A stretch of 64,000 nt of DNA from positions 4,774,001 through 4,838,000 of the forward strand of contig NZ_CP077062.1 in assembly GCF_019039255.1 (NCBI RefSeq), read 5' to 3'. Origin of the DNA: Nocardioides panacis (GTDB taxonomy: Bacteria > Actinomycetota > Actinomycetes > Propionibacteriales > Nocardioidaceae). The stretch's first letter is position 1. Every line of letters begins with the position of its first letter. A program made the translations under genes and the position numbers. A model generated the notes under the pieces. That model searched no databases, was not told the origin of the DNA, and was given only the letters and a program-made list of their open reading frames with translations. Positions 1 to 64,000 of this stretch are shown piece after piece.

Positions 1-1604
1 ACCGACAGGTGCCGGGCGAGGTCCTGCTCCAGCGGGCCGGGGGCGACCGCGGTGAGGTCGGCCTGCAGCAGCACGTGGTCGATCGGCTCGGGCAGCAGCG
101 GGCCCAGCGCCGCCGGGGCGTGGTGCTGCGGGTCGTCGGTGGAGAGCAGCGCCCGCCCGTGCACGGACATGCCGCCCAGTGCGGTGACGCCCACGACCGC
201 GGCCTCCTCGGTCACCCAGGCGACCGCCTGGGCCCGCACGGAGGGACGGCGCGGCCGCAGCCAGGCCATCCGCTCCACCAGCGAGGGCACCCCGGTGCCG
301 GCCGCCAGGACGGTGCCGGGCTCGAGGGCGGCGACCTGCTCCAGGGCCGCGCGGCGGGTCTCCGGCAGCCACATGCGCTCGAGGTCGGGGACCAGCGCGT
401 TCACCGGCTTGCCCGCCTCGCGACCACCGACCAGCCCGACCAGGCGGGGGCAGTCGAGCCAGGCGAGCGCCAGCCGCGTCCAGCGGTCCGCGACGGAGGC
501 CGCGCTCCAGATGTCGAAGGTCTCGGTGGGCAGCCACACCGCGTCCCCGTCGCCGGAGGTGCCGGTGGCGAGCAGGTCGGCGGCGAGCGCGATCTCGACG
601 TGCAGCGCCGCGGTGCGCTCGTCGGTGTGCAGCAGCTCGGCGGTGGCCTTGAGGTCGCGCACCCCCAGCCCGCCGGCCCGCAGCGCGGAGGGCGGCGTCG
701 TGCCCCAGTGCTCGAGCAGCAGCTCGACGTGCCGGACCAGCTCGAAGGCCGCGCCCGCGGCGGCCCGGTCCACCAGGGCGGCGTCCCGCGCGGAGGTGGC
801 CAGCTCCGGCTCGAGGTCGGCCCGGGCGCCGGTGGTCCGGCCGTCGCGCAGGCAGATCGCCACCTCGCGGGGCACCGCGACGTGCCGGCGGTCGCGGGCG
901 ACGAGCAGCCCGCGGGCCAGCAGTTGGTCGACCGGGCTGCCGCCGCCACCGCGGGACAGCGTGCGCTCGGTGCTCTCCACCGACCCGTCCTTGCCCTCGT
1001 CGGCGAGGTGCTCCAGGATCGCCCGGGCCTGGTCGTCCACCTCGGCGACCAGCTTCGCCACCTCGGCGGGGTCGGACAGGTGCGCGGCGACCGCGTCCAC
1101 GTCCTCGTGCCGGTTGCCGCTCGGGGTCAGGCCCAGGTCGCGGGCCAGCGTGGTGACCCGGGACGGCCCGTACGGCGCCATCAGCACCGCCAGCGGCTGC
1201 CCGAGCCGGCTGATCTTCGTGCCGACCACCTCGGTGAGCACGCTCAGCGCGCGCAGGGCCTCGTCGGTGCCCCACACCAGCGCGAGGCGACGCACCTTCG
1301 CCAGCGCGGCGTCGACGGCGGCGGGCTCGGCGTTGACCACCGTGTGCAGCGTCGACGTGGCCGCCGTACCCCCGAGGGCGAGGACGGCGTCGAGCACGGT
1401 CAGCTCGAGCAGCGTGAGCTGGTCGACGGCCCGCAGCACCGAGGCCCGGGTGCCGGCGCGGGAGGCCAGCTGGGAGGTGTCCTGGGGGGTCGGCGTGGCC
1501 AGGTCGGGCCGGGCCCGGAGCAGCGCCGCGAGCTCGGCGTCGGACCAGCCGCGGAGCTGGTCGGCGAGCGTGCGGGGCGCGGACCCCTGGCGTGGTGTGG
1601 ACAT
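1..1604 (-). CDS. Helicase-associated (XPB/Ssl2 N-terminal-like) domain protein, C-terminus cut by window edge
   Basis: The frame read from the ATG at 1604 is open to the left edge (about 534 codons), so the stop lies outside the window. The product starts MSTPRQGSAPRTLADQLRGW and is a Leu/Ala/Asp-rich string of winged-helix-like segments without P-loop or DEAD motifs. This fits the actinobacterial family with the Helicase_C_3 / XPB-N-like domain, usually encoded next to an XPB-type helicase gene. That helicase is not in the window and would be expected beyond the left edge. Two in-frame GTG codons lie 2 and 3 codons upstream; ATG is preferred. It is divergent from the ABC transporter at 1673. 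Family assignment is from recall; DNA repair or processing is the likely role. Confidence 0.75.
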   Translation of the reverse strand, partial: MSTPRQGSAPRTLADQLRGWSDAELAALLRARPDLATPTPQDTSQLASRAGTRASVLRAVDQLTLLELTVLDAVLALGGTAATSTLHTVVNAEPAAVDAALAKVRRLALVWGTDEALRALSVLTEVVGTKISRLGQPLAVLMAPYGPSRVTTLARDLGLTPSGNRHEDVDAVAAHLSDPAEVAKLVAEVDDQARAILEHLADEGKDGSVESTERTLSRGGGGSPVDQLLARGLLVARDRRHVAVPREVAICLRDGRTTGARADLEPELATSARDAALVDRAAAGAAFELVRHVELLLEHWGTTPPSALRAGGLGVRDLKATAELLHTDERTAALHVEIALAADLLATGTSGDGDAVWLPTETFDIWSAASVADRWTRLALAWLDCPRLVGLVGGREAGKPVNALVPDLERMWLPETRRAALEQVAALEPGTVLAAGTGVPSLVERMAWLRPRRPSVRAQAVAWVTEEAAVVGVTALGGMSVHGRALLSTDDPQHHAPAALGPLLPEPIDHVLLQADLTAVAPGPLEQDLARHLS

Positions 1605-1672
1605 CCTCACCACGATACTGACCCGGGCAGCAGACGGCCGTCCCCGGCCGGGCCGGATGTCAGGATGTGGCC

Positions 1673-2605
1673 ATGGCAGTGATCGAGGCGCGGGGGCTGG
1701 GCAAGGAGTACGCCGGGAAGCCGGCCGTCTCGGACCTGTCCTTCGAGGTGCACCCCGGCAGCGTGACCGGCTTCCTCGGCCCCAACGGCGCCGGCAAGTC
1801 CACCACCATGCGGCTGATGCTCGGCCTCGACCACGGCCGGGGCTCGACGACCTTCGACGGCGTGCCGTTCACCGCCCTGACCCGGCCGATGACGCACGTC
1901 GGCGCGCTGCTCGAGGCCAAGCCGTTCCACCCGACCCGCAAGGCCCGCAACCACCTGCGGATGCTCGCGGCGGCCAACGGCATCCCGGTGCGCCGCGTCG
2001 ACGAGGTGCTCGAGCAGCTCGGGCTGGCCGCGGTGGCCCGCAAGAAGCCGCGGACGTTCTCCCTCGGGATGGGCCAGCGGCTCGGCCTCGCCGCCGCGCT
2101 GCTCGGCGACCCGCACACGCTGGTGCTCGACGAGCCGGCGAACGGCCTCGACCCGCAGGGCATCCAGTGGATCCGCGAGCTGCTCAAGGGGTTCGCCGCC
2201 TCCGGGCGGTCGGTGTTCGTCTCGAGCCACCTGCTCTCGGAGATGGCGCTGATGGCCGACCAGCTCGTGGTGATCGGACGCGGCCGGCTGATCGCCAGCG
2301 GCCCCGTCGAGGACTTCGTGCGGACCTCCACCCGCAACGCCGTCGTGGTCCGCTCGCCCCAGGCCGCCGACCTGGCCGACGTGCTCCGCCGGGAGGGTGC
2401 GGCCGTCGAGGCGCTGGAGCCCGGCGTCGTCTCGGTCGTCGGGCTGGACGCGGCCCGGGTCGGCGACCTGGCGTTCGAGGCGTCGATCCGGCTGCACGAG
2501 CTGTCCCACCGGGTGGCCACCCTGGAGGAGGCGTTCCTGGAGGCCACCTCGGACGCCGAGGAGTACCGGGCCCAGGTGGCCGCGCGACCGGGGGAGGGCG
2601 CATGA
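1673..2605 (+). CDS. ABC transporter ATP-binding protein
   Basis: A 310-residue ABC ATPase. Walker A is GPNGAGKST near residue 39, the signature region reads FSLGMGQRLGLAAALL, and Walker B is [12 protein letters not shown] followed by a switch His in SSHLLSE. A C-terminal regulatory extension of about 90 residues is typical of bacteriocin/antibiotic-exporter ATPases (DrrA/BcrA-like). Start is ATG 1673 (MAVIEARGLG); GTG 1667 and GTG 1679 are in-frame alternatives. The stop overlaps the next start (ATGA), so it forms an operon with the permease at 2602. Substrate unknown. Confidence 0.9.
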   Translation: MAVIEARGLGKEYAGKPAVSDLSFEVHPGSVTGFLGPNGAGKSTTMRLMLGLDHGRGSTTFDGVPFTALTRPMTHVGALLEAKPFHPTRKARNHLRMLAAANGIPVRRVDEVLEQLGLAAVARKKPRTFSLGMGQRLGLAAALLGDPHTLVLDEPANGLDPQGIQWIRELLKGFAASGRSVFVSSHLLSEMALMADQLVVIGRGRLIASGPVEDFVRTSTRNAVVVRSPQAADLADVLRREGAAVEALEPGVVSVVGLDAARVGDLAFEASIRLHELSHRVATLEEAFLEATSDAEEYRAQVAARPGEGA

Positions 2606-3414
2606 CCGCCGCGCTGGCCTACGAGTGGACCCGGATCCGGACCATCCGCTCGACCTACTGGCTCTCCGCGATCGCGGTGGTCTTCGGCGTCGGCCTGTCG
2701 TTCCTGGTGTCGATGGGCCTGCACTTCTCGCTGGTGTCGGCGAACCCGCCGCCCGCCTCGGAGCTGAAGGGCGTCGACCAGGGGATCGCCACCCAGTTCG
2801 CGGTGTTCGGCGTGCCCTACTTCGTGGCCTACATCCTGGCGATGGTCGCGGTCTTCGGCTGGGGCCACGAGTACCGCCACGGGATGATCCGCGCGACCCT
2901 GACCGCCCTGGGCTCCCGCACCGCGGCCTGGGTGGCGAAGTTCCTGGTGGTCGGCGCCTGGGTGGTCGTCGTCGCGCTGGTGACCGCGCTCGCCTCGCTG
3001 CTGGTCGGCTGGCTGTGGCTGCACGGCGACGGCGTACCGGTGTTCACCGCGGACGTGTGGCGGGCGGTGGCGCGCACGCTGCTCTACACGCTGCTGTTCG
3101 CCTGGCTCGCCTCGGCGTTCACCGCCCTGGTCCGCAACCAGACCGCCGCGCTGGTGCTGCTGTTCCTGTGGCCGCTGGCGGTCGAGAACGTCGTCTCGGT
3201 GGTGTTCTCGCTGGTGCCCGCGCTGAGCGAGCACGCCGAGGTGACGCGGTTCCTCCCGTTCAACGCCGGCACCCGGATCATCAGCCAGGTCCCGGGCGCC
3301 GACGGTGCGTTCGGCAGCCCGCTGTCGGTGGGGGCCGCGGTCGTGGTCTTCGGCGGGCTGACCGCCGTGGCGATGGCGCTCAGCCTCACCCTCTTCCACC
3401 GTCGGGACGCCTAG
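2602..3414 (+). CDS. ABC transporter permease (ABC-2 type)
   Basis: A 270-residue membrane protein with six hydrophobic segments, for example around residues 15-40, 65-90, 105-140, 150-180 and 240-265. It starts four bases inside the ATPase gene, so the two should be translationally coupled and form one exporter. The family (ABC-2 membrane protein) usually exports lipids, antibiotics or ions; nothing here fixes the substrate. Its stop overlaps the GTG start of the next gene (TAGTG), so read-through transcription into the PucR regulator is possible. Confidence 0.88.
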   Translation: MTAALAYEWTRIRTIRSTYWLSAIAVVFGVGLSFLVSMGLHFSLVSANPPPASELKGVDQGIATQFAVFGVPYFVAYILAMVAVFGWGHEYRHGMIRATLTALGSRTAAWVAKFLVVGAWVVVVALVTALASLLVGWLWLHGDGVPVFTADVWRAVARTLLYTLLFAWLASAFTALVRNQTAALVLLFLWPLAVENVVSVVFSLVPALSEHAEVTRFLPFNAGTRIISQVPGADGAFGSPLSVGAAVVVFGGLTAVAMALSLTLFHRRDA

Positions 3415-5270
3415 TGTCCGAGCAGTTCCTCGACCTGCTGTACGGCGAGGCGCCCCGCGAGGCCTTCGACGCGGTCGTCACCGGCGCCGTCGACGACGGC
3501 CTCGACGGACCCGCGCTCCAGCGGCTGCGCGACCACCGCACGGTGGCCCTGCGGATCCGCGAGCAGATGGAGCGCCAGCGGCAGCGCGAGGCCGAGATGT
3601 CGGCGCTCTACGAGACCGCCAACGACCTCACCGCGATCCGCGACGTCGACGCGATCCTCGCCGCGATCGTGCGCCGGGCCCGCTCCCTGCTGCACGCGGA
3701 CATGACCTACCTGTCGCTGAACGACGAGACCGACGGGGCGTCGTACATGAAGGTGACGGAGGGGGCGCTCACCCCGGAGTTCCGGCGGCTCCGGCTGCCG
3801 CTGGGCACCGGGCTGCTCGGCCTGGTGGCGCAGACCGGCGAGCCCTACTTCACCGAGGACTACCAGAACGACGAGCGCTTCCTGCACCGGGAGTTCATCG
3901 ACTCGGCGGTCGACGGCGAGAACATCCGGGCGATCCTCGGCGTCCCGCTCACGGTCGAGGGCACCGTGATCGGCGCGCTGCTCGCGGTGCACCGGCAGGT
4001 GCGCCGGTTCCCGCCCCGCGAGGTCTCGCTGCTGATGTCGTTCGCCGCGCACGCCGCGGTCGCCCTGGAGAACGCCCGGCTGTTCGAGAAGCTCGACACG
4101 GCCAACCAGCAGGTGCGGGCCCAGGCGCACGCCGTGGAGGTGGCCGCGAGCGCCCACGACAAGCTCACCGACGTGCTGCTGCACGGCGGCGGCGTGGGCG
4201 ACGTGGCCGACGTGGTGGCCGACGTGCTGCACGGCTCGGTGGTGGTGCTCGACACCGAGGGGCACCGGCTGGCCGGCGAGAGCGGCTCGGTCGATGACCT
4301 CGACGACGCGATCGGCGAGGCCCGGGCGTCCGGCCGCAGCGTCCGGGTGAGCCGGCCGGGCGGTCCGTCGTACGTCGCGGTGGCGCTGGCCGGCAGCGAG
4401 CACCTCGGCACCCTGCTGCTGCACGGCCTGCCGGGCGAGCTGGGCCTCGCCGACCGGCGGACCCTGGAGCGCGGGGCCCTGGTGACCGCGCTGGTGCTGC
4501 TGTTCAGCCGGTCGGTCGCCGAGGCCGAGGAACGGGTGCGCGGCGAGCTGCTCAACGACCTGCTGGAGCGCCGTGACCTCGACGAGGCCCGGCTGGTGGA
4601 GCGGGCCCGCCGCCAGCACGCCGAGCTGGAGGGCCCGACGGTCGTCGCGGTGGCTGCCGTCGAGGGGCTCGACCGGCACCGCGCCGCCCAGGTCGCCGCC
4701 CGGCTCGGCGGCGAGCTGCAGGGCCTGGCCGGCGAGCACGACGGGCGGGTGGTGCTGGTGGCGCCGGCCCCCGAGGACGCCCGCGCCGTCGGCCGGCAGC
4801 TGTGCGAGCGGGTGCAGGGCGCCGGCGGCTCCTGCACGGTCGGCGTGGCGATCGCCACCGGCGGACCGGCCGAGGTCGCCGCCGCCTACGGCGAGGCCCG
4901 GCGGTGCCTGGACACCCTGGTCACGCTGGGCCGCACCGGCGAGGTCAGCGACCCCGCGGGCCTGGGGCTGGCCCGGCTGCTGCTCGGCCAGAACGGCCCC
5001 GAGGAGCTCGACGCGTTCATCGAGACCCTGGTCGGGCCGGTGCTGGCCTACGACGCGCGCCGCGGCACCGAGCTGGTCGGCACCCTGGAGGCGTGGTTCG
5101 CGGCCGGCTCCCGTCCCGCCGAGACCGCCAAGCGGCTGCACGTGCACCCGAACACCGTCGCCCAGCGGCTGGACCGGGTCAGCACCCTGCTCGGCGAGGA
5201 CTGGCGCGACCCGGCCCGCGGCCTCGACGTCCAGCTCGCGCTGCGCCTCTTCCGCCTCAGAGCCCGCTGA
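3414..5270 (+). CDS. GAF domain-containing PucR/CdaR-family transcriptional regulator
   Basis: A 618-residue regulator starting at a GTG that overlaps the preceding stop (TAGTG). A GAF sensor domain spans roughly residues 65-225, a CdaR-type GGDEF-like middle region follows, and a PucR C-terminal helix-turn-helix (HPNTVAQRLDRV) lies near residue 580. PucR-family proteins regulate catabolic operons in response to small molecules. The next genes, 139 bp downstream, are 3-hydroxybutyrate dehydrogenase and an MHS carrier, so it probably controls hydroxyacid uptake and oxidation (inference from position). A long palindrome follows the stop. Confidence 0.87.
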   Translation: MSEQFLDLLYGEAPREAFDAVVTGAVDDGLDGPALQRLRDHRTVALRIREQMERQRQREAEMSALYETANDLTAIRDVDAILAAIVRRARSLLHADMTYLSLNDETDGASYMKVTEGALTPEFRRLRLPLGTGLLGLVAQTGEPYFTEDYQNDERFLHREFIDSAVDGENIRAILGVPLTVEGTVIGALLAVHRQVRRFPPREVSLLMSFAAHAAVALENARLFEKLDTANQQVRAQAHAVEVAASAHDKLTDVLLHGGGVGDVADVVADVLHGSVVVLDTEGHRLAGESGSVDDLDDAIGEARASGRSVRVSRPGGPSYVAVALAGSEHLGTLLLHGLPGELGLADRRTLERGALVTALVLLFSRSVAEAEERVRGELLNDLLERRDLDEARLVERARRQHAELEGPTVVAVAAVEGLDRHRAAQVAARLGGELQGLAGEHDGRVVLVAPAPEDARAVGRQLCERVQGAGGSCTVGVAIATGGPAEVAAAYGEARRCLDTLVTLGRTGEVSDPAGLGLARLLLGQNGPEELDAFIETLVGPVLAYDARRGTELVGTLEAWFAAGSRPAETAKRLHVHPNTVAQRLDRVSTLLGEDWRDPARGLDVQLALRLFRLRAR

Positions 5271-5314
5271 CCCGGCGACTGTGGCGGCGCAGGCGCCGCC
5301 ACAGTCGCCGGGTC
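5269..5314. terminator. Perfect 22-bp inverted repeat after the pucR stop
   Basis: Arms 5269-5290 and 5293-5314 are perfectly complementary with a 2-nt spacer, starting at the last bases of the regulator stop codon. There is no T-tract, so it would be a strong hairpin of the actinobacterial type rather than a classical intrinsic terminator. The outer core (TGACCCGGCG and complement) recurs near 49.6 kb, so this is also a member of a repeat family. Confidence 0.6.
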
Positions 5315-5356
5315 GGCGGAGGTCGTGTGGAGGATGCCACACCGGACCCCGGAGTT

Positions 5357-5383
5357 CATGTGCAGGCTTCACATAGGTATGTG
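5357..5383 (+). promoter_or_regulatory. Candidate operator upstream of 3-hydroxybutyrate dehydrogenase
   Basis: ATGTG (5358-5362) and CACAT (5370-5374) form an inverted repeat with a 7-nt spacer, and a third half-site TATGTG lies at 5378-5383. They sit just upstream of the predicted -10 (TAGCGT, 5397-5402), over the -35 region. The likely binder is the adjacent PucR-family protein; this is inference from position only. Confidence 0.4.
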
Positions 5384-5396
5384 CGCCGCGGACCTC

Positions 5397-5402
5397 TAGC
5401 GT
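5397..5402 (+). promoter_or_regulatory. -10 hexamer TAGCGT, leaderless start of bdh
   Basis: TAGCGT ends 7 nt before the ATG at 5410, so the predicted transcription start falls at or next to the start codon. No Shine-Dalgarno is seen, which fits a leaderless mRNA. Confidence 0.5.
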
Positions 5403-5409
5403 CGTAGGC

Positions 5410-6201
5410 ATGAGTGAGACGCCCGTCACGCCCACCCGCACCCCCCTCCCGCTCGTCGGCCGCACCGCGCTGGTGACCGGCGGGGCCAGCGGCATCGGTC
5501 TCGCCGTCGCGGGCCGGCTGGCCGCCGACGGCGCGCACGTCATCGTCCTGGACCGCGACGAGGCCGGCGCCAAGCAGGCCGCCGCCGACGTCGGCGGCGA
5601 CTACCTGGTCGCCGACCTCTCCGACGGCACGTCGATCGACGCGCTCGGCCTCGGCGACCGCGTGCACGCCGACATCCTGGTCAACAACGCCGGCGTGCAG
5701 CACGTCGCGCCGGTCGAGGACTTCGACCCCGAGCGGTTCGGCTTCATCCAGCGGCTGATGCTCGAGGCGCCGTTCCGGCTGGCCCGGGCGCTGCTCCCCG
5801 GCATGTACGCCCGCGGCTGGGGCCGCCTCGTGCACGTCTCCTCCGTGCACGGCCACCGCGCGTCGCCGTACAAGGTGGCGTACGTCGCGGCCAAGCACGG
5901 TCTCGAAGGTCTCTCCAAGGTCATCGCCTTGGAAGCGGCGGGCAGGGGCGTCACCAGCAACACGGTGTGCCCCGGCTACGTCCGCACCCCTCTGGTCGAG
6001 GGACAGATCCACGACCAGGCCCGCACCCACGGTATCGACGAGGACGAGGTCCTCGACGACGTCCTGCTCGCCAGGACACCGGTGAAGCGGCTCGTCGAGC
6101 CCGCGGAGGTCGCCGACATGGTCGGTTTCCTGTGCGGTCCCGGCACCAGCTCGGTCACCGGAAGCTCATTTCTCATGGACGGCGGCTGGACCGCCGCGTG
6201 A
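5410..6201 (+). CDS. bdh: 3-hydroxybutyrate dehydrogenase (SDR family)
   Basis: A 263-residue short-chain dehydrogenase that would oxidise D-3-hydroxybutyrate to acetoacetate with NAD. Visible features are the cofactor motif TGGASGIG (about residue 24), NNAG, the active-site Ser in VSSVHG and the YVAAK catalytic Tyr/Lys. NNAGVQHVAPVEDF and the C-terminal TSSVTGSSFLMDGGWTA are characteristic of the hydroxybutyrate dehydrogenase branch. It lies 14 bp before an MHS carrier gene, so uptake and oxidation of a ketone body or hydroxyacid is the likely joint function. The exact substrate is inferred. Confidence 0.85.
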   Translation: MSETPVTPTRTPLPLVGRTALVTGGASGIGLAVAGRLAADGAHVIVLDRDEAGAKQAAADVGGDYLVADLSDGTSIDALGLGDRVHADILVNNAGVQHVAPVEDFDPERFGFIQRLMLEAPFRLARALLPGMYARGWGRLVHVSSVHGHRASPYKVAYVAAKHGLEGLSKVIALEAAGRGVTSNTVCPGYVRTPLVEGQIHDQARTHGIDEDEVLDDVLLARTPVKRLVEPAEVADMVGFLCGPGTSSVTGSSFLMDGGWTAA

Positions 6202-6215
6202 AAGGAAACAACCCC

Positions 6216-7607
6216 ATGTCCACCCAGACCCACGCGTCCGGCTCACCCGCCGGCACCCAGAACGGGATCGTCAAGGTCGTCTTCGCGAGCCTGATCGGCA
6301 CCGCGACCGAGTGGTACGACTTCTTCCTCTACGGGTCGGCGGCCGCCCTGGTCTTCGGCAAGCTGTTCTTCCCCGACTCCGACCCGATCACCGGCACCCT
6401 GCTGGCCTTCGGCACCTACGCCCTGGGCTTCGCGGCCCGGCCCCTCGGCGGCGTGGTCTTCGGCCACTTCGGTGACCGGGTCGGCCGCAAGAAGATGCTC
6501 GTCGTCTCGCTGCTGATGATGGGCTTCGGCACCATCGCGATCGGCCTGCTGCCGACGTACGCCACCATCGGCGTCGCGGCGCCGATCCTGCTGCTGGTCT
6601 GCCGGCTGGTGCAGGGCTTCGCCGTCGGCGGCGAGTGGGGCGGTGCGGTGCTGATGGCCGCGGAGAACGGCAAGGACAAGGACCGCGGCTTCTGGTCCTC
6701 GTGGCCGCAGGCCGGTGTCGCGCTGGGCAACCTGCTCGCGACCGGTGTGCTGTTCGTGCTGGCCGCGGTGCAGAGCGACGCGGCGTTCGAGGCGTGGGGC
6801 TGGCGCATCCCGTTCCTGCTGTCCGCCGTGCTGGTCTTCGTCGGCCTCTGGGTGCGGTTCACCCTCGAGGAGTCGCCGGTGTTCGCCGAGGCGGCGAACG
6901 AGATCGGGGAGAAGAAGCAGGACGCCAACCACATCCCGATCCTCGAGGTCTTCCGGAAGTACCCCAAGGAGGTCCTCACCGCGATGGGCATGCGGCTCGC
7001 GGAGAACACCTCGTACTACATCTTCACCGTCATCGTGATCACCTACATCGTCGACTTCGCCAAGCAGGACAAGGGCCCCGTGCTCCAGGCCCTGCTGATC
7101 GGCTCGGTCGTGCACTTCTTGTGGATCCCGACCGTCGGTGCGATCTCCGACCGGGTCGGCCGCCGGCCGCTCTACCTCGCCGGCGCCATCGGCGTGGCCG
7201 TCTGGTCGTTCGTGTTCTTCGGCCTGCTCGACTCGGGCAGCCAGCCGAAGATCATCCTGGCGATCGTCGTCGGGCTGATGCTGCACGCGCTGATGTACGC
7301 CCCGCAGGCGGCGTTCTTCTCCGAGCTGTTCGGCACCTCGGTGCGCTACACCGGCGCCTCGGTGGGCTACCAGCTCGCGTCGATCTTCGCCGGTGCGATC
7401 GCCCCGCTCGTCGCGGTCGCGCTGCTCAAGACCGGCACCCTGGAGGACCCGAACACCAAGGCGGTCGCGATCTACGTGACCATCACCTCGGTGATCACCG
7501 TGATCGCGGTGCTGTTCGCCAAGGAGACCCGCGGCAGCTCGCTGCGCCACGACCGCGTGGTGCACGGTGCGCACGAGCACACGGAGATGCCCGCGCCGAC
7601 CGCCTGA
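6216..7607 (+). CDS. MHS-family MFS transporter (metabolite:H+ symporter)
   Basis: A 463-residue carrier with 12 predicted membrane segments. FASLIGTATEWYDFFLYG at the N-terminus and the loop motif HFGDRVGRKK are hallmarks of the metabolite:H+ symporter branch (shikimate, proline/betaine, ketoglutarate type). Start ATG 6216 follows a purine-rich stretch (AAAGGAAA) 14 bp after the dehydrogenase stop, so the two are an operon. Its probable cargo is the dehydrogenase substrate, a short hydroxy- or ketoacid (inference). Confidence 0.87.
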   Translation: MSTQTHASGSPAGTQNGIVKVVFASLIGTATEWYDFFLYGSAAALVFGKLFFPDSDPITGTLLAFGTYALGFAARPLGGVVFGHFGDRVGRKKMLVVSLLMMGFGTIAIGLLPTYATIGVAAPILLLVCRLVQGFAVGGEWGGAVLMAAENGKDKDRGFWSSWPQAGVALGNLLATGVLFVLAAVQSDAAFEAWGWRIPFLLSAVLVFVGLWVRFTLEESPVFAEAANEIGEKKQDANHIPILEVFRKYPKEVLTAMGMRLAENTSYYIFTVIVITYIVDFAKQDKGPVLQALLIGSVVHFLWIPTVGAISDRVGRRPLYLAGAIGVAVWSFVFFGLLDSGSQPKIILAIVVGLMLHALMYAPQAAFFSELFGTSVRYTGASVGYQLASIFAGAIAPLVAVALLKTGTLEDPNTKAVAIYVTITSVITVIAVLFAKETRGSSLRHDRVVHGAHEHTEMPAPTA

Positions 7608-7634
7608 TCCCCACCCGGACGGCCCGCCGGCCGG

Positions 7635-8385
7635 TCAGCGGTGCAGGTGCAGCCGGTGCCCACGACGGACGGCGAGGGCAGCCGCGCGACGCTCCTCCCG
7701 CAGCAGGAGCACCGGCTCGTCGTCGTAGGCGGGCAGCTCGCCGACCACCTGCTCGAGCAGGTGGTCGGCGAGCCAGCCGTTGCGGACCAGCACCGGACCG
7801 TGCAGGTAGGTGCCCACGACGTGTCCCTGCACCGCACCCTCGGTGTGCCGGTCGCCGTTGCCGGTGCCCGACACGAGACGGCCCAGCGGGCTCGCCGCCG
7901 GCCCGAGTCGCGCATCCCCCCTGGTGGTTCTCGAACCCCGTGAGGAACCCGGCTCCCACGACCCCCTCGCACTCGGCGAGCACCTCCCCGACTGCTCGCG
8001 GCCCGGGGAGCCGACCGCAGTGGAGGTCGAGGACGCCCAGCCCTGCGCGTCGCCCGCCCTCCGGACCGACGAACGACCTCGACAGCAGCTGAAGCCCGGC
8101 ACAGACGCCGAGACAGGTCGCCCCGCGGTCGAGCGCTCGCAGCAGCCCGCCGTCGTGGACCAGCCGGCGCCACGCGAGCAGCATCGAGGCGTCCTCGCCT
8201 CCTCCGACGAGGTAGATGTCAGCGGCCCGGGGCAGGGGGTCGTGCAGGCCCACCGCGACGACGCTGCAGTCGATGCCGCGGGCCCGGGCCCGGTGGGCGA
8301 TCGCCATCGCGTTGCCCTGGTCGCCGTACGTGCCGAGCACCTCGGGGTAGACGAGGACGACGCGCACCTCGGAGTCAGCCGGCAT
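7635..8385 (-). CDS. gatD: Lipid II isoglutaminyl synthase, glutaminase subunit GatD (frame broken as sequenced)
   Basis: Type 1 glutamine amidotransferase supplying ammonia to MurT for amidation of D-Glu in lipid II. From ATG 8385 the product shows GTYGDQGNA and the nucleophile Cys95 in GVCAGLQLL. The frame then breaks in a C6 run at 7916-7921 (plus strand). Removing one base restores QGDARLGPAASPLGRLVSG, the catalytic His segment GTYLHGPVL and a stop at 7635, giving about 249 residues. MurT-GatD is essential where tested, so a sequence error is more likely than a dead gene. The start lies 11 bases inside murT. Confidence 0.85.
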
Positions 8386-9646
8386 CCCGCAGCTCCCGAC
8401 GCGCACTCTGGAACGCGGTGTAGTTCGCGACCAGGTCGACCGGCCCCGGCGGCAGCATCGCCAACGCCGAGCGGGTGTCCGCGGCCCGTCGGACGTCGGT
8501 CAGACCGGCCATCTCCAGCCGGACCAGCATGTCCGTGGCCCGGCGCCCCGTGACGACCACCGGTCGCCCCGCGACCCCGGCGAAGGGGACGTCGTAGAGC
8601 CAGGAGGGGTCCCGTCCGTCGACGCCCTCGGAGTTGAAGGCCAGCACGAGCGGGACGGTGCGCGAGGCGACCATGCTCAACGCCTCGACCCAGCCGGCCG
8701 GGTTCTTCGCGAGGATCAGGCGGGTCAGCCGGCCGTGGTGGTCGATCACGGCGTAGCGGCCGGCCACCGAGTGGATGTCGCGCAGCCGGTCGGCCGCGGC
8801 CTGCGGGTCGACGCCGGCCGCGGCAGCCGCCGCCACCCCCATCGCGGCGTTGGCGAGGTTCGCCCGCCCCGGGAGGCCGAGGTCCAGCGTGACCCGCACC
8901 GAGTCGCTGACCAGGTCGGCGGACTCGAGCCACCAGTCCGGGCGGGGACGACGCAGGCCGCAGCCGCAGCCCCAGTCCAGGCCGGTGTGCCGGCACTCGT
9001 CGCCGCACCGCGGGCAGACCTGGGAGTCCTGCGTCCACCGGAGGCCGACGCTCACCCAGGTCCGCCGGTGCGCGGCCAGGGCGGGGAACACCACGTCGGG
9101 GTCGTCGCAGTTGGCCACCGCGTGCTCGAGCCCGCCGAGCACCCGGTGCCAGCTCGACGCGAGCGCGGCGACCTCGTGGTGGCGGTGCAGCTGGTCCCGC
9201 GACAGGTTCAGCAGGACCGCGGTCCGGGCGCCGGTCTGGGCCAGGGCCCACGGCAGCCAGCCCTCGTCCGTCTCGAGCACCACCACGGGTGCCCGGCCCG
9301 ACGCGAGCGTCCGCACCAGCCCGTTGGGCGTGTTCGCCCCGTCCTCGTTGCTGTCCACGGCCGAGCGGACCCGCAGGGCGGCGGTGAGGTACGACGACGT
9401 GGTGGTCTTGCCGTTCGTGCCGCTCACCAGCACCACGTCGCGGTCCCGGGAGAGCTCCCGCGCCGTACCCGGGGCGAGCGCGAGCATCACCCGGCCGCCG
9501 ATGACACCGCCGGAACCGAGCCCGATGCGGCAGGAGGCCTTCTCGGCGACCCCTCCGAGGCGAGCCGCGGCACCCACCCGCAGCGACCGGTGCGCCGCGG
9601 TGGGAGGGCGGGGCCGGTGCCGCCGCGCTGTTCGCGTGATGCTCAC
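8375..9646 (-). CDS. murT: Lipid II isoglutaminyl synthase, Mur ligase-like subunit MurT
   Basis: A 423-residue Mur-ligase-family protein. The ATP-binding loop SGTNGKTTT is at residues 75-83, and a Cys4 zinc ribbon (CPRCGDEC then CGCGC, residues 211-230) is inserted in the middle domain, which is diagnostic of MurT. The C-terminal DUF1727 domain includes LVANYTAFQ. With GatD it amidates the D-glutamate of lipid II, needed for efficient peptidoglycan cross-linking. The start is GTG 9646 after a G-rich Shine-Dalgarno; the open frame runs much further upstream but those codons are antisense to the forward genes. Confidence 0.93.
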   Translation of the reverse strand: MSITRTARRHRPRPPTAAHRSLRVGAAARLGGVAEKASCRIGLGSGGVIGGRVMLALAPGTARELSRDRDVVLVSGTNGKTTTSSYLTAALRVRSAVDSNEDGANTPNGLVRTLASGRAPVVVLETDEGWLPWALAQTGARTAVLLNLSRDQLHRHHEVAALASSWHRVLGGLEHAVANCDDPDVVFPALAAHRRTWVSVGLRWTQDSQVCPRCGDECRHTGLDWGCGCGLRRPRPDWWLESADLVSDSVRVTLDLGLPGRANLANAAMGVAAAAAAGVDPQAAADRLRDIHSVAGRYAVIDHHGRLTRLILAKNPAGWVEALSMVASRTVPLVLAFNSEGVDGRDPSWLYDVPFAGVAGRPVVVTGRRATDMLVRLEMAGLTDVRRAADTRSALAMLPPGPVDLVANYTAFQSARRELRDAG

Positions 9647-9773
9647 CCCCAGAGTGAAGACCCGGATCCCTGACTGCAACCTGAACCCGAGGACCCTCTG
9701 GTCGCATGGCTCATGATCGCCCCCGTGCGCTCCCTCTGCCATGGCTCGAACACGTCCGCGGCCATGGCCCGCG

Positions 9774-9779
9774 TAGCCT
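9774..9779 (+). promoter_or_regulatory. -10 hexamer TAGCCT upstream of the GGCT-fold gene
   Basis: TAGCCT ends 8 nt before ATG 9788; a leaderless or near-leaderless transcript is predicted. It shares the 141-bp divergent intergenic region with murT. Confidence 0.45.
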
Positions 9780-9787
9780 GCGAGGTC

Positions 9788-10417
9788 ATGTCGGACACGT
9801 CGGAGAACCGCACGGAGGGGCCGCGCGTCTGGTACGTCAGCTACGGCTCCAACCTGTGCTCGGACCGGCTGGCCTGCTACCTCGAGGGTGGTCGCCCGGT
9901 CGGCGCGAGCAGGACCCACGCGGGGGCGCGGGACCGGACCCTCCCGCGGCGCAGCATCCCGGTCGACCTGCCGGGGACGGTCTACTTCGCGGGCGAGTCG
10001 GCGCAGTGGGGCGGCGGCGTCGCGTTCTACGACCACGCGACGCCCGGCTGGACGGCGGCCCGCGGCTACGACGTCACCGCGGGCCAGCTCGCCGACATCG
10101 CCGCGCAGGAGATGCACCGCGAGCCGCGCGAGGGCGACCCCCTCGAGGCGCTGCTCGGCCGTCCGCTCGACGGGGGCCGCCACGAGGTCGGTCCGGGACG
10201 CTACGAGACGCTCGTCGAGGTGGGCCGGCACCAGGGCCTGCCGATGCTCACCTTCACCTCGCCGCACGGCGCCGGTCACGTCGAGCACACCCGCCCTTCC
10301 GAGGGCTACCTCGCGATGCTCGGGGCCGGCCTGCGCGAGTCCCGCGGATGGGCGGACCGGGAGGTGGCGTCCTACCTCGCGACCGTGCTGCCGCGCACCT
10401 CCCCGGACGAGGGGTAG
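9788..10417 (+). CDS. Gamma-glutamylcyclotransferase-like fold protein
   Basis: A 209-residue protein. The N-terminal VWYVSYGSNL is the YGSN phosphate/substrate loop of the GGCT-like (BtrG/AIG2) fold. CYLEGGRPVGASRTHAGARD and GGVAFYDHATPGW are shared with actinobacterial homologues that databases often label histone deacetylase, although no deacetylase motif is visible. The probable chemistry is cyclotransfer from a gamma-glutamyl amine, but the substrate is unknown. It stands alone between the divergent murT and the acyl-CoA synthetase downstream. Confidence 0.7.
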   Translation: MSDTSENRTEGPRVWYVSYGSNLCSDRLACYLEGGRPVGASRTHAGARDRTLPRRSIPVDLPGTVYFAGESAQWGGGVAFYDHATPGWTAARGYDVTAGQLADIAAQEMHREPREGDPLEALLGRPLDGGRHEVGPGRYETLVEVGRHQGLPMLTFTSPHGAGHVEHTRPSEGYLAMLGAGLRESRGWADREVASYLATVLPRTSPDEG

Positions 10418-10437
10418 GCGGGGCGCGGGCCGCTCAC

Positions 10438-10443
10438 TAGTCT
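10438..10443 (+). promoter_or_regulatory. -10 hexamer TAGTCT upstream of the acyl-CoA synthetase
   Basis: TAGTCT ends 7 nt before ATG 10451, in the 33-bp gap after the GGCT-like gene, predicting a leaderless mRNA for the acyl-CoA synthetase/DUF885 pair. Confidence 0.5.
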
Positions 10444-10450
10444 GCGAGGC

Positions 10451-12067
10451 ATGGAGTCCTACGCCGCCGGAGAGACCACCCCGCCCCTGCTCGAGCAGAC
10501 GATCGGGGACCACTTCGAGAGCGTGGTGGCCCGGCACGGTGCCCGCGAGGCGCTCGTCGAGGTGGCCAGCGGCCGGCGGTGGACGTACGCCGAGCTCGAC
10601 GCGGACGTGAACGCGCTGGCGCGGGGGCTGATGGCCGCCGGCGTCGCGAAGGGCGACCGGGTCGGGATCTGGGCGCCGAACTGCGCGGAGTGGACGCTGG
10701 TGCAGTACGCCACCGCCAAGATCGGCGCGATCATCGTCAACGTCAACCCGGCCTACCGCACCCACGAGCTGGCCTACGCGCTCAACCAGTCCGGTCTCAG
10801 GCTGCTGGTCAGCGCCGAGAGCTTCAAGTCCAGCGACTACCGCGCGATGGTCGAGGAGGTCTCCTCCGACACCCACGCCCTGGAGCGCACGGTCTACATC
10901 GGCACCCCGGACTGGGACGAGCTGGTCGCCGGCGGCGCCGCGGTCGCAGAGGAGGCGCTGCGCGAGCGGATGAGCGCGCTGGACCCCCGCGACCCGATCA
11001 ACATCCAGTACACGTCGGGCACCACCGGCTTCCCCAAGGGCGCCACGCTGAGCCACCGCAACATCCTCAACAACGGCTTCTTCGTCACCGAGGCGATCGA
11101 CTTCACCGAGCAGGACCGGTTGGCGATCCCGGTGCCCTTCTACCACTGCTTCGGGATGGTGATGGGCAACCTGGGCTGCACCACCCACGGCGCCGCGATG
11201 GTCATCCCGGCCCCCGGGTTCGACCCGTCCGTGACGCTGAGGACCGTCCAGGACGAGCGCTGCACCGGCGTGTACGGCGTCCCGACGATGTTCATCGCGA
11301 TGCAGAACGCCCCGGACTTCGCGGACTACGACCTGTCCACGCTGCGCACCGGGATCATGGCCGGCTCGATCTGCCCGGTCGAGGTGATGAAGCGCTGCCT
11401 GTCCGACATGCACATGGCCGGGGTGTCGATCGCCTACGGCATGACCGAGACCTCGCCGGTGTCCACCCAGACCCGCAGCGACGACGACCTCGACCGCCGT
11501 ACGTCGACCATCGGCCGGGTCCACCCGCACGTCGAGATCAAGGTGGTCGACCCGGCGACCGGCGAGACCGTCGAACGGGGCGAGACCGGCGAGCTGTGCA
11601 CCCGCGGGTACTCGGTGATGATCGGCTACTGGAACGACCCGGAGAAGACCGCCGAGGCCATCGACCCCGACGGCTGGATGCACACCGGGGACCTCGCCGT
11701 GATGCGCGAGGACGGCTACGCCAACATCGTCGGCCGGATCAAGGACATGGTGATCCGCGGCGGTGAGAACATCTACCCGCGCGAGATCGAGGAGTTCCTC
11801 TACACGCACCCCGACATCGAGGACGTCCAGGTGATCGGCGTGCCCGACGAGAAGTACGGCGAGGAGCTGTGCGCCTGGATCAAGATGCGCGCCGGCGCCG
11901 AGCCGCTGGACGCCGCCGCGGTGCGGGAGTTCGCGACCGGCAGGCTGTCGCACTACAAGATCCCGCGCTACGTGATGGTGGTCGACGAGTTCCCGATGAC
12001 GGTCACTGGCAAGATCCGCAAGGTGCAGATGCGCGAGGAGACCGCCGAGCAGCTCGGCCTGGCCTGA
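10451..12067 (+). CDS. AMP-binding acyl-CoA synthetase (ACSF2/FadD35-like)
   Basis: A 538-residue adenylate-forming enzyme that would activate a fatty or carboxylic acid to its CoA thioester. Motifs visible are the phosphate loop [18 protein letters not shown] (near residue 182), [10 protein letters not shown], the hinge region [20 protein letters not shown] and the C-terminal catalytic Lys in TVTGKIRK. Length and overall sequence resemble medium/long-chain synthetases of the ACSF2 type. It lies 10 bp upstream of a DUF885 hydrolase gene, so they are probably cotranscribed. The acyl substrate is unknown. Confidence 0.88.
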
Positions 12068-12077
12068 GGGGGGACCC

Positions 12078-13730
12078 ATGAACGAAGAGCTCGACCGGCT
12101 GGCGGCCGACTACTACGACTACCGCCTGCGTACGACGCCCACGTGGGCGCACATGATCGGGGAGTACGCCTACGCCGACCGCTACGAGGACGTCAGCCGC
12201 GCCGGCGAGGACGCGGCGATCGCCGAGGCCCGGGCGCTGGCCGCGCGGGCGGAGGCGGTCGACGAGACCGGCCTCGACGACGGCGACCGGATCACCCGGT
12301 CGATGCTGGTGTGGGACGCGTCCTCACGCGCCGAGCTGCTCGCCGGCCGCACCGCCGAGCTGATGGCCAACCCGATCTTCGGCGTGCAGGCCAGCCTCGG
12401 GGTCTACGTCCCCAAGCTCGCCGTGCCCGACGCCGAGGTCGCCGAGGCGATGGTGGCCAAGTTCGAGGGCGTCGCGGCCCACCTCGACCAGGTCGCGGAG
12501 CGGCACCGGGAGGGCGTCGCGTCGGGACGCACCCCGGCCGACTTCGCGGTCCGGCAGACCGTCCAGCAGCTCGACGCCTGGCTCGCCACGCCGATCGGCG
12601 AGGACCCGATGCTGGGCGTGCAGGACCCGCCCGCCGGCGTCGACGCCGCCCGCTGGCACGAGCGGCTGCTGGCCGTCGTGCAGAAGCAGGTGCGTCCGGC
12701 GGCCGAGCGCTACCGCGACGTGCTCCGCGACGAGGTGGCGCCGCACGCGCGGCCCGACGAGCGGTGCGGGATGACCTACCTCCCCGACGGCGACGCGGTC
12801 TACGCCGGGCTGGCCCGGTTCTTCACCACCACCGACCGGACCCCCGAGGAGATCCACGAGACCGGGCTGCGCCAGGTGGCCGCCCTCGCGGAGGAGTACC
12901 GCGACCTCGGCCCCCAGGTGGTCGGCACCGACGACGTGCCGTCGGTCTTCGCCGCGCTGCGCGACGACCCGGCCATGCACCACACCAGCGGCGACGAGAT
13001 CGTCGCGGACTCCAAGACCGCGATGGCGAAGGCCCGTGCGGCGATGGGGGACTGGTTCGGCCGGCTGCCGCAGTCCGACTGCGACGTCGAGGCGACCACC
13101 AGCGGCGCGATCGCCTACTACTTCGCGCCGCCCAAGGACGGCTCGCGCGGCGGGGTGTTCTTCATGAACGTCGCCGACCCCGAGGGCTGGGGCCGCTACG
13201 AGATCGAGAACACCAGCTACCACGAGGGCATCCCGGGCCACCACCTCCAGCTGGCCATCGCCGCCGAGCTCGACGACGTCCCGGAGTTCCGCAAGCGCGC
13301 CTTCATCGCGGCGTACGGCGAGGGCTGGGGGCTCTACACCGAGCGACTCGCCGACGAGATGGGGCTCTACTCCACCCCGCTGGACCGGGTCGGGATGCTG
13401 TCGGCGGACTCGATGCGCGCCTGCCGGCTGGTCGTCGACACCGGGATGCACGCGCTCGGCTGGAGCCGGCAGCAGGCGGTCGACTACATGCTCGCGAACT
13501 CCCCGATGCGGGCCGGCCACATCGGCGCGGAGATCGACCGGTACGCCGTCACCCCCGGGCAGGCACTGTCCTACATGATCGGGCGGCTGGAGATCCAGCG
13601 GATCCGGCGCGAGGCGGAGGCCCGGCAGGGCACGGCGTTCGACATCAAGGCGTTCCACGACGCGGTGCTGGACTCCGGTCCGATGCCGCTCGGGCTGCTC
13701 GACGCGCACGTCACCCGCCGCCTGCCCTAG
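12078..13730 (+). CDS. DUF885 family putative metallopeptidase
   Basis: A 550-residue DUF885 protein. The zinc-binding motif HEGIPGHH is followed downstream by the Glu-containing AYGEGWGLYTERL, together forming a gluzincin-like metal site. Start ATG 12078 has a strong GGGGGG purine tract 6 nt upstream. No signal peptide is seen, so it is likely cytoplasmic. The family is thought to include carboxypeptidase- or thermolysin-like enzymes, but few members have known substrates. It is cotranscribed with the acyl-CoA synthetase and converges on the subtilase gene. Confidence 0.85.
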   Translation: MNEELDRLAADYYDYRLRTTPTWAHMIGEYAYADRYEDVSRAGEDAAIAEARALAARAEAVDETGLDDGDRITRSMLVWDASSRAELLAGRTAELMANPIFGVQASLGVYVPKLAVPDAEVAEAMVAKFEGVAAHLDQVAERHREGVASGRTPADFAVRQTVQQLDAWLATPIGEDPMLGVQDPPAGVDAARWHERLLAVVQKQVRPAAERYRDVLRDEVAPHARPDERCGMTYLPDGDAVYAGLARFFTTTDRTPEEIHETGLRQVAALAEEYRDLGPQVVGTDDVPSVFAALRDDPAMHHTSGDEIVADSKTAMAKARAAMGDWFGRLPQSDCDVEATTSGAIAYYFAPPKDGSRGGVFFMNVADPEGWGRYEIENTSYHEGIPGHHLQLAIAAELDDVPEFRKRAFIAAYGEGWGLYTERLADEMGLYSTPLDRVGMLSADSMRACRLVVDTGMHALGWSRQQAVDYMLANSPMRAGHIGAEIDRYAVTPGQALSYMIGRLEIQRIRREAEARQGTAFDIKAFHDAVLDSGPMPLGLLDAHVTRRLP

Positions 13731-13753
13731 CCGGCGACCGGGGGAGTCGAGCG

Positions 13754-16666
13754 TCAGTTGACCGCGAGCAGGGTGCGGGCCGCGGTGTCGCCGTAGGTCA
13801 GCACCCCGAGGTAGCTGGTGGCCGCGTCCAGCCCGACCCACGACGCGGAGTAGCGGAACCGCTGGCCGGGGGCGAAGCCGACCGCGTCGGTGCTCAGCGT
13901 GACCGGGGCCGCGCCGCTGCCGGGGACGACCCAGGTCTGCAGCGCGCCGGCGACGGTCGAGCCGTTCTCCGCGGAGGCGGCGTGCACGTAGACCGTGTAG
14001 CTGCCGGGCGCGGGGTCGGTCAGGGTGACCTCGGCCTCGGGGGAGGAGCCCGTCGAGCCGTCCACCAGCACGCCGTCGCGGTAGACGTAGAGGTCGACGT
14101 CGTCACCGGCGGCGCCGCTGGCCGTGGTGAAACGGGCCACGTCGGTGCCGGCCGGGACGGTGACCTGCCGGGAGGCGGTGGCCGCGTCCGCCGCGGGTGC
14201 GGTCACGTCGAACGGGCCCGGTGTCAGGGCGAGGGGGGTCGTGGTCGCCGGCACCAGGCCGCTGCTGCGGAGCTTGACGGTGCGGCCGTTGCCGGAGCGT
14301 CCGGTGACCGAGACGCTGCCGCTGGCACCGCTGCCGGTGACCTGGCGGGGAGCGGCGACGACGGTCGGGCGCACCGCGACCGGGATCCGCACCCGGTGCC
14401 GGTCGCCGCGCCACACCAGCCAGCCGGTGACGTCCCGGTCGACGGTCGCGGACGGCCGGGCGGTGATCCGCAGCCGGACCGTGCGGCTCTGCCCGGGGCG
14501 CAGCCGCACGGTCGCCGGGAAGGCCTGCACGTCGACGTCGGCGAGGCCGCGCTTGCGCACGGAGTAGGACTCCCGGCGGCTGCTCACGTTGGTGACCGTG
14601 CGGGTGACGGTGGTGGGGCCGACCAGGTCGCCGATCGCGAGGGACGGCGCGTTGACGTCGCTGGCGTCGATCCGCCCGGCGACGTACCGCTGCCAGGACG
14701 ACGCCGGGGTGTCGAAGACCAGGCCCGGGTCGAGGAACGCCGACGGGTCGACGTGGCCGGCGCCCTCGACGAGCGGCCCGTGCGGGCCGTGCAGGTCGTA
14801 GGCGGTGGTCATCATCGCGGACTTGATGCGGGAGACCGACCAGTCCGGGTGCACGCCGGCGATGAACGCCGCCAGGCCCGCCACGTGCGGGGCGCTGGCC
14901 GACGTGCCGGACGCGAGGTCCCACGACCGGCCGGAGTCCGATGCCGGGGCCACCGCGCCGAGCACGCCCACGCCCGGGGCGGTCAGGTCGGGCTTGAGCA
15001 CGTCGCCGCCGGCCTCGAGCGCCGGGCCGCGCCCGGAGAAGCCGGCCGCCGTGGGCACCCGGCTGTCGGAGCGGTCGCGCGGGTCGAGGCGGGCGGTCGC
15101 GCCGGGCTGCCGGGCATAGGCCCGGACCGCGGCCGACGCGGTCAGGTCCAGGTGCACGGTGGGCACGGCGTGCACGTCGGCGTCGGTGCTCTGCGGACGG
15201 GTGTTGGCCAGCACCATGCCGGCCCCGCCGGCGGTGGCGACGGTCGCGGACTTGTCCACGCGGGCGCCGTCGCCGCGGTCGCAGACCACGATCCGGCCCT
15301 GCGTCCGCGCGGCGTCGAGGCTGCCCGCCTCGCACAACCGGGCCGAGTCGGGGGTGGCGCCCGGGGCCGCGACGTCGGCGCCGAGCACCAGGCGGGTGGA
15401 GCGCACCGGCTGGTCGGAGACCATCGCGCCCACGAACGAGCGGCCGTCGCCGAGCCGGACCGCGCCCTGGAAGACGTGGTGGGTGCTCGCCGCCACCGTG
15501 GTGACCCACGGCGAGACGTGGCCGACGGAGTCCGCCGCGGGCCCGTCGTTACCGGCCGAGGTGGCCACGAAGACCCCGGCGGTGGCCGCACCCAGGAACG
15601 CGCGCTCGACGGCGTCGTCGACGCGGCGGCTGCCGGACACCGAGTAGTTCAGGACGTCGACGCCGTCGGACACCGCCTGGTCGACCGCGGCGACCGTGTC
15701 GGCGGTCGTGCAGCCGTCCTGGCTCGGGTCCGGGGCGGTCCAGCAGGCCTTGTAGACCGCGAGCCGGGCCGCCGGCGCCATCCCCGAGGTGGTGCCGAAG
15801 CGCTGCCCATCGACCTCGACGCGGACGTCGTGGTCGCCCGCGGCCGTCGACGCGACGTGCGAGCCGTGGCCGGTGCCGTCCCGGGGGGAGAGGTACTCCG
15901 CGCCGGCGACGTTCTCCTCGCCGAACCCGCTGACGAACCAGCGGGCCGAGACGACCTTGTCGTTGCAGTCCTCGGGCGCCCACTCCTCGCCGGCGGCGCA
16001 GGCGCCGTGGAAGCCGGGGAGCTGCGGCGCGGTGCCGGGGGTGCGCTGCGGCAGGCCGCTGAAGCTCGGGTTGTCCGGCCAGATGCCGGTGTCCACGACG
16101 CCGACCACGACCCCGTGCCCGGCGCGCTGCGGGCCGCCGTGCCGGGCCCAGACGCCGTCCGGGCCGGCGAGGCCGAGCAGGTTGCGCGAGCTGCTGCCGA
16201 CGACCGGTGCGGCGGCGGCGCTCGACCGCACCCGGTCGACGTGCTGCTTGGTGCTGCGCTCGACGAGGGTGACCCCCGGCGTGACGCGCGCCTGCCGGAC
16301 CTGGTCGCTGGTCAGCGTCGCCGCGAAGCCGTTCAGCGCGGTCGAGTAGCGGTAGAGCACCGCGGGGTCGCCCAGGGCGTGCACGACCCGGTCCTGCTCG
16401 GCGGTCAGCCGGGCGGTGTAGGCCGTGACGGCCGGCCGGGCCCGGTCGAAGCGCGCGCCGCCGGTGGGCCGGGTCGCGGCGTACGACGCGGCGGGCGGCG
16501 CGGTCAGCGTGACGACGTACACCCCGGGGGCCGTGGCCCGCAGCGGGTCGGGGATCGTGCCCTTGGCGGCGGCGGTGCCCGGTGCGGCGGCCAGGCCGGC
16601 CGTGAGCAGGGCGGATCCGGCGGCCAGCGCAGCGGCGCGGCGCACGAGGTGCGTTCGGGGGAACAC
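13754..16666 (-). CDS. Secreted S8 family serine peptidase (subtilase) with PA and C-terminal accessory domains
   Basis: A 970-residue exported protease. GTG 16666 is chosen because it follows GAGAGGCGG and opens directly onto a Sec signal peptide (RR, then a hydrophobic Ala/Leu stretch to about residue 34). An I9-type propeptide spans about 45-140. The triad is Asp192 (GVVDTGIWP), His267 (GTGHGSHVA) and Ser589 (SGTSASAPHVAG). A protease-associated insert lies around 440-510, an Fn3-like domain around 660-760, and a pre-peptidase-type beta domain at the end. Architecture matches plant-cucumisin-like subtilases of Actinobacteria. ATG 16756 is an in-frame alternative but would overlap the divergent promoter. 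Confidence 0.92.
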   Translation of the reverse strand: MFPRTHLVRRAAALAAGSALLTAGLAAAPGTAAAKGTIPDPLRATAPGVYVVTLTAPPAASYAATRPTGGARFDRARPAVTAYTARLTAEQDRVVHALGDPAVLYRYSTALNGFAATLTSDQVRQARVTPGVTLVERSTKQHVDRVRSSAAAAPVVGSSSRNLLGLAGPDGVWARHGGPQRAGHGVVVGVVDTGIWPDNPSFSGLPQRTPGTAPQLPGFHGACAAGEEWAPEDCNDKVVSARWFVSGFGEENVAGAEYLSPRDGTGHGSHVASTAAGDHDVRVEVDGQRFGTTSGMAPAARLAVYKACWTAPDPSQDGCTTADTVAAVDQAVSDGVDVLNYSVSGSRRVDDAVERAFLGAATAGVFVATSAGNDGPAADSVGHVSPWVTTVAASTHHVFQGAVRLGDGRSFVGAMVSDQPVRSTRLVLGADVAAPGATPDSARLCEAGSLDAARTQGRIVVCDRGDGARVDKSATVATAGGAGMVLANTRPQSTDADVHAVPTVHLDLTASAAVRAYARQPGATARLDPRDRSDSRVPTAAGFSGRGPALEAGGDVLKPDLTAPGVGVLGAVAPASDSGRSWDLASGTSASAPHVAGLAAFIAGVHPDWSVSRIKSAMMTTAYDLHGPHGPLVEGAGHVDPSAFLDPGLVFDTPASSWQRYVAGRIDASDVNAPSLAIGDLVGPTTVTRTVTNVSSRRESYSVRKRGLADVDVQAFPATVRLRPGQSRTVRLRITARPSATVDRDVTGWLVWRGDRHRVRIPVAVRPTVVAAPRQVTGSGASGSVSVTGRSGNGRTVKLRSSGLVPATTTPLALTPGPFDVTAPAADAATASRQVTVPAGTDVARFTTASGAAGDDVDLYVYRDGVLVDGSTGSSPEAEVTLTDPAPGSYTVYVHAASAENGSTVAGALQTWVVPGSGAAPVTLSTDAVGFAPGQRFRYSASWVGLDAATSYLGVLTYGDTAARTLLAVN

Positions 16667-16755
16667 CGGGCCGCCTCTCTGCGATCGCGGGGCGGGCGCC
16701 TCGCGGCCCCCCATCGTCGCAGGGGCCCCAGGCTGCTTCAACAGGAACCTCGACA

Positions 16756-16761
16756 TACGCT
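16756..16761 (+). promoter_or_regulatory. -10 hexamer TACGCT, leaderless start of the HAD-LarE gene
   Basis: TACGCT ends 6 nt before ATG 16768. No Shine-Dalgarno precedes the start codon, in line with leaderless translation. Confidence 0.5.
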
Positions 16762-16767
16762 CACCCC

Positions 16768-18212
16768 ATGCCTGATCCCGCTCAGCTCGTCGTGGGTTTC
16801 GACCTCGACATGACGCTCATCGACACCCGCCCCGGGTTCGCGGCGACGCTGTCGGTGCTCGCGGAGGAGACCGGCACCGTCCTGGACGTCGAGGACCTCA
16901 GCAACCGGCTCGGCCCGCCGCTCGACCTGATGCTCGCGCCGCACTACCCCGCCGAGGACCTGCCGGGCCTGGTCGCGCGGTTCCGGGCGCACTACCCCGC
17001 GCACGCGATCGCGCCGACCGGGACGTTCCCCGGAGCGCACGCCGCCCTGGACGCCGTACGTCGGCACGGCGGTCGCAGCGTCGTGGTCACCGGGAAGTAC
17101 CGCCCCAACGCGGCCCTGCACCTCGAGGCGCTCGACCTCGACGCGGACGCCCTGGTCGGCGAGGTCTGGGGGTCGGCAAGGGCGCGGTGCTGGTCGAGCA
17201 CGGCGCGAGCGTCTACGTCGGTGACCACGTCCATGACGTCGAGGGTGCCCGCGCGGCCGGGGCGGTCAGCGTGTCGGTGCTGACCGGCGGCTGCACCGAG
17301 CAGGAGCTCCGGGACGCCGGGACCGACGTGGTGCTGCACGACCTGACCGAGCTGCCCGCCTGGCTGGACGCCCACGTCCTCGACGTCCGGCTGGCCGCGC
17401 TCGAGGCGGAGCTGCGGTCCTACGGGTCGGTGCTGGTCGCCTACAGCGGCGGAGCGGACAGCGCGTTCCTGCTCGCGGCGGCGGTCCGCGCCCTCGGCGC
17501 CGACCGGGTCGGTGCGGCCACCGCCTACTCCGACTCCCTGCCGCAGAGCGAGCGCTCCCCGGCCCTCGACCTCGCGGCGTCGCTCGGGGTCCGGGTCTTC
17601 ACCCCGGAGACCCACGAGATGGACCGCGAGGGCTACCGCGCCAACGCCGGCGACCGCTGCTACTTCTGCAAGGCCGAGCTGCTCGACGTGCTCTGGCCGC
17701 TGGGCGAGGAGCACGGCTTCGCCCGGGTCGCCACCGGCACCAACGCCGACGACGCGGTGGCCGGGTTCCGGCCGGGCATCCGGGCCGCCGCCGAACGGGG
17801 CGCCGCCACCCCGCTGCGCGACGCCGGCCTCACCAAGGAGCAGATCCGGCTCGCGTCGCGGCGCTGGGACCTGCCCACCTGGGACAAGCCCGCCGCGGCG
17901 TGCCTGTCGAGCCGGGTCGCCTTCGGCATCGAGGTCAGCCCGTTCCGGCTGGCCCGCGTCGAGCGCGCCGAGGCCGGGGTGCGGGCGGCGCTCGACGCCG
18001 CCGGGATCGACGTACGGAACGTGCGGGTGCGCGACGTCGGGGACCGGGGCCGGCTCGAGGTCGACGCCGACCGGCTCGCCGAGGTGGACGCCTGCCCGGC
18101 GGTCCTCGAGGCGGTGCGGGACGCCGGCTTCGAGGAGGCCGAGGTGGACCGGCACGGGTTCCGGTCGGGCTCGATGAACGAGCTGCTGCCCGAGCCGGAG
18201 CAGTTCCGCTGA
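16768..18212 (+). CDS. larE: HAD hydrolase fused to ATP-dependent sacrificial sulfur transferase LarE (frame broken as sequenced)
   Basis: The first part is a HAD phosphatase (FDLDMTLIDTRPG nucleophile motif near residue 11, VVTGKY motif II). The frame breaks in a G5 run at 17168-17172. Adding one G joins GEVWG to VGKGAVLVEHG and continues through YVGDHVHDVEGA without any stop into a LarE domain. That domain has the PP-loop YSGGADSAFLL, RCYFCK, and the sacrificial Cys segment AACLSSR. LarE donates its own Cys sulfur to the lactate-racemase nickel-pincer cofactor precursor; no larA/B/C lies in the window. The corrected length is 481 residues. The fusion and the indel are both inferred. Confidence 0.8.
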
Positions 18213-18221
18213 CCTCCCGCC

Positions 18222-18265
18222 CAGCACAGCCCGACCCGGGCCTCAGCACAGCCCGACCCGGGTCT
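18222..18265. repeat. Tandem 22-bp direct repeat downstream of larE
   Basis: Two adjacent 22-bp units (18222-18243 and 18244-18265) starting CAGCACAGCCCGACCCGGG differ at one position. They lie between the convergent larE and HNH genes. No function can be assigned; they might act as protein-binding sites or have arisen by slippage. Confidence 0.6.
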
Positions 18266-18359
18266 CGGACGTGCTGGATCGTCGACAGTGGGGGTGCCGG
18301 GAGGCATGGCGCTGCGCTCGGGGAACCGTTGACGAGGTGCGGCGACTCCGAAGCACTGT

Positions 18360-19751
18360 TCAGTGGGAGGAGATGGTGACGCGGTAGGTGCGCTGCAGGG
18401 GGCTGGTCCACTCGTAGGTGGTCTCGCCACCTGGCGGGTCGCTCAGCGGGTCCTCGGGGACGCGCCGGTAGGCCCAGCCGGCGAGGGTCTTCATCCGGTG
18501 GTGCCGCCGGCACAGGCAGGCCAGGTTCGCCGGGCTGGTCTGGCCGGGTGGTCCGCCCTGGTCGGGGGGGGAGGTAGGGCCGTAGGTGGTCCAGGTCGCA
18601 GGACCGGGCGTCGGTGCTGCAACCGGGGAACACGCAGTGCCGGTCGCGCAGCCGCACCAGCTCCCGCATCCACCCCGGCGCGTCGTGGCCGTCCACCGCG
18701 TCGGTGCGGGTCGGGACCAGGGCCGGTCGCACACTGACCCCGGCCAGCCGTTGCAGCCAGTCCCGCAGCAGGGCCAGGGTGGCGGTACCGAGCCGCTCCA
18801 CCGACCCGCCACCGCGGGAGGGGTCGGCCAGGTCGGCGGCGTCCACGTGCAGGTAGAGGGTGCCGTGCGCCCCGTTGAGCCCCGGCGCGCCGGGGCCGGG
18901 CGACGTCTCGGGATCCGACTGCGGGCCGTGGGCCAGGGCGAGGGTGCGTTGCGGGTGGGCGAGCATCCCGAGCGCGGTGGCCCGCCGGAGGTCGAGGGGG
19001 CGGTGGTCGCCGAGCCGGCCCAGGGTGGAGGCGAGGTCGGCCAGGGTGGAGTCGAGGTCCAGGGCGTCCAGGGTGTCGAGCCGGGCGGTCATCGTGGTCA
19101 CCGCGGTGGAGTCGCGGTGCTCGAACCAGACGCCGCGGTGCTCCAGGGCGAGCTGCTCGACGGCGGCGGCCTGGTCCGGGTCGCAGCGCAGCCGGGCCTC
19201 GTGCAGCACCGGGTTCAGCGCCGGAACCCGGTTGTGTCGGCCGGCCACCGCGAGGTGCCGGTCCACGAACGCCACCGACACGGAGCCCAGTCCGGTGGTG
19301 GCGCGGGCGACCTGGCGGGCCTTCCAGGCCTGCAGCCGGCCGTCTTGGACCAGCGCCACAGCCGGGGCAGCCGGAAGCACAGCTCGACGGCCTCACCGAC
19401 CAGCCGCAGCCCGGCGGCGAAGGACAGGTCCAGTGCGGCGGCCAGCTCCTCCACGGCGTACTGCGCGATGCCCGGGGTGCCCGGCCCGGCCAGCGGGACC
19501 TCGCCGTCGAGGGCGAGCCCGTGCCCGAGCGGCCCGGGCCGGGTGCCGGCCCCGAACACCGCGGCCGGGGTCTGCTCGGTGACCGGGTGCAGGTCCACCC
19601 AGGCCACCGCCGCGGCCAGCAGCCGGGCCTCCTGCCGGTCCGCGGTGCGGCGCGCGGTGACCACCGCGTCCAGCACCGCGGACCGGTCCAGGTCCCGCAG
19701 CCCGGACACGTCGGTGTCCGGCTCGAACCCGGGATCTGCTGTCGTGGTCAT
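18360..19751 (-). CDS. DUF222 / HNH endonuclease family protein (two frame breaks as sequenced)
   Basis: A 13E12-type protein with an N-terminal DUF222 domain and a C-terminal HNH nuclease domain (RHCVFPGCSTDARSCDLDHL, then CRRHHRMKT). Read from ATG 19751 the frame breaks twice. One G is missing near 19353 (plus strand), where LWRLVQDGRLQAWK would otherwise be continuous. One extra G lies in a G8 run at 18564-18571, where LPPDQGGPPGQ would be continuous. With both corrected it gives about 463 residues ending at 18360. Members are numerous in Nocardioides-like genomes and their role is unclear. Real decay is possible, but errors at homopolymers are as likely. Confidence 0.8.
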
Positions 19752-20160
19752 GGGTCGAACCTAGACGCGACCACCGACAGTTTCTGTGCCGCGATGAGAC
19801 AGAATTCCCTTGTCCACAAGGGGAAAGTCGAGAAGTCGTGGCATCGCCTCGGGGTGCTGGAGGATCCCGTGGAGCTTCAGGACCGAGTAGAGCATGACCA
19901 GACCAACGACGATCACCGCTCGCGGGCCCTGGCGGGCAGGGCGACGACTGGTTCCGTCGTCGGCGCCGTGTGTCTCCGGGTGGTCGACGGAACGCCGTAA
20001 CGTGCCGATGACAGGTCGTTTGTGTGCAGTGTGACGTCCGGTCGCGTCCACCACGGGGACACTTTCGTCAACTCCGTGGCTGCCGGGTGCACCCCGGCCG
20101 TAGGCTCTTGCTGCTCGAGCAAAGAGCGACCGACTCACGTGATCACAAAGGGGTTCAGCC
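19752..20160. other. 409-bp intergenic region between HNH and cold-shock genes
   Basis: It holds the HNH promoter, a small hairpin (CCCTTGT/ACAAGGG, 19807-19822), a GC-rich hairpin (about 20088-20102) and, at the right end, the AAAGGGG ribosome-binding site (20146-20152) of the cold-shock gene. A possible -10 (TAGGCT) lies near 20102, giving a 5' UTR of about 50 nt. The stretch 19830-19990 is noticeably less GC-rich than its surroundings. A 52-codon reverse ORF there ends inside the HNH promoter and I do not consider it a gene. Confidence 0.5.
19758..19763 (-). promoter_or_regulatory. -10 hexamer TAGGTT of the DUF222-HNH gene
   Basis: On the reverse strand TAGGTT ends 6 nt before ATG 19751. 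It is one of four near-identical TAGGTT-CG start regions in this window (also 24241, 38936, 44048). Confidence 0.5.
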
Positions 20161-20556
20161 GTGCCGACTGGCAAGGTCAAGTGGTACGACGCCGACAAGG
20201 GCTTCGGCTTCCTGTCCAAGGACGACGGGGGCGATGTTTACGTCCGCGCCGACGCCCTGCCCGCGGGTGCCCCCGCGCTCAAGCCCGGCGCGCGCGTGGA
20301 GTTCGGACTGGTCCAGGGCCGCAAGGGCGACCAGGCCATGCAGGTCCGGCTGCTGGACCCGGTGCCCTCCGTGGCCAAGGCGGTCTCCAAGTCCCAGCGC
20401 AAGAAGCCGGCCGACATGGTCAACATCATCGAGGACCTCTACGGCCTGCTGGAGAACATCGAGCGGTCCTACCGCGGCGGCCGGCACCCCGACGGCAAGG
20501 TCGCCAAGCCGACGGCCAAGGTGCTGCGCGCCCTGGCCGACGAGCTCGAGCTCTAG
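20161..20556 (+). CDS. Cold-shock domain protein with C-terminal extension
   Basis: A 131-residue protein. The N-terminal 65 residues form a cold-shock domain (GKVKWYDADKGFGFLS containing the RNP1-like KGFGF), which binds single-stranded RNA or DNA. A second half of about 60 residues (ADMVNIIEDLYGLLENIE) resembles the extended actinobacterial CspB type (Rv0871-like) rather than the 67-residue CspA. Start is GTG 20161, eight bases after AAAGGGG. Its stop overlaps the convergent epimerase stop within CTAG. A long 5' UTR fits post-transcriptional control, common in csp genes. Confidence 0.9.
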   Translation: MPTGKVKWYDADKGFGFLSKDDGGDVYVRADALPAGAPALKPGARVEFGLVQGRKGDQAMQVRLLDPVPSVAKAVSKSQRKKPADMVNIIEDLYGLLENIERSYRGGRHPDGKVAKPTAKVLRALADELEL

Positions 20557-21551
20557 GAGCCGGCGGCTGCGTGCCAGGCGCGCAGCAGCCGGGCCTCGTC
20601 CTCGGGCGCGCTGCCCCACTCCGCCACGGGCTCGGGCCCGGCCTGCTGCATCCACTCCCACGTGTCGGCGATGGTCTGCTCCAGCGGCCGCGTGCGCAGG
20701 CCGGCCGCGACCGCCCGGGCCGGGTCGGCGGCCATCACGTGCTCGGCCGCGCCCTCGGTCCACAGCGGCGCGCTCTGGTAGGTGCCGCCCTGCTCGGCGT
20801 ACCACGCCGGGTCGACCCAGGTGAGCTGCGTGCCGGCCGGCCCGACCGCCGCGACGGTCGCGTCGAGCAGGTCGCCGAAGCCGTACGGCGGCGCCGGGGA
20901 CGCCACGGTCAGCGGGCCGGCGGTGGCGTTCTCGCACACCCGGACGGCGAGGTCGCCCTGGTCGCGGGCGTCGATGACCTGCATCGGGGCGTCGTACGGT
21001 CCCGGCGCGAGCACCTCGCCGCCGGCCGCGACCCGGCGCACCCACCAGGTGAACCGGCCGGTGTAGTCGTGCGGGCCGACGACGTACGTCGGTCGGAGCA
21101 CGGCGAGGTGATCGGCGCCGTAGGCCTCGGCGGCGGCCTCCTCGCAGAGCACCTTGAGCCCGCCGTACGTCTCGCCGGTGACCTCCTCGACGGTCGGGTC
21201 GTCCAGCCGGGCCAGCGGCGAGTCCTCGTCGTAGCCCGGGCCGGCCGGCTCGGCGTAGGCCGACACCGAGGAGACCAGCACGTGGTGGCCGCCGCGGCCG
21301 TCGAGGGCCGCGGCCAGCGTCCGCACATGGCGGGGGACGTAGGCGCAGACGTCGACGGTGGCGTCGAACTCCCGATCGGCGAGCACCGCCAGGTCGCCGT
21401 TGCGGTCGGCCAGCAGGTGCTCGACCCGGTCCAGGGCGGGGTCGTTGGTGACGCCCCGGTGCAGCAGGGTCACCTCGTGACCGGCGCTGAGGGCGGACTC
21501 GACCATGGCGCGGCCCACGAAACGGGTGCCGCCGACGAAGAGGATGCGCAT
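20553..21551 (-). CDS. NAD-dependent epimerase/dehydratase-like protein
   Basis: A 332-residue extended short-chain-dehydrogenase-type protein. The nucleotide-binding loop VGGTRFVGRAMV begins at residue 6. VSSVSAYAEP and GETYGGLKVLCEEA supply Ser and a YGGLK variant of the YxxxK catalytic motif. This is the CSP41/isoflavone-reductase-like branch often annotated NAD-dependent epimerase; no substrate can be assigned. The stop codon overlaps that of the cold-shock gene on the other strand. The MFS gene ends 20 bp upstream on the same strand, though this gene has its own -10. Confidence 0.82.
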   Translation of the reverse strand: MRILFVGGTRFVGRAMVESALSAGHEVTLLHRGVTNDPALDRVEHLLADRNGDLAVLADREFDATVDVCAYVPRHVRTLAAALDGRGGHHVLVSSVSAYAEPAGPGYDEDSPLARLDDPTVEEVTGETYGGLKVLCEEAAAEAYGADHLAVLRPTYVVGPHDYTGRFTWWVRRVAAGGEVLAPGPYDAPMQVIDARDQGDLAVRVCENATAGPLTVASPAPPYGFGDLLDATVAAVGPAGTQLTWVDPAWYAEQGGTYQSAPLWTEGAAEHVMAADPARAVAAGLRTRPLEQTIADTWEWMQQAGPEPVAEWGSAPEDEARLLRAWHAAAGS

Positions 21552-21557
21552 GGCAGG

Positions 21558-21563
21558 ACGGTA
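21558..21563 (-). promoter_or_regulatory. -10 hexamer TACCGT, leaderless start of the epimerase-like gene
   Basis: On the reverse strand TACCGT ends 6 nt before ATG 21551, in the 20-bp gap after the MFS stop. Confidence 0.45.
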
Positions 21564-21571
21564 GCCGCCGC

Positions 21572-23035
21572 TCAGGAAACGCGGCGTGCGGCGGGCCCGC
21601 CGCGGCGCACCGCGCTGAGCGTCCACCCGCTCCACGCGACCAGGATCGCGGCGGCCACGCCCAGGCCGAGCTCGGGGTTCAGCGGCAGCACGATGCCGAT
21701 GAACCCGCCCACGACCCAGGACAGCTGCAGCAGGGTCTCGGACTTCGCGAAGGTCCCGGCCCGGCGCCGCTCGGGGACCTCCCGCTGGATCAGCGCGTCG
21801 AGCGAGAGCTTGCCGAGTGACTGGGCGAGCCCGGCGGTCAGCCCCAGCAGCACCGCGGTCGGCAGCCCGTAGAACAGCGCGACCACCACCGCGACCGCCG
21901 CGTCGGCCAGCAGCATCACCACCACGGTCACCTGCGGGCTGATCCGGCGCAGCACCGAGCCGAGCGTGATGCCGATGGTGCTGCCCAGGCCGGCGGACCC
22001 GATCACCAGGCCGAGGAGCAGGGCGGGCTTGTCCTCCCAGCCCGGGAACGGCTCGTCGCGCAGCAGGAACGCCATGAACATCGTCAGGAAGCCGCTCAGC
22101 AGCCGCATCCCGGTGTTCGCCCGCAGCGCCACCTTCACGCTGTACGGGAGCGGCGGGCGCTTCGCCCGGCCCACTCCGGTCACCGCGGCGCCGTCCTCGC
22201 CGGCCGAGCTGTCCACCCGGGCCGGCAGCAGGATCGCCAGCACGGTCGCGCCGACGAAGACCAGGAAGGCGTAGCGCAGCGACCACTGCGGTCCGAAGGT
22301 CGACGCCCCGACCGCCAGCGGCGCGGAGATCGCGGCCCCGGCGACCGCGGACAGCGAGATGCGGGAGTTCGCCTTGACCAGGCTGAGCTGGCGCGGCAGC
22401 ACCCGGGGCACCGCGGCGGCCCGGGTGACGCCGTACGCCTTGGACGCCACCAGGCAGCCCAGCGCCGCGGGGAACAGCGCGACCGAGTCGCCGGAGCGTA
22501 CGGCGTCCGCGAGGACCCAGCAGAGGAACGCGCGCAGCGCCATCGTCGCGCCGATCGCCCACCGCCGGCCGTGGCTGAAGCGGTCCAGGAACGGGCCGAT
22601 CAGGGGGGCGACGATCGCGAACGGCAGCATCGTCAGGCCCAGGAAGAGCGCGACCTGCCCACGGGCCTGGTCGGTGGGGACCTGGAAGAACAGGGTGCCG
22701 GCCAGCGAGATGGCCACCGCCGCGTCGCCGGCCCCGTTGAAGGCGTGCAGCTCGATCAGCCGGGACAGGCCGCTGTCGCCGGCGCCCTCGGCGTGGGTGG
22801 CGCGGCGGGCCTGGCGCAGCGTGTAGCCGGCCGCCCGGCCGGTGCCGGAACCTGCCCGGCGGGCGCCCCGGGCGGCGGCCCGGGCGGCGCGGCGGCTGCC
22901 GCCGGCGACCGAGCGGGCCCGCATCCTGGCCCCGGAGCGGCCGGGCAGCTCCTCGGTGTCGGCGTCCTCGCCGGGGCGCGGGCCCGCGCTCCCGCCGACG
23001 GTGCCGCCGGCGTGCCTGCTGTCCTCGGGCCGCAT
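21572..23035 (-). CDS. MFS transporter with long Arg/Ala-rich N-terminus
   Basis: A 487-residue major facilitator protein with about 11-12 membrane segments from residue 95 onward. The first 85 or so residues are hydrophilic and rich in Arg, Ala and Gly, so either the protein carries a cytoplasmic N-terminal tail or the true start is later. This family (Rv0876c-like) is conserved in Actinobacteria beside a DUF3027 gene, as here, where it is divergent from DUF3027. The substrate is unknown. Confidence 0.83.
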   Translation of the reverse strand: MRPEDSRHAGGTVGGSAGPRPGEDADTEELPGRSGARMRARSVAGGSRRAARAAARGARRAGSGTGRAAGYTLRQARRATHAEGAGDSGLSRLIELHAFNGAGDAAVAISLAGTLFFQVPTDQARGQVALFLGLTMLPFAIVAPLIGPFLDRFSHGRRWAIGATMALRAFLCWVLADAVRSGDSVALFPAALGCLVASKAYGVTRAAAVPRVLPRQLSLVKANSRISLSAVAGAAISAPLAVGASTFGPQWSLRYAFLVFVGATVLAILLPARVDSSAGEDGAAVTGVGRAKRPPLPYSVKVALRANTGMRLLSGFLTMFMAFLLRDEPFPGWEDKPALLLGLVIGSAGLGSTIGITLGSVLRRISPQVTVVVMLLADAAVAVVVALFYGLPTAVLLGLTAGLAQSLGKLSLDALIQREVPERRRAGTFAKSETLLQLSWVVGGFIGIVLPLNPELGLGVAAAILVAWSGWTLSAVRRGGPAARRVS

Positions 23036-23121
23036 GTCCCCATCTTGCCTGTCGACACGACCCGGTCACGCCGGACGCCCCGAGGAGACATCCGGGCGCG
23101 CGTTAAGGAACAATCACGGAC

Positions 23122-23901
23122 GTGATGACTGCAGCGAGGTCCGTCAAGCCCGACTCCGTGGGCGTGGGTGCGGTCGATGCTGCCCGCGAGGCGCTCCTCG
23201 AGCTCGTGGACGCCGCCGACGTGGGCGACACCCTGGGGTACGTCGCCGAGGCCGAGCGGGTCACCACGCACCTGTTCGCCTGCCTCCGGCCCGGCTACCG
23301 CGGCTGGCGCTGGGCGGTCACCGTCGCCCGGGCGCCGCGCATGAAGGTGGTCACCGTCGACGAGGTCGTGCTGCTGCCCGGCGACGACGCCATCATCGCG
23401 CCGCCGTGGCTGCCCTACCGCGACCGGATCCAGCCCGGCGACCTCAGCCCGGGCGACCTCCTGCCCACCGAGGAGGACGATCCGCGGCTGGTGCCCGGCT
23501 ACCTCTCCGGCGACCCGGGCGACGACATCGTCGACCAGGACAGCGTGCGCGAGGTCATCTACGAGCTCGGCCTGAACCGGCTGCGGGTGCTGTCCCTCGA
23601 GGGCCGCGACCTGGCCGCCGAGCGCTGGCACGAGGGCAGCCACGGCCCGACGTCCCCGCTGGCGCTGGCCGCCCCGGCGACCTGCGAGACCTGCGGCTTC
23701 CTGGTCCGGCTGGCCGGCCCGCTGTCCCAGGCGTTCGGCGTGTGCGCCAACGCGCAGGCCAACGACGACGGCCGGGTGGTCTCCTGGGACCACGGCTGCG
23801 GCGCCCACTCCGAGGCGCAGCTGGCGGCCAAGAGCCAGCCGCAGCCGCTGCCCGACCCGGTGCTCGACACCCTCGGCTACGACGAGATCGAGACCTTCTG
23901 A
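23122..23901 (+). CDS. DUF3027 domain-containing protein
   Basis: A 259-residue cytoplasmic protein of the actinobacteria-specific DUF3027 family. A structured N-terminal domain contains RGWRWAVTVARAPR and LPYRDRIQPGDLSPGDLLP. A C-terminal CETCGF...GVCAN...HGCGAHSE segment holds several Cys and His that could bind zinc. Start is GTG 23122 or ATG 23125; GTG fits the upstream spacing better. It is divergent from the MFS gene. Function unknown. Confidence 0.85.
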   Translation: MMTAARSVKPDSVGVGAVDAAREALLELVDAADVGDTLGYVAEAERVTTHLFACLRPGYRGWRWAVTVARAPRMKVVTVDEVVLLPGDDAIIAPPWLPYRDRIQPGDLSPGDLLPTEEDDPRLVPGYLSGDPGDDIVDQDSVREVIYELGLNRLRVLSLEGRDLAAERWHEGSHGPTSPLALAAPATCETCGFLVRLAGPLSQAFGVCANAQANDDGRVVSWDHGCGAHSEAQLAAKSQPQPLPDPVLDTLGYDEIETF

Positions 23902-23919
23902 GCCCGGGCTGAGCCGTGC

Positions 23920-24234
23920 TCAGCCCTGCTCCGGCTCCTGCTCGTGCTCCTGGCGGCGGTTCCTGCGCCGGCGGCAGTAGTCCCAGCCGATGACCCCGAG
24001 GCCGAACCCGGCCAGGCAGGTCCACAGCCACCAGGTCCGGTCGGCGTCGGCGAGCCGGCCGTAGAACGGCAGCAGCAGGAAGAACGCGACGAGGAACAGC
24101 ACCGAGCCGACCGCCACGGTGCGGGTGCCGTCGACGTCGAGCGGGTCCACGTTCGCGACGATGTAGGTGCGGTTGCCGATCTCGTGGGTCTGGACGCCGT
24201 CGGTGGGCTGCTGGGGGTACTCGGGCTCCTGCAC
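23920..24234 (-). CDS. DUF2530 small membrane protein
   Basis: A 104-residue protein with two hydrophobic helices (about residues 42-60 and 68-85) flanked by a hydrophilic N-terminus and a highly charged C-terminus (CRRRRNRRQEHEQEPEQG). Matches the actinobacterial DUF2530 family; function unknown. It starts at GTG 24234, six bases after a TAGGTT -10, so it is probably leaderless. It converges on DUF3027. Confidence 0.82.
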   Translation of the reverse strand: MQEPEYPQQPTDGVQTHEIGNRTYIVANVDPLDVDGTRTVAVGSVLFLVAFFLLLPFYGRLADADRTWWLWTCLAGFGLGVIGWDYCRRRRNRRQEHEQEPEQG

Positions 24235-24240
24235 GCCTCG

Positions 24241-24246
24241 AACCTA
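24241..24246 (-). promoter_or_regulatory. -10 hexamer TAGGTT of the DUF2530 gene
   Basis: On the reverse strand TAGGTT ends 6 nt before GTG 24234, which supports GTG as the start and a leaderless transcript. Confidence 0.55.
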
Positions 24247-24313
24247 GCCGACGACGGAGCCCGCGATCCGGCCGGGCAACATGCCCGTCACACCGCTCTG
24301 TCATGATCCGTCA

Positions 24314-25810
24314 GTGGACAATCTCACCAGGACCAGCACCAGTGGCTCGACGGTCGGCAGCCGGAGCGGCGTGGACAAGTACTTCAAGATCACCGAGCGC
24401 GGGTCGACCGTGGGCCGCGAGGTCCGCGGCGGCGTCGTCACCTTCTTCACGATGGCCTACATCATCGTTCTCAACCCGCTCATCCTCGGCTTCGCGCAGG
24501 ACGCCGACGGCCAGTTCCTCGGCGGGGGGAGCGGCCCGAACCTGCCGCTGATCGCCGCGGCGACGGCCCTGGTCGCCGGCGTGATGACGATCCTGATGGG
24601 CGTCGTCGCCAACTACCCGCTCGCGCTGGCCACGGGCCTCGGGCTGAACGCCTTCGTGGCGTTCTCGATCGCCTCGGGCATGTCCTGGGCCGACGCGATG
24701 GGACTGGTGGTCCTCGAGGGCATCGTGATCCTGGTGCTGGTGCTCACCGGCTTCCGGAGCGCGGTCTTCCACGCCGTACCTGCCCAGCTGAAGACCGCGA
24801 TCAGCGTCGGCATCGGCCTGTTCATCGCGCTCATCGGCCTGGTCGACGCCGGGTTCGTACGTCGCATCCCGGACGCCGCGAACACCACGGTCCCGGTGCA
24901 GCTGGGGGCCAACGGGTTCCTCGACGGCTGGCCGGTGCTGGTGTTCGCCTTCGGCCTGGTGCTGATGGTGACTCTCTACGTCCGCAAGGTGCGCGGCGCG
25001 ATCCTGATCTCGATCATGATCACCACCGCGGTCGCGGTGGCCGTCGAGGCGATCGCCAAGGTCGGCCCGTCCGTGGACGGCAAGCAGGTCAACCCGAACG
25101 GCTGGAACCTCAACGTCCCGTCGCTGCCGGACAAGATCATCGCCGTCCCGGACTTCGGGCTGCTCGGCCAGTTCTCGCTGTTCGGGTCGTTCGAGCGGGT
25201 CGGCTTCGTCACCGCGGCGCTGTTCGTGTTCACCCTGATGCTCGCGGACTTCTTCGACACGATGGGCACGATGACCGCCATCGGCGCGGAGGCCGGCCTG
25301 CTCGACGAGGACGGCGTCCCCCCGAACAGCCAGCGCATCCTGATCGTCGACTCGCTCGCCGCGGCCGCCGGTGGCGCGGCCGGCGTCTCCAGCAACACCT
25401 CCTACATCGAGTCGGCCTCGGGCGTCGGCGAGGGGGCCCGCACCGGCCTGGCCAGCGTCGTGACCGGCGTGCTGTTCCTGCTGGCCACGATCTTCGCCCC
25501 GCTCGTCGCGATCATCCCCAACGAGGCGGCCGTCCCGGCCCTGGTCCTCGTCGGCTTCCTGATGATGCAGCAGGTCAAGAACATCGAGTGGGACGACCTG
25601 GAGATCGCGCTGCCGGCCTTCCTGACCATCGTGCTGATGCCGTTCACCTACTCCATCTCGGTGGGCATCGGTGCCGGGTTCCTGGCCTACGTGCTGATCA
25701 AGCTGGTCCGCGGCAAGCCCGGCGAGGTGCACCCGCTGATGTGGGTCGTCTCGGCGCTCTTCGTCGTCTACTTCTTCATCGACCCGATCCGGCAGCTCCT
25801 CGGCGCCTGA
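24314..25810 (+). CDS. NCS2 family permease (AzgA-type adenine/guanine/hypoxanthine)
   Basis: A 498-residue purine permease with 12-14 predicted membrane segments. DKYFKITERGST and TFFTMAYIIVLNP are hallmarks of the AzgA branch of NCS2 carriers, which import adenine, guanine and hypoxanthine with protons. TGLGLNAFVAF, FFDTMGT and SSNTSYIESASGVGEGARTG are conserved substrate-path motifs. GTG 24314 is chosen because it opens the family-like N-terminus; upstream in-frame codons overlap the DUF2530 promoter region. The acidic repeat gene follows after 75 bp. Confidence 0.88.
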   Translation: MDNLTRTSTSGSTVGSRSGVDKYFKITERGSTVGREVRGGVVTFFTMAYIIVLNPLILGFAQDADGQFLGGGSGPNLPLIAAATALVAGVMTILMGVVANYPLALATGLGLNAFVAFSIASGMSWADAMGLVVLEGIVILVLVLTGFRSAVFHAVPAQLKTAISVGIGLFIALIGLVDAGFVRRIPDAANTTVPVQLGANGFLDGWPVLVFAFGLVLMVTLYVRKVRGAILISIMITTAVAVAVEAIAKVGPSVDGKQVNPNGWNLNVPSLPDKIIAVPDFGLLGQFSLFGSFERVGFVTAALFVFTLMLADFFDTMGTMTAIGAEAGLLDEDGVPPNSQRILIVDSLAAAAGGAAGVSSNTSYIESASGVGEGARTGLASVVTGVLFLLATIFAPLVAIIPNEAAVPALVLVGFLMMQQVKNIEWDDLEIALPAFLTIVLMPFTYSISVGIGAGFLAYVLIKLVRGKPGEVHPLMWVVSALFVVYFFIDPIRQLLGA

Positions 25811-25885
25811 CGTGTGACGCGCCCCGACCTGGGTAAGTCCTCCACGACGGCGCGCGCCGTCGCCCGACGACCAAGGGAGCCGCAC

Positions 25886-26122
25886 ATGAGCACCAGCCCG
25901 CAGGAACCCCTCAAGGACGAGGACATCGAGACCACCGGCTCCTCGCACGGGCCGGCCGACGCCGCTGACGCCGACGGCGCCGACGGCACGGACGCCGCGA
26001 ACGACGGCGACGCCACGGACACCACCGACGGCGACTCGACCGACGGCGCGGACGCCGACGGCACCGACGGCGCGGACGCCGACGGCACGGACGGCTCGGA
26101 CGCCGACGGCACCGACGCCTGA
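25886..26122 (+). CDS. Small Asp/Gly/Thr/Ala repeat protein, candidate modified peptide precursor
   Basis: A 78-residue, very acidic protein with no hydrophobic segment and no Cys. Residues 1-22 (MSTSPQEPLKDEDIETTGSS) look like a non-repetitive leader. The remainder is built almost only from D, G, A and T, with DADGTDG/DADGADG-type units recurring to the C-terminus. AAGGGAGC lies 6 nt upstream of ATG 25886. The cupin oxygenase gene starts 3 bp after its stop and the sucrase/ferredoxin-like gene overlaps that one. A leader-plus-repeat precursor whose side chains are hydroxylated by the oxygenase, or a cation-binding protein, are both possible. No known family is recognised. Confidence 0.65.
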   Translation: MSTSPQEPLKDEDIETTGSSHGPADAADADGADGTDAANDGDATDTTDGDSTDGADADGTDGADADGTDGSDADGTDA

Positions 26123-26125
26123 CTC

Positions 26126-27253
26126 GTGTCCGCTCTCGACCTGCTCAGCGGTGACGCCCAGACCTTCCTCGCGAAGATCTGGGCGTCCCGCGTGCACGTG
26201 CACCGCACCGACCCGGCCGGGCTCGTCGACCTGCTGTCCTTCGACGACGTCGACCACCTGCTGACCGGCACGGCCATCCGCACGCCCGCCGTACGCATCG
26301 CGCAGGACGGCGCCGTGCTCCCCGCGTCGGCGTACACCCGGCACGCGACCCTCGCCGGGCAGACGATGACCGGGCTGCTCGACCCCGCGAAGGTCTTCGA
26401 CCTCTTCGACGACGGCGCGACCGTCGTGCTGCAGGGGCTGCACCGCTACTGGGAGCCACTCGGTGCCCTGGTCGCCGAGCTGGAGCTCGCGCTCGGCCAC
26501 CCCTGCCAGGCCAACGCCTACCTCACGCCGCCCGGCTCGCAGGGCTTCGCGGTGCACAGCGACTCCCACGACGTCTTCGTGTTCCAGACCCACGGCAGCA
26601 AGGTCTGGGAGGTGCACGAGCCCTCCGTCACGCAGGAGCCGCAGACCGTCGTGCTCGAGCCCGGCGTGAGCATGTACCTCCCCACCGGCACCCCGCACGC
26701 CGCCCGCGCCCAGGACACGGTCTCCCTGCACGTCACGATCGGGATCAACCAGGTCACCTGGAAGCAGGTCCTGGACCGGGCGCTGGCCGCGGCCCTCGAC
26801 GAGGCCGGCGCCCAGCACCTGCCGGCCGGCTACCTCGACGAGCCCGGCCTGCTCGCAGACGGCCTGGCCGAGCGGCTGGAGACCCTCGCCGCCACCGTGC
26901 GCGGCCTGGACCCGGCCACGGTCGCGGACGCCGAGGTGCACCGGTTCCTCACCGGCCGCACGCTCTGGCAGCGCGGCGGGCTGCGCGACCGGATCGCGGC
27001 CCGCGACCTGTCCGACACCGCCCTGCTGCGCCGGCGCCCCGGCCACCCGTGCGTGCTGCGTCCCGCCGGCGACCGGGTCCGGCTGCTCCTCGGTGACCGC
27101 GAGCTCGTGCTGCCCGGCCACCTCGCACCGGTGCTCACCGTGGTCCGGGACGCCGGGCGGCTGCGCCCGGCCGACCTGGACCTCGACGAGCAGAGCCGGC
27201 TGGTGCTCTGCCGCCGGTTGGTCCGCGAGGGGCTCCTCGAAGTCGTCGGCTGA
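26126..27253 (+). CDS. JmjC-like cupin oxygenase (RoxA/NO66-like, Cupin_4)
   Basis: A 375-residue protein of the ribosomal-oxygenase-like cupin family, which hydroxylates protein side chains with Fe(II) and 2-oxoglutarate. The iron ligands are visible as His144-x-Asp146 (FAVHSDSHDVFVFQTHG) and His191 (PTGTPHAARAQ). A C-terminal winged-helix-like region of about 150 residues matches the family layout. Start GTG 26126 lies 3 bp after the acidic repeat gene, and the stop overlaps the next start by one base (TGATG). Close coupling suggests that the repeat protein is its substrate; this is inference. Confidence 0.82.
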   Translation: MSALDLLSGDAQTFLAKIWASRVHVHRTDPAGLVDLLSFDDVDHLLTGTAIRTPAVRIAQDGAVLPASAYTRHATLAGQTMTGLLDPAKVFDLFDDGATVVLQGLHRYWEPLGALVAELELALGHPCQANAYLTPPGSQGFAVHSDSHDVFVFQTHGSKVWEVHEPSVTQEPQTVVLEPGVSMYLPTGTPHAARAQDTVSLHVTIGINQVTWKQVLDRALAAALDEAGAQHLPAGYLDEPGLLADGLAERLETLAATVRGLDPATVADAEVHRFLTGRTLWQRGGLRDRIAARDLSDTALLRRRPGHPCVLRPAGDRVRLLLGDRELVLPGHLAPVLTVVRDAGRLRPADLDLDEQSRLVLCRRLVREGLLEVVG

Positions 27254-28140
27254 TGGCCTTCCGCTGCGCCGCCGCCAGCCTGGCCCGCGACGAGCCGGCC
27301 GTCGGCACCGCCTCCACGGTGCGCGCGTTCCTGCTCGTCGAGAACGCCGGCCCGTGGGGCACCGAGGCCCTGCGGGACGCCCGGCTGCCCGCCGAGGTCA
27401 AGGACGGCCTGCAGGCCCGCTCGGCGGCCACCGGCGTTCGCGCGCTGCTGGTCCGCCGGCACGGCGGCGCCCCCACCGGTCCGGGGATCCGGGTGTTCGC
27501 GGCCTACGCCGACCCGGCCGCGCCCTGGATGGAGACCGCGACGCTCGCCGCCCCGGAGGTGCTGCTCGACCTCGACCTCGAGGCGCTCGGTCGCGGCCGT
27601 TCGCCGGGGCTGACGCCCACCGACGAGCCGGTGTTCTGCGTGTGCACGCACGGCCGGCACGACGCGTGCTGCGCCGAGCTCGGCCGGCCGACGGTGTCCG
27701 CGCTGGCGGCCCGGCACCCCGAGCAGACCTGGGAGGTCTCGCACATCGGCGGCGACCGGTTCGCCGCCAACCTGCTGGTGCTGCCCGCCGGCCTCTACTA
27801 CGGCCGGGTCGCCCCGGCCGACGCGCCCACGGTGGCGGCGGCGCACCTCAGCGGGCACGTCGACCTCGACCTGCTCCGCGGCCGGTCCGGGTTCCCCTTC
27901 CCCGTGCAGGTCGCCGAGCTCGCCGTGCGTCGCGAGACCGGCGACACCCGGCTGGACGCGGTCCGGCTGGTCGGGCTCCGCACCGTCGGCGACGGCAGCG
28001 AGGTGACCCTCGACGTGGGCGGCGCGACGTACGACGTGCGGGTGCGGCGCACGACGGGGGAGCACGAGCGGCTCACCTGCCGGGCGACGCGGGACAGCCG
28101 GCCGGCGTCGTACGAGGTCGTCGGCCTCGCCCGGCGTTAG
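27253..28140 (+). CDS. Sucrase/ferredoxin-like family protein (Apd1-like, thioredoxin-fold [2Fe-2S])
   Basis: A 295-residue member of the sucrase/ferredoxin-like family (PF06999). The metal-binding motif CVCTHGRHDACC (Cys129, 131, 139, 140) and the later HIGGDRFAANLLVLP are diagnostic. Known relatives such as yeast Apd1 bind a [2Fe-2S] cluster through Cys and His ligands in a thioredoxin-like fold. Its ATG overlaps the cupin stop (TGATG), so it should be translated with the oxygenase. It could serve as an electron donor or iron-sulfur partner for the oxygenase, which is inference. Confidence 0.82.
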   Translation: MAFRCAAASLARDEPAVGTASTVRAFLLVENAGPWGTEALRDARLPAEVKDGLQARSAATGVRALLVRRHGGAPTGPGIRVFAAYADPAAPWMETATLAAPEVLLDLDLEALGRGRSPGLTPTDEPVFCVCTHGRHDACCAELGRPTVSALAARHPEQTWEVSHIGGDRFAANLLVLPAGLYYGRVAPADAPTVAAAHLSGHVDLDLLRGRSGFPFPVQVAELAVRRETGDTRLDAVRLVGLRTVGDGSEVTLDVGGATYDVRVRRTTGEHERLTCRATRDSRPASYEVVGLARR

Positions 28141-28179
28141 TCCCTTCGCCCGGGGCGTCCGGGGTGCCACGATGGATTC

Positions 28180-29067
28180 ATGAGCGCTGCGATCTCGGTC
28201 TCCGGCCTGCGCAAGACCTTCGGGCGGACGGTCGCGCTCGACGGTCTGGACCTCGAGGTGACCACCGGTGAGGTGCACGGCTTCCTCGGCCCGAACGGTG
28301 CCGGGAAGTCCACGACCATCCGGGTGCTGCTCGGGCTGCTCCGGGCCGACGCGGGCGACGTACGGCTGCTGGAGGGGGACCCGTGGCGGGACGCCGCGAC
28401 CCTGCACCGGCGGCTGGCCTACGTGCCCGGCGAGATGAACCTGTGGCCGAACCTCACCGGGGGCGAGGTCATCGACCTGCTCGGCCGGCTGCGCGGCAGC
28501 CACGACCCGCGGCGCCGGGCGGACCTGCTCGAGCGGTTCGACCTCGACCCGACCAAGAAGTCCCGCACCTACTCCAAGGGCAACCGGCAGAAGGTCGGCC
28601 TGGTCGCCGCGCTCGCCGCGGACGTGGAGCTGCTGCTGCTCGACGAGCCGACCTCCGGGCTCGACCCGCTGATGGAGGCGGTGTTCCAGGAGTGCATCCG
28701 CGAGGAGGCCGCCGCCGGGCGGACGGTGCTGCTGTCCAGCCACATCCTGGCCGAGGCCGAGGCGCTGTGCGACCGGGTCAGCATCGTGCGCTCCGGCCGG
28801 ATCGTGCAGCACGGCACGCTCGCCGACCTGCGGCACCTGACCCGGACCACGGTGATCGCCGAGACCCGGCTGCACGCCGACGCCCTGGCCGCCGTACCCG
28901 GGGTGGGGCACGTGGACCGCCTCGACGGCCGGGTCAGCTTCGACGTCGACACCGAGCACCTCGACGAGGCGATGCGCTACCTGTCCTCGCTCGACATCCG
29001 GTCGCTGGTCAGCCACCCCCCGACCCTGGAGGAGCTGTTCCTGCGGCAGTACGGCGAGTCGGTGTGA
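28180..29067 (+). CDS. ABC transporter ATP-binding protein
   Basis: A 295-residue ABC ATPase: Walker [10 protein letters not shown] (near residue 42), signature [16 protein letters not shown], Walker [14 protein letters not shown], switch His in [11 protein letters not shown]. The degenerate signature (SKGNRQK) is typical of ATPases paired with the large polyketide-antibiotic-exporter permeases of Actinobacteria. It starts 39 bp after the sucrase/ferredoxin-like gene and overlaps the permease start. It may be cotranscribed with the cupin cassette. Confidence 0.9.
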
Positions 29068-30656
29068 GCACGCTCACCGGCACCACGGCCCTGGCCCGCC
29101 TCGTCGTCCGGCGGGACCGGGTCAGGATGGCGGTGTGGGTGCTCGCGATGACGCTGCTGACCTACTCCTCGGGCAGCGCGATGGGCACGACGTTCCCGAC
29201 CCAGGCCTCGATCGACAGCTACGCCTCCTCGATGGCCACCTCGCCGGCGGTGATCTTCCTCGCCGGCCCGCCGGTCGCCCTGGACACGCTGCCGGGCATC
29301 GTGCTGAACAAGGTGTCCTTCCTGGGGCTGGTCGGCGTGTGCCTGATGACCGTCCTCCAGGTGGTGCGGCACACCCGCGCCGAGGAGGAGGAGGGGCGCG
29401 CCGAGCTGGTCCGGGCCGGGGTGGTGGGCCGCGACGCCGCGCTCGCGGCGACGGTGCTGGTGACCGGTGCCGCCGCGCTGCTCGTCGGGGCCGGGCAGGC
29501 GCTCGCGACGAACGCCGCGCAGGTGCCGCTCGGGGACGCGCTGCTGTACGGCGCGTCGGTGGCCGCCCTCGGCCTGGTGTTCGCCGGGATCGCGCTGTGC
29601 ACCGCCCAGGTGTTCACCCACGCCCGGGCGGCGAGCGGGTCGGCCCTGGCGCTCTTCGGCGTCGCCTACGTCGTGCGGGGCGCCGGTGACGTGCAGGGCA
29701 ACGGCCTGGTGTGGCTCTCGCCCATCGGGTGGTCCCAGGCGACGCACGCGACCGGCGCCGACGCGACCTGGTGGCCGCTGCTGGTCCCGGTCGTGGTGAG
29801 CGCCGTGCTCGTCGGTCTGGCCGCCTGGCTGCAGCGCCGGCGCGACGAGGGCGCCGGCCTGGTGTCCGGCCGGCCCGGCCGCGCGCAGGCCGCCCGCTCG
29901 CTGTCCGGGGCGTTCGGCCTGGCGCTGCGCACCCAGCGCCCGCTGCTGGTCGGCTGGGCCCTCGGCCTGTTCGCGCTCGGCGCGGTGTACGGCTCGCTGA
30001 CCCAGGGCGTCGAGGACCTGGCCCGCAGCAACCCCACGCTGGAGGAGTTCTTCCGGGCGAGCGGGCAGGGCAGCCTGGTCGACTCGTTCCGCGCCACGAT
30101 GCTGCTGGTGCTCGCCCTGCTGGCCGGCGCCTACGCCGTCGGCTCGGCGCTGCGGCTCACCTCCGAGGAGACCTCCGGCCGGCTCGAGCCGCTGCTCGCC
30201 ACCGGGCTGTCGCGCGCCCGGTGGATGCTCGGCACCCTGGCGATGACCCTGGTCGGCAGCGCGACGGTGCTCCTCGCCGCCGGGGCGGGTCTCGGGTCGA
30301 CGTACGCGATGTCGACGGGGGACCCGTCCCAGCTGCTCCGGATCGCCGGCCTGGAGCTGGTCTACCTCCCGGCCGTGCTGGTCCCGGCCGGCATCGCCGC
30401 GCTGGTGCACGGGTGGCGGCCGGGCTGGGCCCGGGTCGCCTGGGTGGTCCTCGCCGTCTGGTTCGTGCTCGGCTACCTCGGTGAGCTGCTGAACGCCCCC
30501 GAGTGGCTGGTGCGGACCTCTCCCTTCACCCGCACCCCCTCCGTCCCGGTGGCGTCGCTGTCCCTCACCGCCCCGCTGGTGATCACCCTGCTGGTGGCCC
30601 TGCTCACCGCCGTCGGCGTCACGGCCCTCCGCCACCGCGACCTCCAGACCCACTGA
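29064..30656 (+). CDS. ABC exporter permease, polyketide-antibiotic-exporter type
   Basis: A 530-residue membrane protein made of two similar halves, each with about six membrane segments (the second half starts near residue 285). This matches the duplicated permeases annotated as exporters of polyketide antibiotics. Start GTG 29064 overlaps the ATPase stop (GTGTGA), so the two form a coupled exporter. Whether it handles a product of the cupin cassette or an unrelated compound cannot be decided from sequence. Confidence 0.87.
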
Positions 30657-30741
30657 GGCGCCCCCACCCCGTCGGCGCGGGCCCGATGTCGGGGTGCGCC
30701 CGGGCACGGGCCGGCGGAGGGATGCCTCGATACGGAAATAG

Positions 30742-30767
30742 TTAGCAAGGGTAATGAGTTAGGCTAA
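30742..30767 (+). promoter_or_regulatory. MarR-gene promoter and candidate operator
   Basis: An AT-rich island in very GC-rich surroundings. TTAGC (30742-30746) and GCTAA (30763-30767) form an inverted repeat around the -10 hexamer TAGGCT (30760-30765), which ends 7 nt before ATG 30773. The overlap of repeat and -10 suggests autorepression by the MarR protein (inference). Confidence 0.5.
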
Positions 30768-30772
30768 GCACC

Positions 30773-31222
30773 ATGCCATCCGTCGAGAAGGTCACCCGCA
30801 CCGACAGCGGGCTCGCGTCCGCGCTGCGCATCTCCGTCGCGCGACTGCAGCGCCGGTTGCGCGGCGAGCGGGACCCGGACAACGAGCTGCTCCCGGTGGG
30901 GCAGCTGTCCGTCCTCGGTCTGCTGAACCGCTTCGGTGACAGCACCGTCGGCGAGCTCGCCGCCCTCGAGCGGGTCCAGCCGCCGTCGATGACCCGCACC
31001 GTCAACTGCCTCGACGACGGCGGCTACGTCGTACGTCGCAAGAACGAGTCCGACGGGCGCCAGGTCGTCGTCGCGCTGTCCGAGCAGGGCAAGCAGACCC
31101 TCGCCAACGACCGTCGCCGTCGCGACGCCTGGCTCGCGCAGCGGCTGCGCGAGCTCACCCCCGAAGAACGCTCCGTGCTGCGTCAGGCAGCTCCGATCAT
31201 CGAAAGGCTGGCTCAGGCTTGA
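30773..31222 (+). CDS. MarR family transcriptional regulator
   Basis: A 149-residue winged-helix regulator. The recognition segment STVGELAALERVQPPSMTRTVNCLDDGGYV followed by a basic wing (RRKNESDGRQVVVALS) is clear MarR architecture. The MFS exporter starts at a TTG overlapping its stop (TTGA), so they form an operon, and efflux control is the likely job. An inverted repeat around its own -10 suggests autoregulation. Inducing ligand unknown. Confidence 0.92.
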   Translation: MPSVEKVTRTDSGLASALRISVARLQRRLRGERDPDNELLPVGQLSVLGLLNRFGDSTVGELAALERVQPPSMTRTVNCLDDGGYVVRRKNESDGRQVVVALSEQGKQTLANDRRRRDAWLAQRLRELTPEERSVLRQAAPIIERLAQA

Positions 31223-32538
31223 GTCCCACGTTCCGCTCACTGTCGAACCGCAACTACCGGCTGTACGCGTCCGGTGCCGTGGTGTCGAACGTCGGGACGT
31301 GGATGCAGCGCGTCGCCCAGGACTGGCTCGTCCTGCAGCTGACGCACAACAACGGCACCGCCCTGGGCATCACGACCGGCCTGCAGTTCCTGCCGATCCT
31401 GCTGCTCTCCCCGTACGCCGGCCTGATCGCCGACCGCTTCCCGAAGCGCCGGCTGCTGCAGGTCACCCAGCTGATGCTCGCCGTCCCGGCGATGCTGCTC
31501 GGCGTGCTCGCGGTGACCGGGGTCGCGCAGAGCTGGCACGTCTACGCCCTGGCGTTCGTCTTCGGCATCGGCTCGGCGTTCGATGCCCCGGCCCGCCAGT
31601 CGTTCGTCAGCGAGATCGTCGGTCCCGAGGACCTGACCAACGCGGTCGGCCTCAACTCGGCGTCGTTCAACCTGGCCCGGATGATCGGCCCGGCCCTGGC
31701 CGGCCTGCTGATCGCCGCCTTCGGCTCGGGCGTCCCCGCGACCGGCGCGGTGATCATGGTCAACGCGGTCAGCTACGGCGCGGTGATCCTGTCGCTGCAG
31801 CGGATGCGCGACAGCGAGCTCAACCGCGCCGCGCCGACCCCCCGGCACAAGGGGATGATCCGCGACGGCGTGCGCTACGTGCTGCGTCGCCCGGACCTGA
31901 TGCTGATCCTCACCATCGTGTTCTTCGCCGGCACCTTCGGGCTGAACTTCCAGCTCACCTCCGCGCTGATGGCGACCGAGGTGTTCCACAAGGGCGCCAG
32001 CGAGTACGGCATCCTCGGTACGACGCTCGCGATCGGCTCCCTGTCGGGCGCGCTGCTCGCCGCGCGCCGCGGCCGGATCCGGCACCGCCTGGTGATCATC
32101 GCCGCCGTCGTGTTCGGCGTCGCCGAGATCGTCGCCGGCCTGCTGCCGACGTACGTCGCGTTCGCGATCTGGACGCCAGTGATCGGGATCGCCTCGCTGA
32201 CGATGATCACGTCGGCCAACGCCACCTTCCAGATGAGCGTCGCGCCGGAGATGCGCGGCCGGGTGATGGCGCTCTACATGATGATCTTCATGGGCGGCAC
32301 GCCGATCGGCTCGCCCATCGTCGGCTGGGTCGGGGAGACCTTCGGGGCGCGCTGGACGCTGATCGGCGGAGGGGTCGCCACGATCCTCGGCACCGTGCTG
32401 GCGGTGCTGGTGTTCAGCCGCGCCCAGGGCCTGATCGGGCACGCGCACGACCGGACCGCGCACCGACCGAGCGCCGAGCCCGAGCGGGCCGTGCGCGAGG
32501 TAGGCGCGGCCGGCGAGGTGGTTGCCGGCCGCGCCTAG
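31219..32538 (+). CDS. MFS transporter (MFS_3/EntS-like exporter)
   Basis: A 439-residue major facilitator with 12 membrane segments. The N-terminal FRSLSNRNYRLYASGAVVSNVGTWMQRVAQDWLVLQLT is typical of the EntS/DUF894-like exporter group. LIADRFPKRRLLQ is the conserved loop 2-3 motif. The start is TTG 31219, overlapping the marR stop by three bases. A hydrophilic tail of about 45 residues follows the last helix. It is likely under control of the MarR protein; cargo unknown. Confidence 0.87.
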   Translation: MSPTFRSLSNRNYRLYASGAVVSNVGTWMQRVAQDWLVLQLTHNNGTALGITTGLQFLPILLLSPYAGLIADRFPKRRLLQVTQLMLAVPAMLLGVLAVTGVAQSWHVYALAFVFGIGSAFDAPARQSFVSEIVGPEDLTNAVGLNSASFNLARMIGPALAGLLIAAFGSGVPATGAVIMVNAVSYGAVILSLQRMRDSELNRAAPTPRHKGMIRDGVRYVLRRPDLMLILTIVFFAGTFGLNFQLTSALMATEVFHKGASEYGILGTTLAIGSLSGALLAARRGRIRHRLVIIAAVVFGVAEIVAGLLPTYVAFAIWTPVIGIASLTMITSANATFQMSVAPEMRGRVMALYMMIFMGGTPIGSPIVGWVGETFGARWTLIGGGVATILGTVLAVLVFSRAQGLIGHAHDRTAHRPSAEPERAVREVGAAGEVVAGRA

Positions 32539-32551
32539 AGCGGGTCCCCGT

Positions 32552-33143
32552 CTAGCGCGAGGCGAACCAGGGCTGGTGCAGGTCGAGGTAGCGCACGTCG
32601 TGCATCGCGGTCTCCATCGCCCGGCGTACCTCCTCGGGCATCGCGACCTGCTCGCCGCGGCGGGCCGACTCCTCGTCGGAGAACGAGACCGTCTCGATGA
32701 ACGACCCGTCCGCCTCGATCGCCAGGGTGCCGCCGAGGATCTCCGGGCGCATCTCGTGCAGCTGCTCGGTGTCGGTCATCATCGCCTTGAGGGTGTCCAC
32801 GTCGTCGACCTTGCCCCGGATCACCTGGACGAAGCCGGCGTCGTCGGAGCCGCCGTCCATCAGCAGCGTGACGTCGGCGCAGTCGTGGAACTCGACGGGT
32901 CCGTCGAACAGCCTCTCCATCTCCGACCACCAGGCGCCCTGCTCGGGGCGCGCGGCGTTCGCGGCCGCCGCCTCCTGCGACTCGAAGCGCACGATCGCGA
33001 GGAACTGGTCGTCGTCGGTGAACCCGTAGGTCCCGCCGAGCCAGCCGTCCGCCCCCGGTGCGAGCTCACGCAGCCAGCGCTCGCCCATCTCCCGGCACTC
33101 GTCCCGCCGGGTGCTCTTCCCCCTGGATGATCTGGATGAACAT
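32552..33143 (-). CDS. Tandem dimeric alpha-beta barrel domain protein (frame broken as sequenced)
   Basis: Read from ATG 33143 (MFIQIIQG) the frame breaks in a C5 run at 33119-33123; removing one base gives MFIQIIQGKSTRRDECREMG and a 196-residue protein. A shorter uninterrupted reading from ATG 33088 is possible but loses the first strand. The product has two related halves: FIQIIQGK...GGTYGFTDDDQFLAIVRF and FVQVIRGKV...GGTLAIEADGSFIETVSF, each a ferredoxin-like dimeric alpha-beta barrel of the antibiotic-biosynthesis-monooxygenase kind. No catalytic residues can be assigned. Confidence 0.7.
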
Positions 33144-33246
33144 GGGGCCTCCTTGTGGGCAGGCCGCTTCGGGTGAAGTGGTCGTTCCCGACGCTAGTGA
33201 GGGCGCTCGGGTGGGGTCCATGGCCCGTTCGGGGCAGCCCGCCGCC

Positions 33247-33252
33247 TACCCT
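33247..33252 (+). promoter_or_regulatory. -10 hexamer TACCCT before the small membrane protein
   Basis: TACCCT ends 6 nt before ATG 33259, the same geometry as at many genes here. It supports the 29-residue ORF as the first gene of this transcript. Confidence 0.45.
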
Positions 33253-33258
33253 GGAGAC

Positions 33259-33348
33259 ATGAATCCCCGCTACCGACGGCTGGTGATCCCGGGCGCCCTG
33301 GTGGGGCTGATCCTGATCGTGGTCCTGACCGCCCTGCTCGGGCGGTAG
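33259..33348 (+). CDS. 29-residue single-pass membrane peptide
   Basis: ATG 33259 to TAG 33348 encodes a basic N-terminus (MNPRYRR) and one hydrophobic helix (VIPGALVGLILIVVLTALLG). This is a typical small integral membrane protein with the N-terminus inside. It has a well-placed -10 and lies 2 bp before the methyltransferase GTG, so it would head that transcript. No family is recognised, and the evidence is the helix, the start region and the spacing. Confidence 0.5.
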   Translation: MNPRYRRLVIPGALVGLILIVVLTALLGR

Positions 33349-33350
33349 CC

Positions 33351-34614
33351 GTGGCCGCCGAACCCCTCCTCCGGGCCCTGACGCGGATGCGCGGGCTGCT
33401 CCTGGACGACCAGCAGCTGGTCCGGGCCGTCGCCTCGGGCCGCCAGAAGGGCCAGACCCCGCGCTGGCGCCGCGTCGAGCTCCGGTACGTCGACCTGAAG
33501 GCCGGCCGACGCCTCCAGGTGACGGCCTACGACGACACCCAGGCGCACACCTCGAACCACGAGCCCGGGGACGCCGCGAAGGCCGCCGTCGACGACCTGC
33601 TGGACCTGCCCTTCGGCAACTGGCACGTCGAGACGCTGACCGAGACCCACCAGCTCCGGGTGACCAAGAGGCTCGAGGCGATGGTGCACACGCAGGCGAG
33701 TGGTCCCGACAGGCTCGACCAGCCGGGACCCGGGCTCGACCGGCCGGGATCCGGGCTCGACCAGTCGGGGGAGGACCCGGCGCGCGAGCACGACCGGCGC
33801 AAGCCCCGGCTGCTCCCGGAGGACGCGCCGGTGCTGGTGGCGCTGGGCATCTCCGACGCCGACGGCCGGGTCAAGCCGAGCCGGCAGGCGAAGTACCGCC
33901 AGGTCGACGAGTTCCTGCGCAGCCTCACCTCCGTGGTCGACGAGGCGCTGGCCTCCGGACGGCTGCGCACCCCCACCGCGGAGGAGCCGCTGCGGGTCGT
34001 GGACCTCGGCTGCGGCAACGCCTACCTCACGTTCGCGGCGCACGCCTACCTCGAGGGCGTCCGCGGCCTGCCGGTGCGGGTGGTCGGCATCGACCGGCAG
34101 CCGCAGCTGGTGGCCCGCAACAACGAGATCGCGCGGGACCTCGGGATCGAGGAGCGGATCTCGTTCTCGCCCGGCGACATCGGCACCGCCGAGCTCGACG
34201 AGCGGCCGGACGTGGTGCTGGCGCTGCACGCGTGCGACACCGCCACCGACGACGCGCTCGCCCGGGCGGTCACCTGGGAGGCCCCGCTGGTGCTCGCGGC
34301 GCCCTGCTGCCACCACGACATCGCCGCCCAGCTGCGGCGCACGCCGACCCCGGCGCCGTACTCCCTGCTCACGCGCAGCGGCATCCTGCGCGAGCGGTTC
34401 GCGGACACCCTCACCGACGCGGTGCGCGCCTCGGTGCTGCGCCAGGTCGGCTACCGGGTCGACGTGACCGACTTCGTGGACAGCCGGCACACCCCGCGCA
34501 ACACGCTGCTGCGCGCGGTGCGGACCGGCGCCGCGCCCTCGCCGGACGCCCGGCGCGAGCTGGACGACGTCGTCAGCACCTGGGGCATCCACCCGCAGCT
34601 GGCGGAGCTCCTGC

Positions 34615-34631
<17 letters not shown>
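33351..34631 (+). CDS. SAM-dependent methyltransferase (Methyltransf_32/METTL25-like)
   Basis: A 426-residue protein. The SAM-binding motif LRVVDLGCGNAYLTFAAHAYL starts near residue 213, followed by VVGIDRQPQLVARN and LALHACDTATDDAL. The LHACDTATD and PCCHHDIA motifs are characteristic of the METTL25/RRNAD1-like group. The N-terminal 110 residues are separate, and the linker near residues 120-145 contains three copies of a 7-residue unit (LDQPGPG-like). Starts at GTG 33351. Substrate unknown, possibly RNA by analogy. Its 3' end overlaps the next gene by 17 bp. Confidence 0.82.
33712..33774 (+). repeat. In-frame 21-bp tandem repeat (3 units) in the methyltransferase linker
   Basis: Units at 33712-33732, 33733-33753 and 33754-33774 begin GGCTCGACC and encode LDQPGPG, LDRPGSG and LDQSGED. 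Being a multiple of three, copy-number changes would not break the frame. Confidence 0.7.
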
Positions 34632-37671
<3,040 letters not shown>

Positions 37672-37777
37672 GCTTCCTCCGATGTACCGGTCCGGACGCC
37701 GCTGCATTGCTGAACGAGCCCCGGGCATTCTGTCAGAAACCGCCCGGAAGTCCATTCCGGGCCCCGGGGCCCACCGG

Positions 37778-38878
37778 TCAGGCCCAGGCGCTCTGCCAGC
37801 CCTCGACCTCGTCGGCCTTGCGCGGCGCGGGCCCGGAGTACTTCGCGGACGGCCGGATCAGCCGGCCGGTGCGCTTCTGCTCCAGGATGTGCGCCGACCA
37901 GCCACCCGTGCGGGCGCAGGTGAACATCGAGGTGAACATGTGCGGCGGCACCTCGGCGAAGTCCAGGACGATGGCCGCCCAGAACTCCACGTTGGTCTCC
38001 AGGACGCGGTCCGGGCGGCGCGCCTTGAGCTCGGCCAGCGCCGCCTTCTCCAGGGCCTCGGCGACCGCGTAGCGCGGCGCGCCGAGCTCCTTCGCCGTGC
38101 GCCGCAGCACCCGGGCGCGCGGGTCCTCGGCGCGGTAGACGCGGTGCCCGAAGCCCATCAGCCGCTCACCCCTGTCGAGCAGGGCCTTGACGTAGGCCTC
38201 GGCGTCGCCGGTCTTCTCGACCTCCTCGAGCATGCCGAGCACGCGGGAGGGCGCGCCGCCGTGCAGCGGGCCGCTCATCGCGCCGATCGCGCCGGAGAAG
38301 GCGGCGGCCACGTCGGCACCGGTGGAGGTGATCACCCGGGAGGTGAAGGTGGAGGCGTTCATGCCGTGCTCGGCCGCCGAGCTCCAGTAGGCGTCGATGG
38401 CCGCGACGTGCTTGGGGTCGGCCTCGCCCTTCCAGCGGATCAGGAACCGCTCGGCGAGGGTGTGCCCGGCGTCCACGTCCTTCTGGGGGACGACCGGCTG
38501 GTGCAGGCCGCGGGCGGCCTGGGCGGCGTAGGACAGCACCATCACCGCGACCCGGCTCAGGTCGTCGCGGGCCTGCTGGTCGGTGATGTCGTAGGTCTGC
38601 CGGAAGCCGAACGCGGGCGCGAGCATCGCGATGGCCGCCTGCACGTCCACGCGCACCTCGCCGGTGTGCACCGGGATGTTGTAGGCCTCGGCCGGCGGCA
38701 GGCCGGGGGAGTAGGTGCCGTCGACGAGCAGGCCCCAGACGTTCTCGAAGGGCACGTGCCCGACGATGTCCTCGATGTCGACGCCGCGGTAGCGCAGCGC
38801 GGACCCTTCCTTGTCGGGCTCGGCGATCTCGGTCTCGAAGGCGACAACGCCCTCCAGGCCGTGGTGGACCTCGGTCAT
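37778..38878 (-). CDS. citA: Citrate synthase 2
   Basis: A 366-residue citrate synthase condensing oxaloacetate and acetyl-CoA. The catalytic His residues lie in GPLHGGAPSRV and MGFGHRVYR, with the Asp of LDFAEVPPHMF in the C-terminal active-site segment. Length and the short N-terminus (LEGVVAFETEIAEPDKEG) match the second, CitA-type enzyme of Actinobacteria rather than the 430-residue GltA. ATG 38878 is preceded by GAGGAG. Divergent from pdxH with 69 bp between starts. Confidence 0.9.
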   Translation of the reverse strand: MTEVHHGLEGVVAFETEIAEPDKEGSALRYRGVDIEDIVGHVPFENVWGLLVDGTYSPGLPPAEAYNIPVHTGEVRVDVQAAIAMLAPAFGFRQTYDITDQQARDDLSRVAVMVLSYAAQAARGLHQPVVPQKDVDAGHTLAERFLIRWKGEADPKHVAAIDAYWSSAAEHGMNASTFTSRVITSTGADVAAAFSGAIGAMSGPLHGGAPSRVLGMLEEVEKTGDAEAYVKALLDRGERLMGFGHRVYRAEDPRARVLRRTAKELGAPRYAVAEALEKAALAELKARRPDRVLETNVEFWAAIVLDFAEVPPHMFTSMFTCARTGGWSAHILEQKRTGRLIRPSAKYSGPAPRKADEVEGWQSAWA

Positions 38879-38935
38879 GACGACTCCTCTGTGGCTGTTC
38901 GACGCACCCCAAACGAGCTCATCATGCCGTATGGG

Positions 38936-38941
38936 TAGGTT
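38936..38941 (+). promoter_or_regulatory. -10 hexamer TAGGTT of pdxH
   Basis: TAGGTT ends 6 nt before ATG 38948, with CGCAGG between. The same 12 bases precede the gene at 44060. Confidence 0.55.
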
Positions 38942-38947
38942 CGCAGG

Positions 38948-39619
38948 ATGAGCGAGCACCCCCAGACCCAGGACCTCGGTGCGCTGCGCCGCGAGTACGG
39001 CGACCGCGGGCTCGACACCCCGGACCTGGAGCCCGACCCGGTCGAGATGTTCCGGCGGTGGCTGGACGAGACCGTGGAGTCCGGGGTGCACGAGCCCAAC
39101 GCGATGGTGGTCTCGACGGTGTCGGCCGAGGGCAGGCCCTCCTCGCGGATGGTGCTGCTGAAGGGGCTCGACACCCGGGGCTTCGTGTTCTACACGAACT
39201 ACGAGTCCCGCAAGGGCGAGGAGATCGACGCCAACCCGCACGTCTCGCTGCTGTTCCCGTGGCAGGACCTGCAGCGCCAGGTCCGGGTCGAGGGCACCGC
39301 CTCGCGGGTCTCCCGGGAGGAGAGCGCCGCCTACTTCGCCGAGCGACCCCGGGAGTCGCAGCTCGGCGCCTGGGCGTCGCCGCAGTCCCGGGTGGTGGCC
39401 TCGCGCGCCGCGCTCGACGAGCGGTACGGCGGCGTGCTGGCGCAGTTCGCCGACGTGGACGACGTACCCCTCCCGCCGTCGTGGGGCGGGTTCCGGGTGG
39501 AGCCCGAGCTCGTGGAGTTCTGGCAGGGCCGCAAGGGCCGGATGCACGACCGGCTGCGCTACCGCCGCACGCACGGCGACCCGCACGCGCCCTGGACCGT
39601 GGAGCGGCTGGCCCCGTAG
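38948..39619 (+). CDS. pdxH: Pyridoxamine 5'-phosphate oxidase
   Basis: A 223-residue FMN enzyme oxidising pyridoxamine or pyridoxine 5'-phosphate to PLP. GRPSSRMVLLKGLDTRGFVFYTNYESRKG covers the FMN-binding region, with RQVRVEGTASRVS, SQLGAWASPQS and the C-terminal WGGFRVEPELVEFWQGRKGRMHDRLRYRR completing the family pattern. Probably leaderless. Divergent from citrate synthase and followed by the tetR gene after 47 bp. Confidence 0.94.
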   Translation: MSEHPQTQDLGALRREYGDRGLDTPDLEPDPVEMFRRWLDETVESGVHEPNAMVVSTVSAEGRPSSRMVLLKGLDTRGFVFYTNYESRKGEEIDANPHVSLLFPWQDLQRQVRVEGTASRVSREESAAYFAERPRESQLGAWASPQSRVVASRAALDERYGGVLAQFADVDDVPLPPSWGGFRVEPELVEFWQGRKGRMHDRLRYRRTHGDPHAPWTVERLAP

Positions 39620-39631
39620 CCGGAAAACCGC

Positions 39632-39660
39632 TTGTGAGTGAGCACTCACTCACCTAGCAT
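39632..39660 (+). promoter_or_regulatory. tetR promoter with 9-bp palindromic operator in its spacer
   Basis: -35 TTGTGA (39632-39637), 17-bp spacer, -10 TAGCAT (39655-39660). GTGAGTGAG (39634-39642) and CTCACTCAC (39645-39653) form a perfect inverted repeat with a 2-nt spacer, filling the space between the two promoter elements. Binding there would block RNA polymerase, so TetR autorepression including the exporter operon is the simple reading. Confidence 0.75.
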
Positions 39661-39666
39661 GTGGGG

Positions 39667-40302
39667 GTGACCTCCTCCCGCCGCACCGGCCGCGCCGCGC
39701 CGATGGCCCCCGACGACCGCCGCCGCGCGATCGTCGACGTCGTCGTGCCGCTGCTGCTCCAGCACGGCGGCGGGGTGACCACCAAGCAGATCGCCGAGGC
39801 CGCCGGCATCGCCGAGGGCACGATCTTCCGGGTCTTCCCCGACAAGGCCGCGCTGCTGATGGCGGCCGCGGCGGAGACCATGGACCCCGCCGCCGGGAAG
39901 GCCGAGCTGGCCGACGCCCTGGCGGGCGTCACCGACCTGCGGGAGCGGGTGCTGGTCGCCACCGAGCGGATGCACGCACGCTCGGAGCGGGTCGTCGCGG
40001 TGATGATGGCGCTGCGCGAGGTCTGGATGTCCCAGCCGCCCGGGTCGCACGAGCACCCGCCGGGGCCGCCGCAGTTCGTCCTCGACTCGCACCGGGCGCT
40101 GCTCGACCGGCTCACCGAGGTCTTCGAGCCGCACCGCGACGAGCTCACCGTCGAGCCCCGCAAGGCCGCGCTGCTGCTGCGCACCCTGGTGCTCGGCGTG
40201 CGGCACCCCGGCGCCGAGCCGGAGCAGATGCTCACCCCCTCCGAGATCACCGACGCCCTGCTCGGTGGAATCCGCACCCGACCCACCCGCCAGGAGGCCT
40301 GA
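39667..40302 (+). CDS. TetR/AcrR family transcriptional regulator
   Basis: A 211-residue regulator. The N-terminal helix-turn-helix is VTTKQIAEAAGIAEGTIFRVFPDKAALL (residues about 38-66); the rest is a helical ligand domain. GTG 39667 lies six bases after the -10; GTG 39661 is the alternative. The stop is 1 bp before the GTG of the first ABC gene, so tetR and both exporter genes are one operon under the palindromic operator. It most likely represses the exporter until a ligand binds. Confidence 0.92.
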   Translation: MTSSRRTGRAAPMAPDDRRRAIVDVVVPLLLQHGGGVTTKQIAEAAGIAEGTIFRVFPDKAALLMAAAAETMDPAAGKAELADALAGVTDLRERVLVATERMHARSERVVAVMMALREVWMSQPPGSHEHPPGPPQFVLDSHRALLDRLTEVFEPHRDELTVEPRKAALLLRTLVLGVRHPGAEPEQMLTPSEITDALLGGIRTRPTRQEA

Positions 40303-40303
40303 C

Positions 40304-42037
40304 GTGCTGATCCGGATCCTGAAGGAGTACCTCGCGGCGTACCGCAGGCCGCTCTCGCTCGTCGTGCTGCTGCAGTTCGTCGGCACCATGGCGGCGCTCT
40401 ACCTGCCCAGCCTGAACGCGGACATCATCGACAGCGGCGTCGCGCGCGGCGACACCGGCTACATCGTGCGGACCGGCGCGACGATGTTGATGGTCTCGCT
40501 GGTGCAGATCCTGTGCAGCGGCGCCGCGGTGTACGTCGGGGCGCGCACCGCGATGGCGTTCGGCCGCGACCTGCGCGCCGGCCTGTTCCAGCGGGTCGGC
40601 ACCTACAGCAGCCGCGAGGTCGCGCAGATCGGGGCGCCGTCGCTGATCACCCGCAACACCAACGACGTCCAGCAGGTGCAGATGCTGGTGCTGATGACCT
40701 GCACGATGATGGTCGCGGCGCCGATCATGATGGTCGGCGGCGTGCTGATGGCGATGCGCGAGGACCTCGGGCTGTCCTGGCTGCTCGCGGTCTGCGTCCC
40801 GATGCTGTTCCTGGCGGTCGGCTTCATCATCTCCCGGATGGTCCCGGGGTTCCGGCTGATGCAGACCCGCATCGACGGGGTGAACCGGATCCTCCGCGAG
40901 CAGATCACCGGCATCCGGGTGGTCCGGGCCTTCGTCCGCGAGCCCGTCGAGACCCGCCGCTTCGCCCGGGCCAACGACGACCTCACCGACGTCGCGGTGC
41001 GCACCGGCCGCTGGATGGCCACGATGTTCCCGACCGTGATGCTGATCCTGAACCTCTCCAGCGTCGCCGTGCTGTGGTTCGGCGGTCACCGGGTCGACTC
41101 GGGCCAGATGCAGATCGGTGCGCTGACGGCCTTCCTGGCCTACCTCGTGCAGATCCTGATGTCGGTGATGATGGCGACGTTCATGCTGATGATGGTGCCC
41201 CGCGCGTCGGTGTGCGCCGACCGCATCGCGGAGGTCCTCGACACCGAGTCGTCCGTCGTACCCCCGGAGGAGGCGGTCACCGAGCTCGACGGCAGCGGCC
41301 TGCTGGAGTTCCGCGGCGTGCAGTTCACCTACCCCGGGGCCGACGACCCGGTGCTGCGCGACCTCTCGTTCACCGCGCTGCCCGGGCAGACCACCGCGAT
41401 CATCGGGTCCACCGGTTCCGGCAAGTCCACGCTGGTGAACCTGGTGCCGCGGCTGTTCGACGTCACCGCCGGCGAGGTGTACGTCGACGGGGTCGACGTA
41501 CGCCGGGTGCAGCCGGACGCGCTGTGGAGCCGGATCGGGCTGGTCCCGCAGAAGGCGTTCCTGTTCTCCGGCACGGTCCGCAGCAACCTCACCTACGGCA
41601 AGCCGGACGCGACCGAGGAGGAGATCTGGCGGGCGCTCGAGATCGCCCAGGCGCGGGACTTCGTCGAGGCGATGACCGACACGCTCGACGCGCCGATCAC
41701 CCAGGGCGGCACGAACGTCTCCGGCGGCCAGCGGCAACGGCTGGCGATCGCCCGCGCGCTGATCCGGCAGCCGGAGATCTACTTGTTCGACGACTCGTTC
41801 TCCGCGCTCGACCTGGCCACGGACGCACGGCTGCGGGCGGCCCTCGCGCCGGTCACCACCCGCGCCACGGTGCTGCTCGTCGCGCAGCGGGTCTCCACGA
41901 TCATCGACGCCGACCAGATCCTGGTGCTCGAGGACGGCGAGGTCGTCGGCCGCGGCCGCCACGCCGAGCTCCTCGAGACCTGCGAGACCTACCGGGAGAT
42001 CGTCGAGTCCCAGCTGACGGCGGAGGAGGCGGCATGA
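40304..42037 (+). CDS. ABC exporter, half with degenerate ATPase site (heterodimeric multidrug type)
   Basis: A 577-residue half transporter: six membrane helices (to about residue 305) then an ATPase domain. Walker [10 protein letters not shown], signature [14 protein letters not shown], Walker [13 protein letters not shown]. The residue after the Walker B Asp is Asp rather than the catalytic Glu, as in the degenerate-site subunit of heterodimeric exporters such as TM287/288 or LmrCD. CAGGAGG precedes GTG 40304. Its stop overlaps the next gene (ATGA). Together they should export drugs or lipids. Confidence 0.9.
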
Positions 42038-44019
42038 GCGGCACCAACGCCCCGGTGGCGAAGCCCACGACGGGAGCCATGAAGGAGACCGAGCGGATCC
42101 AGGCGCCCGGCGGACCCGGACGCGGCGGCCCGATGGGCGGCGGCCTGGTCGGCCAGAAGTCCATGGACTTCGGCCCGTCCGCCAAGCGGCTGGTGCGCCG
42201 GCTGCGGCCCGACCGGGCCAGCGCGCTCGCGGTGGTGCTGCTCGCCGTGGTCAGCGTCTCGCTCAGCGTCGTCGGCCCCCGGATCCTCGGCCACGCCACC
42301 GACCTGATCTTCTCCGGCCTGTTCGGCCGGCGGCTCGCGGGCACCACCAAGGCCGACGCGGTCGCCGGTCTGCGTGCGCAGGGCGACGACAAGCTCGCCG
42401 ACATGCTGTCCCACATGGACGTCGTCCCCGGCCGGGGCGTCGACTTCACCGCGGTCGGGCACGTGCTGCTGATCGTCCTGGCCGTGTACGTCGCCTCCTC
42501 GCTGCTCGCCTGGCTGCAGGGCTTCGTGCTCAACGGCGTCGTGCAGAACACCGTGCGGCGGATGCGCGCCGACGTCGAGGACAAGATCAACCGGCTGCCG
42601 CTGAGCTACTTCGACAAGCAGCCCCGCGGCGAGCTGCTGTCGCGGGTCACCAACGACATCGACAACGTCAGCCAGACCCTGCAGCAGACGATGAGCCAGC
42701 TGCTGGTCTCGCTGCTGACGGTGGTCGGGGTGCTGGCGATGATGTTCTCGATCTCCCCGACGCTGGCGCTCGTCGCGCTGGTCACGGTGCCGGTCACGAT
42801 GGTCGTCACCGGTCAGATCATGAAGCGCTCGCAGGGCATGTTCATCGCCCAGTGGCGACGGACGGGTCAGCTCAACGCGCACATCGAGGAGACGTTCACC
42901 GGGCACGCGCTGGTGAAGGTGTTCGGCCGCCAGCAGGAGGTCGAGCAGCGGTTCGCCGAGGAGAACGACGAGCTGTTCAAGGCCAGCTTCGGGGCCCAGT
43001 TCGTGTCCGGGCTGATCATGCCGATGATGATGTTCATCGGGAACGTCAACTACGTCGTCATCGCGGTGCTCGGCGGTCTCCGGGTCGCGAGCGGGTCGAT
43101 GAGCCTGGGCGACGTACAGGCGTTCATCCAGTACTCCCGGCAGTTCACCCAGCCGCTCACCCAGGTCGCCTCGATGGTCAACCTGCTGCAGTCCGGCGTC
43201 GCGTCGGCCGAGCGGGTCTTCGAGCTGCTCGACGCGGTCGAGGAGCCCGAGGAGCTGGCCGAGCCGCTCACCGTCGGCGGGCGCGGCGAGGTGCGATTCG
43301 AGCACGTGTCGTTCCGCTACGAGGAGGACCGCCCCCTGATCGAGGACCTGTCCCTGGTGGCGACGCCCGGGCAGACGGTCGCGATCGTCGGGCCCACCGG
43401 CGCCGGCAAGACCACCCTGGTGAACCTGGTGATGCGGTTCTACGACGTGGACGCCGGCCGGATCACCCTGGACGGCGTGGACATCGCCACGATGCGCCGC
43501 GGCGACCTGCGCGGCCGCACCGGCATGGTGCTCCAGGACACCTGGCTCTTCGAGGGCACGATCCGCGACAACATCGCCTACGGCCGCCCCGACGCGACCG
43601 AGGAGGAGATCCTCGAGGCCGCCAGGGCGACGTTCGTGGACCGGTTCGTGCACAACCTGCCCGACGGCTACGACACGGTGGTCGACGAGGACGGCTCGAA
43701 CATCAGCGCCGGCGAGCGGCAGCTGGTCACGATCGCCCGCGCGTTCCTGGCCGACCCGGCGCTGCTGATCCTCGACGAGGCGACCAGCTCGGTGGACACC
43801 CGCACCGAGCTGCTGGTGCAGCACGCGATGGCGGCGCTGCGCACCGACCGGACCTCGTTCGTGATCGCGCACCGGCTCTCCACGATCCGGGACGCGGACC
43901 TGATCCTGGTGATGGAGTCCGGCGCGATCGTGGAGCAGGGCACCCACGAGGAGCTGCTCGCGGCCGACGGCGCCTACGCAGCGCTCTACAACTCCCAGTT
44001 CAGCGACGCACTGGTGTAG
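42034..44019 (+). CDS. ABC exporter, half with canonical catalytic Glu (partner of upstream gene)
   Basis: A 661-residue half transporter: an extended Gly/Pro-rich N-terminus of about 55 residues, six membrane helices, then an ATPase domain. Walker [10 protein letters not shown], Walker [17 protein letters not shown] with the catalytic Glu, and an altered signature [15 protein letters not shown]. An inserted segment (residues 105-140) between the first two helices is larger than in the partner. A canonical Walker B here with a degenerate one upstream is the hallmark of an asymmetric heterodimer. The ATG overlaps the partner stop. Confidence 0.92.
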
Positions 44020-44047
44020 GGGTCAGGTGCCGGACAGGTTCGTGGCC

Positions 44048-44053
44048 TAGGTT
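44048..44053 (+). promoter_or_regulatory. -10 hexamer TAGGTT of the beta-propeller lipoprotein operon
   Basis: TAGGTT ends 6 nt before GTG 44060 with CGCAGG between, as at pdxH; leaderless start predicted. Confidence 0.55.
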
Positions 44054-44059
44054 CGCAGG

Positions 44060-45274
44060 GTGCCTCCTCGTTCCCGTCCCCTCCGCGTGCTGGTGGGCTG
44101 CGTCGTCGTGGTCGCCGCGGCCGGCGGCTGCTCGGCCCACCGGGAGACGCCGGAGAGCCCGGCCTCGCCGCCGGCCGCCACGTCGGAGGGCACGCCGCCC
44201 GCGCGGGTCACCGGCGCCCCGCGGGTCGTGCCCGCGCCGTTCCGGGACCCGCTCCCGGGAATGCCGCCGGCCGTCCCGGGACGGGTCTACGCCCACGCGG
44301 GCGCCGGCCAGGTCGCGCCGCAGGCGGCCGGCGACCCGGCGTACCTCTACGTCCCCAACGCGTACGGCGCCCCCGTCACCACCGTCATCGACCAGCGGAC
44401 CCGCACGATCGTGCGGGTGCTGCACACCGGTGAGCTCTCGCAGCACGTCACGCCCTCGTGGGACCTGCGCACCCTCTACGTCGAGGCGAGCGCGTCGAAC
44501 CAGCTGGTGGCGATCGACCCGGCCACCGGGCGCATCGAGCGCCGGATCCCGCAGCGCCGTCCCTACAACCTCTACTTCACGCCCGACGGTCGGCACGGGA
44601 TCGTGATGGACGAGGAGCACGACGACATCGCGTTCACCGACCCGCGCACGTTCCGGCGCGGCGCCGTGGTCCACGACGGCAGCTGCCGCGGCCCGAACCA
44701 CGCGGACTTCTCGGCGGACGGGCGGTACTTCTTGGTGAGCTGCGAGTTCTCCGGCTCGCTGCTCAAGGTCTCGACGACCTCGCACCGGGTCACCGGACGG
44801 CTCGATCTCGGCCCGGGCAGCAAGCCGCAGGACGTCCGGCTCTCCCCGGACGGACGGGTGTTCTACGTCGCCGACATGGCCCGCGACCGGCTGCTGCGGA
44901 TCGGCTGGCGGCACCTGCGGGTCGTCGGGGTCACCCACCTGCCGTCGATGCCGCACGGCATCTACCCGAGCCGGGACGGCCGGCACCTCTACGTCTCCGA
45001 CCGGATGGCCGGCGAGGTGAGCGTCGTCTCGGTGGCCAGCCACCAGGTCGTGGACACCTGGAAGGCGCCGGGCAGCCACCCGGACATGGGCGGCGTCTCG
45101 GCGGACGGGCGCACCCTGTGGCTGTCCGGGCGCTACGACGGCCACGTCTACGGCTGGGACACCCGCACCGGCAAGCTGGTCGCGAAGATCGACGTCGGCG
45201 GCAACCCGCACGGCCTGCTGGTCTGGCCGCAGCCCGGCCGCTACTCCCTGGGCCACACCGGGAACCTCCGGTGA
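44060..45274 (+). CDS. YVTN-type beta-propeller lipoprotein
   Basis: A 404-residue exported lipoprotein. The signal peptide ends in a lipobox-like VVAAAGGC (Cys about residue 23), followed by a Pro/Ala-rich linker. The body has YVTN/SMP-30-like repeats, e.g. RTLYVEASASNQLVAIDPATGRI, GRVFYVADMARDRLLRIG and RHLYVSDRMAGEVSVVSVASHQV. Such propellers bind ligands or protein partners at the cell surface. The GTGA overlap with the next gene makes a two-lipoprotein operon. Function unknown. Confidence 0.82.
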   Translation: MPPRSRPLRVLVGCVVVVAAAGGCSAHRETPESPASPPAATSEGTPPARVTGAPRVVPAPFRDPLPGMPPAVPGRVYAHAGAGQVAPQAAGDPAYLYVPNAYGAPVTTVIDQRTRTIVRVLHTGELSQHVTPSWDLRTLYVEASASNQLVAIDPATGRIERRIPQRRPYNLYFTPDGRHGIVMDEEHDDIAFTDPRTFRRGAVVHDGSCRGPNHADFSADGRYFLVSCEFSGSLLKVSTTSHRVTGRLDLGPGSKPQDVRLSPDGRVFYVADMARDRLLRIGWRHLRVVGVTHLPSMPHGIYPSRDGRHLYVSDRMAGEVSVVSVASHQVVDTWKAPGSHPDMGGVSADGRTLWLSGRYDGHVYGWDTRTGKLVAKIDVGGNPHGLLVWPQPGRYSLGHTGNLR

Positions 45275-46267
45275 GGCGGGCCGTCCTCCCGGCCGCGGTG
45301 CTGCTGCTGGTCACCGGGTGCACGGCGGACGGCGGCTCCGCGACACCCGCCGCCCCGGCGCCGTCGGTCTCCGTGTCCACGGTCGCGCCCTCGGCGACCC
45401 CGAGCCCCCTGCACCTCCGGGTGCGCCGGACGCGCTGGCGGCTGCCGCAGCCGCTGGGCCGGGAGGCGGTCGTCGCGCAGGGTCCCGGCTCCCCGGTGGC
45501 GGTGGCCGGCGGCCTCCTCGCCGGGAACGCGTCGAGCTCCGCGTCGTACACCCTCGACCTGGCCGACGGTCACGTCACGACGCTTCCCCGGCTGCCCGTC
45601 GACGTCCACGACACGGCGGGGGTGCGTCTCGGCGGCCGCACCCTGGTGCTCGGTGGCGGCAACGCGAGCGAGCAGGCGGTGGTGCAGGACCGGCGCCGGG
45701 GCCGCTGGCGCGTCGTGGGGCGGCTGCCGGCCGCCCGCTCGGACCTCACCGCGGTGGTGGCGGGCGGCCGGGCGTACGTCGTCGGCGGGTACGACGGCGG
45801 CAGCCCCGCCCTCGCCGACGTGCTGACGTCCCGCGACGGCCGGTCGTGGCGGGTGGCCGCGCACCTCCCGCTGCCGGTGCGGTACGCCGCCACCGTGCTC
45901 GTCGGCGGCGCCGTGTGGGTGCTCGGCGGCGAGCGGAACGGCGCGATGGTCGACGCCGTGCAGCGCATCGACCTCGGCACCGGGCGGGCGGGGCTCGTCG
46001 GGCACCTGCCCCGGCCCCTCGGCCACGCCGCCGCCGTCGTGCTCCACGGCCGGGTGCTGCTCGCGGGCGGGCGCACCGGCCCGGACACCGTCACGGACCG
46101 GCTGTGGTGGTTCTCCCCGGCGTCCGGCCGGTTCCGGCGGGCCGGCCGGCTGCCGACCGGCCTGGCCGACGCGACGCCGGTGGCCGCGGACCCCGACACG
46201 GCGTACCTCGTCGGGGGGCGAGACCCCGGCCCTCACCGACCGCGTCGTCCGGCTCACCCTCCACTGA
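45271..46267 (+). CDS. Kelch-type beta-propeller lipoprotein (frame broken near the 3' end as sequenced)
   Basis: GTG 45271 overlaps the previous stop (GTGA). The signal peptide ends in LLLVTGC, a good lipobox. Repeats with double Gly (VLGGGNASE, YVVGGYDGGS, WVLGGERNG, LLAGGRTGP, YLVGG) mark a kelch propeller. A G6 run at 46213-46218 shifts the frame in the last blade; with one G removed the protein continues VGGETPALTDRVVRLTLH to a TGA at 46265-46267, giving about 331 residues. As sequenced, the frame instead runs through the following palindrome. Probably acts with the upstream propeller lipoprotein outside the cell. Confidence 0.8.
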
Positions 46268-46270
46268 CGC

Positions 46271-46327
46271 CGACCCGTCACTCGTGCAGCGACACGCGGG
46301 GCGTGTCGCTGCGCGAGTGACGGGTCG
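46271..46327. terminator. 27-bp inverted repeat after the kelch gene
   Basis: Arms 46271-46297 and 46301-46327 are complementary with one mismatch and a 3-nt loop, starting 3 bp after the corrected kelch stop. It could terminate both the forward lipoprotein operon and a reverse transcript from the structured region to its right. No T-tract. Confidence 0.6.
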
Positions 46328-46471
46328 GCGGGAGACGCAAGCGACCCGTGGGCGGTGCGGAACGAGTTCCGCGTCTCCGGTCGGATGATGTCCGGAGCGC
46401 CCACGGGCCGGGTGACTGCTTGGTAGTGACCAGCGCGCACTGCTCAATCAGCGTGGCTGGTTGGTGCGCTG

Positions 46472-46510
46472 CTAGCGAGCAGCCACCTCACGAATCCGTA
46501 AAGAATGCAC
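46472..46510 (-). CDS. 12-codon candidate leader peptide
   Basis: GTG 46510 lies 9 nt after the near-perfect Shine-Dalgarno AAGGAGGT on the reverse strand and encodes VHSLRIREVAAR, stop at 46472-46474 inside a perfect hairpin. The strength of the ribosome-binding site is the main argument; the peptide resembles nothing I know. Confidence 0.3.
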   Translation of the reverse strand: MHSLRIREVAAR

Positions 46511-46541
46511 TTTCGGACCACCTCCTTCCTCGTGTGGCTCA

Positions 46542-46571
46542 ACGGTACGTCCGGCCGCCGGGGCCAGACAA
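46542..46571 (-). promoter_or_regulatory. Candidate promoter of the reverse-strand structured RNA
   Basis: On the reverse strand, -35 TTGTCT (46566-46571), 18-bp spacer, -10 TACCGT (46542-46547). The predicted start is about 46536, upstream of the Shine-Dalgarno at 46520-46527. Confidence 0.4.
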
Positions 46572-46647
46572 GGGGATTTCCCGCGGCTCCGAGACGAGCG
46601 GCGGACGTCGCCGCGCCCGCCGCCCGGGCACCTGACACAGTTGGTGC

Positions 46648-47913
46648 GTGCAGACAACGGGTGAGGACCGCCGGTCCTGGTGGCGGTCGGTCGTCACCGA
46701 CATCCGTCCGCTGCAGGTCTCCGCGCCGTACCGCCGGCTGTTCTTCGGCAACACCATCGCCCAGCTCGGGCAGCAGATGTCCAACGTGGCCGTGGCGATC
46801 CAGGTCTACGCACTGACCCACTCGTCGTTCTACGTCGGCCTGGTCGGCGTGTTCGCGCTGGTGCCGCTGGTCGTGCTCGGCCTGTACGGCGGGTCCATCG
46901 CGGACGCCGTGGACCGCCGGCTGCTGGCCCTCGTCGCGAGCGCGGGGCTGTGGTCGGTCTCGATCGCCCTGCTGGTGCAGGCGTACGTCGGCAACACCTC
47001 GGTCTGGCTGCTCTACGGCTGCATCGCCGTGCAGTCGGGCTTCTACGCCGTGAACAACCCGGCCCGCAGCGCGATGGTGCCCCGGTTGCTCGACCGCGAG
47101 CTGATCTCCGCGGCCGCGGCGCTGAACATGGCGTCCGCCAACCTGGGCATGACCCTCGGGCCGATGCTCGGGGCGCTCGCCGTCGGGTGGGGCGGCTTCG
47201 CGGTGGCCTACGGCGTGGACGTGGTGACGTTCGCGGCGGCGTACTACGCGCTGCTCCGGATGCCGCGGATGCCGCCGCTGCACGACAGCCCGCGCGCCGG
47301 GCTGAAGTCGGTGCTGGACGGGCTGCGGTTCCTCCGGCGCTCGCCCAACCTGCGGATGACGTTCGTCCTCGACCTCTGCGCGATGGTGCTCGCCCAGCCC
47401 CGCGCGCTGTTCCCGGCGCTCGCCTACAAGGTGTACGGCGGCGGGGCCGGCGTGGTGGGCCTGCTGCAGGCGGCGCCGGCCGCCGGGGCGATCGTGGCGT
47501 TCCTGTTCTCGGGGTGGATCACCAAGGTGCGCCTGCAGGGGCTGGCGATCGTGATCGCGGTGCTGGTCTACGGGGCCGCCGTCGGCGGGGTCGGGCTCAC
47601 CGACGTGCTGTGGATCGGGGTGGCGTTCCTGGCGGTGTCGGGGATGGCCGACATGATCAGCTCGGCCTACCGCAACACGGTGCTGCAGGTCGCCGCCCCG
47701 GACCACCTGCGCGGCCGGCTGCAGGGCGTGTTCATCGTCGTGGTGGCCGGCGGGCCGCGGGCCGGCGACTTCCTGGCCGGGTCGGTGGCGAGCCACACGG
47801 GGGAGCAGCTCGCGCTGGTGCTCGGCGGAGCCGCGTGCATCGTCGGCGTGCTCACCGCGAGCGCGCTGTCGCGGCGGTTCCTGGAGTACGACGCGCGGCA
47901 CCCGACCCCCTGA
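46648..47913 (+). CDS. MFS transporter (EntS-like exporter)
   Basis: A 421-residue major facilitator with 12 membrane segments. PYRRLFFGNTIAQLGQQMSNVAVAIQVYALT and SIADAVDRRLLALV place it in the same MFS_3/EntS-like group as the gene at 31219. GTG 46648 is used; a hexamer CACAGT ends 6 nt before it, a weak -10. It sits between the structured region and a second MFS gene that has its own promoter. Cargo unknown. Confidence 0.86.
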   Translation: MQTTGEDRRSWWRSVVTDIRPLQVSAPYRRLFFGNTIAQLGQQMSNVAVAIQVYALTHSSFYVGLVGVFALVPLVVLGLYGGSIADAVDRRLLALVASAGLWSVSIALLVQAYVGNTSVWLLYGCIAVQSGFYAVNNPARSAMVPRLLDRELISAAAALNMASANLGMTLGPMLGALAVGWGGFAVAYGVDVVTFAAAYYALLRMPRMPPLHDSPRAGLKSVLDGLRFLRRSPNLRMTFVLDLCAMVLAQPRALFPALAYKVYGGGAGVVGLLQAAPAAGAIVAFLFSGWITKVRLQGLAIVIAVLVYGAAVGGVGLTDVLWIGVAFLAVSGMADMISSAYRNTVLQVAAPDHLRGRLQGVFIVVVAGGPRAGDFLAGSVASHTGEQLALVLGGAACIVGVLTASALSRRFLEYDARHPTP

Positions 47914-47962
47914 CCGTGCCGTGGGCGGGATCACGTCCGCATGCCGGAAAATAGATGGTTGC

Positions 47963-47985
47963 AGAACGCAAGCATTGGGTACGCT
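47963..47985 (+). promoter_or_regulatory. Weak promoter and small inverted repeat upstream of the DHA2 transporter
   Basis: TTGC-N5-GCAA lies over a possible -35 (TTGCAG), with TACGCT (47980-47985) as -10 and a short spacer. The transcript would have a 5' leader of about 25 nt, unlike the leaderless genes around it. Confidence 0.3.
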
Positions 47986-48015
47986 GAGCGGGAACCCGAC
48001 AGAGATACCGAGGAC

Positions 48016-49587
48016 ATGACAGACACCGCTCAGACCACCGCCACCCCGGCCCCGCACGTCGAGGAGCCGATGTCGCACCGCGAGGTCCTCGAGGCCCTCT
48101 CCGGGCTGCTGCTCGCCCTGTTCGTGGCGATGCTGTCCTCGACGGTGGTGACCAACGCCCTGCCGCGCATCGTCACCGACCTCAACGGCAGCGAGTCCGG
48201 CTACACCTGGATCGTGGTGGCCACGCTGCTGACGATGACCGCCTCGACGCCGGTCTGGGGCAAGCTCGCCGACCTGTTCAACAAGAAGATGCTCGTGCAG
48301 ACGGCGCTGGTGATCTACTCGATCGGCTCCCTGATCGCGGCGGTCGCTCCCAACATGGGCTCGCTGATCGCGGCCCGCGCCGTCCAGGGCCTCGGTGTCG
48401 GCGGCCTGACCGCGCTGGTCCAGGTCGTGATCGCCTCGATCGTGTCCCCGCGCGAGCGCGGGCGCTACTCCGGCTACATCGGTGCGGTCTTCGCGCTCGC
48501 CACGGTCAGCGGACCGCTCATCGGTGGCGTGATCGTCGACTCGCCGCTCGGCTGGCGCGGCTGCTTCTTCGTCGGCCTGCCGATCGCGGTGATCGCCTTC
48601 GGCGTGCTGCAGAAGACCCTGCACGTGCAGACCGTCAAGCGCGAGGTCAGCATCGACTGCCTCGGCGCCCTGCTGCTCACCGGCGGCGTCTCCACCCTGC
48701 TGATCTGGGTGTCGCTGGCCGGCCACGACTTCGACTGGGCCTCGGTGACCACCGGCTGGATGATCGCGCTCGGCGTGCTGCTGCTCGTCGCCGCGGTCGT
48801 CACCGAGATGAGGGCCAAGGAGCCGATCATCCCGCTGCGCCTGTTCCGCGACCGTACGACGAGCCTCGCCACGTTCGCGTCGGTGATGATCGGCATCGCG
48901 ATGTTCGGGTCCACGGTCTACCTGTCGCAGTACTTCCAGATCGCCCACGGCATGACCCCGACGCACGCCGGCCTGATGACCATCGCGATGGTCGGCGGCC
49001 TGATGGTCTCCAGCCTGACCACCGGCCGGATCATCAGCCGGACCGGGGTGTGGAAGCGCTACCTCGTCGGCGGCATGGTCCTGGTGATCATCGGCCTCGG
49101 GCTGCTCTCCACCATCGGCGCGGACACCAGCCTGGTGCGGGTCGGCGTGTTCATGGCGGTCCTCGGCGTGGGCCTCGGCGCCACGATGCAGAACCTCGTG
49201 CTCGCGGTGCAGAACAACACCGCCCAGCGCGACATGGGCTCGGCCAGCTCCGTGGTCGCGTTCTTCCGCTCGATGGGCGGCTCGATCGGGGTCTCGGTGC
49301 TCGGTGCGGTGCTCAGCCACCAGGTCGCCGGCAGCGTCGCCACCGGTCTCGCCAAGCTCGGCGTCCAGCCGGACGCCGCGGGCAGCAGCAGCGCCATCCC
49401 GGACATGGCCACCCTGCCGGCGCCGGTGCGCGCGGTCTTCGAGACCGCCTTCGGCGACGCGACCGGCCGGCTGTTCCTGATCGCCGCGCCCTGCGCGCTG
49501 GTCGCGCTGATCGCGGTGCTGTTCATCCACGAGGTCCCGCTGCGCACCACGATCGAGCGCGAGGACGAGGCCGTCGAGACCGTCTGA
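48016..49587 (+). CDS. DHA2-family (EmrB/QacA) MFS drug exporter
   Basis: A 523-residue, 14-helix drug:H+ antiporter. LFVAMLSSTVVTNALPRIVTDL is the DHA2 motif of helix 1, KLADLFNKKM the loop 2-3 motif, and ARAVQGLGVGGLTAL plus IGAVFALATVSGPLIGG the antiporter motif C region. NTAQRDMGSASSVVAFFRSMGGSIG is also typical of EmrB relatives. ATG 48016 gives a normal N-terminus, while the longer in-frame reading to 47941 would cover the promoter. Substrate unknown. Confidence 0.9.
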   Translation: MTDTAQTTATPAPHVEEPMSHREVLEALSGLLLALFVAMLSSTVVTNALPRIVTDLNGSESGYTWIVVATLLTMTASTPVWGKLADLFNKKMLVQTALVIYSIGSLIAAVAPNMGSLIAARAVQGLGVGGLTALVQVVIASIVSPRERGRYSGYIGAVFALATVSGPLIGGVIVDSPLGWRGCFFVGLPIAVIAFGVLQKTLHVQTVKREVSIDCLGALLLTGGVSTLLIWVSLAGHDFDWASVTTGWMIALGVLLLVAAVVTEMRAKEPIIPLRLFRDRTTSLATFASVMIGIAMFGSTVYLSQYFQIAHGMTPTHAGLMTIAMVGGLMVSSLTTGRIISRTGVWKRYLVGGMVLVIIGLGLLSTIGADTSLVRVGVFMAVLGVGLGATMQNLVLAVQNNTAQRDMGSASSVVAFFRSMGGSIGVSVLGAVLSHQVAGSVATGLAKLGVQPDAAGSSSAIPDMATLPAPVRAVFETAFGDATGRLFLIAAPCALVALIAVLFIHEVPLRTTIEREDEAVETV

Positions 49588-49595
49588 CCACACGC

Positions 49596-49643
49596 TGACC
49601 CGGCGCGTCTGGCGGAGAATTCTCCGCCAGACCCGCCGGGTCA
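49596..49643. terminator. 48-bp near-perfect palindrome after the DHA2 transporter
   Basis: A 24-bp inverted repeat without loop, centred on GAGAATTCTC, one mismatch. The ends are TGACCCGGCG/CGCCGGGTCA, shared with the element at 5269-5314. It lies between convergent genes and can serve both directions. Confidence 0.6.
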
Positions 49644-49652
49644 GGCTGCTTT

Positions 49653-49671
49653 CCGGCGCCAGAGGCGCCGG
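49653..49671. terminator. Second hairpin at the 3' end of the GH13 gene
   Basis: CCGGCGCC/GGCGCCGG with a 3-nt loop. Continuing to the right it reads GGGTCA, whose TCA (49673-49675) is the reverse-strand stop codon of the GH13 gene, so this is another copy of the repeat core. Confidence 0.5.
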
Positions 49672-49672
49672 G

Positions 49673-51232
49673 TCACGCTGAGCGGAACCAGGCGGCGGTG
49701 TCCGGGGCGATCCGGCCGTCGACCGGGTCGGGCCCGCTGCTGAGCAGCAGCTCGCCGGCCTCGGCGGGCAGCCGGGAGCGGCGCGACCCGCAGTTCACCA
49801 CGCACACCAGGTCGCCGCGCCGGAACCCGAACGTGCCGGGTGGGGTGCCGAGCACCTCGACGGCGTCGGGCAGCCCCGCGCGGACCTCCCGGCGGAGCTT
49901 CAGCATCCGCCGGAAGAAGCTCAGCGTGGAGCCCTCGTCGCCCTCCTGCGCCTCGACGGTGAGCCCGGCCCAGTCCGCCGGCTGCGGGAGCCACGGCTGG
50001 CCCTGACCCGGGCCGAAGCCGTACGGCGCCTCGCTGCCCGACCAGGGCATCGGCACCCGGCAGCCGTCCCGGCCGACCGGGTCGCCGCCGCGGTGGAAGG
50101 ACGGGTCCTGGCGCAGCTCCGGCGGGACGTCGACCTGCTCGAGGCCGAGCTCCTCACCCTGGTAGACGTAGGCCGAGCCGGGCAGCGCCATCATCGTCAG
50201 CGCGGCGGCCCTGGCCCGGGCCCGACCCGCCTCGCCGCCGCCGTACCGGGTGGTCTCGCGCACCACGTCGTGGTTGGAGAGCACCCAGGTGGGGGAGCCG
50301 CCGACCAGGCCGACGGAGTCGAAGGTGTCGACGACGACCTTCTTGAACGCGGAGGCCGACCACCTCGCCTCGAGCCAGGTGAAGTTGAAGGTCTGCTGGA
50401 GCTCGTCCTCGCGGATGTAGCGCGCCATCGCCTCCGGGGTGCCGGCGCAGGCCTCGGCGACCGCCATCCGCTCGCCGTCGTAGGAGTCCAGGACGGTGCG
50501 CCAGTGCCGGTAGACCTCGTGCACCTCGGGCTGGTCCCACATCGGGTGCGGCAGCCGGTGGTGCCGCTCGCGGGGCATCAGGTCGGGGTGCTTGTAGAGC
50601 CCGTGCGCTGCGTCCACCCGGAAGCCGTCGACGCCGCGGTCCAGCCAGAACCGCAGGATCGCATCGAACTCGTCGTGGACCTCGCGGCTCCACCAGTTGA
50701 GGTCGGGCTGGCTGACGTCGAACAGGTGGAGGTACCACTGGCCGTCCTCGACGCGGGTCCACGCGGGACCGCCGAAGATCGAGACCCAGTTGTTCGGCGG
50801 CCTGGCGCCGTCGCGGCCGGTGCCGTCGCGGAACACGTAGCGCTCGCGGACCGGGTCGCCCGGCGCGGCGGCGAGCGCGGCCTGGAACCACGGGTGCTCG
50901 GTCGAGGAGTGGTTGGGCACCACGTCGACGATCACCCGGATGTCGAGGTCGTGGGCGGTCTTGAGCATCAGGTCGAAGTCCGCGAGCGTGCCGAACAGCG
51001 GGTCGACGTCGCGGTAGTCCGCGACGTCGTAGCCGTGGTCGTGCTGCGGGGAGGGGTAGAACGGGGTGATCCAGACCGAGTCCACGCCGAGGTCGGCGAG
51101 GTACGGCAGCCGCTGGGCGATGCCGGCCATGTCGCCGACGCCGTCGCCGTCCCCGTCGGCGAAGCTGCGGACGTAGATCTGGTAGCAGACGGAGTGCTGC
51201 CACCACGGGCTCGGGGTCGAGTTGATTTGCAC
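49673..51232 (-). CDS. Glycoside hydrolase family 13 alpha-glucosidase
   Basis: A 519-residue cytoplasmic GH13 enzyme cleaving alpha-glucosidic bonds of small oligosaccharides. Conserved regions are visible: I (DVVPNHSS), II (GFRVDAAHG, nucleophile Asp), III (MAVAEACAG, acid/base Glu) and IV (LSNHDV). SVCYQIYVRSFADGDGDGVGD is the typical oligo-1,6-glucosidase/alpha-glucosidase N-terminus with a calcium-site-like DGDGDG. Start GTG 51232 (VQINSTPSPWW). There is no signal peptide and no neighbouring sugar transporter. Its stop codon lies in a palindromic repeat. Confidence 0.9.
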   Translation of the reverse strand: MQINSTPSPWWQHSVCYQIYVRSFADGDGDGVGDMAGIAQRLPYLADLGVDSVWITPFYPSPQHDHGYDVADYRDVDPLFGTLADFDLMLKTAHDLDIRVIVDVVPNHSSTEHPWFQAALAAAPGDPVRERYVFRDGTGRDGARPPNNWVSIFGGPAWTRVEDGQWYLHLFDVSQPDLNWWSREVHDEFDAILRFWLDRGVDGFRVDAAHGLYKHPDLMPRERHHRLPHPMWDQPEVHEVYRHWRTVLDSYDGERMAVAEACAGTPEAMARYIREDELQQTFNFTWLEARWSASAFKKVVVDTFDSVGLVGGSPTWVLSNHDVVRETTRYGGGEAGRARARAAALTMMALPGSAYVYQGEELGLEQVDVPPELRQDPSFHRGGDPVGRDGCRVPMPWSGSEAPYGFGPGQGQPWLPQPADWAGLTVEAQEGDEGSTLSFFRRMLKLRREVRAGLPDAVEVLGTPPGTFGFRRGDLVCVVNCGSRRSRLPAEAGELLLSSGPDPVDGRIAPDTAAWFRSA

Positions 51233-51264
51233 GTTCCAATTGCAGGGCAGACAGGGGAATCGTG

Positions 51265-52041
51265 TCAAACGGGACCGCGCGCCCCGGTCTCGTTGAACAC
51301 CGACGGGTCGACCTGGATCCAGGTGTGCCGTGCGGTGGCCACGACCCGGCCGTCGGCGTCGTACAGGGTGCTGGCGGTGAACGACTTGCGGCCCTCGGTC
51401 GACAGGTGCCGGCCGACCACCACGTGCGGCTCGCCCACGACCGGGAACGCGTCGACCCGGGCGGTCATCCGGCCCAGCACGCACGGTCGGCCCTCGAGGT
51501 CCTCCGACCAGCCGCCGACGCAGTCCAGCGCCGCCCAGGTCGTGCCGGAGCCGCAGCGCTCCACGCCGTCGACCAGGTCGCCGGACTCGGCGTCCTCGGC
51601 GTGCGGGACCCAGAGCGAGGCGACGTACCCGCGGTCCCCGGTCGCGCCGCCCACCGGGCCGGGGAAGATCCGCAGGCCGTCGCCCTCGGCGCGGTCCGGC
51701 CCGCACGCGAAGCAGGTCGGGAAGGGGTGGTTGCCCAGGCCGGGGTAGCCGAGCATCGCGGCCGCGGCGACGTCGGGTGCGACCTCGTCGACCGCGTCCA
51801 GCTCCAGGTCGACGACCCGGGCGGTGGCGACCGGGCCGGTCGCGTCGGCCAGCGTGGTGACGCCGTCGTCGGTCGCGACGGTCATCGCGGTCTCCAGCGG
51901 CGGCGGCCGGCGCAGCGTCACCTCGACCGTGCGGCCCCGGTGGCCGGGCACGCGCTCGGCCAGGGCGCCGGAGACGAAGCCGCCGTTGCCGGAGCGGGCG
52001 GGCCCGTTGAACCGGGCGGGGACCAGCAGGGTCTGGTTCAC
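51265..52041 (-). CDS. Hotdog-fold/thioesterase-like hypothetical protein
   Basis: A 258-residue protein with a hotdog-like layout: RFNGPARSGNGGFVSGALAERV near the start and GRMTARVDAFPVVGEPHVVVGRHL in the second half. CFACGPDRAEGDGLRIFPG in the middle has two Cys that could be a metal site. Resembles actinobacterial proteins usually left as hypothetical; thioesterase activity is not proven. GTG 52041 overlaps the photolyase stop (GTGA), so it is cotranscribed with that gene. Confidence 0.65.
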   Translation of the reverse strand: MNQTLLVPARFNGPARSGNGGFVSGALAERVPGHRGRTVEVTLRRPPPLETAMTVATDDGVTTLADATGPVATARVVDLELDAVDEVAPDVAAAAMLGYPGLGNHPFPTCFACGPDRAEGDGLRIFPGPVGGATGDRGYVASLWVPHAEDAESGDLVDGVERCGSGTTWAALDCVGGWSEDLEGRPCVLGRMTARVDAFPVVGEPHVVVGRHLSTEGRKSFTASTLYDADGRVVATARHTWIQVDPSVFNETGARGPV

Positions 52042-53396
52042 GAGCGGATCCTCTCGTAGCGGGCGAGCGCCTCGAGACGTTCGGCGGAGTGGTCCACGAT
52101 CGGCTCGGGGTAGCCGTCCGGCACCCCGTCCGGGGACGCCGACGGCTGGTGCACGTGCTTGGCCGGCACGTCCGCGAGCTCGGGCACCCAGCGGCGCACG
52201 TAGCGGCCGTCCGGGTCGAACTTCGCGCCCTGGGTGGTCGGGTTGAACACCCGGAAGTACGGCGCCGCGTCGGTGCCGCAGCCGGCCACCCACTGCCAGC
52301 CGTGCATGTTCGAGGCCACGTCGCCGTCGACCAGCCACTGCATGAAGTGCCGCGCGCCGTGCTGCCACTCGACGTGCAGGTCCTTGACCAGGAAGCTCGC
52401 GACGATCATCCGGACCCGGTTGTGCATCCAGCCGGTGGCCCGCAGCTGCCGCATCCCGGCGTCCACGATCGGGAAGCCGGTGCGGCCCTCCCGCCAGGCG
52501 TCGAACGGCTCGCCCGGCTCGTCGTACGGCATCGCCCCGAACTCGGGGCGGAGGTACTCCCGCGCGCTGTCCGGCCGCTGGAAGAGCACGTCGGCGTAGA
52601 ACTCCCGGAAGGCGAGCTCGCGGCGGTAGGCGGTGGCGCCCGCACCGGTGCGCCCGCGAAGGTCGGCGAGCATCGTGCGCGGGTGGATCTCGCCCCACTT
52701 CAGGTGCCGCGACATCCGGCTCGTGGTGTCCAGGTCGGGGCGGTCCCGCTCGTCGTCGTAGTCGGCCAGGTGCTCCTCGACGTACGCCGCCCACCTCTTG
52801 CGGGCGACCGCCTCGCCGGCCTCGGGGAGCTCCAGCCCGGGGGGCAGCTCCGGGTCGGGGATGTCGGCGGTCTCGTCGAGCGCCAGCCAGGTCGCGCCGG
52901 TCGGGGCGTCCACCGGGTCGCGCCAGCCGTGCTCCATCCAGCCCTTGGAGAAAGGCGTGTAGACCTTGTAGGGGTTGCCGGACTGGTTGCGGACCCGGTC
53001 CGGCGCCACGGCGTACGGCGAGCCGGTGCGGACCAGCTCGATGCCTGCGTCGGCGAGCGCCTGCTCGACCTCGAGGTCGCGGGCGTGCCCGTAGGGCGCG
53101 TAGTCGGCCGCCACGTGCACCCGGCTCGCGCCGACCTGCCGGGCGGCCAGGACGACCTGGCGCACCGGGTTCCCGCGTACGACGGACAGGGACGCCCGGC
53201 GCTGGCGGAGCGACGCGTCGAGCGCCCGCAGCGACGCGCCGAGGTAGGCCCGGCGGGTCACACCGGCCGGCCCCCACAGGGCCGGGTCCAGCACGAACAG
53301 CGGCAGCACGCCGTCGCTGTCGCAGGCGTCGAGGAGCGCGGGGTTGTCGGCGAGGCGGAGGTCCCGGCGGAACCACATCACGGCTGTCGTGGGCAC
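52038..53396 (-). CDS. phr: Deoxyribodipyrimidine photo-lyase
   Basis: A 452-residue class I CPD photolyase repairing UV dimers with light and [20 protein letters not shown] at the N-terminus belongs to the antenna domain. The FAD domain shows [33 protein letters not shown] and [30 protein letters not shown], and [20 protein letters not shown] ends the family pattern. The start is taken as GTG 53396; GTG 53405 is a possible alternative. Divergent from the iron repressor gene. Confidence 0.92.
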
Positions 53397-53445
53397 GACG
53401 CCCACTCTGCCAGGGCGCGGAAACCGCGGCCGACCCCCGATGAGA

Positions 53446-53451
53446 CAGAAT
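53446..53451 (+). promoter_or_regulatory. -10-like CAGAAT before the iron repressor gene
   Basis: CAGAAT ends 6 nt before GTG 53458, the same geometry as at other genes here but a poorer hexamer. Confidence 0.3.
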
Positions 53452-53457
53452 GGTGCG

Positions 53458-54148
53458 GTGAGCGACCTGATCGACACCACCGAGATGTACCTCCGGACCA
53501 TCTACGAGCTGGTCGAGGAGGACATCGTGCCGCTGCGCGCCCGGATCGCCGAGCGGCTGCACCAGAGCGGTCCGACGGTGAGCCAGACGGTCGCGCGGAT
53601 GGAGCGCGACGGCCTGCTGGTCGTCCAGGGGGGACCGGCACCTCGAGCTCACCGAGGAGGGTCTGCGGCTCGCCGTACGCGTGATGCGCAAGCACCGGCT
53701 CGCCGAGCGGCTGCTCACCGACGTGATCGGCCTGGAGTGGGAGCACGTGCACGCCGAGGCCTGCCGCTGGGAGCACGTGATGTCCGAGACCGTCGAGCGC
53801 CGGCTCGTCGCGCTGCTCGACCACCCGACCGAGTCGCCCTACGGCAACCCGATCCCCGGACTCGCCGAGCTCGGCGAGCCGGCCCCGACCGCCGCCTCGA
53901 CCGCCGAGGCGGAGCCCCTCGACACGGTCGCCAAGGGCCCGGAGGAGATCCGGGTGCTGGTCCGCCGCATCGGCGAGGAGATGCAGAAGGACGAGCTGGT
54001 GATGGCGGCGCTGCGCCGGGTCGGCGCGATGCCGGACAAGGTCGTGGTGGTGGCCGCCGGCGCCGAGGGCGTGCTGATCGGCAGCGGCGGCGAGACCGCC
54101 GAGATCGACCCCGAGCTCGCCGCGCACCTGTTCGTGCACCGCCTCTGA
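53458..54148 (+). CDS. ideR: Iron-dependent repressor, DtxR/IdeR family (frame broken as sequenced)
   Basis: The N-terminal winged helix ([35 protein letters not shown]) runs to a G6 run at 53628-53633 where the frame breaks. With one G removed it continues [11 protein letters not shown] into the metal-binding domain ([23 protein letters not shown]). That segment carries the Met/His/Glu/Cys ligands of iron-type DtxR proteins, and [14 protein letters not shown] and an SH3-like C-terminus follow. Corrected length about 229 residues. The Cys ligand favours iron over the manganese (MntR) branch. It would repress iron uptake genes; none of these are in the window. Confidence 0.87.
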
Positions 54149-54214
54149 CCTGCAGCGCGGCCGGTCGGGCTCGTTGAGGCCCCTCCCGCGCCACGGGTCT
54201 GCTTGGATGGCCGG

Positions 54215-55110
54215 ATGCGCGAGGGACACCGGATCGACGTCGTCGGCCTGACCAAGCGGTTCGGCGCGGTCACCGCGCTCGACGACCTGACGTTCTCGGT
54301 GCAGCCCGGGGTGGTGACCGGGTTCCTGGGCCCCAACGGGGCCGGCAAGACCACCACGCTGCGCTGCCTGCTCGGCCTGGTCGCGCCGACGTCGGGGTCC
54401 GCGACGGTCGACGGGCGGCGCTACCGCGACCTGGAGCGGCCGCTGGCCACCGTCGGCGCGGCGCTCGAGGCCGCCGACTTCCACCCCGGCCGCACCGCCC
54501 GCGCGCACCTGCAGGTGATCGCCCTCGCCTCCGGCGTCCCGCGGGGGCGCGTGGACCAGCTGCTCGGCCTGGTCGGCCTCGAGGAGTTCGCCGACCCGTC
54601 GGGTCGGCGGCTACTCCCTCGGCATGCGGCAGCGGCTCGGCCTCGCCCAGGCGCTCCTCGGCGACCCGCCGGTGCTGATCCTCGACGAGCCCGCCAACGG
54701 CCTCGACCCGGCCGGCATCGCCTGGCTCCGGCAGTTCCTGCGCTCGCTGGCCGCCGACGGGCGCACCGTGCTGGTCTCCAGCCACGTGCTCTCCGAGGTC
54801 GAGCAGACCGTCGACGACATCGTGGTGATCGCCCGCGGCCGGCTGGTGCGGCAGGGGACCCTGGCGTCCCTGGAGGCCGGCCCCGCCGCCGTGCTCCTGC
54901 GCACGCCCACGCCCGAGCTGCTGGCCGACGCGCTCGCGCCGTACGCCGTGACGACCGTGGGGGACCGGCTCCGCGTCGAGGGCTGCTCGACGGACGAGGT
55001 CGGCCACCTGGCGCACGTGCACGGCGTCGAGCTGCACGAGCTGGCGGCGGAGGCGAGCGACCTGGAGAAGGTGTTCCTCGACCTGACGCGCGACGAGGGG
55101 GGCGGCGTGA
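54215..55110 (+). CDS. ABC transporter ATP-binding protein (frame broken as sequenced)
   Basis: DrrA/BcrA-like ATPase: Walker [10 protein letters not shown], then a break at 54595-54597 where one extra C shifts the frame. Removing it restores [24 protein letters not shown] with the signature, Walker [13 protein letters not shown] and SSHVLSEVE. As sequenced, the second part then runs without a stop into the permease. If the G6 run at 55097-55102 were G5, the ATPase would stop at TGA 55108-55110 with the usual GTGA overlap. About 298 residues when corrected. Close relative of the ATPase at 1673. Confidence 0.8.
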
Positions 55111-55899
55111 CCACCGCACTGGTGCGCTCGGAGCTGCGCAAGATCACTTCGACCCGGCTGTGGTGGGGGCTGCTGGTCGGGGCGGTCGTCTACACGGTGA
55201 TCCAGGCCGCCGCGAACGCCGCGCTGGCCGGCAGCGACCCCGGGGCGGGGCAGCCCGCCACCGCCGCGCTGGACACCGCCGAGGCGATTCGGACGATCTA
55301 CGCGAGCTCCCCGTTCCAGGGCAGCTACATCTTCGCGATGATCCTCGGCATCACCGGGATGACGGGGGAGTACCGCTACCAGACGATCACCCCGACCTTC
55401 CTCGCGACACCGCGCCGGGCCCGCGTGGTGCTCGGCAAGATGGCCGCGCACCTGGTGGTGGGCGTCGGCTACGGCGTCGTCTGTGTGCTGTTCGCGCTGC
55501 TCGTCGGCGGCGTGGTGATCGCGATCCGGGGCTACCCGCTCGGGTACGGCGCCGACCGGCTGTGGTCCTCGGTCCTGCTGGCGGTGCTCGCCGTCGGTCT
55601 CTGGACGATGCTCGGGATCGGCATCGGCACGCTGATCCGCAACCAGGTCGCGGCGGTGCTGGTCGCGGTCTTCGTGACGTTCCTGGTCGAGCCGCTGGCC
55701 ACCTTCGTCCTCGCCGCCAACGACCTGGATGCGATCGTGGAAGTGGCTGCCGACCAACGCCTCGACGGCGCTGACGTCCCCGGGGAGCACGTTCGTGGAG
55801 TACCTCCCCTGGTGGGCCGGCGGCCTGGTCCTGCTCGGCTACGCGGCGGTCCTGGCCGGGGTGGGCGTCCGGCTGTCGGTGCGCCGCGACATCACCTGA
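55107..55899 (+). CDS. ABC transporter permease (frame broken near the 3' end as sequenced)
   Basis: GTG 55107 ([20 protein letters not shown]) begins a six-helix ABC-2 permease. An extra G at 55739-55740 breaks the frame after NDLDAIV. Removing it gives [14 protein letters not shown] and a final helix pair ([20 protein letters not shown]) ending RRDIT at TGA 55897-55899, about 264 residues. It partners with the preceding ATPase. A palindromic repeat begins right after the stop. Confidence 0.78.
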
Positions 55900-55900
55900 G

Positions 55901-55954
55901 CCGAGTTGTCAGGCGGTGAGTCGGCTGGAGCCGACTCACCGCCTGACAACTCGG
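55901..55954. repeat. Palindromic repeat, family 2, copy 1 (perfect 26-bp arms)
   Basis: Arms 55901-55926 and 55929-55954 perfectly complementary with a GG loop; outer sequence CCGAGTTGTCAGGCG. It sits between the convergent permease and DUF559 genes and contains the DUF559 stop codon (55936-55938). A second copy lies at 56939-56992. It may act as a bidirectional terminator. Confidence 0.75.
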
Positions 55955-56865
55955 AGGGAGGGGACGCCCACGGCGACCAGGTCGGCCGCCAATCGCCGTT
56001 GGTGGTACCTCGCCTCGGTGGCGGTGCAGCGGAGCACGGTGCGTCCCGAGGCGACGATGCCCCGCTCGCGGGACAGGTCGGCCTCCCAGTGCTCCACCCG
56101 GGCGTGGTGGCTGCCGTCGACCTCGAGCACGACGATCCGGCCGTCCGCCAGCTCCCACTCGCAGTCGAGGTAGCGCCGGCGACCGGTCCGGTCCGGCCGG
56201 ACCCGCTGCCGCTGCGGCGGGCGCAGGTCGAAGCGCCGGCACATCGCGGCGACGTCGATCTCGCCGAGCGCCTCGGCGCCGCCGGCGATGTCGTCGACCG
56301 CCAGCCGCATCGCCTGCTTGTGGCGCACCCGGCCGACCGACTGCAGCGCGGCGTCCAGGTCGCGCGCGCTGCACAGCCGCTGCTGTACGACGGCCGCGAG
56401 CACGCCGCAGGCGTAGCGGGGGAACGGCTGCCACGCGCCCGCGTCGACGGCCGACCGGGCTGCCGGCAGCCGGGGGACGCCGGGCGCGACCACGACGTCG
56501 GCGGGCGCGAACCGGCGCGACTCGTGCACCTTCACGCCGGGGAAGCGGTGGTAGCGGGCGCCGCGCGGGACGACGACGTGGATCAGCCGGGGCTCCTCGC
56601 CGAAGAAGGTGAACCCCCGGACCTCCAGGGCGCTGAAGCCGGCCAGCGCGGCCGGACCCCGGTGGTCGAGCACCGCGATCCACCGCCACTGGGCCCGGGT
56701 CGGGACGCTGTTGTGCGTGACGACGCAGCGGTCGCCGTACCTCGTCCAGCGGCGGGCGTCGACGTGCGCCCTGACGCCGTGCGCGGTGACCCCGGCGGCG
56801 ACCAGCTGGGGCAGGGTCGCGACGCCGTCCTGCTGGGACAGCAGCCGCGCGAGCCGTGACGTCAT
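55936..56865 (-). CDS. AbiEi-like N-terminal / DUF559 C-terminal domain protein
   Basis: A 309-residue protein. Residues 1-50 (LARLLSQQDGVATLPQLVAAGVTAHGVRAHV) form the winged helix seen in AbiEi-type antitoxins. The C-terminal 100 residues (RYLDCEWELADGRIVVLEVDGSHH...ERGIVASGRTVLRC) match DUF559, a PD-(D/E)xK nuclease-like fold with E-x-D. The architecture is frequent in Nocardioides-like genomes and its role is unclear. It is flanked by two copies of the same palindromic repeat, and its stop codon is inside the left one. Confidence 0.78.
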   Translation of the reverse strand: MTSRLARLLSQQDGVATLPQLVAAGVTAHGVRAHVDARRWTRYGDRCVVTHNSVPTRAQWRWIAVLDHRGPAALAGFSALEVRGFTFFGEEPRLIHVVVPRGARYHRFPGVKVHESRRFAPADVVVAPGVPRLPAARSAVDAGAWQPFPRYACGVLAAVVQQRLCSARDLDAALQSVGRVRHKQAMRLAVDDIAGGAEALGEIDVAAMCRRFDLRPPQRQRVRPDRTGRRRYLDCEWELADGRIVVLEVDGSHHARVEHWEADLSRERGIVASGRTVLRCTATEARYHQRRLAADLVAVGVPSLRVVRR

Positions 56866-56938
56866 CGCCCCAGCCTGACCTGGCGGGGTCCAGGGGAGAC
56901 GGGGAAACCGGAGAGGTGTGGAAAACCCCGACCCCCGC

Positions 56939-56992
56939 CCGAGTTGTCAGGCGCTCACTCGGCCGGAGCCGATCCACCGCCTGACAACTCGG
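56939..56992. repeat. Palindromic repeat, family 2, copy 2
   Basis: Outer 15-bp arms (56939-56953 and 56978-56992) are identical in sequence to those of copy 1; the inside has diverged and pairs only partly. It contains the stop codon of the sirtuin gene (56955-56957). Confidence 0.75.
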
Positions 56993-57833
56993 AGGGGGCG
57001 GTGGTGGCGAGGGTGGTGAGGAACTCCGTGGTGCCTGCTTCCACCTTCTCGATCTTCAGCTCGTCGGCTCTGGTGGCTCCTCGGTTCACGACCACGACGG
57101 GCACGCCCTGCTTGGTGGCGCGGCGCACGAAGCGGAAGCCGGACATCACCGTCAGCGAGGAGCCGAGCACCAGCAGCAGGTCCGCGTCGGGGTCGAGCGC
57201 GTCCACGGCGGCGTAGCACCGCTCGACCCGCGGCTTGGGGACGTTCTCCCCGAAGAACACCACGTCGGGCTTGAGCACCCCGCCGCAGGCCGCGCAGCCG
57301 GGGACCACGAAGCCGGCGGTGTCGTCGAGGTCGACGTCGCCGTCGGGGCGGACCTCGACGTCGGCGTGCCGCTCGCCCCAGCCGGGGTTCAGCTCGCCGA
57401 GCCGCCGGTGCAGCGCGGCCCGGCTGCTCTGCGCGCGGCAGTCCAGGCAGACGACGTCGGCGATCCGGCCGTGCAGCGCGCACACCGCGCGGGAGCCGGC
57501 CGCCTCGTGCAGGCCGTCGACGTTCTGGGTGATCAGCAGCCGCTGGCGCCCGGCGGCCTCCAGGGCGGCGAGCGCGCGGTGCCCGGCGTTCGGGGTCGCG
57601 CGCCGCATCCGCGACCAGCCGAGGTGCGAGCGGGCCCAGTAGCGCTGCTGCGCGCCGGGGCCCGAGACGAACTCCGAGAACGTCATCGGCATCCGGGCCG
57701 GCGAGCTCGGCCCTCGGTAGTCGGGGATCCCGGAGTCGGTGCTCATCCCGGCGCCGGTCAGCGCCACGAACGGCCGGGCGGCGACCAGCTCGAGGGCGGT
57801 GGCGACGGGGGTCGGGGCGGGCGTGAGCGTCAT
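56955..57833 (-). CDS. NAD-dependent protein deacetylase (Sir2 family)
   Basis: A 292-residue sirtuin. NAD-binding GAGMSTDSGIPDYRG (near residue 27), TQNVDGLHE, the catalytic His in ALHGR, two zinc Cys pairs (CLDCR and CAACGG) and VVFFGENVP, GSSLTVMSG are all present. It deacylates lysines with consumption of NAD. The last residues (SELSGGGSAPAE) are encoded by a palindromic repeat, so the C-terminal tail is probably dispensable. ATG 57833 lies 7 nt after a TACCCT -10. Confidence 0.92.
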   Translation of the reverse strand: MTLTPAPTPVATALELVAARPFVALTGAGMSTDSGIPDYRGPSSPARMPMTFSEFVSGPGAQQRYWARSHLGWSRMRRATPNAGHRALAALEAAGRQRLLITQNVDGLHEAAGSRAVCALHGRIADVVCLDCRAQSSRAALHRRLGELNPGWGERHADVEVRPDGDVDLDDTAGFVVPGCAACGGVLKPDVVFFGENVPKPRVERCYAAVDALDPDADLLLVLGSSLTVMSGFRFVRRATKQGVPVVVVNRGATRADELKIEKVEAGTTEFLTTLATTAPSELSGGGSAPAE

Positions 57834-57840
57834 CGCAGCC

Positions 57841-57846
57841 AGGGTA
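57841..57846 (-). promoter_or_regulatory. -10 hexamer TACCCT of the sirtuin gene
   Basis: On the reverse strand TACCCT ends 7 nt before ATG 57833; leaderless start predicted. Confidence 0.45.
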
Positions 57847-57947
57847 CGACCCAGCCGGGTGGTGCCCCTCTAGTCACAACCGCGCGCCACCGGGGCGAAC
57901 CGGGTGGTTTCGGGCGGGGGGAACTCCCGCGGCCGGCTCGCACGGCC

Positions 57948-57953
57948 TAAAGT
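57948..57953 (+). promoter_or_regulatory. -10 hexamer TAAAGT before the membrane protein gene
   Basis: TAAAGT ends 6 nt before ATG 57960; leaderless start predicted. Confidence 0.5.
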
Positions 57954-57959
57954 TCGCCC

Positions 57960-58610
57960 ATGCGTTCCGACTGGGTCCCGTTGTCCGCCAGCGCCCTGGT
58001 GATCGGCGCGATGGCGCTGGTGTTCGGCTCGCTGCTGAACCCAGCTGACGCCGGCGCGAGCTCCGCGGAGACGCTCCGCGTGGTCAACGAGGACAGCGCC
58101 CGCTGGGTGGCGATGTCGGTGATGTTCGTGCTCGCCTCGCTCGGCCTCACCCTCGGCCTGCCGTCGGTGCTGATCCTGTTCCAGCGGCGCGCTCGCAAGC
58201 TGGGCCTCACGGCGCTGGCGGTCTTCACGATCGGCACGATCGGGACCGCCGGGTACGCCATGCTGATGGTGTTCTTCCGGGCCATCGTCGTGGCCGGGGC
58301 CCTGCGCGCCGGCGCGCTCGAGGAGGTCACCCACGAGCCCGGTCTCACGGTGTTCCTGAACGGCTGGATCGTCGGCTTCTACGGCGGCATCGCGCTGCTC
58401 GCCGTCGCCCTGTACGTCGCCCGCTCGGTGCCGCGGTGGGTGCCCGCGCTGCTCGCCCTGTTCGTGGCGCTGCTGCCGTTCTCCACCCACCTCGGACGGG
58501 TCGGCAGCGCGATCCAGGTGATGGCCCTCGCGGTCGCCTTCACCGGCATGGCGATGGCCGCCGTGACCGGCGAGCACCAGCGGGAGCTCTCCGACGCGCC
58601 CGCGTTCTGA
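57960..58610 (+). CDS. Hypothetical multi-pass membrane protein
   Basis: A 216-residue protein with about six hydrophobic segments (near residues 7-25, 50-73, 80-105, 125-150, 155-172, 175-200). No family motif is recognised. The start is the first ATG after the -10. It is divergent from the sirtuin gene and followed after 13 bp by a HAD phosphatase gene, with which it is probably cotranscribed. Function unknown. Confidence 0.7.
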
Positions 58611-58623
58611 GACCATGGGCGGC

Positions 58624-59463
58624 ATGACGAGCCGCCTGCAGCCGCCCAAGCGCACGGTCCGAGCCTGGCTCTCCGACATGGACGGCGTGCTCGTCCACGA
58701 GGAGGAGCCGATCCCCGGCGCCGCGGACTTCATCGCACGGCTCACCGGGACCGGCCGGCCGTTCCTGCTGCTGACCAACAACTCCATCTACACCCCGCGC
58801 GACCTCCAGGCCCGGCTGCACCGGTCCGGGATCGACGTACCGGAGGACGCGATCTGGACCAGCGCGCTGGCCACCGCGCAGTTCCTCGACAACCAGCGCC
58901 CCGGCGGCTCGGCCTACGTGATCGGGGAGGCCGGGCTGACCACCGCGATGCACGAGATCGGCTACGTGCTGTCCGAGCGCGAGCCGGAGTACGTCGTCCT
59001 GGGCGAGACCCGGACCTACTCGTTCGAGGCGATCACCACCGCGATCCGGCTGATCGAGAAGGGTGCGCGGTTCATCGCCACCAACCCGGACGTGTCCGGG
59101 CCGAGCATCCACGGCCCGATCCCGGCGACCGGGTCGGTGGCCGCGCTGATCACCAAGGCGACCGGCGTCGAGCCGTACTTCGTCGGCAAGCCGAACCCGC
59201 TGATGATGCGGTCGGCGCTGAACCGCATCGACGCGCACTCCGAGACAACCGTGATGGTGGGTGACCGGATGGACACCGACGTGATCTCCGGGCTGGAGGC
59301 CGGCCTGCGCACGATCCTGGTGCTCACCGGGTCGACGAAGGCGGACCAGATCGAGCGGTTCCCCTACCGGCCCACCCACGTGGTCGACTCGGTGGCCGAC
59401 CTCGTGGACCTCGTGGACGAGTGGAACGACGAGTCGCAGGAGGTCGTGGACTTCGCCCCCTAG
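58624..59463 (+). CDS. HAD-IIA family phosphatase (NagD-like)
   Basis: A 279-residue HAD hydrolase. Motif [16 protein letters not shown], motif II LLTNNS, motif III Lys in [10 protein letters not shown], motif [11 protein letters not shown]. The large C2A cap between motifs II and III defines subclass IIA (NagD, phosphoglycolate/4-nitrophenyl phosphatase group). ATG 58624 is used; an in-frame ATG three codons upstream is possible. The stop overlaps the convergent methyltransferase by four bases. Physiological substrate unknown. Confidence 0.88.
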
Positions 59464-60053
59464 GGCGGGTCGGTGACGAGCGGCACGAAGGAGTACGCCC
59501 CGTGCTCCACCAGGCGGGTCCGGCGGGCGTCCCGTCGGAGCTCGACGAGCGTGCCGGCCACGGGCACGACCAGGACCGCGTCGTCCGGGGCGAGCTGGGC
59601 CACCAGCCCGGCGGGCAGCTCGGGCGCCGCCGCGGAGACCAGCACACGGTCGAACGGCGCCTGCTCCGGGCAGCCCAGGACCCCGGGCTGCGCCTGCTCG
59701 ACCCGGGCGTGGGTCAGCCGGAACGGCCGCAGGTTCGCCCGGCCCTGCTCCACCAGCTCCGGGACCAGCTCGACCCCGACGACCTCACCGCCGGGTCCCA
59801 CCAGGGCGGCCAGCAGCGCCGTGGTCCAGGCCGACCCGCTGCCGACGTCGAGCACCCGCTGGCCGGTCCGGACGTCGAGGAGCGCGAGCATCCGGCGCAC
59901 GGTCCGCGGCTGGCTGTTGGTCTGCCCGTGGCCGATCAGCAGCGGCCGGTCGAGGCGGGCGAAGCGTCGCTGGGAGGCGGGCAGGAAGGCCTCGCGGGGC
60001 GCAGCCGCGAACGCCGCGTCGAGTGCGCGGCGCGGGGTCCGTCCCGGCGCCAC
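59460..60053 (-). CDS. pcm: Protein-L-isoaspartate O-methyltransferase-like protein
   Basis: A 197-residue PCMT-family methyltransferase repairing isoaspartyl residues with [30 protein letters not shown], the SAM motif [28 protein letters not shown] and [14 protein letters not shown] follow the family order. GTG 60053 is used; it lies 5 bp after the DUF2277 stop, so it is the last gene of a reverse operon with DUF2277 and the beta-propeller gene. Confidence 0.88.
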
Positions 60054-60058
60054 GTCCC

Positions 60059-60325
60059 TCAGGCGTAGCGGACGGCGGCCCGGGCGCGGGCCTTGGCGGC
60101 CTCGACGTCACGGTCCTTCGGCGGCGCCGAGGTGGTGAGCTCCTCGAGCAGCCGGCGGGTGGTCTCGGCGACCTCGAGCACGGCCCGGTCGAACGCGTCC
60201 TGGTTGGCCTGCGACGGCTTCGCCGTCCCGCTGACCTTGCGGACGTACTGCAGCGCCGCGGCGTGCACCTCGTCCCGGGTCGCCGGCGGCTCGAAGTTGT
60301 GCAGGGTCCTGATGTTGCGGCACAT
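60059..60325 (-). CDS. DUF2277 domain-containing protein
   Basis: An 88-residue cytoplasmic protein beginning MCRNIRTLHNFEPPATRDEV, the signature of DUF2277. A central GTAKPSQANQDAFDRAV and a basic C-terminus are also family-like. Function unknown. ATG 60325 lies 7 nt after a TACGGT hexamer, so it may have its own leaderless transcript. The beta-propeller gene ends 5 bp upstream and pcm starts 5 bp downstream. Confidence 0.87.
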   Translation of the reverse strand: MCRNIRTLHNFEPPATRDEVHAAALQYVRKVSGTAKPSQANQDAFDRAVLEVAETTRRLLEELTTSAPPKDRDVEAAKARARAAVRYA

Positions 60326-60330
60326 GCCTC

Positions 60331-62202
60331 TCACCGTACGTCGACCACGCGGACCACGTCACCGACCAGGGCGACCCGGCCTCCGCCCAGGGGCAGCGTG
60401 CGGGCGTCCTCGCCGCCGTACCCGCGGCTCACCCAGGAGCCGGTCTCGGTCAGCGAGCCGTCGGCCCCGACGCGCAGGGCCACGAACCGGGCCCCGCCGC
60501 GCGCCCAGTCCTGCACCGGCGTGACCAGCACCCGCACGTCGGGCAGGTAGCTGAACGCCCGCGGGTCGACGCCGGCGCTGACGTCCGTCGACGGCCCGAA
60601 GCCCAGGGTGTCCCGGCGGCGCACCGCGGACAGGTCGCGCAGGTCGAACGTCGCGGCCTGCGCGCCGAGGTCGGCGCCGTCCGCGCTCCCGTCGTGCCCG
60701 ACGCCGACGAGCAGGTCGCCGCCGACCGGGTGCAGGTAGGAGGAGAAGCCCGGGATCCTCAGCTCGCCCACGACCCGCGGCCGGTCCGGGTCGGCGAGGT
60801 CCACGGTGTAGAGCGGGTCCGTCTCGCGGAACGTCACCACGATCGCCAGGTCGCCGAACCAGCGCACCGACCGGATCGACTCGCCGCGGCCCAGGCCGTC
60901 GACGCGACCGGTCTCCACCAGCCGCCCGTCCCGCTCGGTCAGCACCAGCACGCCGTTGTCGGCCGGGCCCTGGTCGCGGGGGAACTCCGCGGCGACGCGC
61001 AGCCGGCCGTCGTGCTCGCTGAACGACCAGCGGTCCTCGACGGTGCCGTGGAACGACCCCGACCCGGTGTACGTCGTCCCGCCACCGTCGAGGGCGAAGG
61101 CGTGCACCTCGGTCGTCGCGACGCGGGGGAGCGGGGCGTCGCCGGTGGTCAGCACCGGGCCGCCGGAGGTCGTCGCGACGTACAGCCTGGTCGCGGAGGA
61201 GTACACCAGGTCGCCGGCCGCCGTCACCGCCGTCGCCGTCGTCCGGCCGGGCTCGTCGAAGGGGAAGGTCAGCACGCTGATCGTGCCGAATCCCGAAGCC
61301 TGCAAGGGATGTCGCACCTCCGAGCAGGCAAGCAGCGGGTGCTCGGCGCCACCGTCCGAGCGGACCCCGGGCAGCCAGTCGTCGATGCCGGTGGCGCGCA
61401 CGATCTCCCGGTTGCGCCGGGTCGCCTCGGCGGGGGTGCGGTCCCGGTTGGGCTGCACGAAGTCCAGCGGCGGGAAGTCGGTGGTCACCACGACCCGCAC
61501 CGTGCCGTCGGCGTACTCCCGGGTGGACAGCGCACCGCCGTCCACCACCTGCTGGTCGGTCACGGTCGGCGCCGCGGGGTCGGCGAGGTCGAAGGAGATG
61601 ACGTGGGCGCGGGTGTCGCCGGGCCGGCCCGGCAGGAACGTCCGGTCGATCGCGGCGCCCTCCGGCCAGCCCACGCCGGGGCCGGGCTCGTCGCCGACGA
61701 CGACCACGTGGTCGTCGTGGAGCAGCAGCTCGGGCCGGACCAGCGCCGGTCCGGGCAGCCGGGTCCGGGACAGCTCGACGGGTGCGGCGCCGGACACGTC
61801 GGTGACCACCAGGGAGCGGTCGGCGAGGCGGACCACCAGGGACCCGTCGGTCTTCGCGACGTCCGACTCGTCGACGTCGGCCTCCTGGGTGTTCGTGCCG
61901 GTGCCGCTGCTGCCGACGGCCCCCGCGGCGTCCAGCGAGGCCGACGAACCGGAGCGCTCGGCGAACATCGGGACGACCGGGCCGCCCCCGAAGCCGTAGG
62001 GCCCGACCAGCGGGACCGCCCGGTCGACGTACCACTGGCGGAGCTGGGCGCAGTCGTCGAACGCCGGCAGCTCGCCGGCCACCGCCGCGGGGCCGACGAG
62101 GTCCGCGCCGCGGCCGAGCAGCCCGGTGGTCAGCAGCGCGCAGGCCGCCGCGCCCACCGTCACCCCGGCCGCGAAGCCGCCCAGACCTCGTCGTGCACCC
62201 AT
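60331..62202 (-). CDS. Membrane-anchored beta-propeller domain protein (PF09826-like)
   Basis: A 623-residue protein with an N-terminal signal anchor (FAAGVTVGAAACALLTTGLL). TNTQEADVDESDVAKTDGSLVVRL is the characteristic opening of the secreted C-terminal beta-propeller family PF09826. Repeated blades follow, e.g. VVVTFRETDPLYTVDLADPDRPRVVGELRIPGFSSYLHPV. Probably faces outside the cell. ATG 62202 gives the signal anchor. Tight spacing to DUF2277 and pcm suggests a reverse operon. Molecular role unknown. Confidence 0.85.
   Translation of the reverse strand: MGARRGLGGFAAGVTVGAAACALLTTGLLGRGADLVGPAAVAGELPAFDDCAQLRQWYVDRAVPLVGPYGFGGGPVVPMFAERSGSSASLDAAGAVGSSGTGTNTQEADVDESDVAKTDGSLVVRLADRSLVVTDVSGAAPVELSRTRLPGPALVRPELLLHDDHVVVVGDEPGPGVGWPEGAAIDRTFLPGRPGDTRAHVISFDLADPAAPTVTDQQVVDGGALSTREYADGTVRVVVTTDFPPLDFVQPNRDRTPAEATRRNREIVRATGIDDWLPGVRSDGGAEHPLLACSEVRHPLQASGFGTISVLTFPFDEPGRTTATAVTAAGDLVYSSATRLYVATTSGGPVLTTGDAPLPRVATTEVHAFALDGGGTTYTGSGSFHGTVEDRWSFSEHDGRLRVAAEFPRDQGPADNGVLVLTERDGRLVETGRVDGLGRGESIRSVRWFGDLAIVVTFRETDPLYTVDLADPDRPRVVGELRIPGFSSYLHPVGGDLLVGVGHDGSADGADLGAQAATFDLRDLSAVRRRDTLGFGPSTDVSAGVDPRAFSYLPDVRVLVTPVQDWARGGARFVALRVGADGSLTETGSWVSRGYGGEDARTLPLGGGRVALVGDVVRVVDVR
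60333..60338 (-). promoter_or_regulatory. -10 hexamer TACGGT of the DUF2277 gene
   Basis: On the reverse strand TACGGT ends 7 nt before ATG 60325 and overlaps the end of the beta-propeller gene. Confidence 0.4.
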
Positions 62203-62315
62203 CGCCGTCCCCGATCTGCCGTCCCGCTCGTGGGGGTGGGACGTGGACGGGGCCCGTGCGGTTCCCGGCCGGCCCCTGGCAGAGTGAGGCCCTTCCCCCA
62301 CGCCCGAGGAGACCC

Positions 62316-63497
62316 ATGCCCGACCGCGAGTTCGACGTCGTCCTGTTCGGCGCCACCGGCTTCACCGGCGGGCTGACCGCCGACTACCTGGCCGGCGCCG
62401 TACCGGAGGGCTGCCGCTGGGCGCTGGCCGGCCGCACCCCCAGCAGGCTCGAGGCGGTGCGCGACCGGCTGGCGCGGACCGACCCGTCGCTGGCGGCGCT
62501 GCCGCTGCTGCACGCCGACGTCACGGACCCCGCCTCGATGGCCGACGTCGCGTCCCGAGCCCGGGTCGTGATCACCACGGTCGGCCCGTACGTCGAGCAC
62601 GGCGGCCCGCTCGTCGCGGCCTGTGCCGAGGCCGGCACGGACTACGTCGACCTGACCGGCGAGCCGGAGTTCGTGGACCGCACCTACGTCGAGCACCACG
62701 CCCGGGCGGTCGAGACGGGTGCACGGATCGTGCACGCCTGCGGCTTCGACTCCGTGCCGCACGACCTCGGCGCGATGTTCACCGTGCAGCAGCTGCCGGC
62801 CGGGGTCCCGCTGCGGGTCCGCGGCATGGTGCGCAGCAACGCGACGCTGTCCGGCGGCACCCTCGCGTCCGCGCTCGGCGCGTTCTCCCGCTCGCGGCAG
62901 ATGAAGCAGGCGCACGCCGCGCGGCGCAGGCTCGAGCCGCGCCCCGAGGGCCGTTCGGTCCGCACCACCGCGAAGCGGCCGCACCACGACCGGGACGCCG
63001 GCTTCTGGCTGGTCCCGCTGCCGACCATCGACCCCTTCGTCGTCCGCCGCTCGGCGGCCGCCCTGGAGTCCTACGGCCCGGACTTCACCTACAGCCACTA
63101 CGCCGCGGTCAAGCGGCTGACCACCGTGGTGGGCGGGATCGGCCTGGTCGGCGGGGTCGCGGCCGCGGCGCAGGTCCCGCCGCTGCGCCGGCTGCTGATG
63201 AGCCGGCTGCCCCAGGGCGAGGGGCCCAGCGAGGAACGCCGCGCGGCGTCGTACTTCTCCGTGCGGTTCATCGGCGAGGGCGGCGGACGCCGGACCTACA
63301 CCGAGGTCCGCGGCGGCGACCCGGGCTACACCGAGACCGCCAAGATGCTGTCGGAGTCGGCGCTCTGCCTGGCCTTCGACGACAACCCGCCGACCGCCGG
63401 CCAGGTCACCACGGCGGTCGCGATGGGCCAGAACCTGCTCGACCGGCTGGTCCGGGCGGGCCTGTCGTTCACCGTGCACCGCACCGTGGAGGCCTGA
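62316..63497 (+). CDS. Saccharopine dehydrogenase-like / trans-acting enoyl reductase family oxidoreductase
   Basis: A 393-residue protein with a Rossmann NAD(P)-binding N-terminus (FDVVLFGATGFTGGLTADYL). TVGPYVEHGGPLVAACAEAGTDYVDLTGE and ACGFDSVPHDLGAM are typical of the family containing the mycobacterial trans-acting enoyl reductase and eukaryotic SCCPDH. ATG 62316 follows GAGGAGACCC. It is divergent from the beta-propeller gene. A lipid-related reductase function is likely but the substrate is unknown. Confidence 0.83.
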   Translation: MPDREFDVVLFGATGFTGGLTADYLAGAVPEGCRWALAGRTPSRLEAVRDRLARTDPSLAALPLLHADVTDPASMADVASRARVVITTVGPYVEHGGPLVAACAEAGTDYVDLTGEPEFVDRTYVEHHARAVETGARIVHACGFDSVPHDLGAMFTVQQLPAGVPLRVRGMVRSNATLSGGTLASALGAFSRSRQMKQAHAARRRLEPRPEGRSVRTTAKRPHHDRDAGFWLVPLPTIDPFVVRRSAAALESYGPDFTYSHYAAVKRLTTVVGGIGLVGGVAAAAQVPPLRRLLMSRLPQGEGPSEERRAASYFSVRFIGEGGGRRTYTEVRGGDPGYTETAKMLSESALCLAFDDNPPTAGQVTTAVAMGQNLLDRLVRAGLSFTVHRTVEA

Positions 63498-63500
63498 GCG

Positions 63501-63517
63501 GTTCCACGAGCTGGAAC
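63501..63517 (+). terminator. Small hairpin after the enoyl-reductase-like gene
   Basis: GTTCCA/TGGAAC with a 5-nt loop, starting 4 bp after the stop, followed by a moderately T-rich stretch (TTGTCGGTTTT). A plausible weak intrinsic terminator. Confidence 0.4.
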
Positions 63518-63604
63518 AATTGTCGGTTTTGCCGCGCGGGTCCCGATCCTCGAAATAGCCTGGCCCGGCAGGTGACGTAGAGGGTCTGGGAGACACGTTT
63601 CAAC

Positions 63605-64000
63605 ATGAGTGTGCGGTTGCGCCTGGGTGCGCGTTTCTCGGCTGCCGTCATGGTCGTCGCGGTGCCCGTCTCGATGACCGGTCTGTCCCCGGCGATCGTG
63701 CCGACCTCGCAGCCGGTGGCCCCCCGGGCCGTCGCCTCCGCGCACGTCAGCACCGCGCCGATCGCGCCCAGCGTCACCACCCTCCAGCGTCACTACGTGC
63801 GGACGCTGCCGGTCTCCCAGCGGCCCCAGGTGGTCGCCGAGCAGACCACGATCACCGGCGGCCTGGCGCTGCGCACCAAGGCGGAGCGGCACCGCAAGAT
63901 CGCGGTCTCGAGCTCCAAGGGCAGCCACGTGTGGACCGCGAGCTCCCTGGCCGAGCACGACCTGCCGTCGGCCGCGCTGCGCGCCTACAAGCGGGCCGCC
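63605..64000 (+). CDS. Secreted lytic murein transglycosylase-like protein, cut by window edge
   Basis: 132 codons visible from ATG 63605. The start is a signal peptide (LGARFSAAVMVVAVPVSMTGL), then a Ser/Thr/Val/Pro-rich linker. The last visible segment HDLPSAALRAYKRAA is the usual entry to the MltB-like lytic transglycosylase domain of Actinobacteria. Catalytic residues lie beyond the edge, so the enzyme class is inferred. Such proteins cleave peptidoglycan during growth or resuscitation. Confidence 0.65.
   Translation, partial: MSVRLRLGARFSAAVMVVAVPVSMTGLSPAIVPTSQPVAPRAVASAHVSTAPIAPSVTTLQRHYVRTLPVSQRPQVVAEQTTITGGLALRTKAERHRKIAVSSSKGSHVWTASSLAEHDLPSAALRAYKRAA

Follow-up and report, generated by a model that had tools for sequence, protein, structure and literature searches.

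We have found that a small acidic repeat peptide and a JmjC-type cupin, encoded side by side in Nocardioides panacis, form a pairing that extends far beyond the genome of this species, and we consider, with a probability of about two in three, that the cassette modifies its own peptide in a RiPP-like manner, the cupin acting as hydroxylase of the acidic repeats. The 78-aa ORF would be the precursor, composed of a short leader with an acidic motif and then a repetitive core, and the cupin, as an Fe(II)/2-oxoglutarate enzyme, would bind the leader through its C-terminal winged-helix domain and add hydroxyl groups to side chains along the repeats, most probably at the Asp beta-carbon. That the peptide is the substrate of the cupin appears very likely, and that the change made on it is a hydroxylation is probable.

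Gene arrangement of the cassette

The window is the whole stretch of 64,000 nt of contig NZ_CP077062.1 that was analysed, and Table 1 gives the features by their positions in it. A sequence-only reading had been made from the letters of this DNA, and its coordinates of all genes agreed with our re-reading of the window. A ribosome-binding-like stretch, AAGGGAG, precedes the ATG of the peptide gene, three bases lie between the peptide stop and the cupin start, and the cupin stop and the start of the third gene, for a Suc_Fer-like protein, have one base in common.

Table 1. Features of the cassette and its downstream border in the window
Feature	Position	Strand	Remarks
Precursor-like peptide gene, 78 aa, leader and acidic repeats	25886..26122	+	ATG 25886, TGA 26122
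Leader motif LKDEDIET	25910..25933	+	Family consensus L-x-D-[DE]-[DE]-[IM]-x-T
Type A core, ADGTDG / DATDTTDGDS-like units	25952..26119	+	
JmjC_2 cupin, ribosomal-oxygenase fold, putative Fe(II)/2-oxoglutarate peptide hydroxylase, 375 aa	26126..27253	+	GTG 26126, TGA 27253
Fe ligands His144 (26555), Asp146 (26561), His191 (26696); Lys159 (26600)	26555..26698	+	From alignments
C-terminal winged-helix-like domain of the cupin, candidate leader-binding	27026..27244	+	DSSP on model, alignment, leader concordance
Suc_Fer-like protein, 295 aa, thioredoxin-like [2Fe-2S]-type domain	27253..28140	+	ATG 27253
Suc_Fer residues Cys131, Cys140, His164, Asp168	27643, 27670, 27742, 27754		Asp168 replaces the second His
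ABC ATPase gene	ATG 28180		39 bases past the Suc_Fer end

The ABC ATPase gene starts at the distance from the Suc_Fer gene first read. The accompanying proposal that an exporter belongs to the cassette has been dropped: among 100 loci, a match to the ABC permease came up in just two, the window's own region (L052) and that of a near relative (L055), with the same result at E <= 1e-5; the ATPase had matches in six further loci, with 35-38% identity and at scattered positions. In a close relative (L056), a MarR gene directly follows the Suc_Fer gene. Among gene clusters present in at least 6 of 81 neighbourhoods, no protease or exporter occupied a fixed place, the gene caller used here being a crude one that picked up the cupin of 70 neighbourhoods out of the 81 and the Suc_Fer gene of 51; one MFS-like cluster occurred in 6 of them, scattered. 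A dedicated protease or exporter, which is common in RiPP systems and not obligatory, was thus not found.

The peptide might also carry no modification at all and be an acidic low-complexity protein that simply shares a transcript with its neighbours in an old fixed operon, and an ancient operon could indeed persist. We regard this as highly improbable, because the peptide gene has been kept while the window's flanking genes stay with the cassette in close kin alone, the leader and the reading frame are conserved across classes, and the number and type of repeats shift with the cupin clade.

Co-occurrence across genomes

Cupin matches below 100 bits were excluded, loci with identical sequence over residues 21-150 of the match were merged into one, which gave 172 loci, and the 230-bit line was set once the scores were known. 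From the second set, 19 places were included, with G123 and some fragments left out, and the scan of the genome collection gave the best 80 of 588 relatives. An acidic low-entropy ORF lies directly upstream of the in-clade cupin in 153 of 155 distinct loci with readable upstream DNA, so that a short precursor-like ORF beside the putative modifying enzyme, as looked for in a RiPP system, is present nearly throughout; a Suc_Fer gene lies directly downstream in 144 of the 155 loci with readable downstream DNA. Neither accompanies the more distant cupins (0/11 for each). Upstream of other genes in the same loci, such an ORF was found for 27 of 707, a background obtained from loci that were not de-duplicated, by a simple scripted gene finder whose calls include shadow ORFs. 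On the basis of the 27/707 and the 0/11, we have rejected a chance low-complexity ORF in GC-rich DNA as the source of the pairing, and the proposal that a small acidic ORF accompanies this cupin clade across actinobacterial genomes stands.

Clade cupins lacking a small acidic ORF, which the sequence-only reading had named as evidence against itself, were mostly not encountered; the exception is L186, whose cupin (268 bits) has no acidic repeat peptide upstream, and this counts against the precursor reading. Several other loci are also non-standard. The upstream ORF of L158/L196 is acidic yet not a repeat of the cassette kind, and L139 and L147 carry Asp-rich peptides without a repeated 5-mer, which likewise counts against this reading; L179 has a typical peptide just below the acidic-ORF threshold. 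L128 was scored as lacking Suc_Fer, yet a separate search gives one there at 313 bits. In Streptomyces clavuligerus (L213, 285 bits), a locus outside the count of 155, the peptide is Asp-rich and non-repetitive, and there is no Suc_Fer match within 9 kb.

The cassette cupin is distributed patchily, in 79 of 149 genomes of the family and 58 of 396 of the phylum; named strains of Nocardioides and Micropruina carry the cassette. The type-A consensus peptide was matched in nine of ten cupin-bearing genomes, every time at the cassette only, and in none of 16 cupin-less genomes. Precursor and dedicated oxygenase, as first proposed, are therefore supported by the near-universal co-occurrence, the absence of the type-A peptide where the cupin is absent, the shared leader and the cores that follow cupin clades.

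Leader and core of the peptide

The leader L-x-D-D-D-[IM]-x-T, also written with the wider consensus of Table 1, was found near a start in 130 of the 155 upstream-testable loci and is common to Nocardioides, Micropruina, an uncultured Propioniciclava, Acidimicrobiia and Nitriliruptoraceae; its expected conservation among the small ORFs extends over several actinobacterial classes. The core repeats vary while the leader recurs, with at least four core types, and this combination of conserved leader and variable core is a further feature looked for in RiPP precursors. Cores of types A and B, the two main ones, track two supported cupin clades (SH-aLRT 97 and 99) in a tree from which two of the 172 rows were omitted for short coverage and in which the label A is loose, meaning any Asp-rich non-B core and including the odd cores of L171 and L162. 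The repeat score of L137 is an artefact of a masked run. Because 19 clade-B peptides have no leader, the leader is not essential in that clade.

Among 26 peptide pairs of equal length, drawn from 17 genomes and not independent of one another, most differences lie at codon position 3 (624, against 182 and 193 at the other positions), and 478 differing codons are synonymous and 312 non-synonymous; this counts in favour of the preferred reading. The window peptide had no Pfam match at E <= 0.01 and no NCBIfam, PADLOC or PHROG match at E <= 0.1.

Since Asp is the one residue common to the core types examined, its beta-carbon is the favoured site, and we place hydroxylation at Asp at slightly below even odds. 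A sub-case of the preferred reading is that the product is a metallophore or metal buffer, in which beta-hydroxyaspartate repeats bind Fe3+ or Ca2+ and a Suc_Fer reductase releases or loads iron. Its appeal lies in the very high Asp content of the peptide, in both partner proteins being iron proteins by family and in beta-hydroxyaspartate being a known siderophore ligand; it is nonetheless unlikely, as no uptake system or iron regulator was recognised among the recurring neighbours by the crude gene calls, and type B and other cores are poorer in Asp and share no metal-loop spacing. The earlier suggestion of a Ca2+-binding peptide is unsupported as a general function because the spacing of a Ca loop is missing from type B and other cores; a recognised Ca-binding repeat (EF-hand, RTX, TSP3) has likewise been rejected, there being no Pfam match to the window peptide and no DxDxD spacing in the type B core. 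A metal-binding product is possible.

The cupin enzyme

The window cupin is a JmjC_2 protein by Pfam (E 2.5e-19). The iron ligands His144, Asp146 and His191, described as intact in the sequence-only reading, are invariant together with Lys159 in two alignments, one with 43 cupins and one with 21, and all four align with those of NO66; Lys159 is presumably the 2-oxoglutarate-binding lysine. The predicted structure (mean pLDDT 93.6) models as a ribosomal-oxygenase (ROX) fold with intact Fe ligands, its top Foldseek matches being NO66 (the best, E 3e-24, TM 0.67 by query length), MINA53 and YcfD, which align with most of the chain (TM 0.5-0.7 by query length).

According to DSSP on the model, the C-terminal domain has the order strand-strand-strand-helix-(three-residue helix)-helix, a rough fit to an RRE; neither the Pfam scan nor a profile search of PDB sequences gave a PqqD/RRE match in this domain. 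Its last helix carries Arg363, Arg364, Arg367 and Glu368. In clade B, Glu368 is kept by all 10 cupins that go with a leader-bearing peptide and by none of the 16 that go with a peptide of lost or degraded leader, three further rows being gapped there; against this stands that the concordance corresponds to about one event on the cupin tree. We hold docking of the leader on this domain to be evenly balanced, an estimate lowered slightly on account of the middle helix, which spans just three residues in the model.

The structural likeness to NO66, MINA53 and YcfD, and the fact that known ribosomal oxygenases act on ribosomal proteins, raise the alternative that the cupin hydroxylates a ribosomal or other cellular protein and that the acidic peptide is its regulator or inhibitor; peptides that are acidic and disordered are able to imitate nucleic acid or obstruct basic clefts. 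Since the distribution is patchy, house-keeping ribosome modification is a poor fit; the core repeats change with the cupin clade, as substrates do, and one distant cupin sits in a YcaO/TfuA cluster while several adjoin other small ORFs. This alternative is therefore quite unlikely.

No defence system was recognised, as none of the three cassette proteins had a PADLOC match, and a phage origin was set aside, as a search of the phage collection at E <= 1e-5 gave no match to the cupin. The JmjC part of the cupin does have matches among PHROG families of unknown function.

Comparison with known systems

Statements on the published systems refer to the parts of the articles that were consulted. 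NO66, MINA53 and YcfD (JmjC_2, PF08007) resemble the cassette cupin in fold, Fe triad and aligned Lys; their substrates are ribosomal proteins, according to structure entry titles, whereas the cassette cupins travel with a repeat peptide and usually with Suc_Fer. In the biphenomycin family, the JmjC/cupin enzymes PbsQ and BpmG hydroxylate Orn of a ribosomal precursor, a single step in a pathway that also uses an MNIO, an arginase and a B12 radical SAM enzyme (PMC12257519); in the cassette, by contrast, no modifying enzyme recurs other than the cupin and Suc_Fer, and the core is built of multiple acidic repeat units. RRE-like folds fused to PF08007 JmjC domains have been reported in eukaryotes, with bacterial homologues (~30% identity) in RiPP-like genomic contexts (PMC12710340); the consulted part of that article describes no repeat peptide, and its main text does not contain the words cupin, sucrase or ferredoxin. 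A repeat precursor is modified at five units by the 2OG oxygenase CorC in the graspetide corallotide, and SmaO (with SmaX, as cited there) is a precedent for Asp beta-hydroxylation in a RiPP (PMC13097080). CorC differs in belonging to PF13640 and in acting after a graspetide synthetase, with no JmjC and no Suc_Fer in the part consulted (PMC13097080).

A literature search with mostly non-subscription coverage, in which the repeat strings were searched too, gave no publication plainly on the cassette, and the consulted main text of the decRiPPter paper does not use the words cupin or JmjC (PMC7794033). JmjC enzymes in RiPP-like settings are already mentioned in print; the family of small repeat peptides with a ROX-type cupin appears undescribed. 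Should the peptide prove to be modified by the cupin, a group of actinobacterial genes for 'ribosomal oxygenases' would move from ribosome modification to peptide maturation, and the system, of only two or three genes, would offer an enzyme working along tandem repeats and a natural test of joint change in leader and leader-binding domain.

The Suc_Fer protein

The third protein is Suc_Fer-like by Pfam (E 3.6e-18) and is proposed to be a frequent accessory redox protein; keeping iron reduced, or a second oxidation, is our guess at its role. The earlier view of it as an Fe-S partner holds in that it is the usual companion of the cupin, and fails in that it is not universal and departs from the ligand motif of Apd1/Aim32. 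It shares with these the Pfam Suc_Fer-like family, a thioredoxin-like ferredoxin fold and CX8C, and differs in that the second His of their HX3H motif is an invariant Asp (PMC8482512, consulted in part). Cys131 and Cys140 are invariant in 42/42 cassette proteins, and His164 and Asp168 in both the 42/42 and the 19/19 alignments. From the CxC...CC motif first read, C131-x8-C140 (with C139) is conserved, and C129, present in the window, is not conserved among the 19.

If the reading is correct, these proteins would form a Suc_Fer subfamily with an altered iron-ligand motif. In its fullest form, it would describe a phylum-wide undescribed RiPP class, in which a ROX-type JmjC cupin with its own leader-binding domain places multiple beta-hydroxyaspartates on acidic repeats in tandem; the product would be polyvalent and either metal-binding or surface-active, and a Cys2-His-Asp Suc_Fer would be the redox partner. 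This whole is conceivable and rather doubtful. Nine Suc_Fer paralogues near some cassettes do carry HxGGH.

Distribution of the cassette

The sequence-only reading had described three adjacent genes, for a small acidic repeat peptide, a cupin and a Suc_Fer protein, and these were found exactly at the positions it reported (see the table). The window peptide gave zero family matches in Pfam, NCBIfam, PADLOC and PHROGs at the limits used, and the single JmjC_2 match and single Suc_Fer match of the whole genome are both at the cassette.

Coordinates and loci of the features discussed
Feature	Locus	Position	Remark
Peptide	window	25886-26122	start MSTSPQEPLKDEDIETT, then units such as DADGTDG
Cupin	window	26126-27253	JmjC_2 match
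Suc_Fer protein	window	27253-28140	Suc_Fer-like match
Large ATPase regulator, upstream	L083, L089, L092-L094, L098, L099, L101-L103, L105, L107, L108, L110
Large ATPase regulator, downstream	L059, L067, L077		L059 and L077 are one genome
Large ATPase regulator, farther upstream	L075, L087		partial reads
Small ORFs ending GTGRSDGND or GGRSDGND	L192, L193, L215	L215: 2798-2944	Streptomyces
48-aa peptide	L213	3769-3915	S. clavuligerus plasmid
JmjC cupin	L214	2938-4122	Streptomyces plasmid
Cupin	L216	2708-3601	7.9-kb mobilizable E. coli plasmid
41-aa ORF	L183	11506-11631, minus strand	MSFDDKLRATEAELL...MVIENINEA

Among same-family genomes, the cupin search gave a match in 79 of 149. In the first set of fetched loci (L002-L031, n=30, counting the window's own locus, L002), an acidic repeat ORF lies immediately upstream of the cupin and a Suc_Fer match downstream in 30/30, the latter clipped by the contig end in L005. 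In the second set (L032-L050, 19 fetched, cupins of 35-45% identity), a small ORF of another kind, typically (EGPADGGAEGTPGVQDGGADGGA)n, occupies the same place in 19/19, and Suc_Fer is present in 17/19, the contig stopping at the cupin in the remaining L038 and L040; L051, the second cupin of one genome (30% identity), has neither a small ORF nor Suc_Fer. Matches listed for the best 80 of 588 relatives in a named-genome scan include Nocardioides, Aeromicrobium, Micropruina, Propioniciclava, Microlunatus, Halosaccharopolyspora, Acidimicrobiia, Nitriliruptoraceae and others. Across the phylum, 396 genomes were scanned and 58 of them had the cupin at E <= 1e-20, five scoring only at the level of distant cupins (100-230 bits).

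Collapsing near-identical cupins left 172 loci, 161 of them in-clade (at least 230 bits). An acidic low-entropy ORF precedes the in-clade cupin in 153 of 155 upstream-testable loci, the background rate upstream of other genes being 27/707, and Suc_Fer adjoins it in 144 of 155 downstream-testable loci. As to whether such an ORF always accompanies this cupin clade, the exceptions are L186, which has no acidic peptide, and L179, whose typical peptide is marginally above the entropy line; the L158/L196 peptide is acidic but outside the cassette repeat kind. For distant cupins both counts are 0/11, which for the ORF means no acidic repeat kind and not ORF absence, because some distant Streptomyces cupins have small ORFs too. 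When 26 genomes were searched with a type-A consensus peptide, which could not have picked up type-B peptides, nine of ten cupin-bearing genomes matched, at the cassette only, and none of 16 cupin-less ones; the repeat of G086, the cupin-bearing genome without a match, has diverged. The cassette is real and kept across classes of the phylum, and the parts of the literature reached by our search gave no description of it.

Leader, core and cupin

Aligning the small ORFs, as had been proposed, does reveal a conserved leader, L-x-D-[DE]-[DE]-[IM]-x-T, near the start in 130/155. The other 25 comprise 19 clade-B peptides, L158 and L186 without the motif, L170 and L179 with the motif but rejected by another filter, and the partly unreadable L136 and L137. 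A repeated 5-mer occurs in 151/155 loci, L137 being among them through a masking artefact. Type A cores consist of DADGTDG and DATDTTDGDAS-like units, and type B cores of EGPADGG(A/S)NPGGHDGGADG(S/T)A and kin; single cases behind similar leaders are (PTEDDENLDAPGEHSQDTGDE)x2 in L191 and (ADGTDQGVAGGTYGPRDA)n in L202. A cupin tree of 170 rows places the 29 B rows together with L158 (SH-aLRT 99) and unites the 124 rows labelled A (loosely, any Asp-rich core other than type B) with a few others including L186 in a second group (SH-aLRT 97); outer placement is unsure because outgroup branches are long.

The AlphaFold2 model of the cupin (pLDDT 93.6) is closest to NO66 (E 3e-24, TM 0.67 by query length, rmsd 6.5), then MINA53 and YcfD, with most of the chain covered, and H144, D146, H191 and K159, invariant in the alignments, line up with NO66. 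The modelled C-terminal domain runs three strands, helix, three-residue helix, helix, an order that appears near that given for RREs, the leader-binding domains of RiPP systems, in the portion of PMC12710340 available, which also mentions fusions of RRE-like domains to PF08007 and, in RiPP-like genomic settings, bacterial homologues. In clade A the last helix keeps Arg363 (119/124), Arg364 (121/124), Arg367 (116/124) and Glu368 (121/124). In clade B, Glu368 is present in 10/10 cupins whose peptide has a DDD leader and 0/16 where the leader is lost or degraded (3 further rows are gapped there), a concordance that is suggestive only, because it is nearly one event on the tree. We infer that the acidic leader meets the basic cupin helix.

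Proposed peptide modification

The best explanation overall, at a probability of roughly 0.67, is RiPP-like modification of the peptide by the cupin. The leader may dock on the C-terminal domain, for which we see about even chances, and the cupin would then most likely hydroxylate residues of the repeats, probably Asp, by Fe(II)/2OG chemistry. Because the middle C-terminal helix is short, docking was lowered from slightly better odds and overall confidence from 0.68. Precedents, from the accessible parts of the sources, are BpmG/PbsQ, which hydroxylate Orn in biphenomycin-type RiPPs (PMC12257519), CorC, which acts on corallotide repeats (PMC13097080), and SmaO, which makes beta-hydroxyAsp (as cited in PMC13097080). 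The cassette is possibly a new RiPP class.

The Suc_Fer model (pLDDT 95.9) has as top structure the Aquifex thioredoxin-like [2Fe-2S] ferredoxin 1f37 (E 1e-3, TM 0.68 by target length), with no match below 1e-3 in the structural search. Compared with Aim32, as described in the available part of PMC8482512, CX8C is kept, whereas HX3H is H164-x3-D168. Nine cassettes (L061, L101-L103, L105, L107, L108, L110, L143) have a second, HxGGH-type paralogue encoded upstream of the peptide, and therefore Asp marks the cassette form. Since no Suc_Fer was found next to some peptide-keeping cupins, L156, L159 and L168 among them (confirmed in the longer stretches L195, L197 and L201), the minimal unit looks like peptide plus cupin.

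Neighboring genes and other small ORFs

The ABC exporter earlier counted as a possible part of the system drops out: of the 100 loci searched, just two had the permease, the window's own and that of one near relative. In 81 neighborhoods, surveyed with crude gene calls and not de-duplicated, we recognised neither a recurring protease nor a fixed-place exporter; amidohydrolase-like clusters (12/81) and MFS-like transporters (6/81) are scattered in place. A large ATPase, which we take by its appearance to be of LuxR/LAL type, is near the cassette in 19/81 (14 upstream, 3 downstream, 2 farther upstream) and could be its regulator.

Small ORFs beside distant cupins fit a broader habit of such cupins working on small peptides. 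Three of them, each immediately before a distant JmjC cupin gene in Streptomyces, share the C-terminal GTGRSDGND or GGRSDGND and look as if they form a precursor family of their own; the L215 locus continues with a gene for an aldo/keto reductase. The L183 ORF, upstream of a divergent cupin at a locus with several cupin matches, is possibly another precursor. In L213 the peptide, LEPDEIEV followed by an Asp-Pro-rich tail, is upstream of a cupin of 285 bits, with S9 peptidase and ABC transporter genes close by. The L214 cupin is by YcaO, TfuA, methyltransferase and carbamoyltransferase genes. Plasmid records with a cupin match include Escherichia in 25 of 117, and in L216 the cupin gene comes immediately after an ABC transporter gene.
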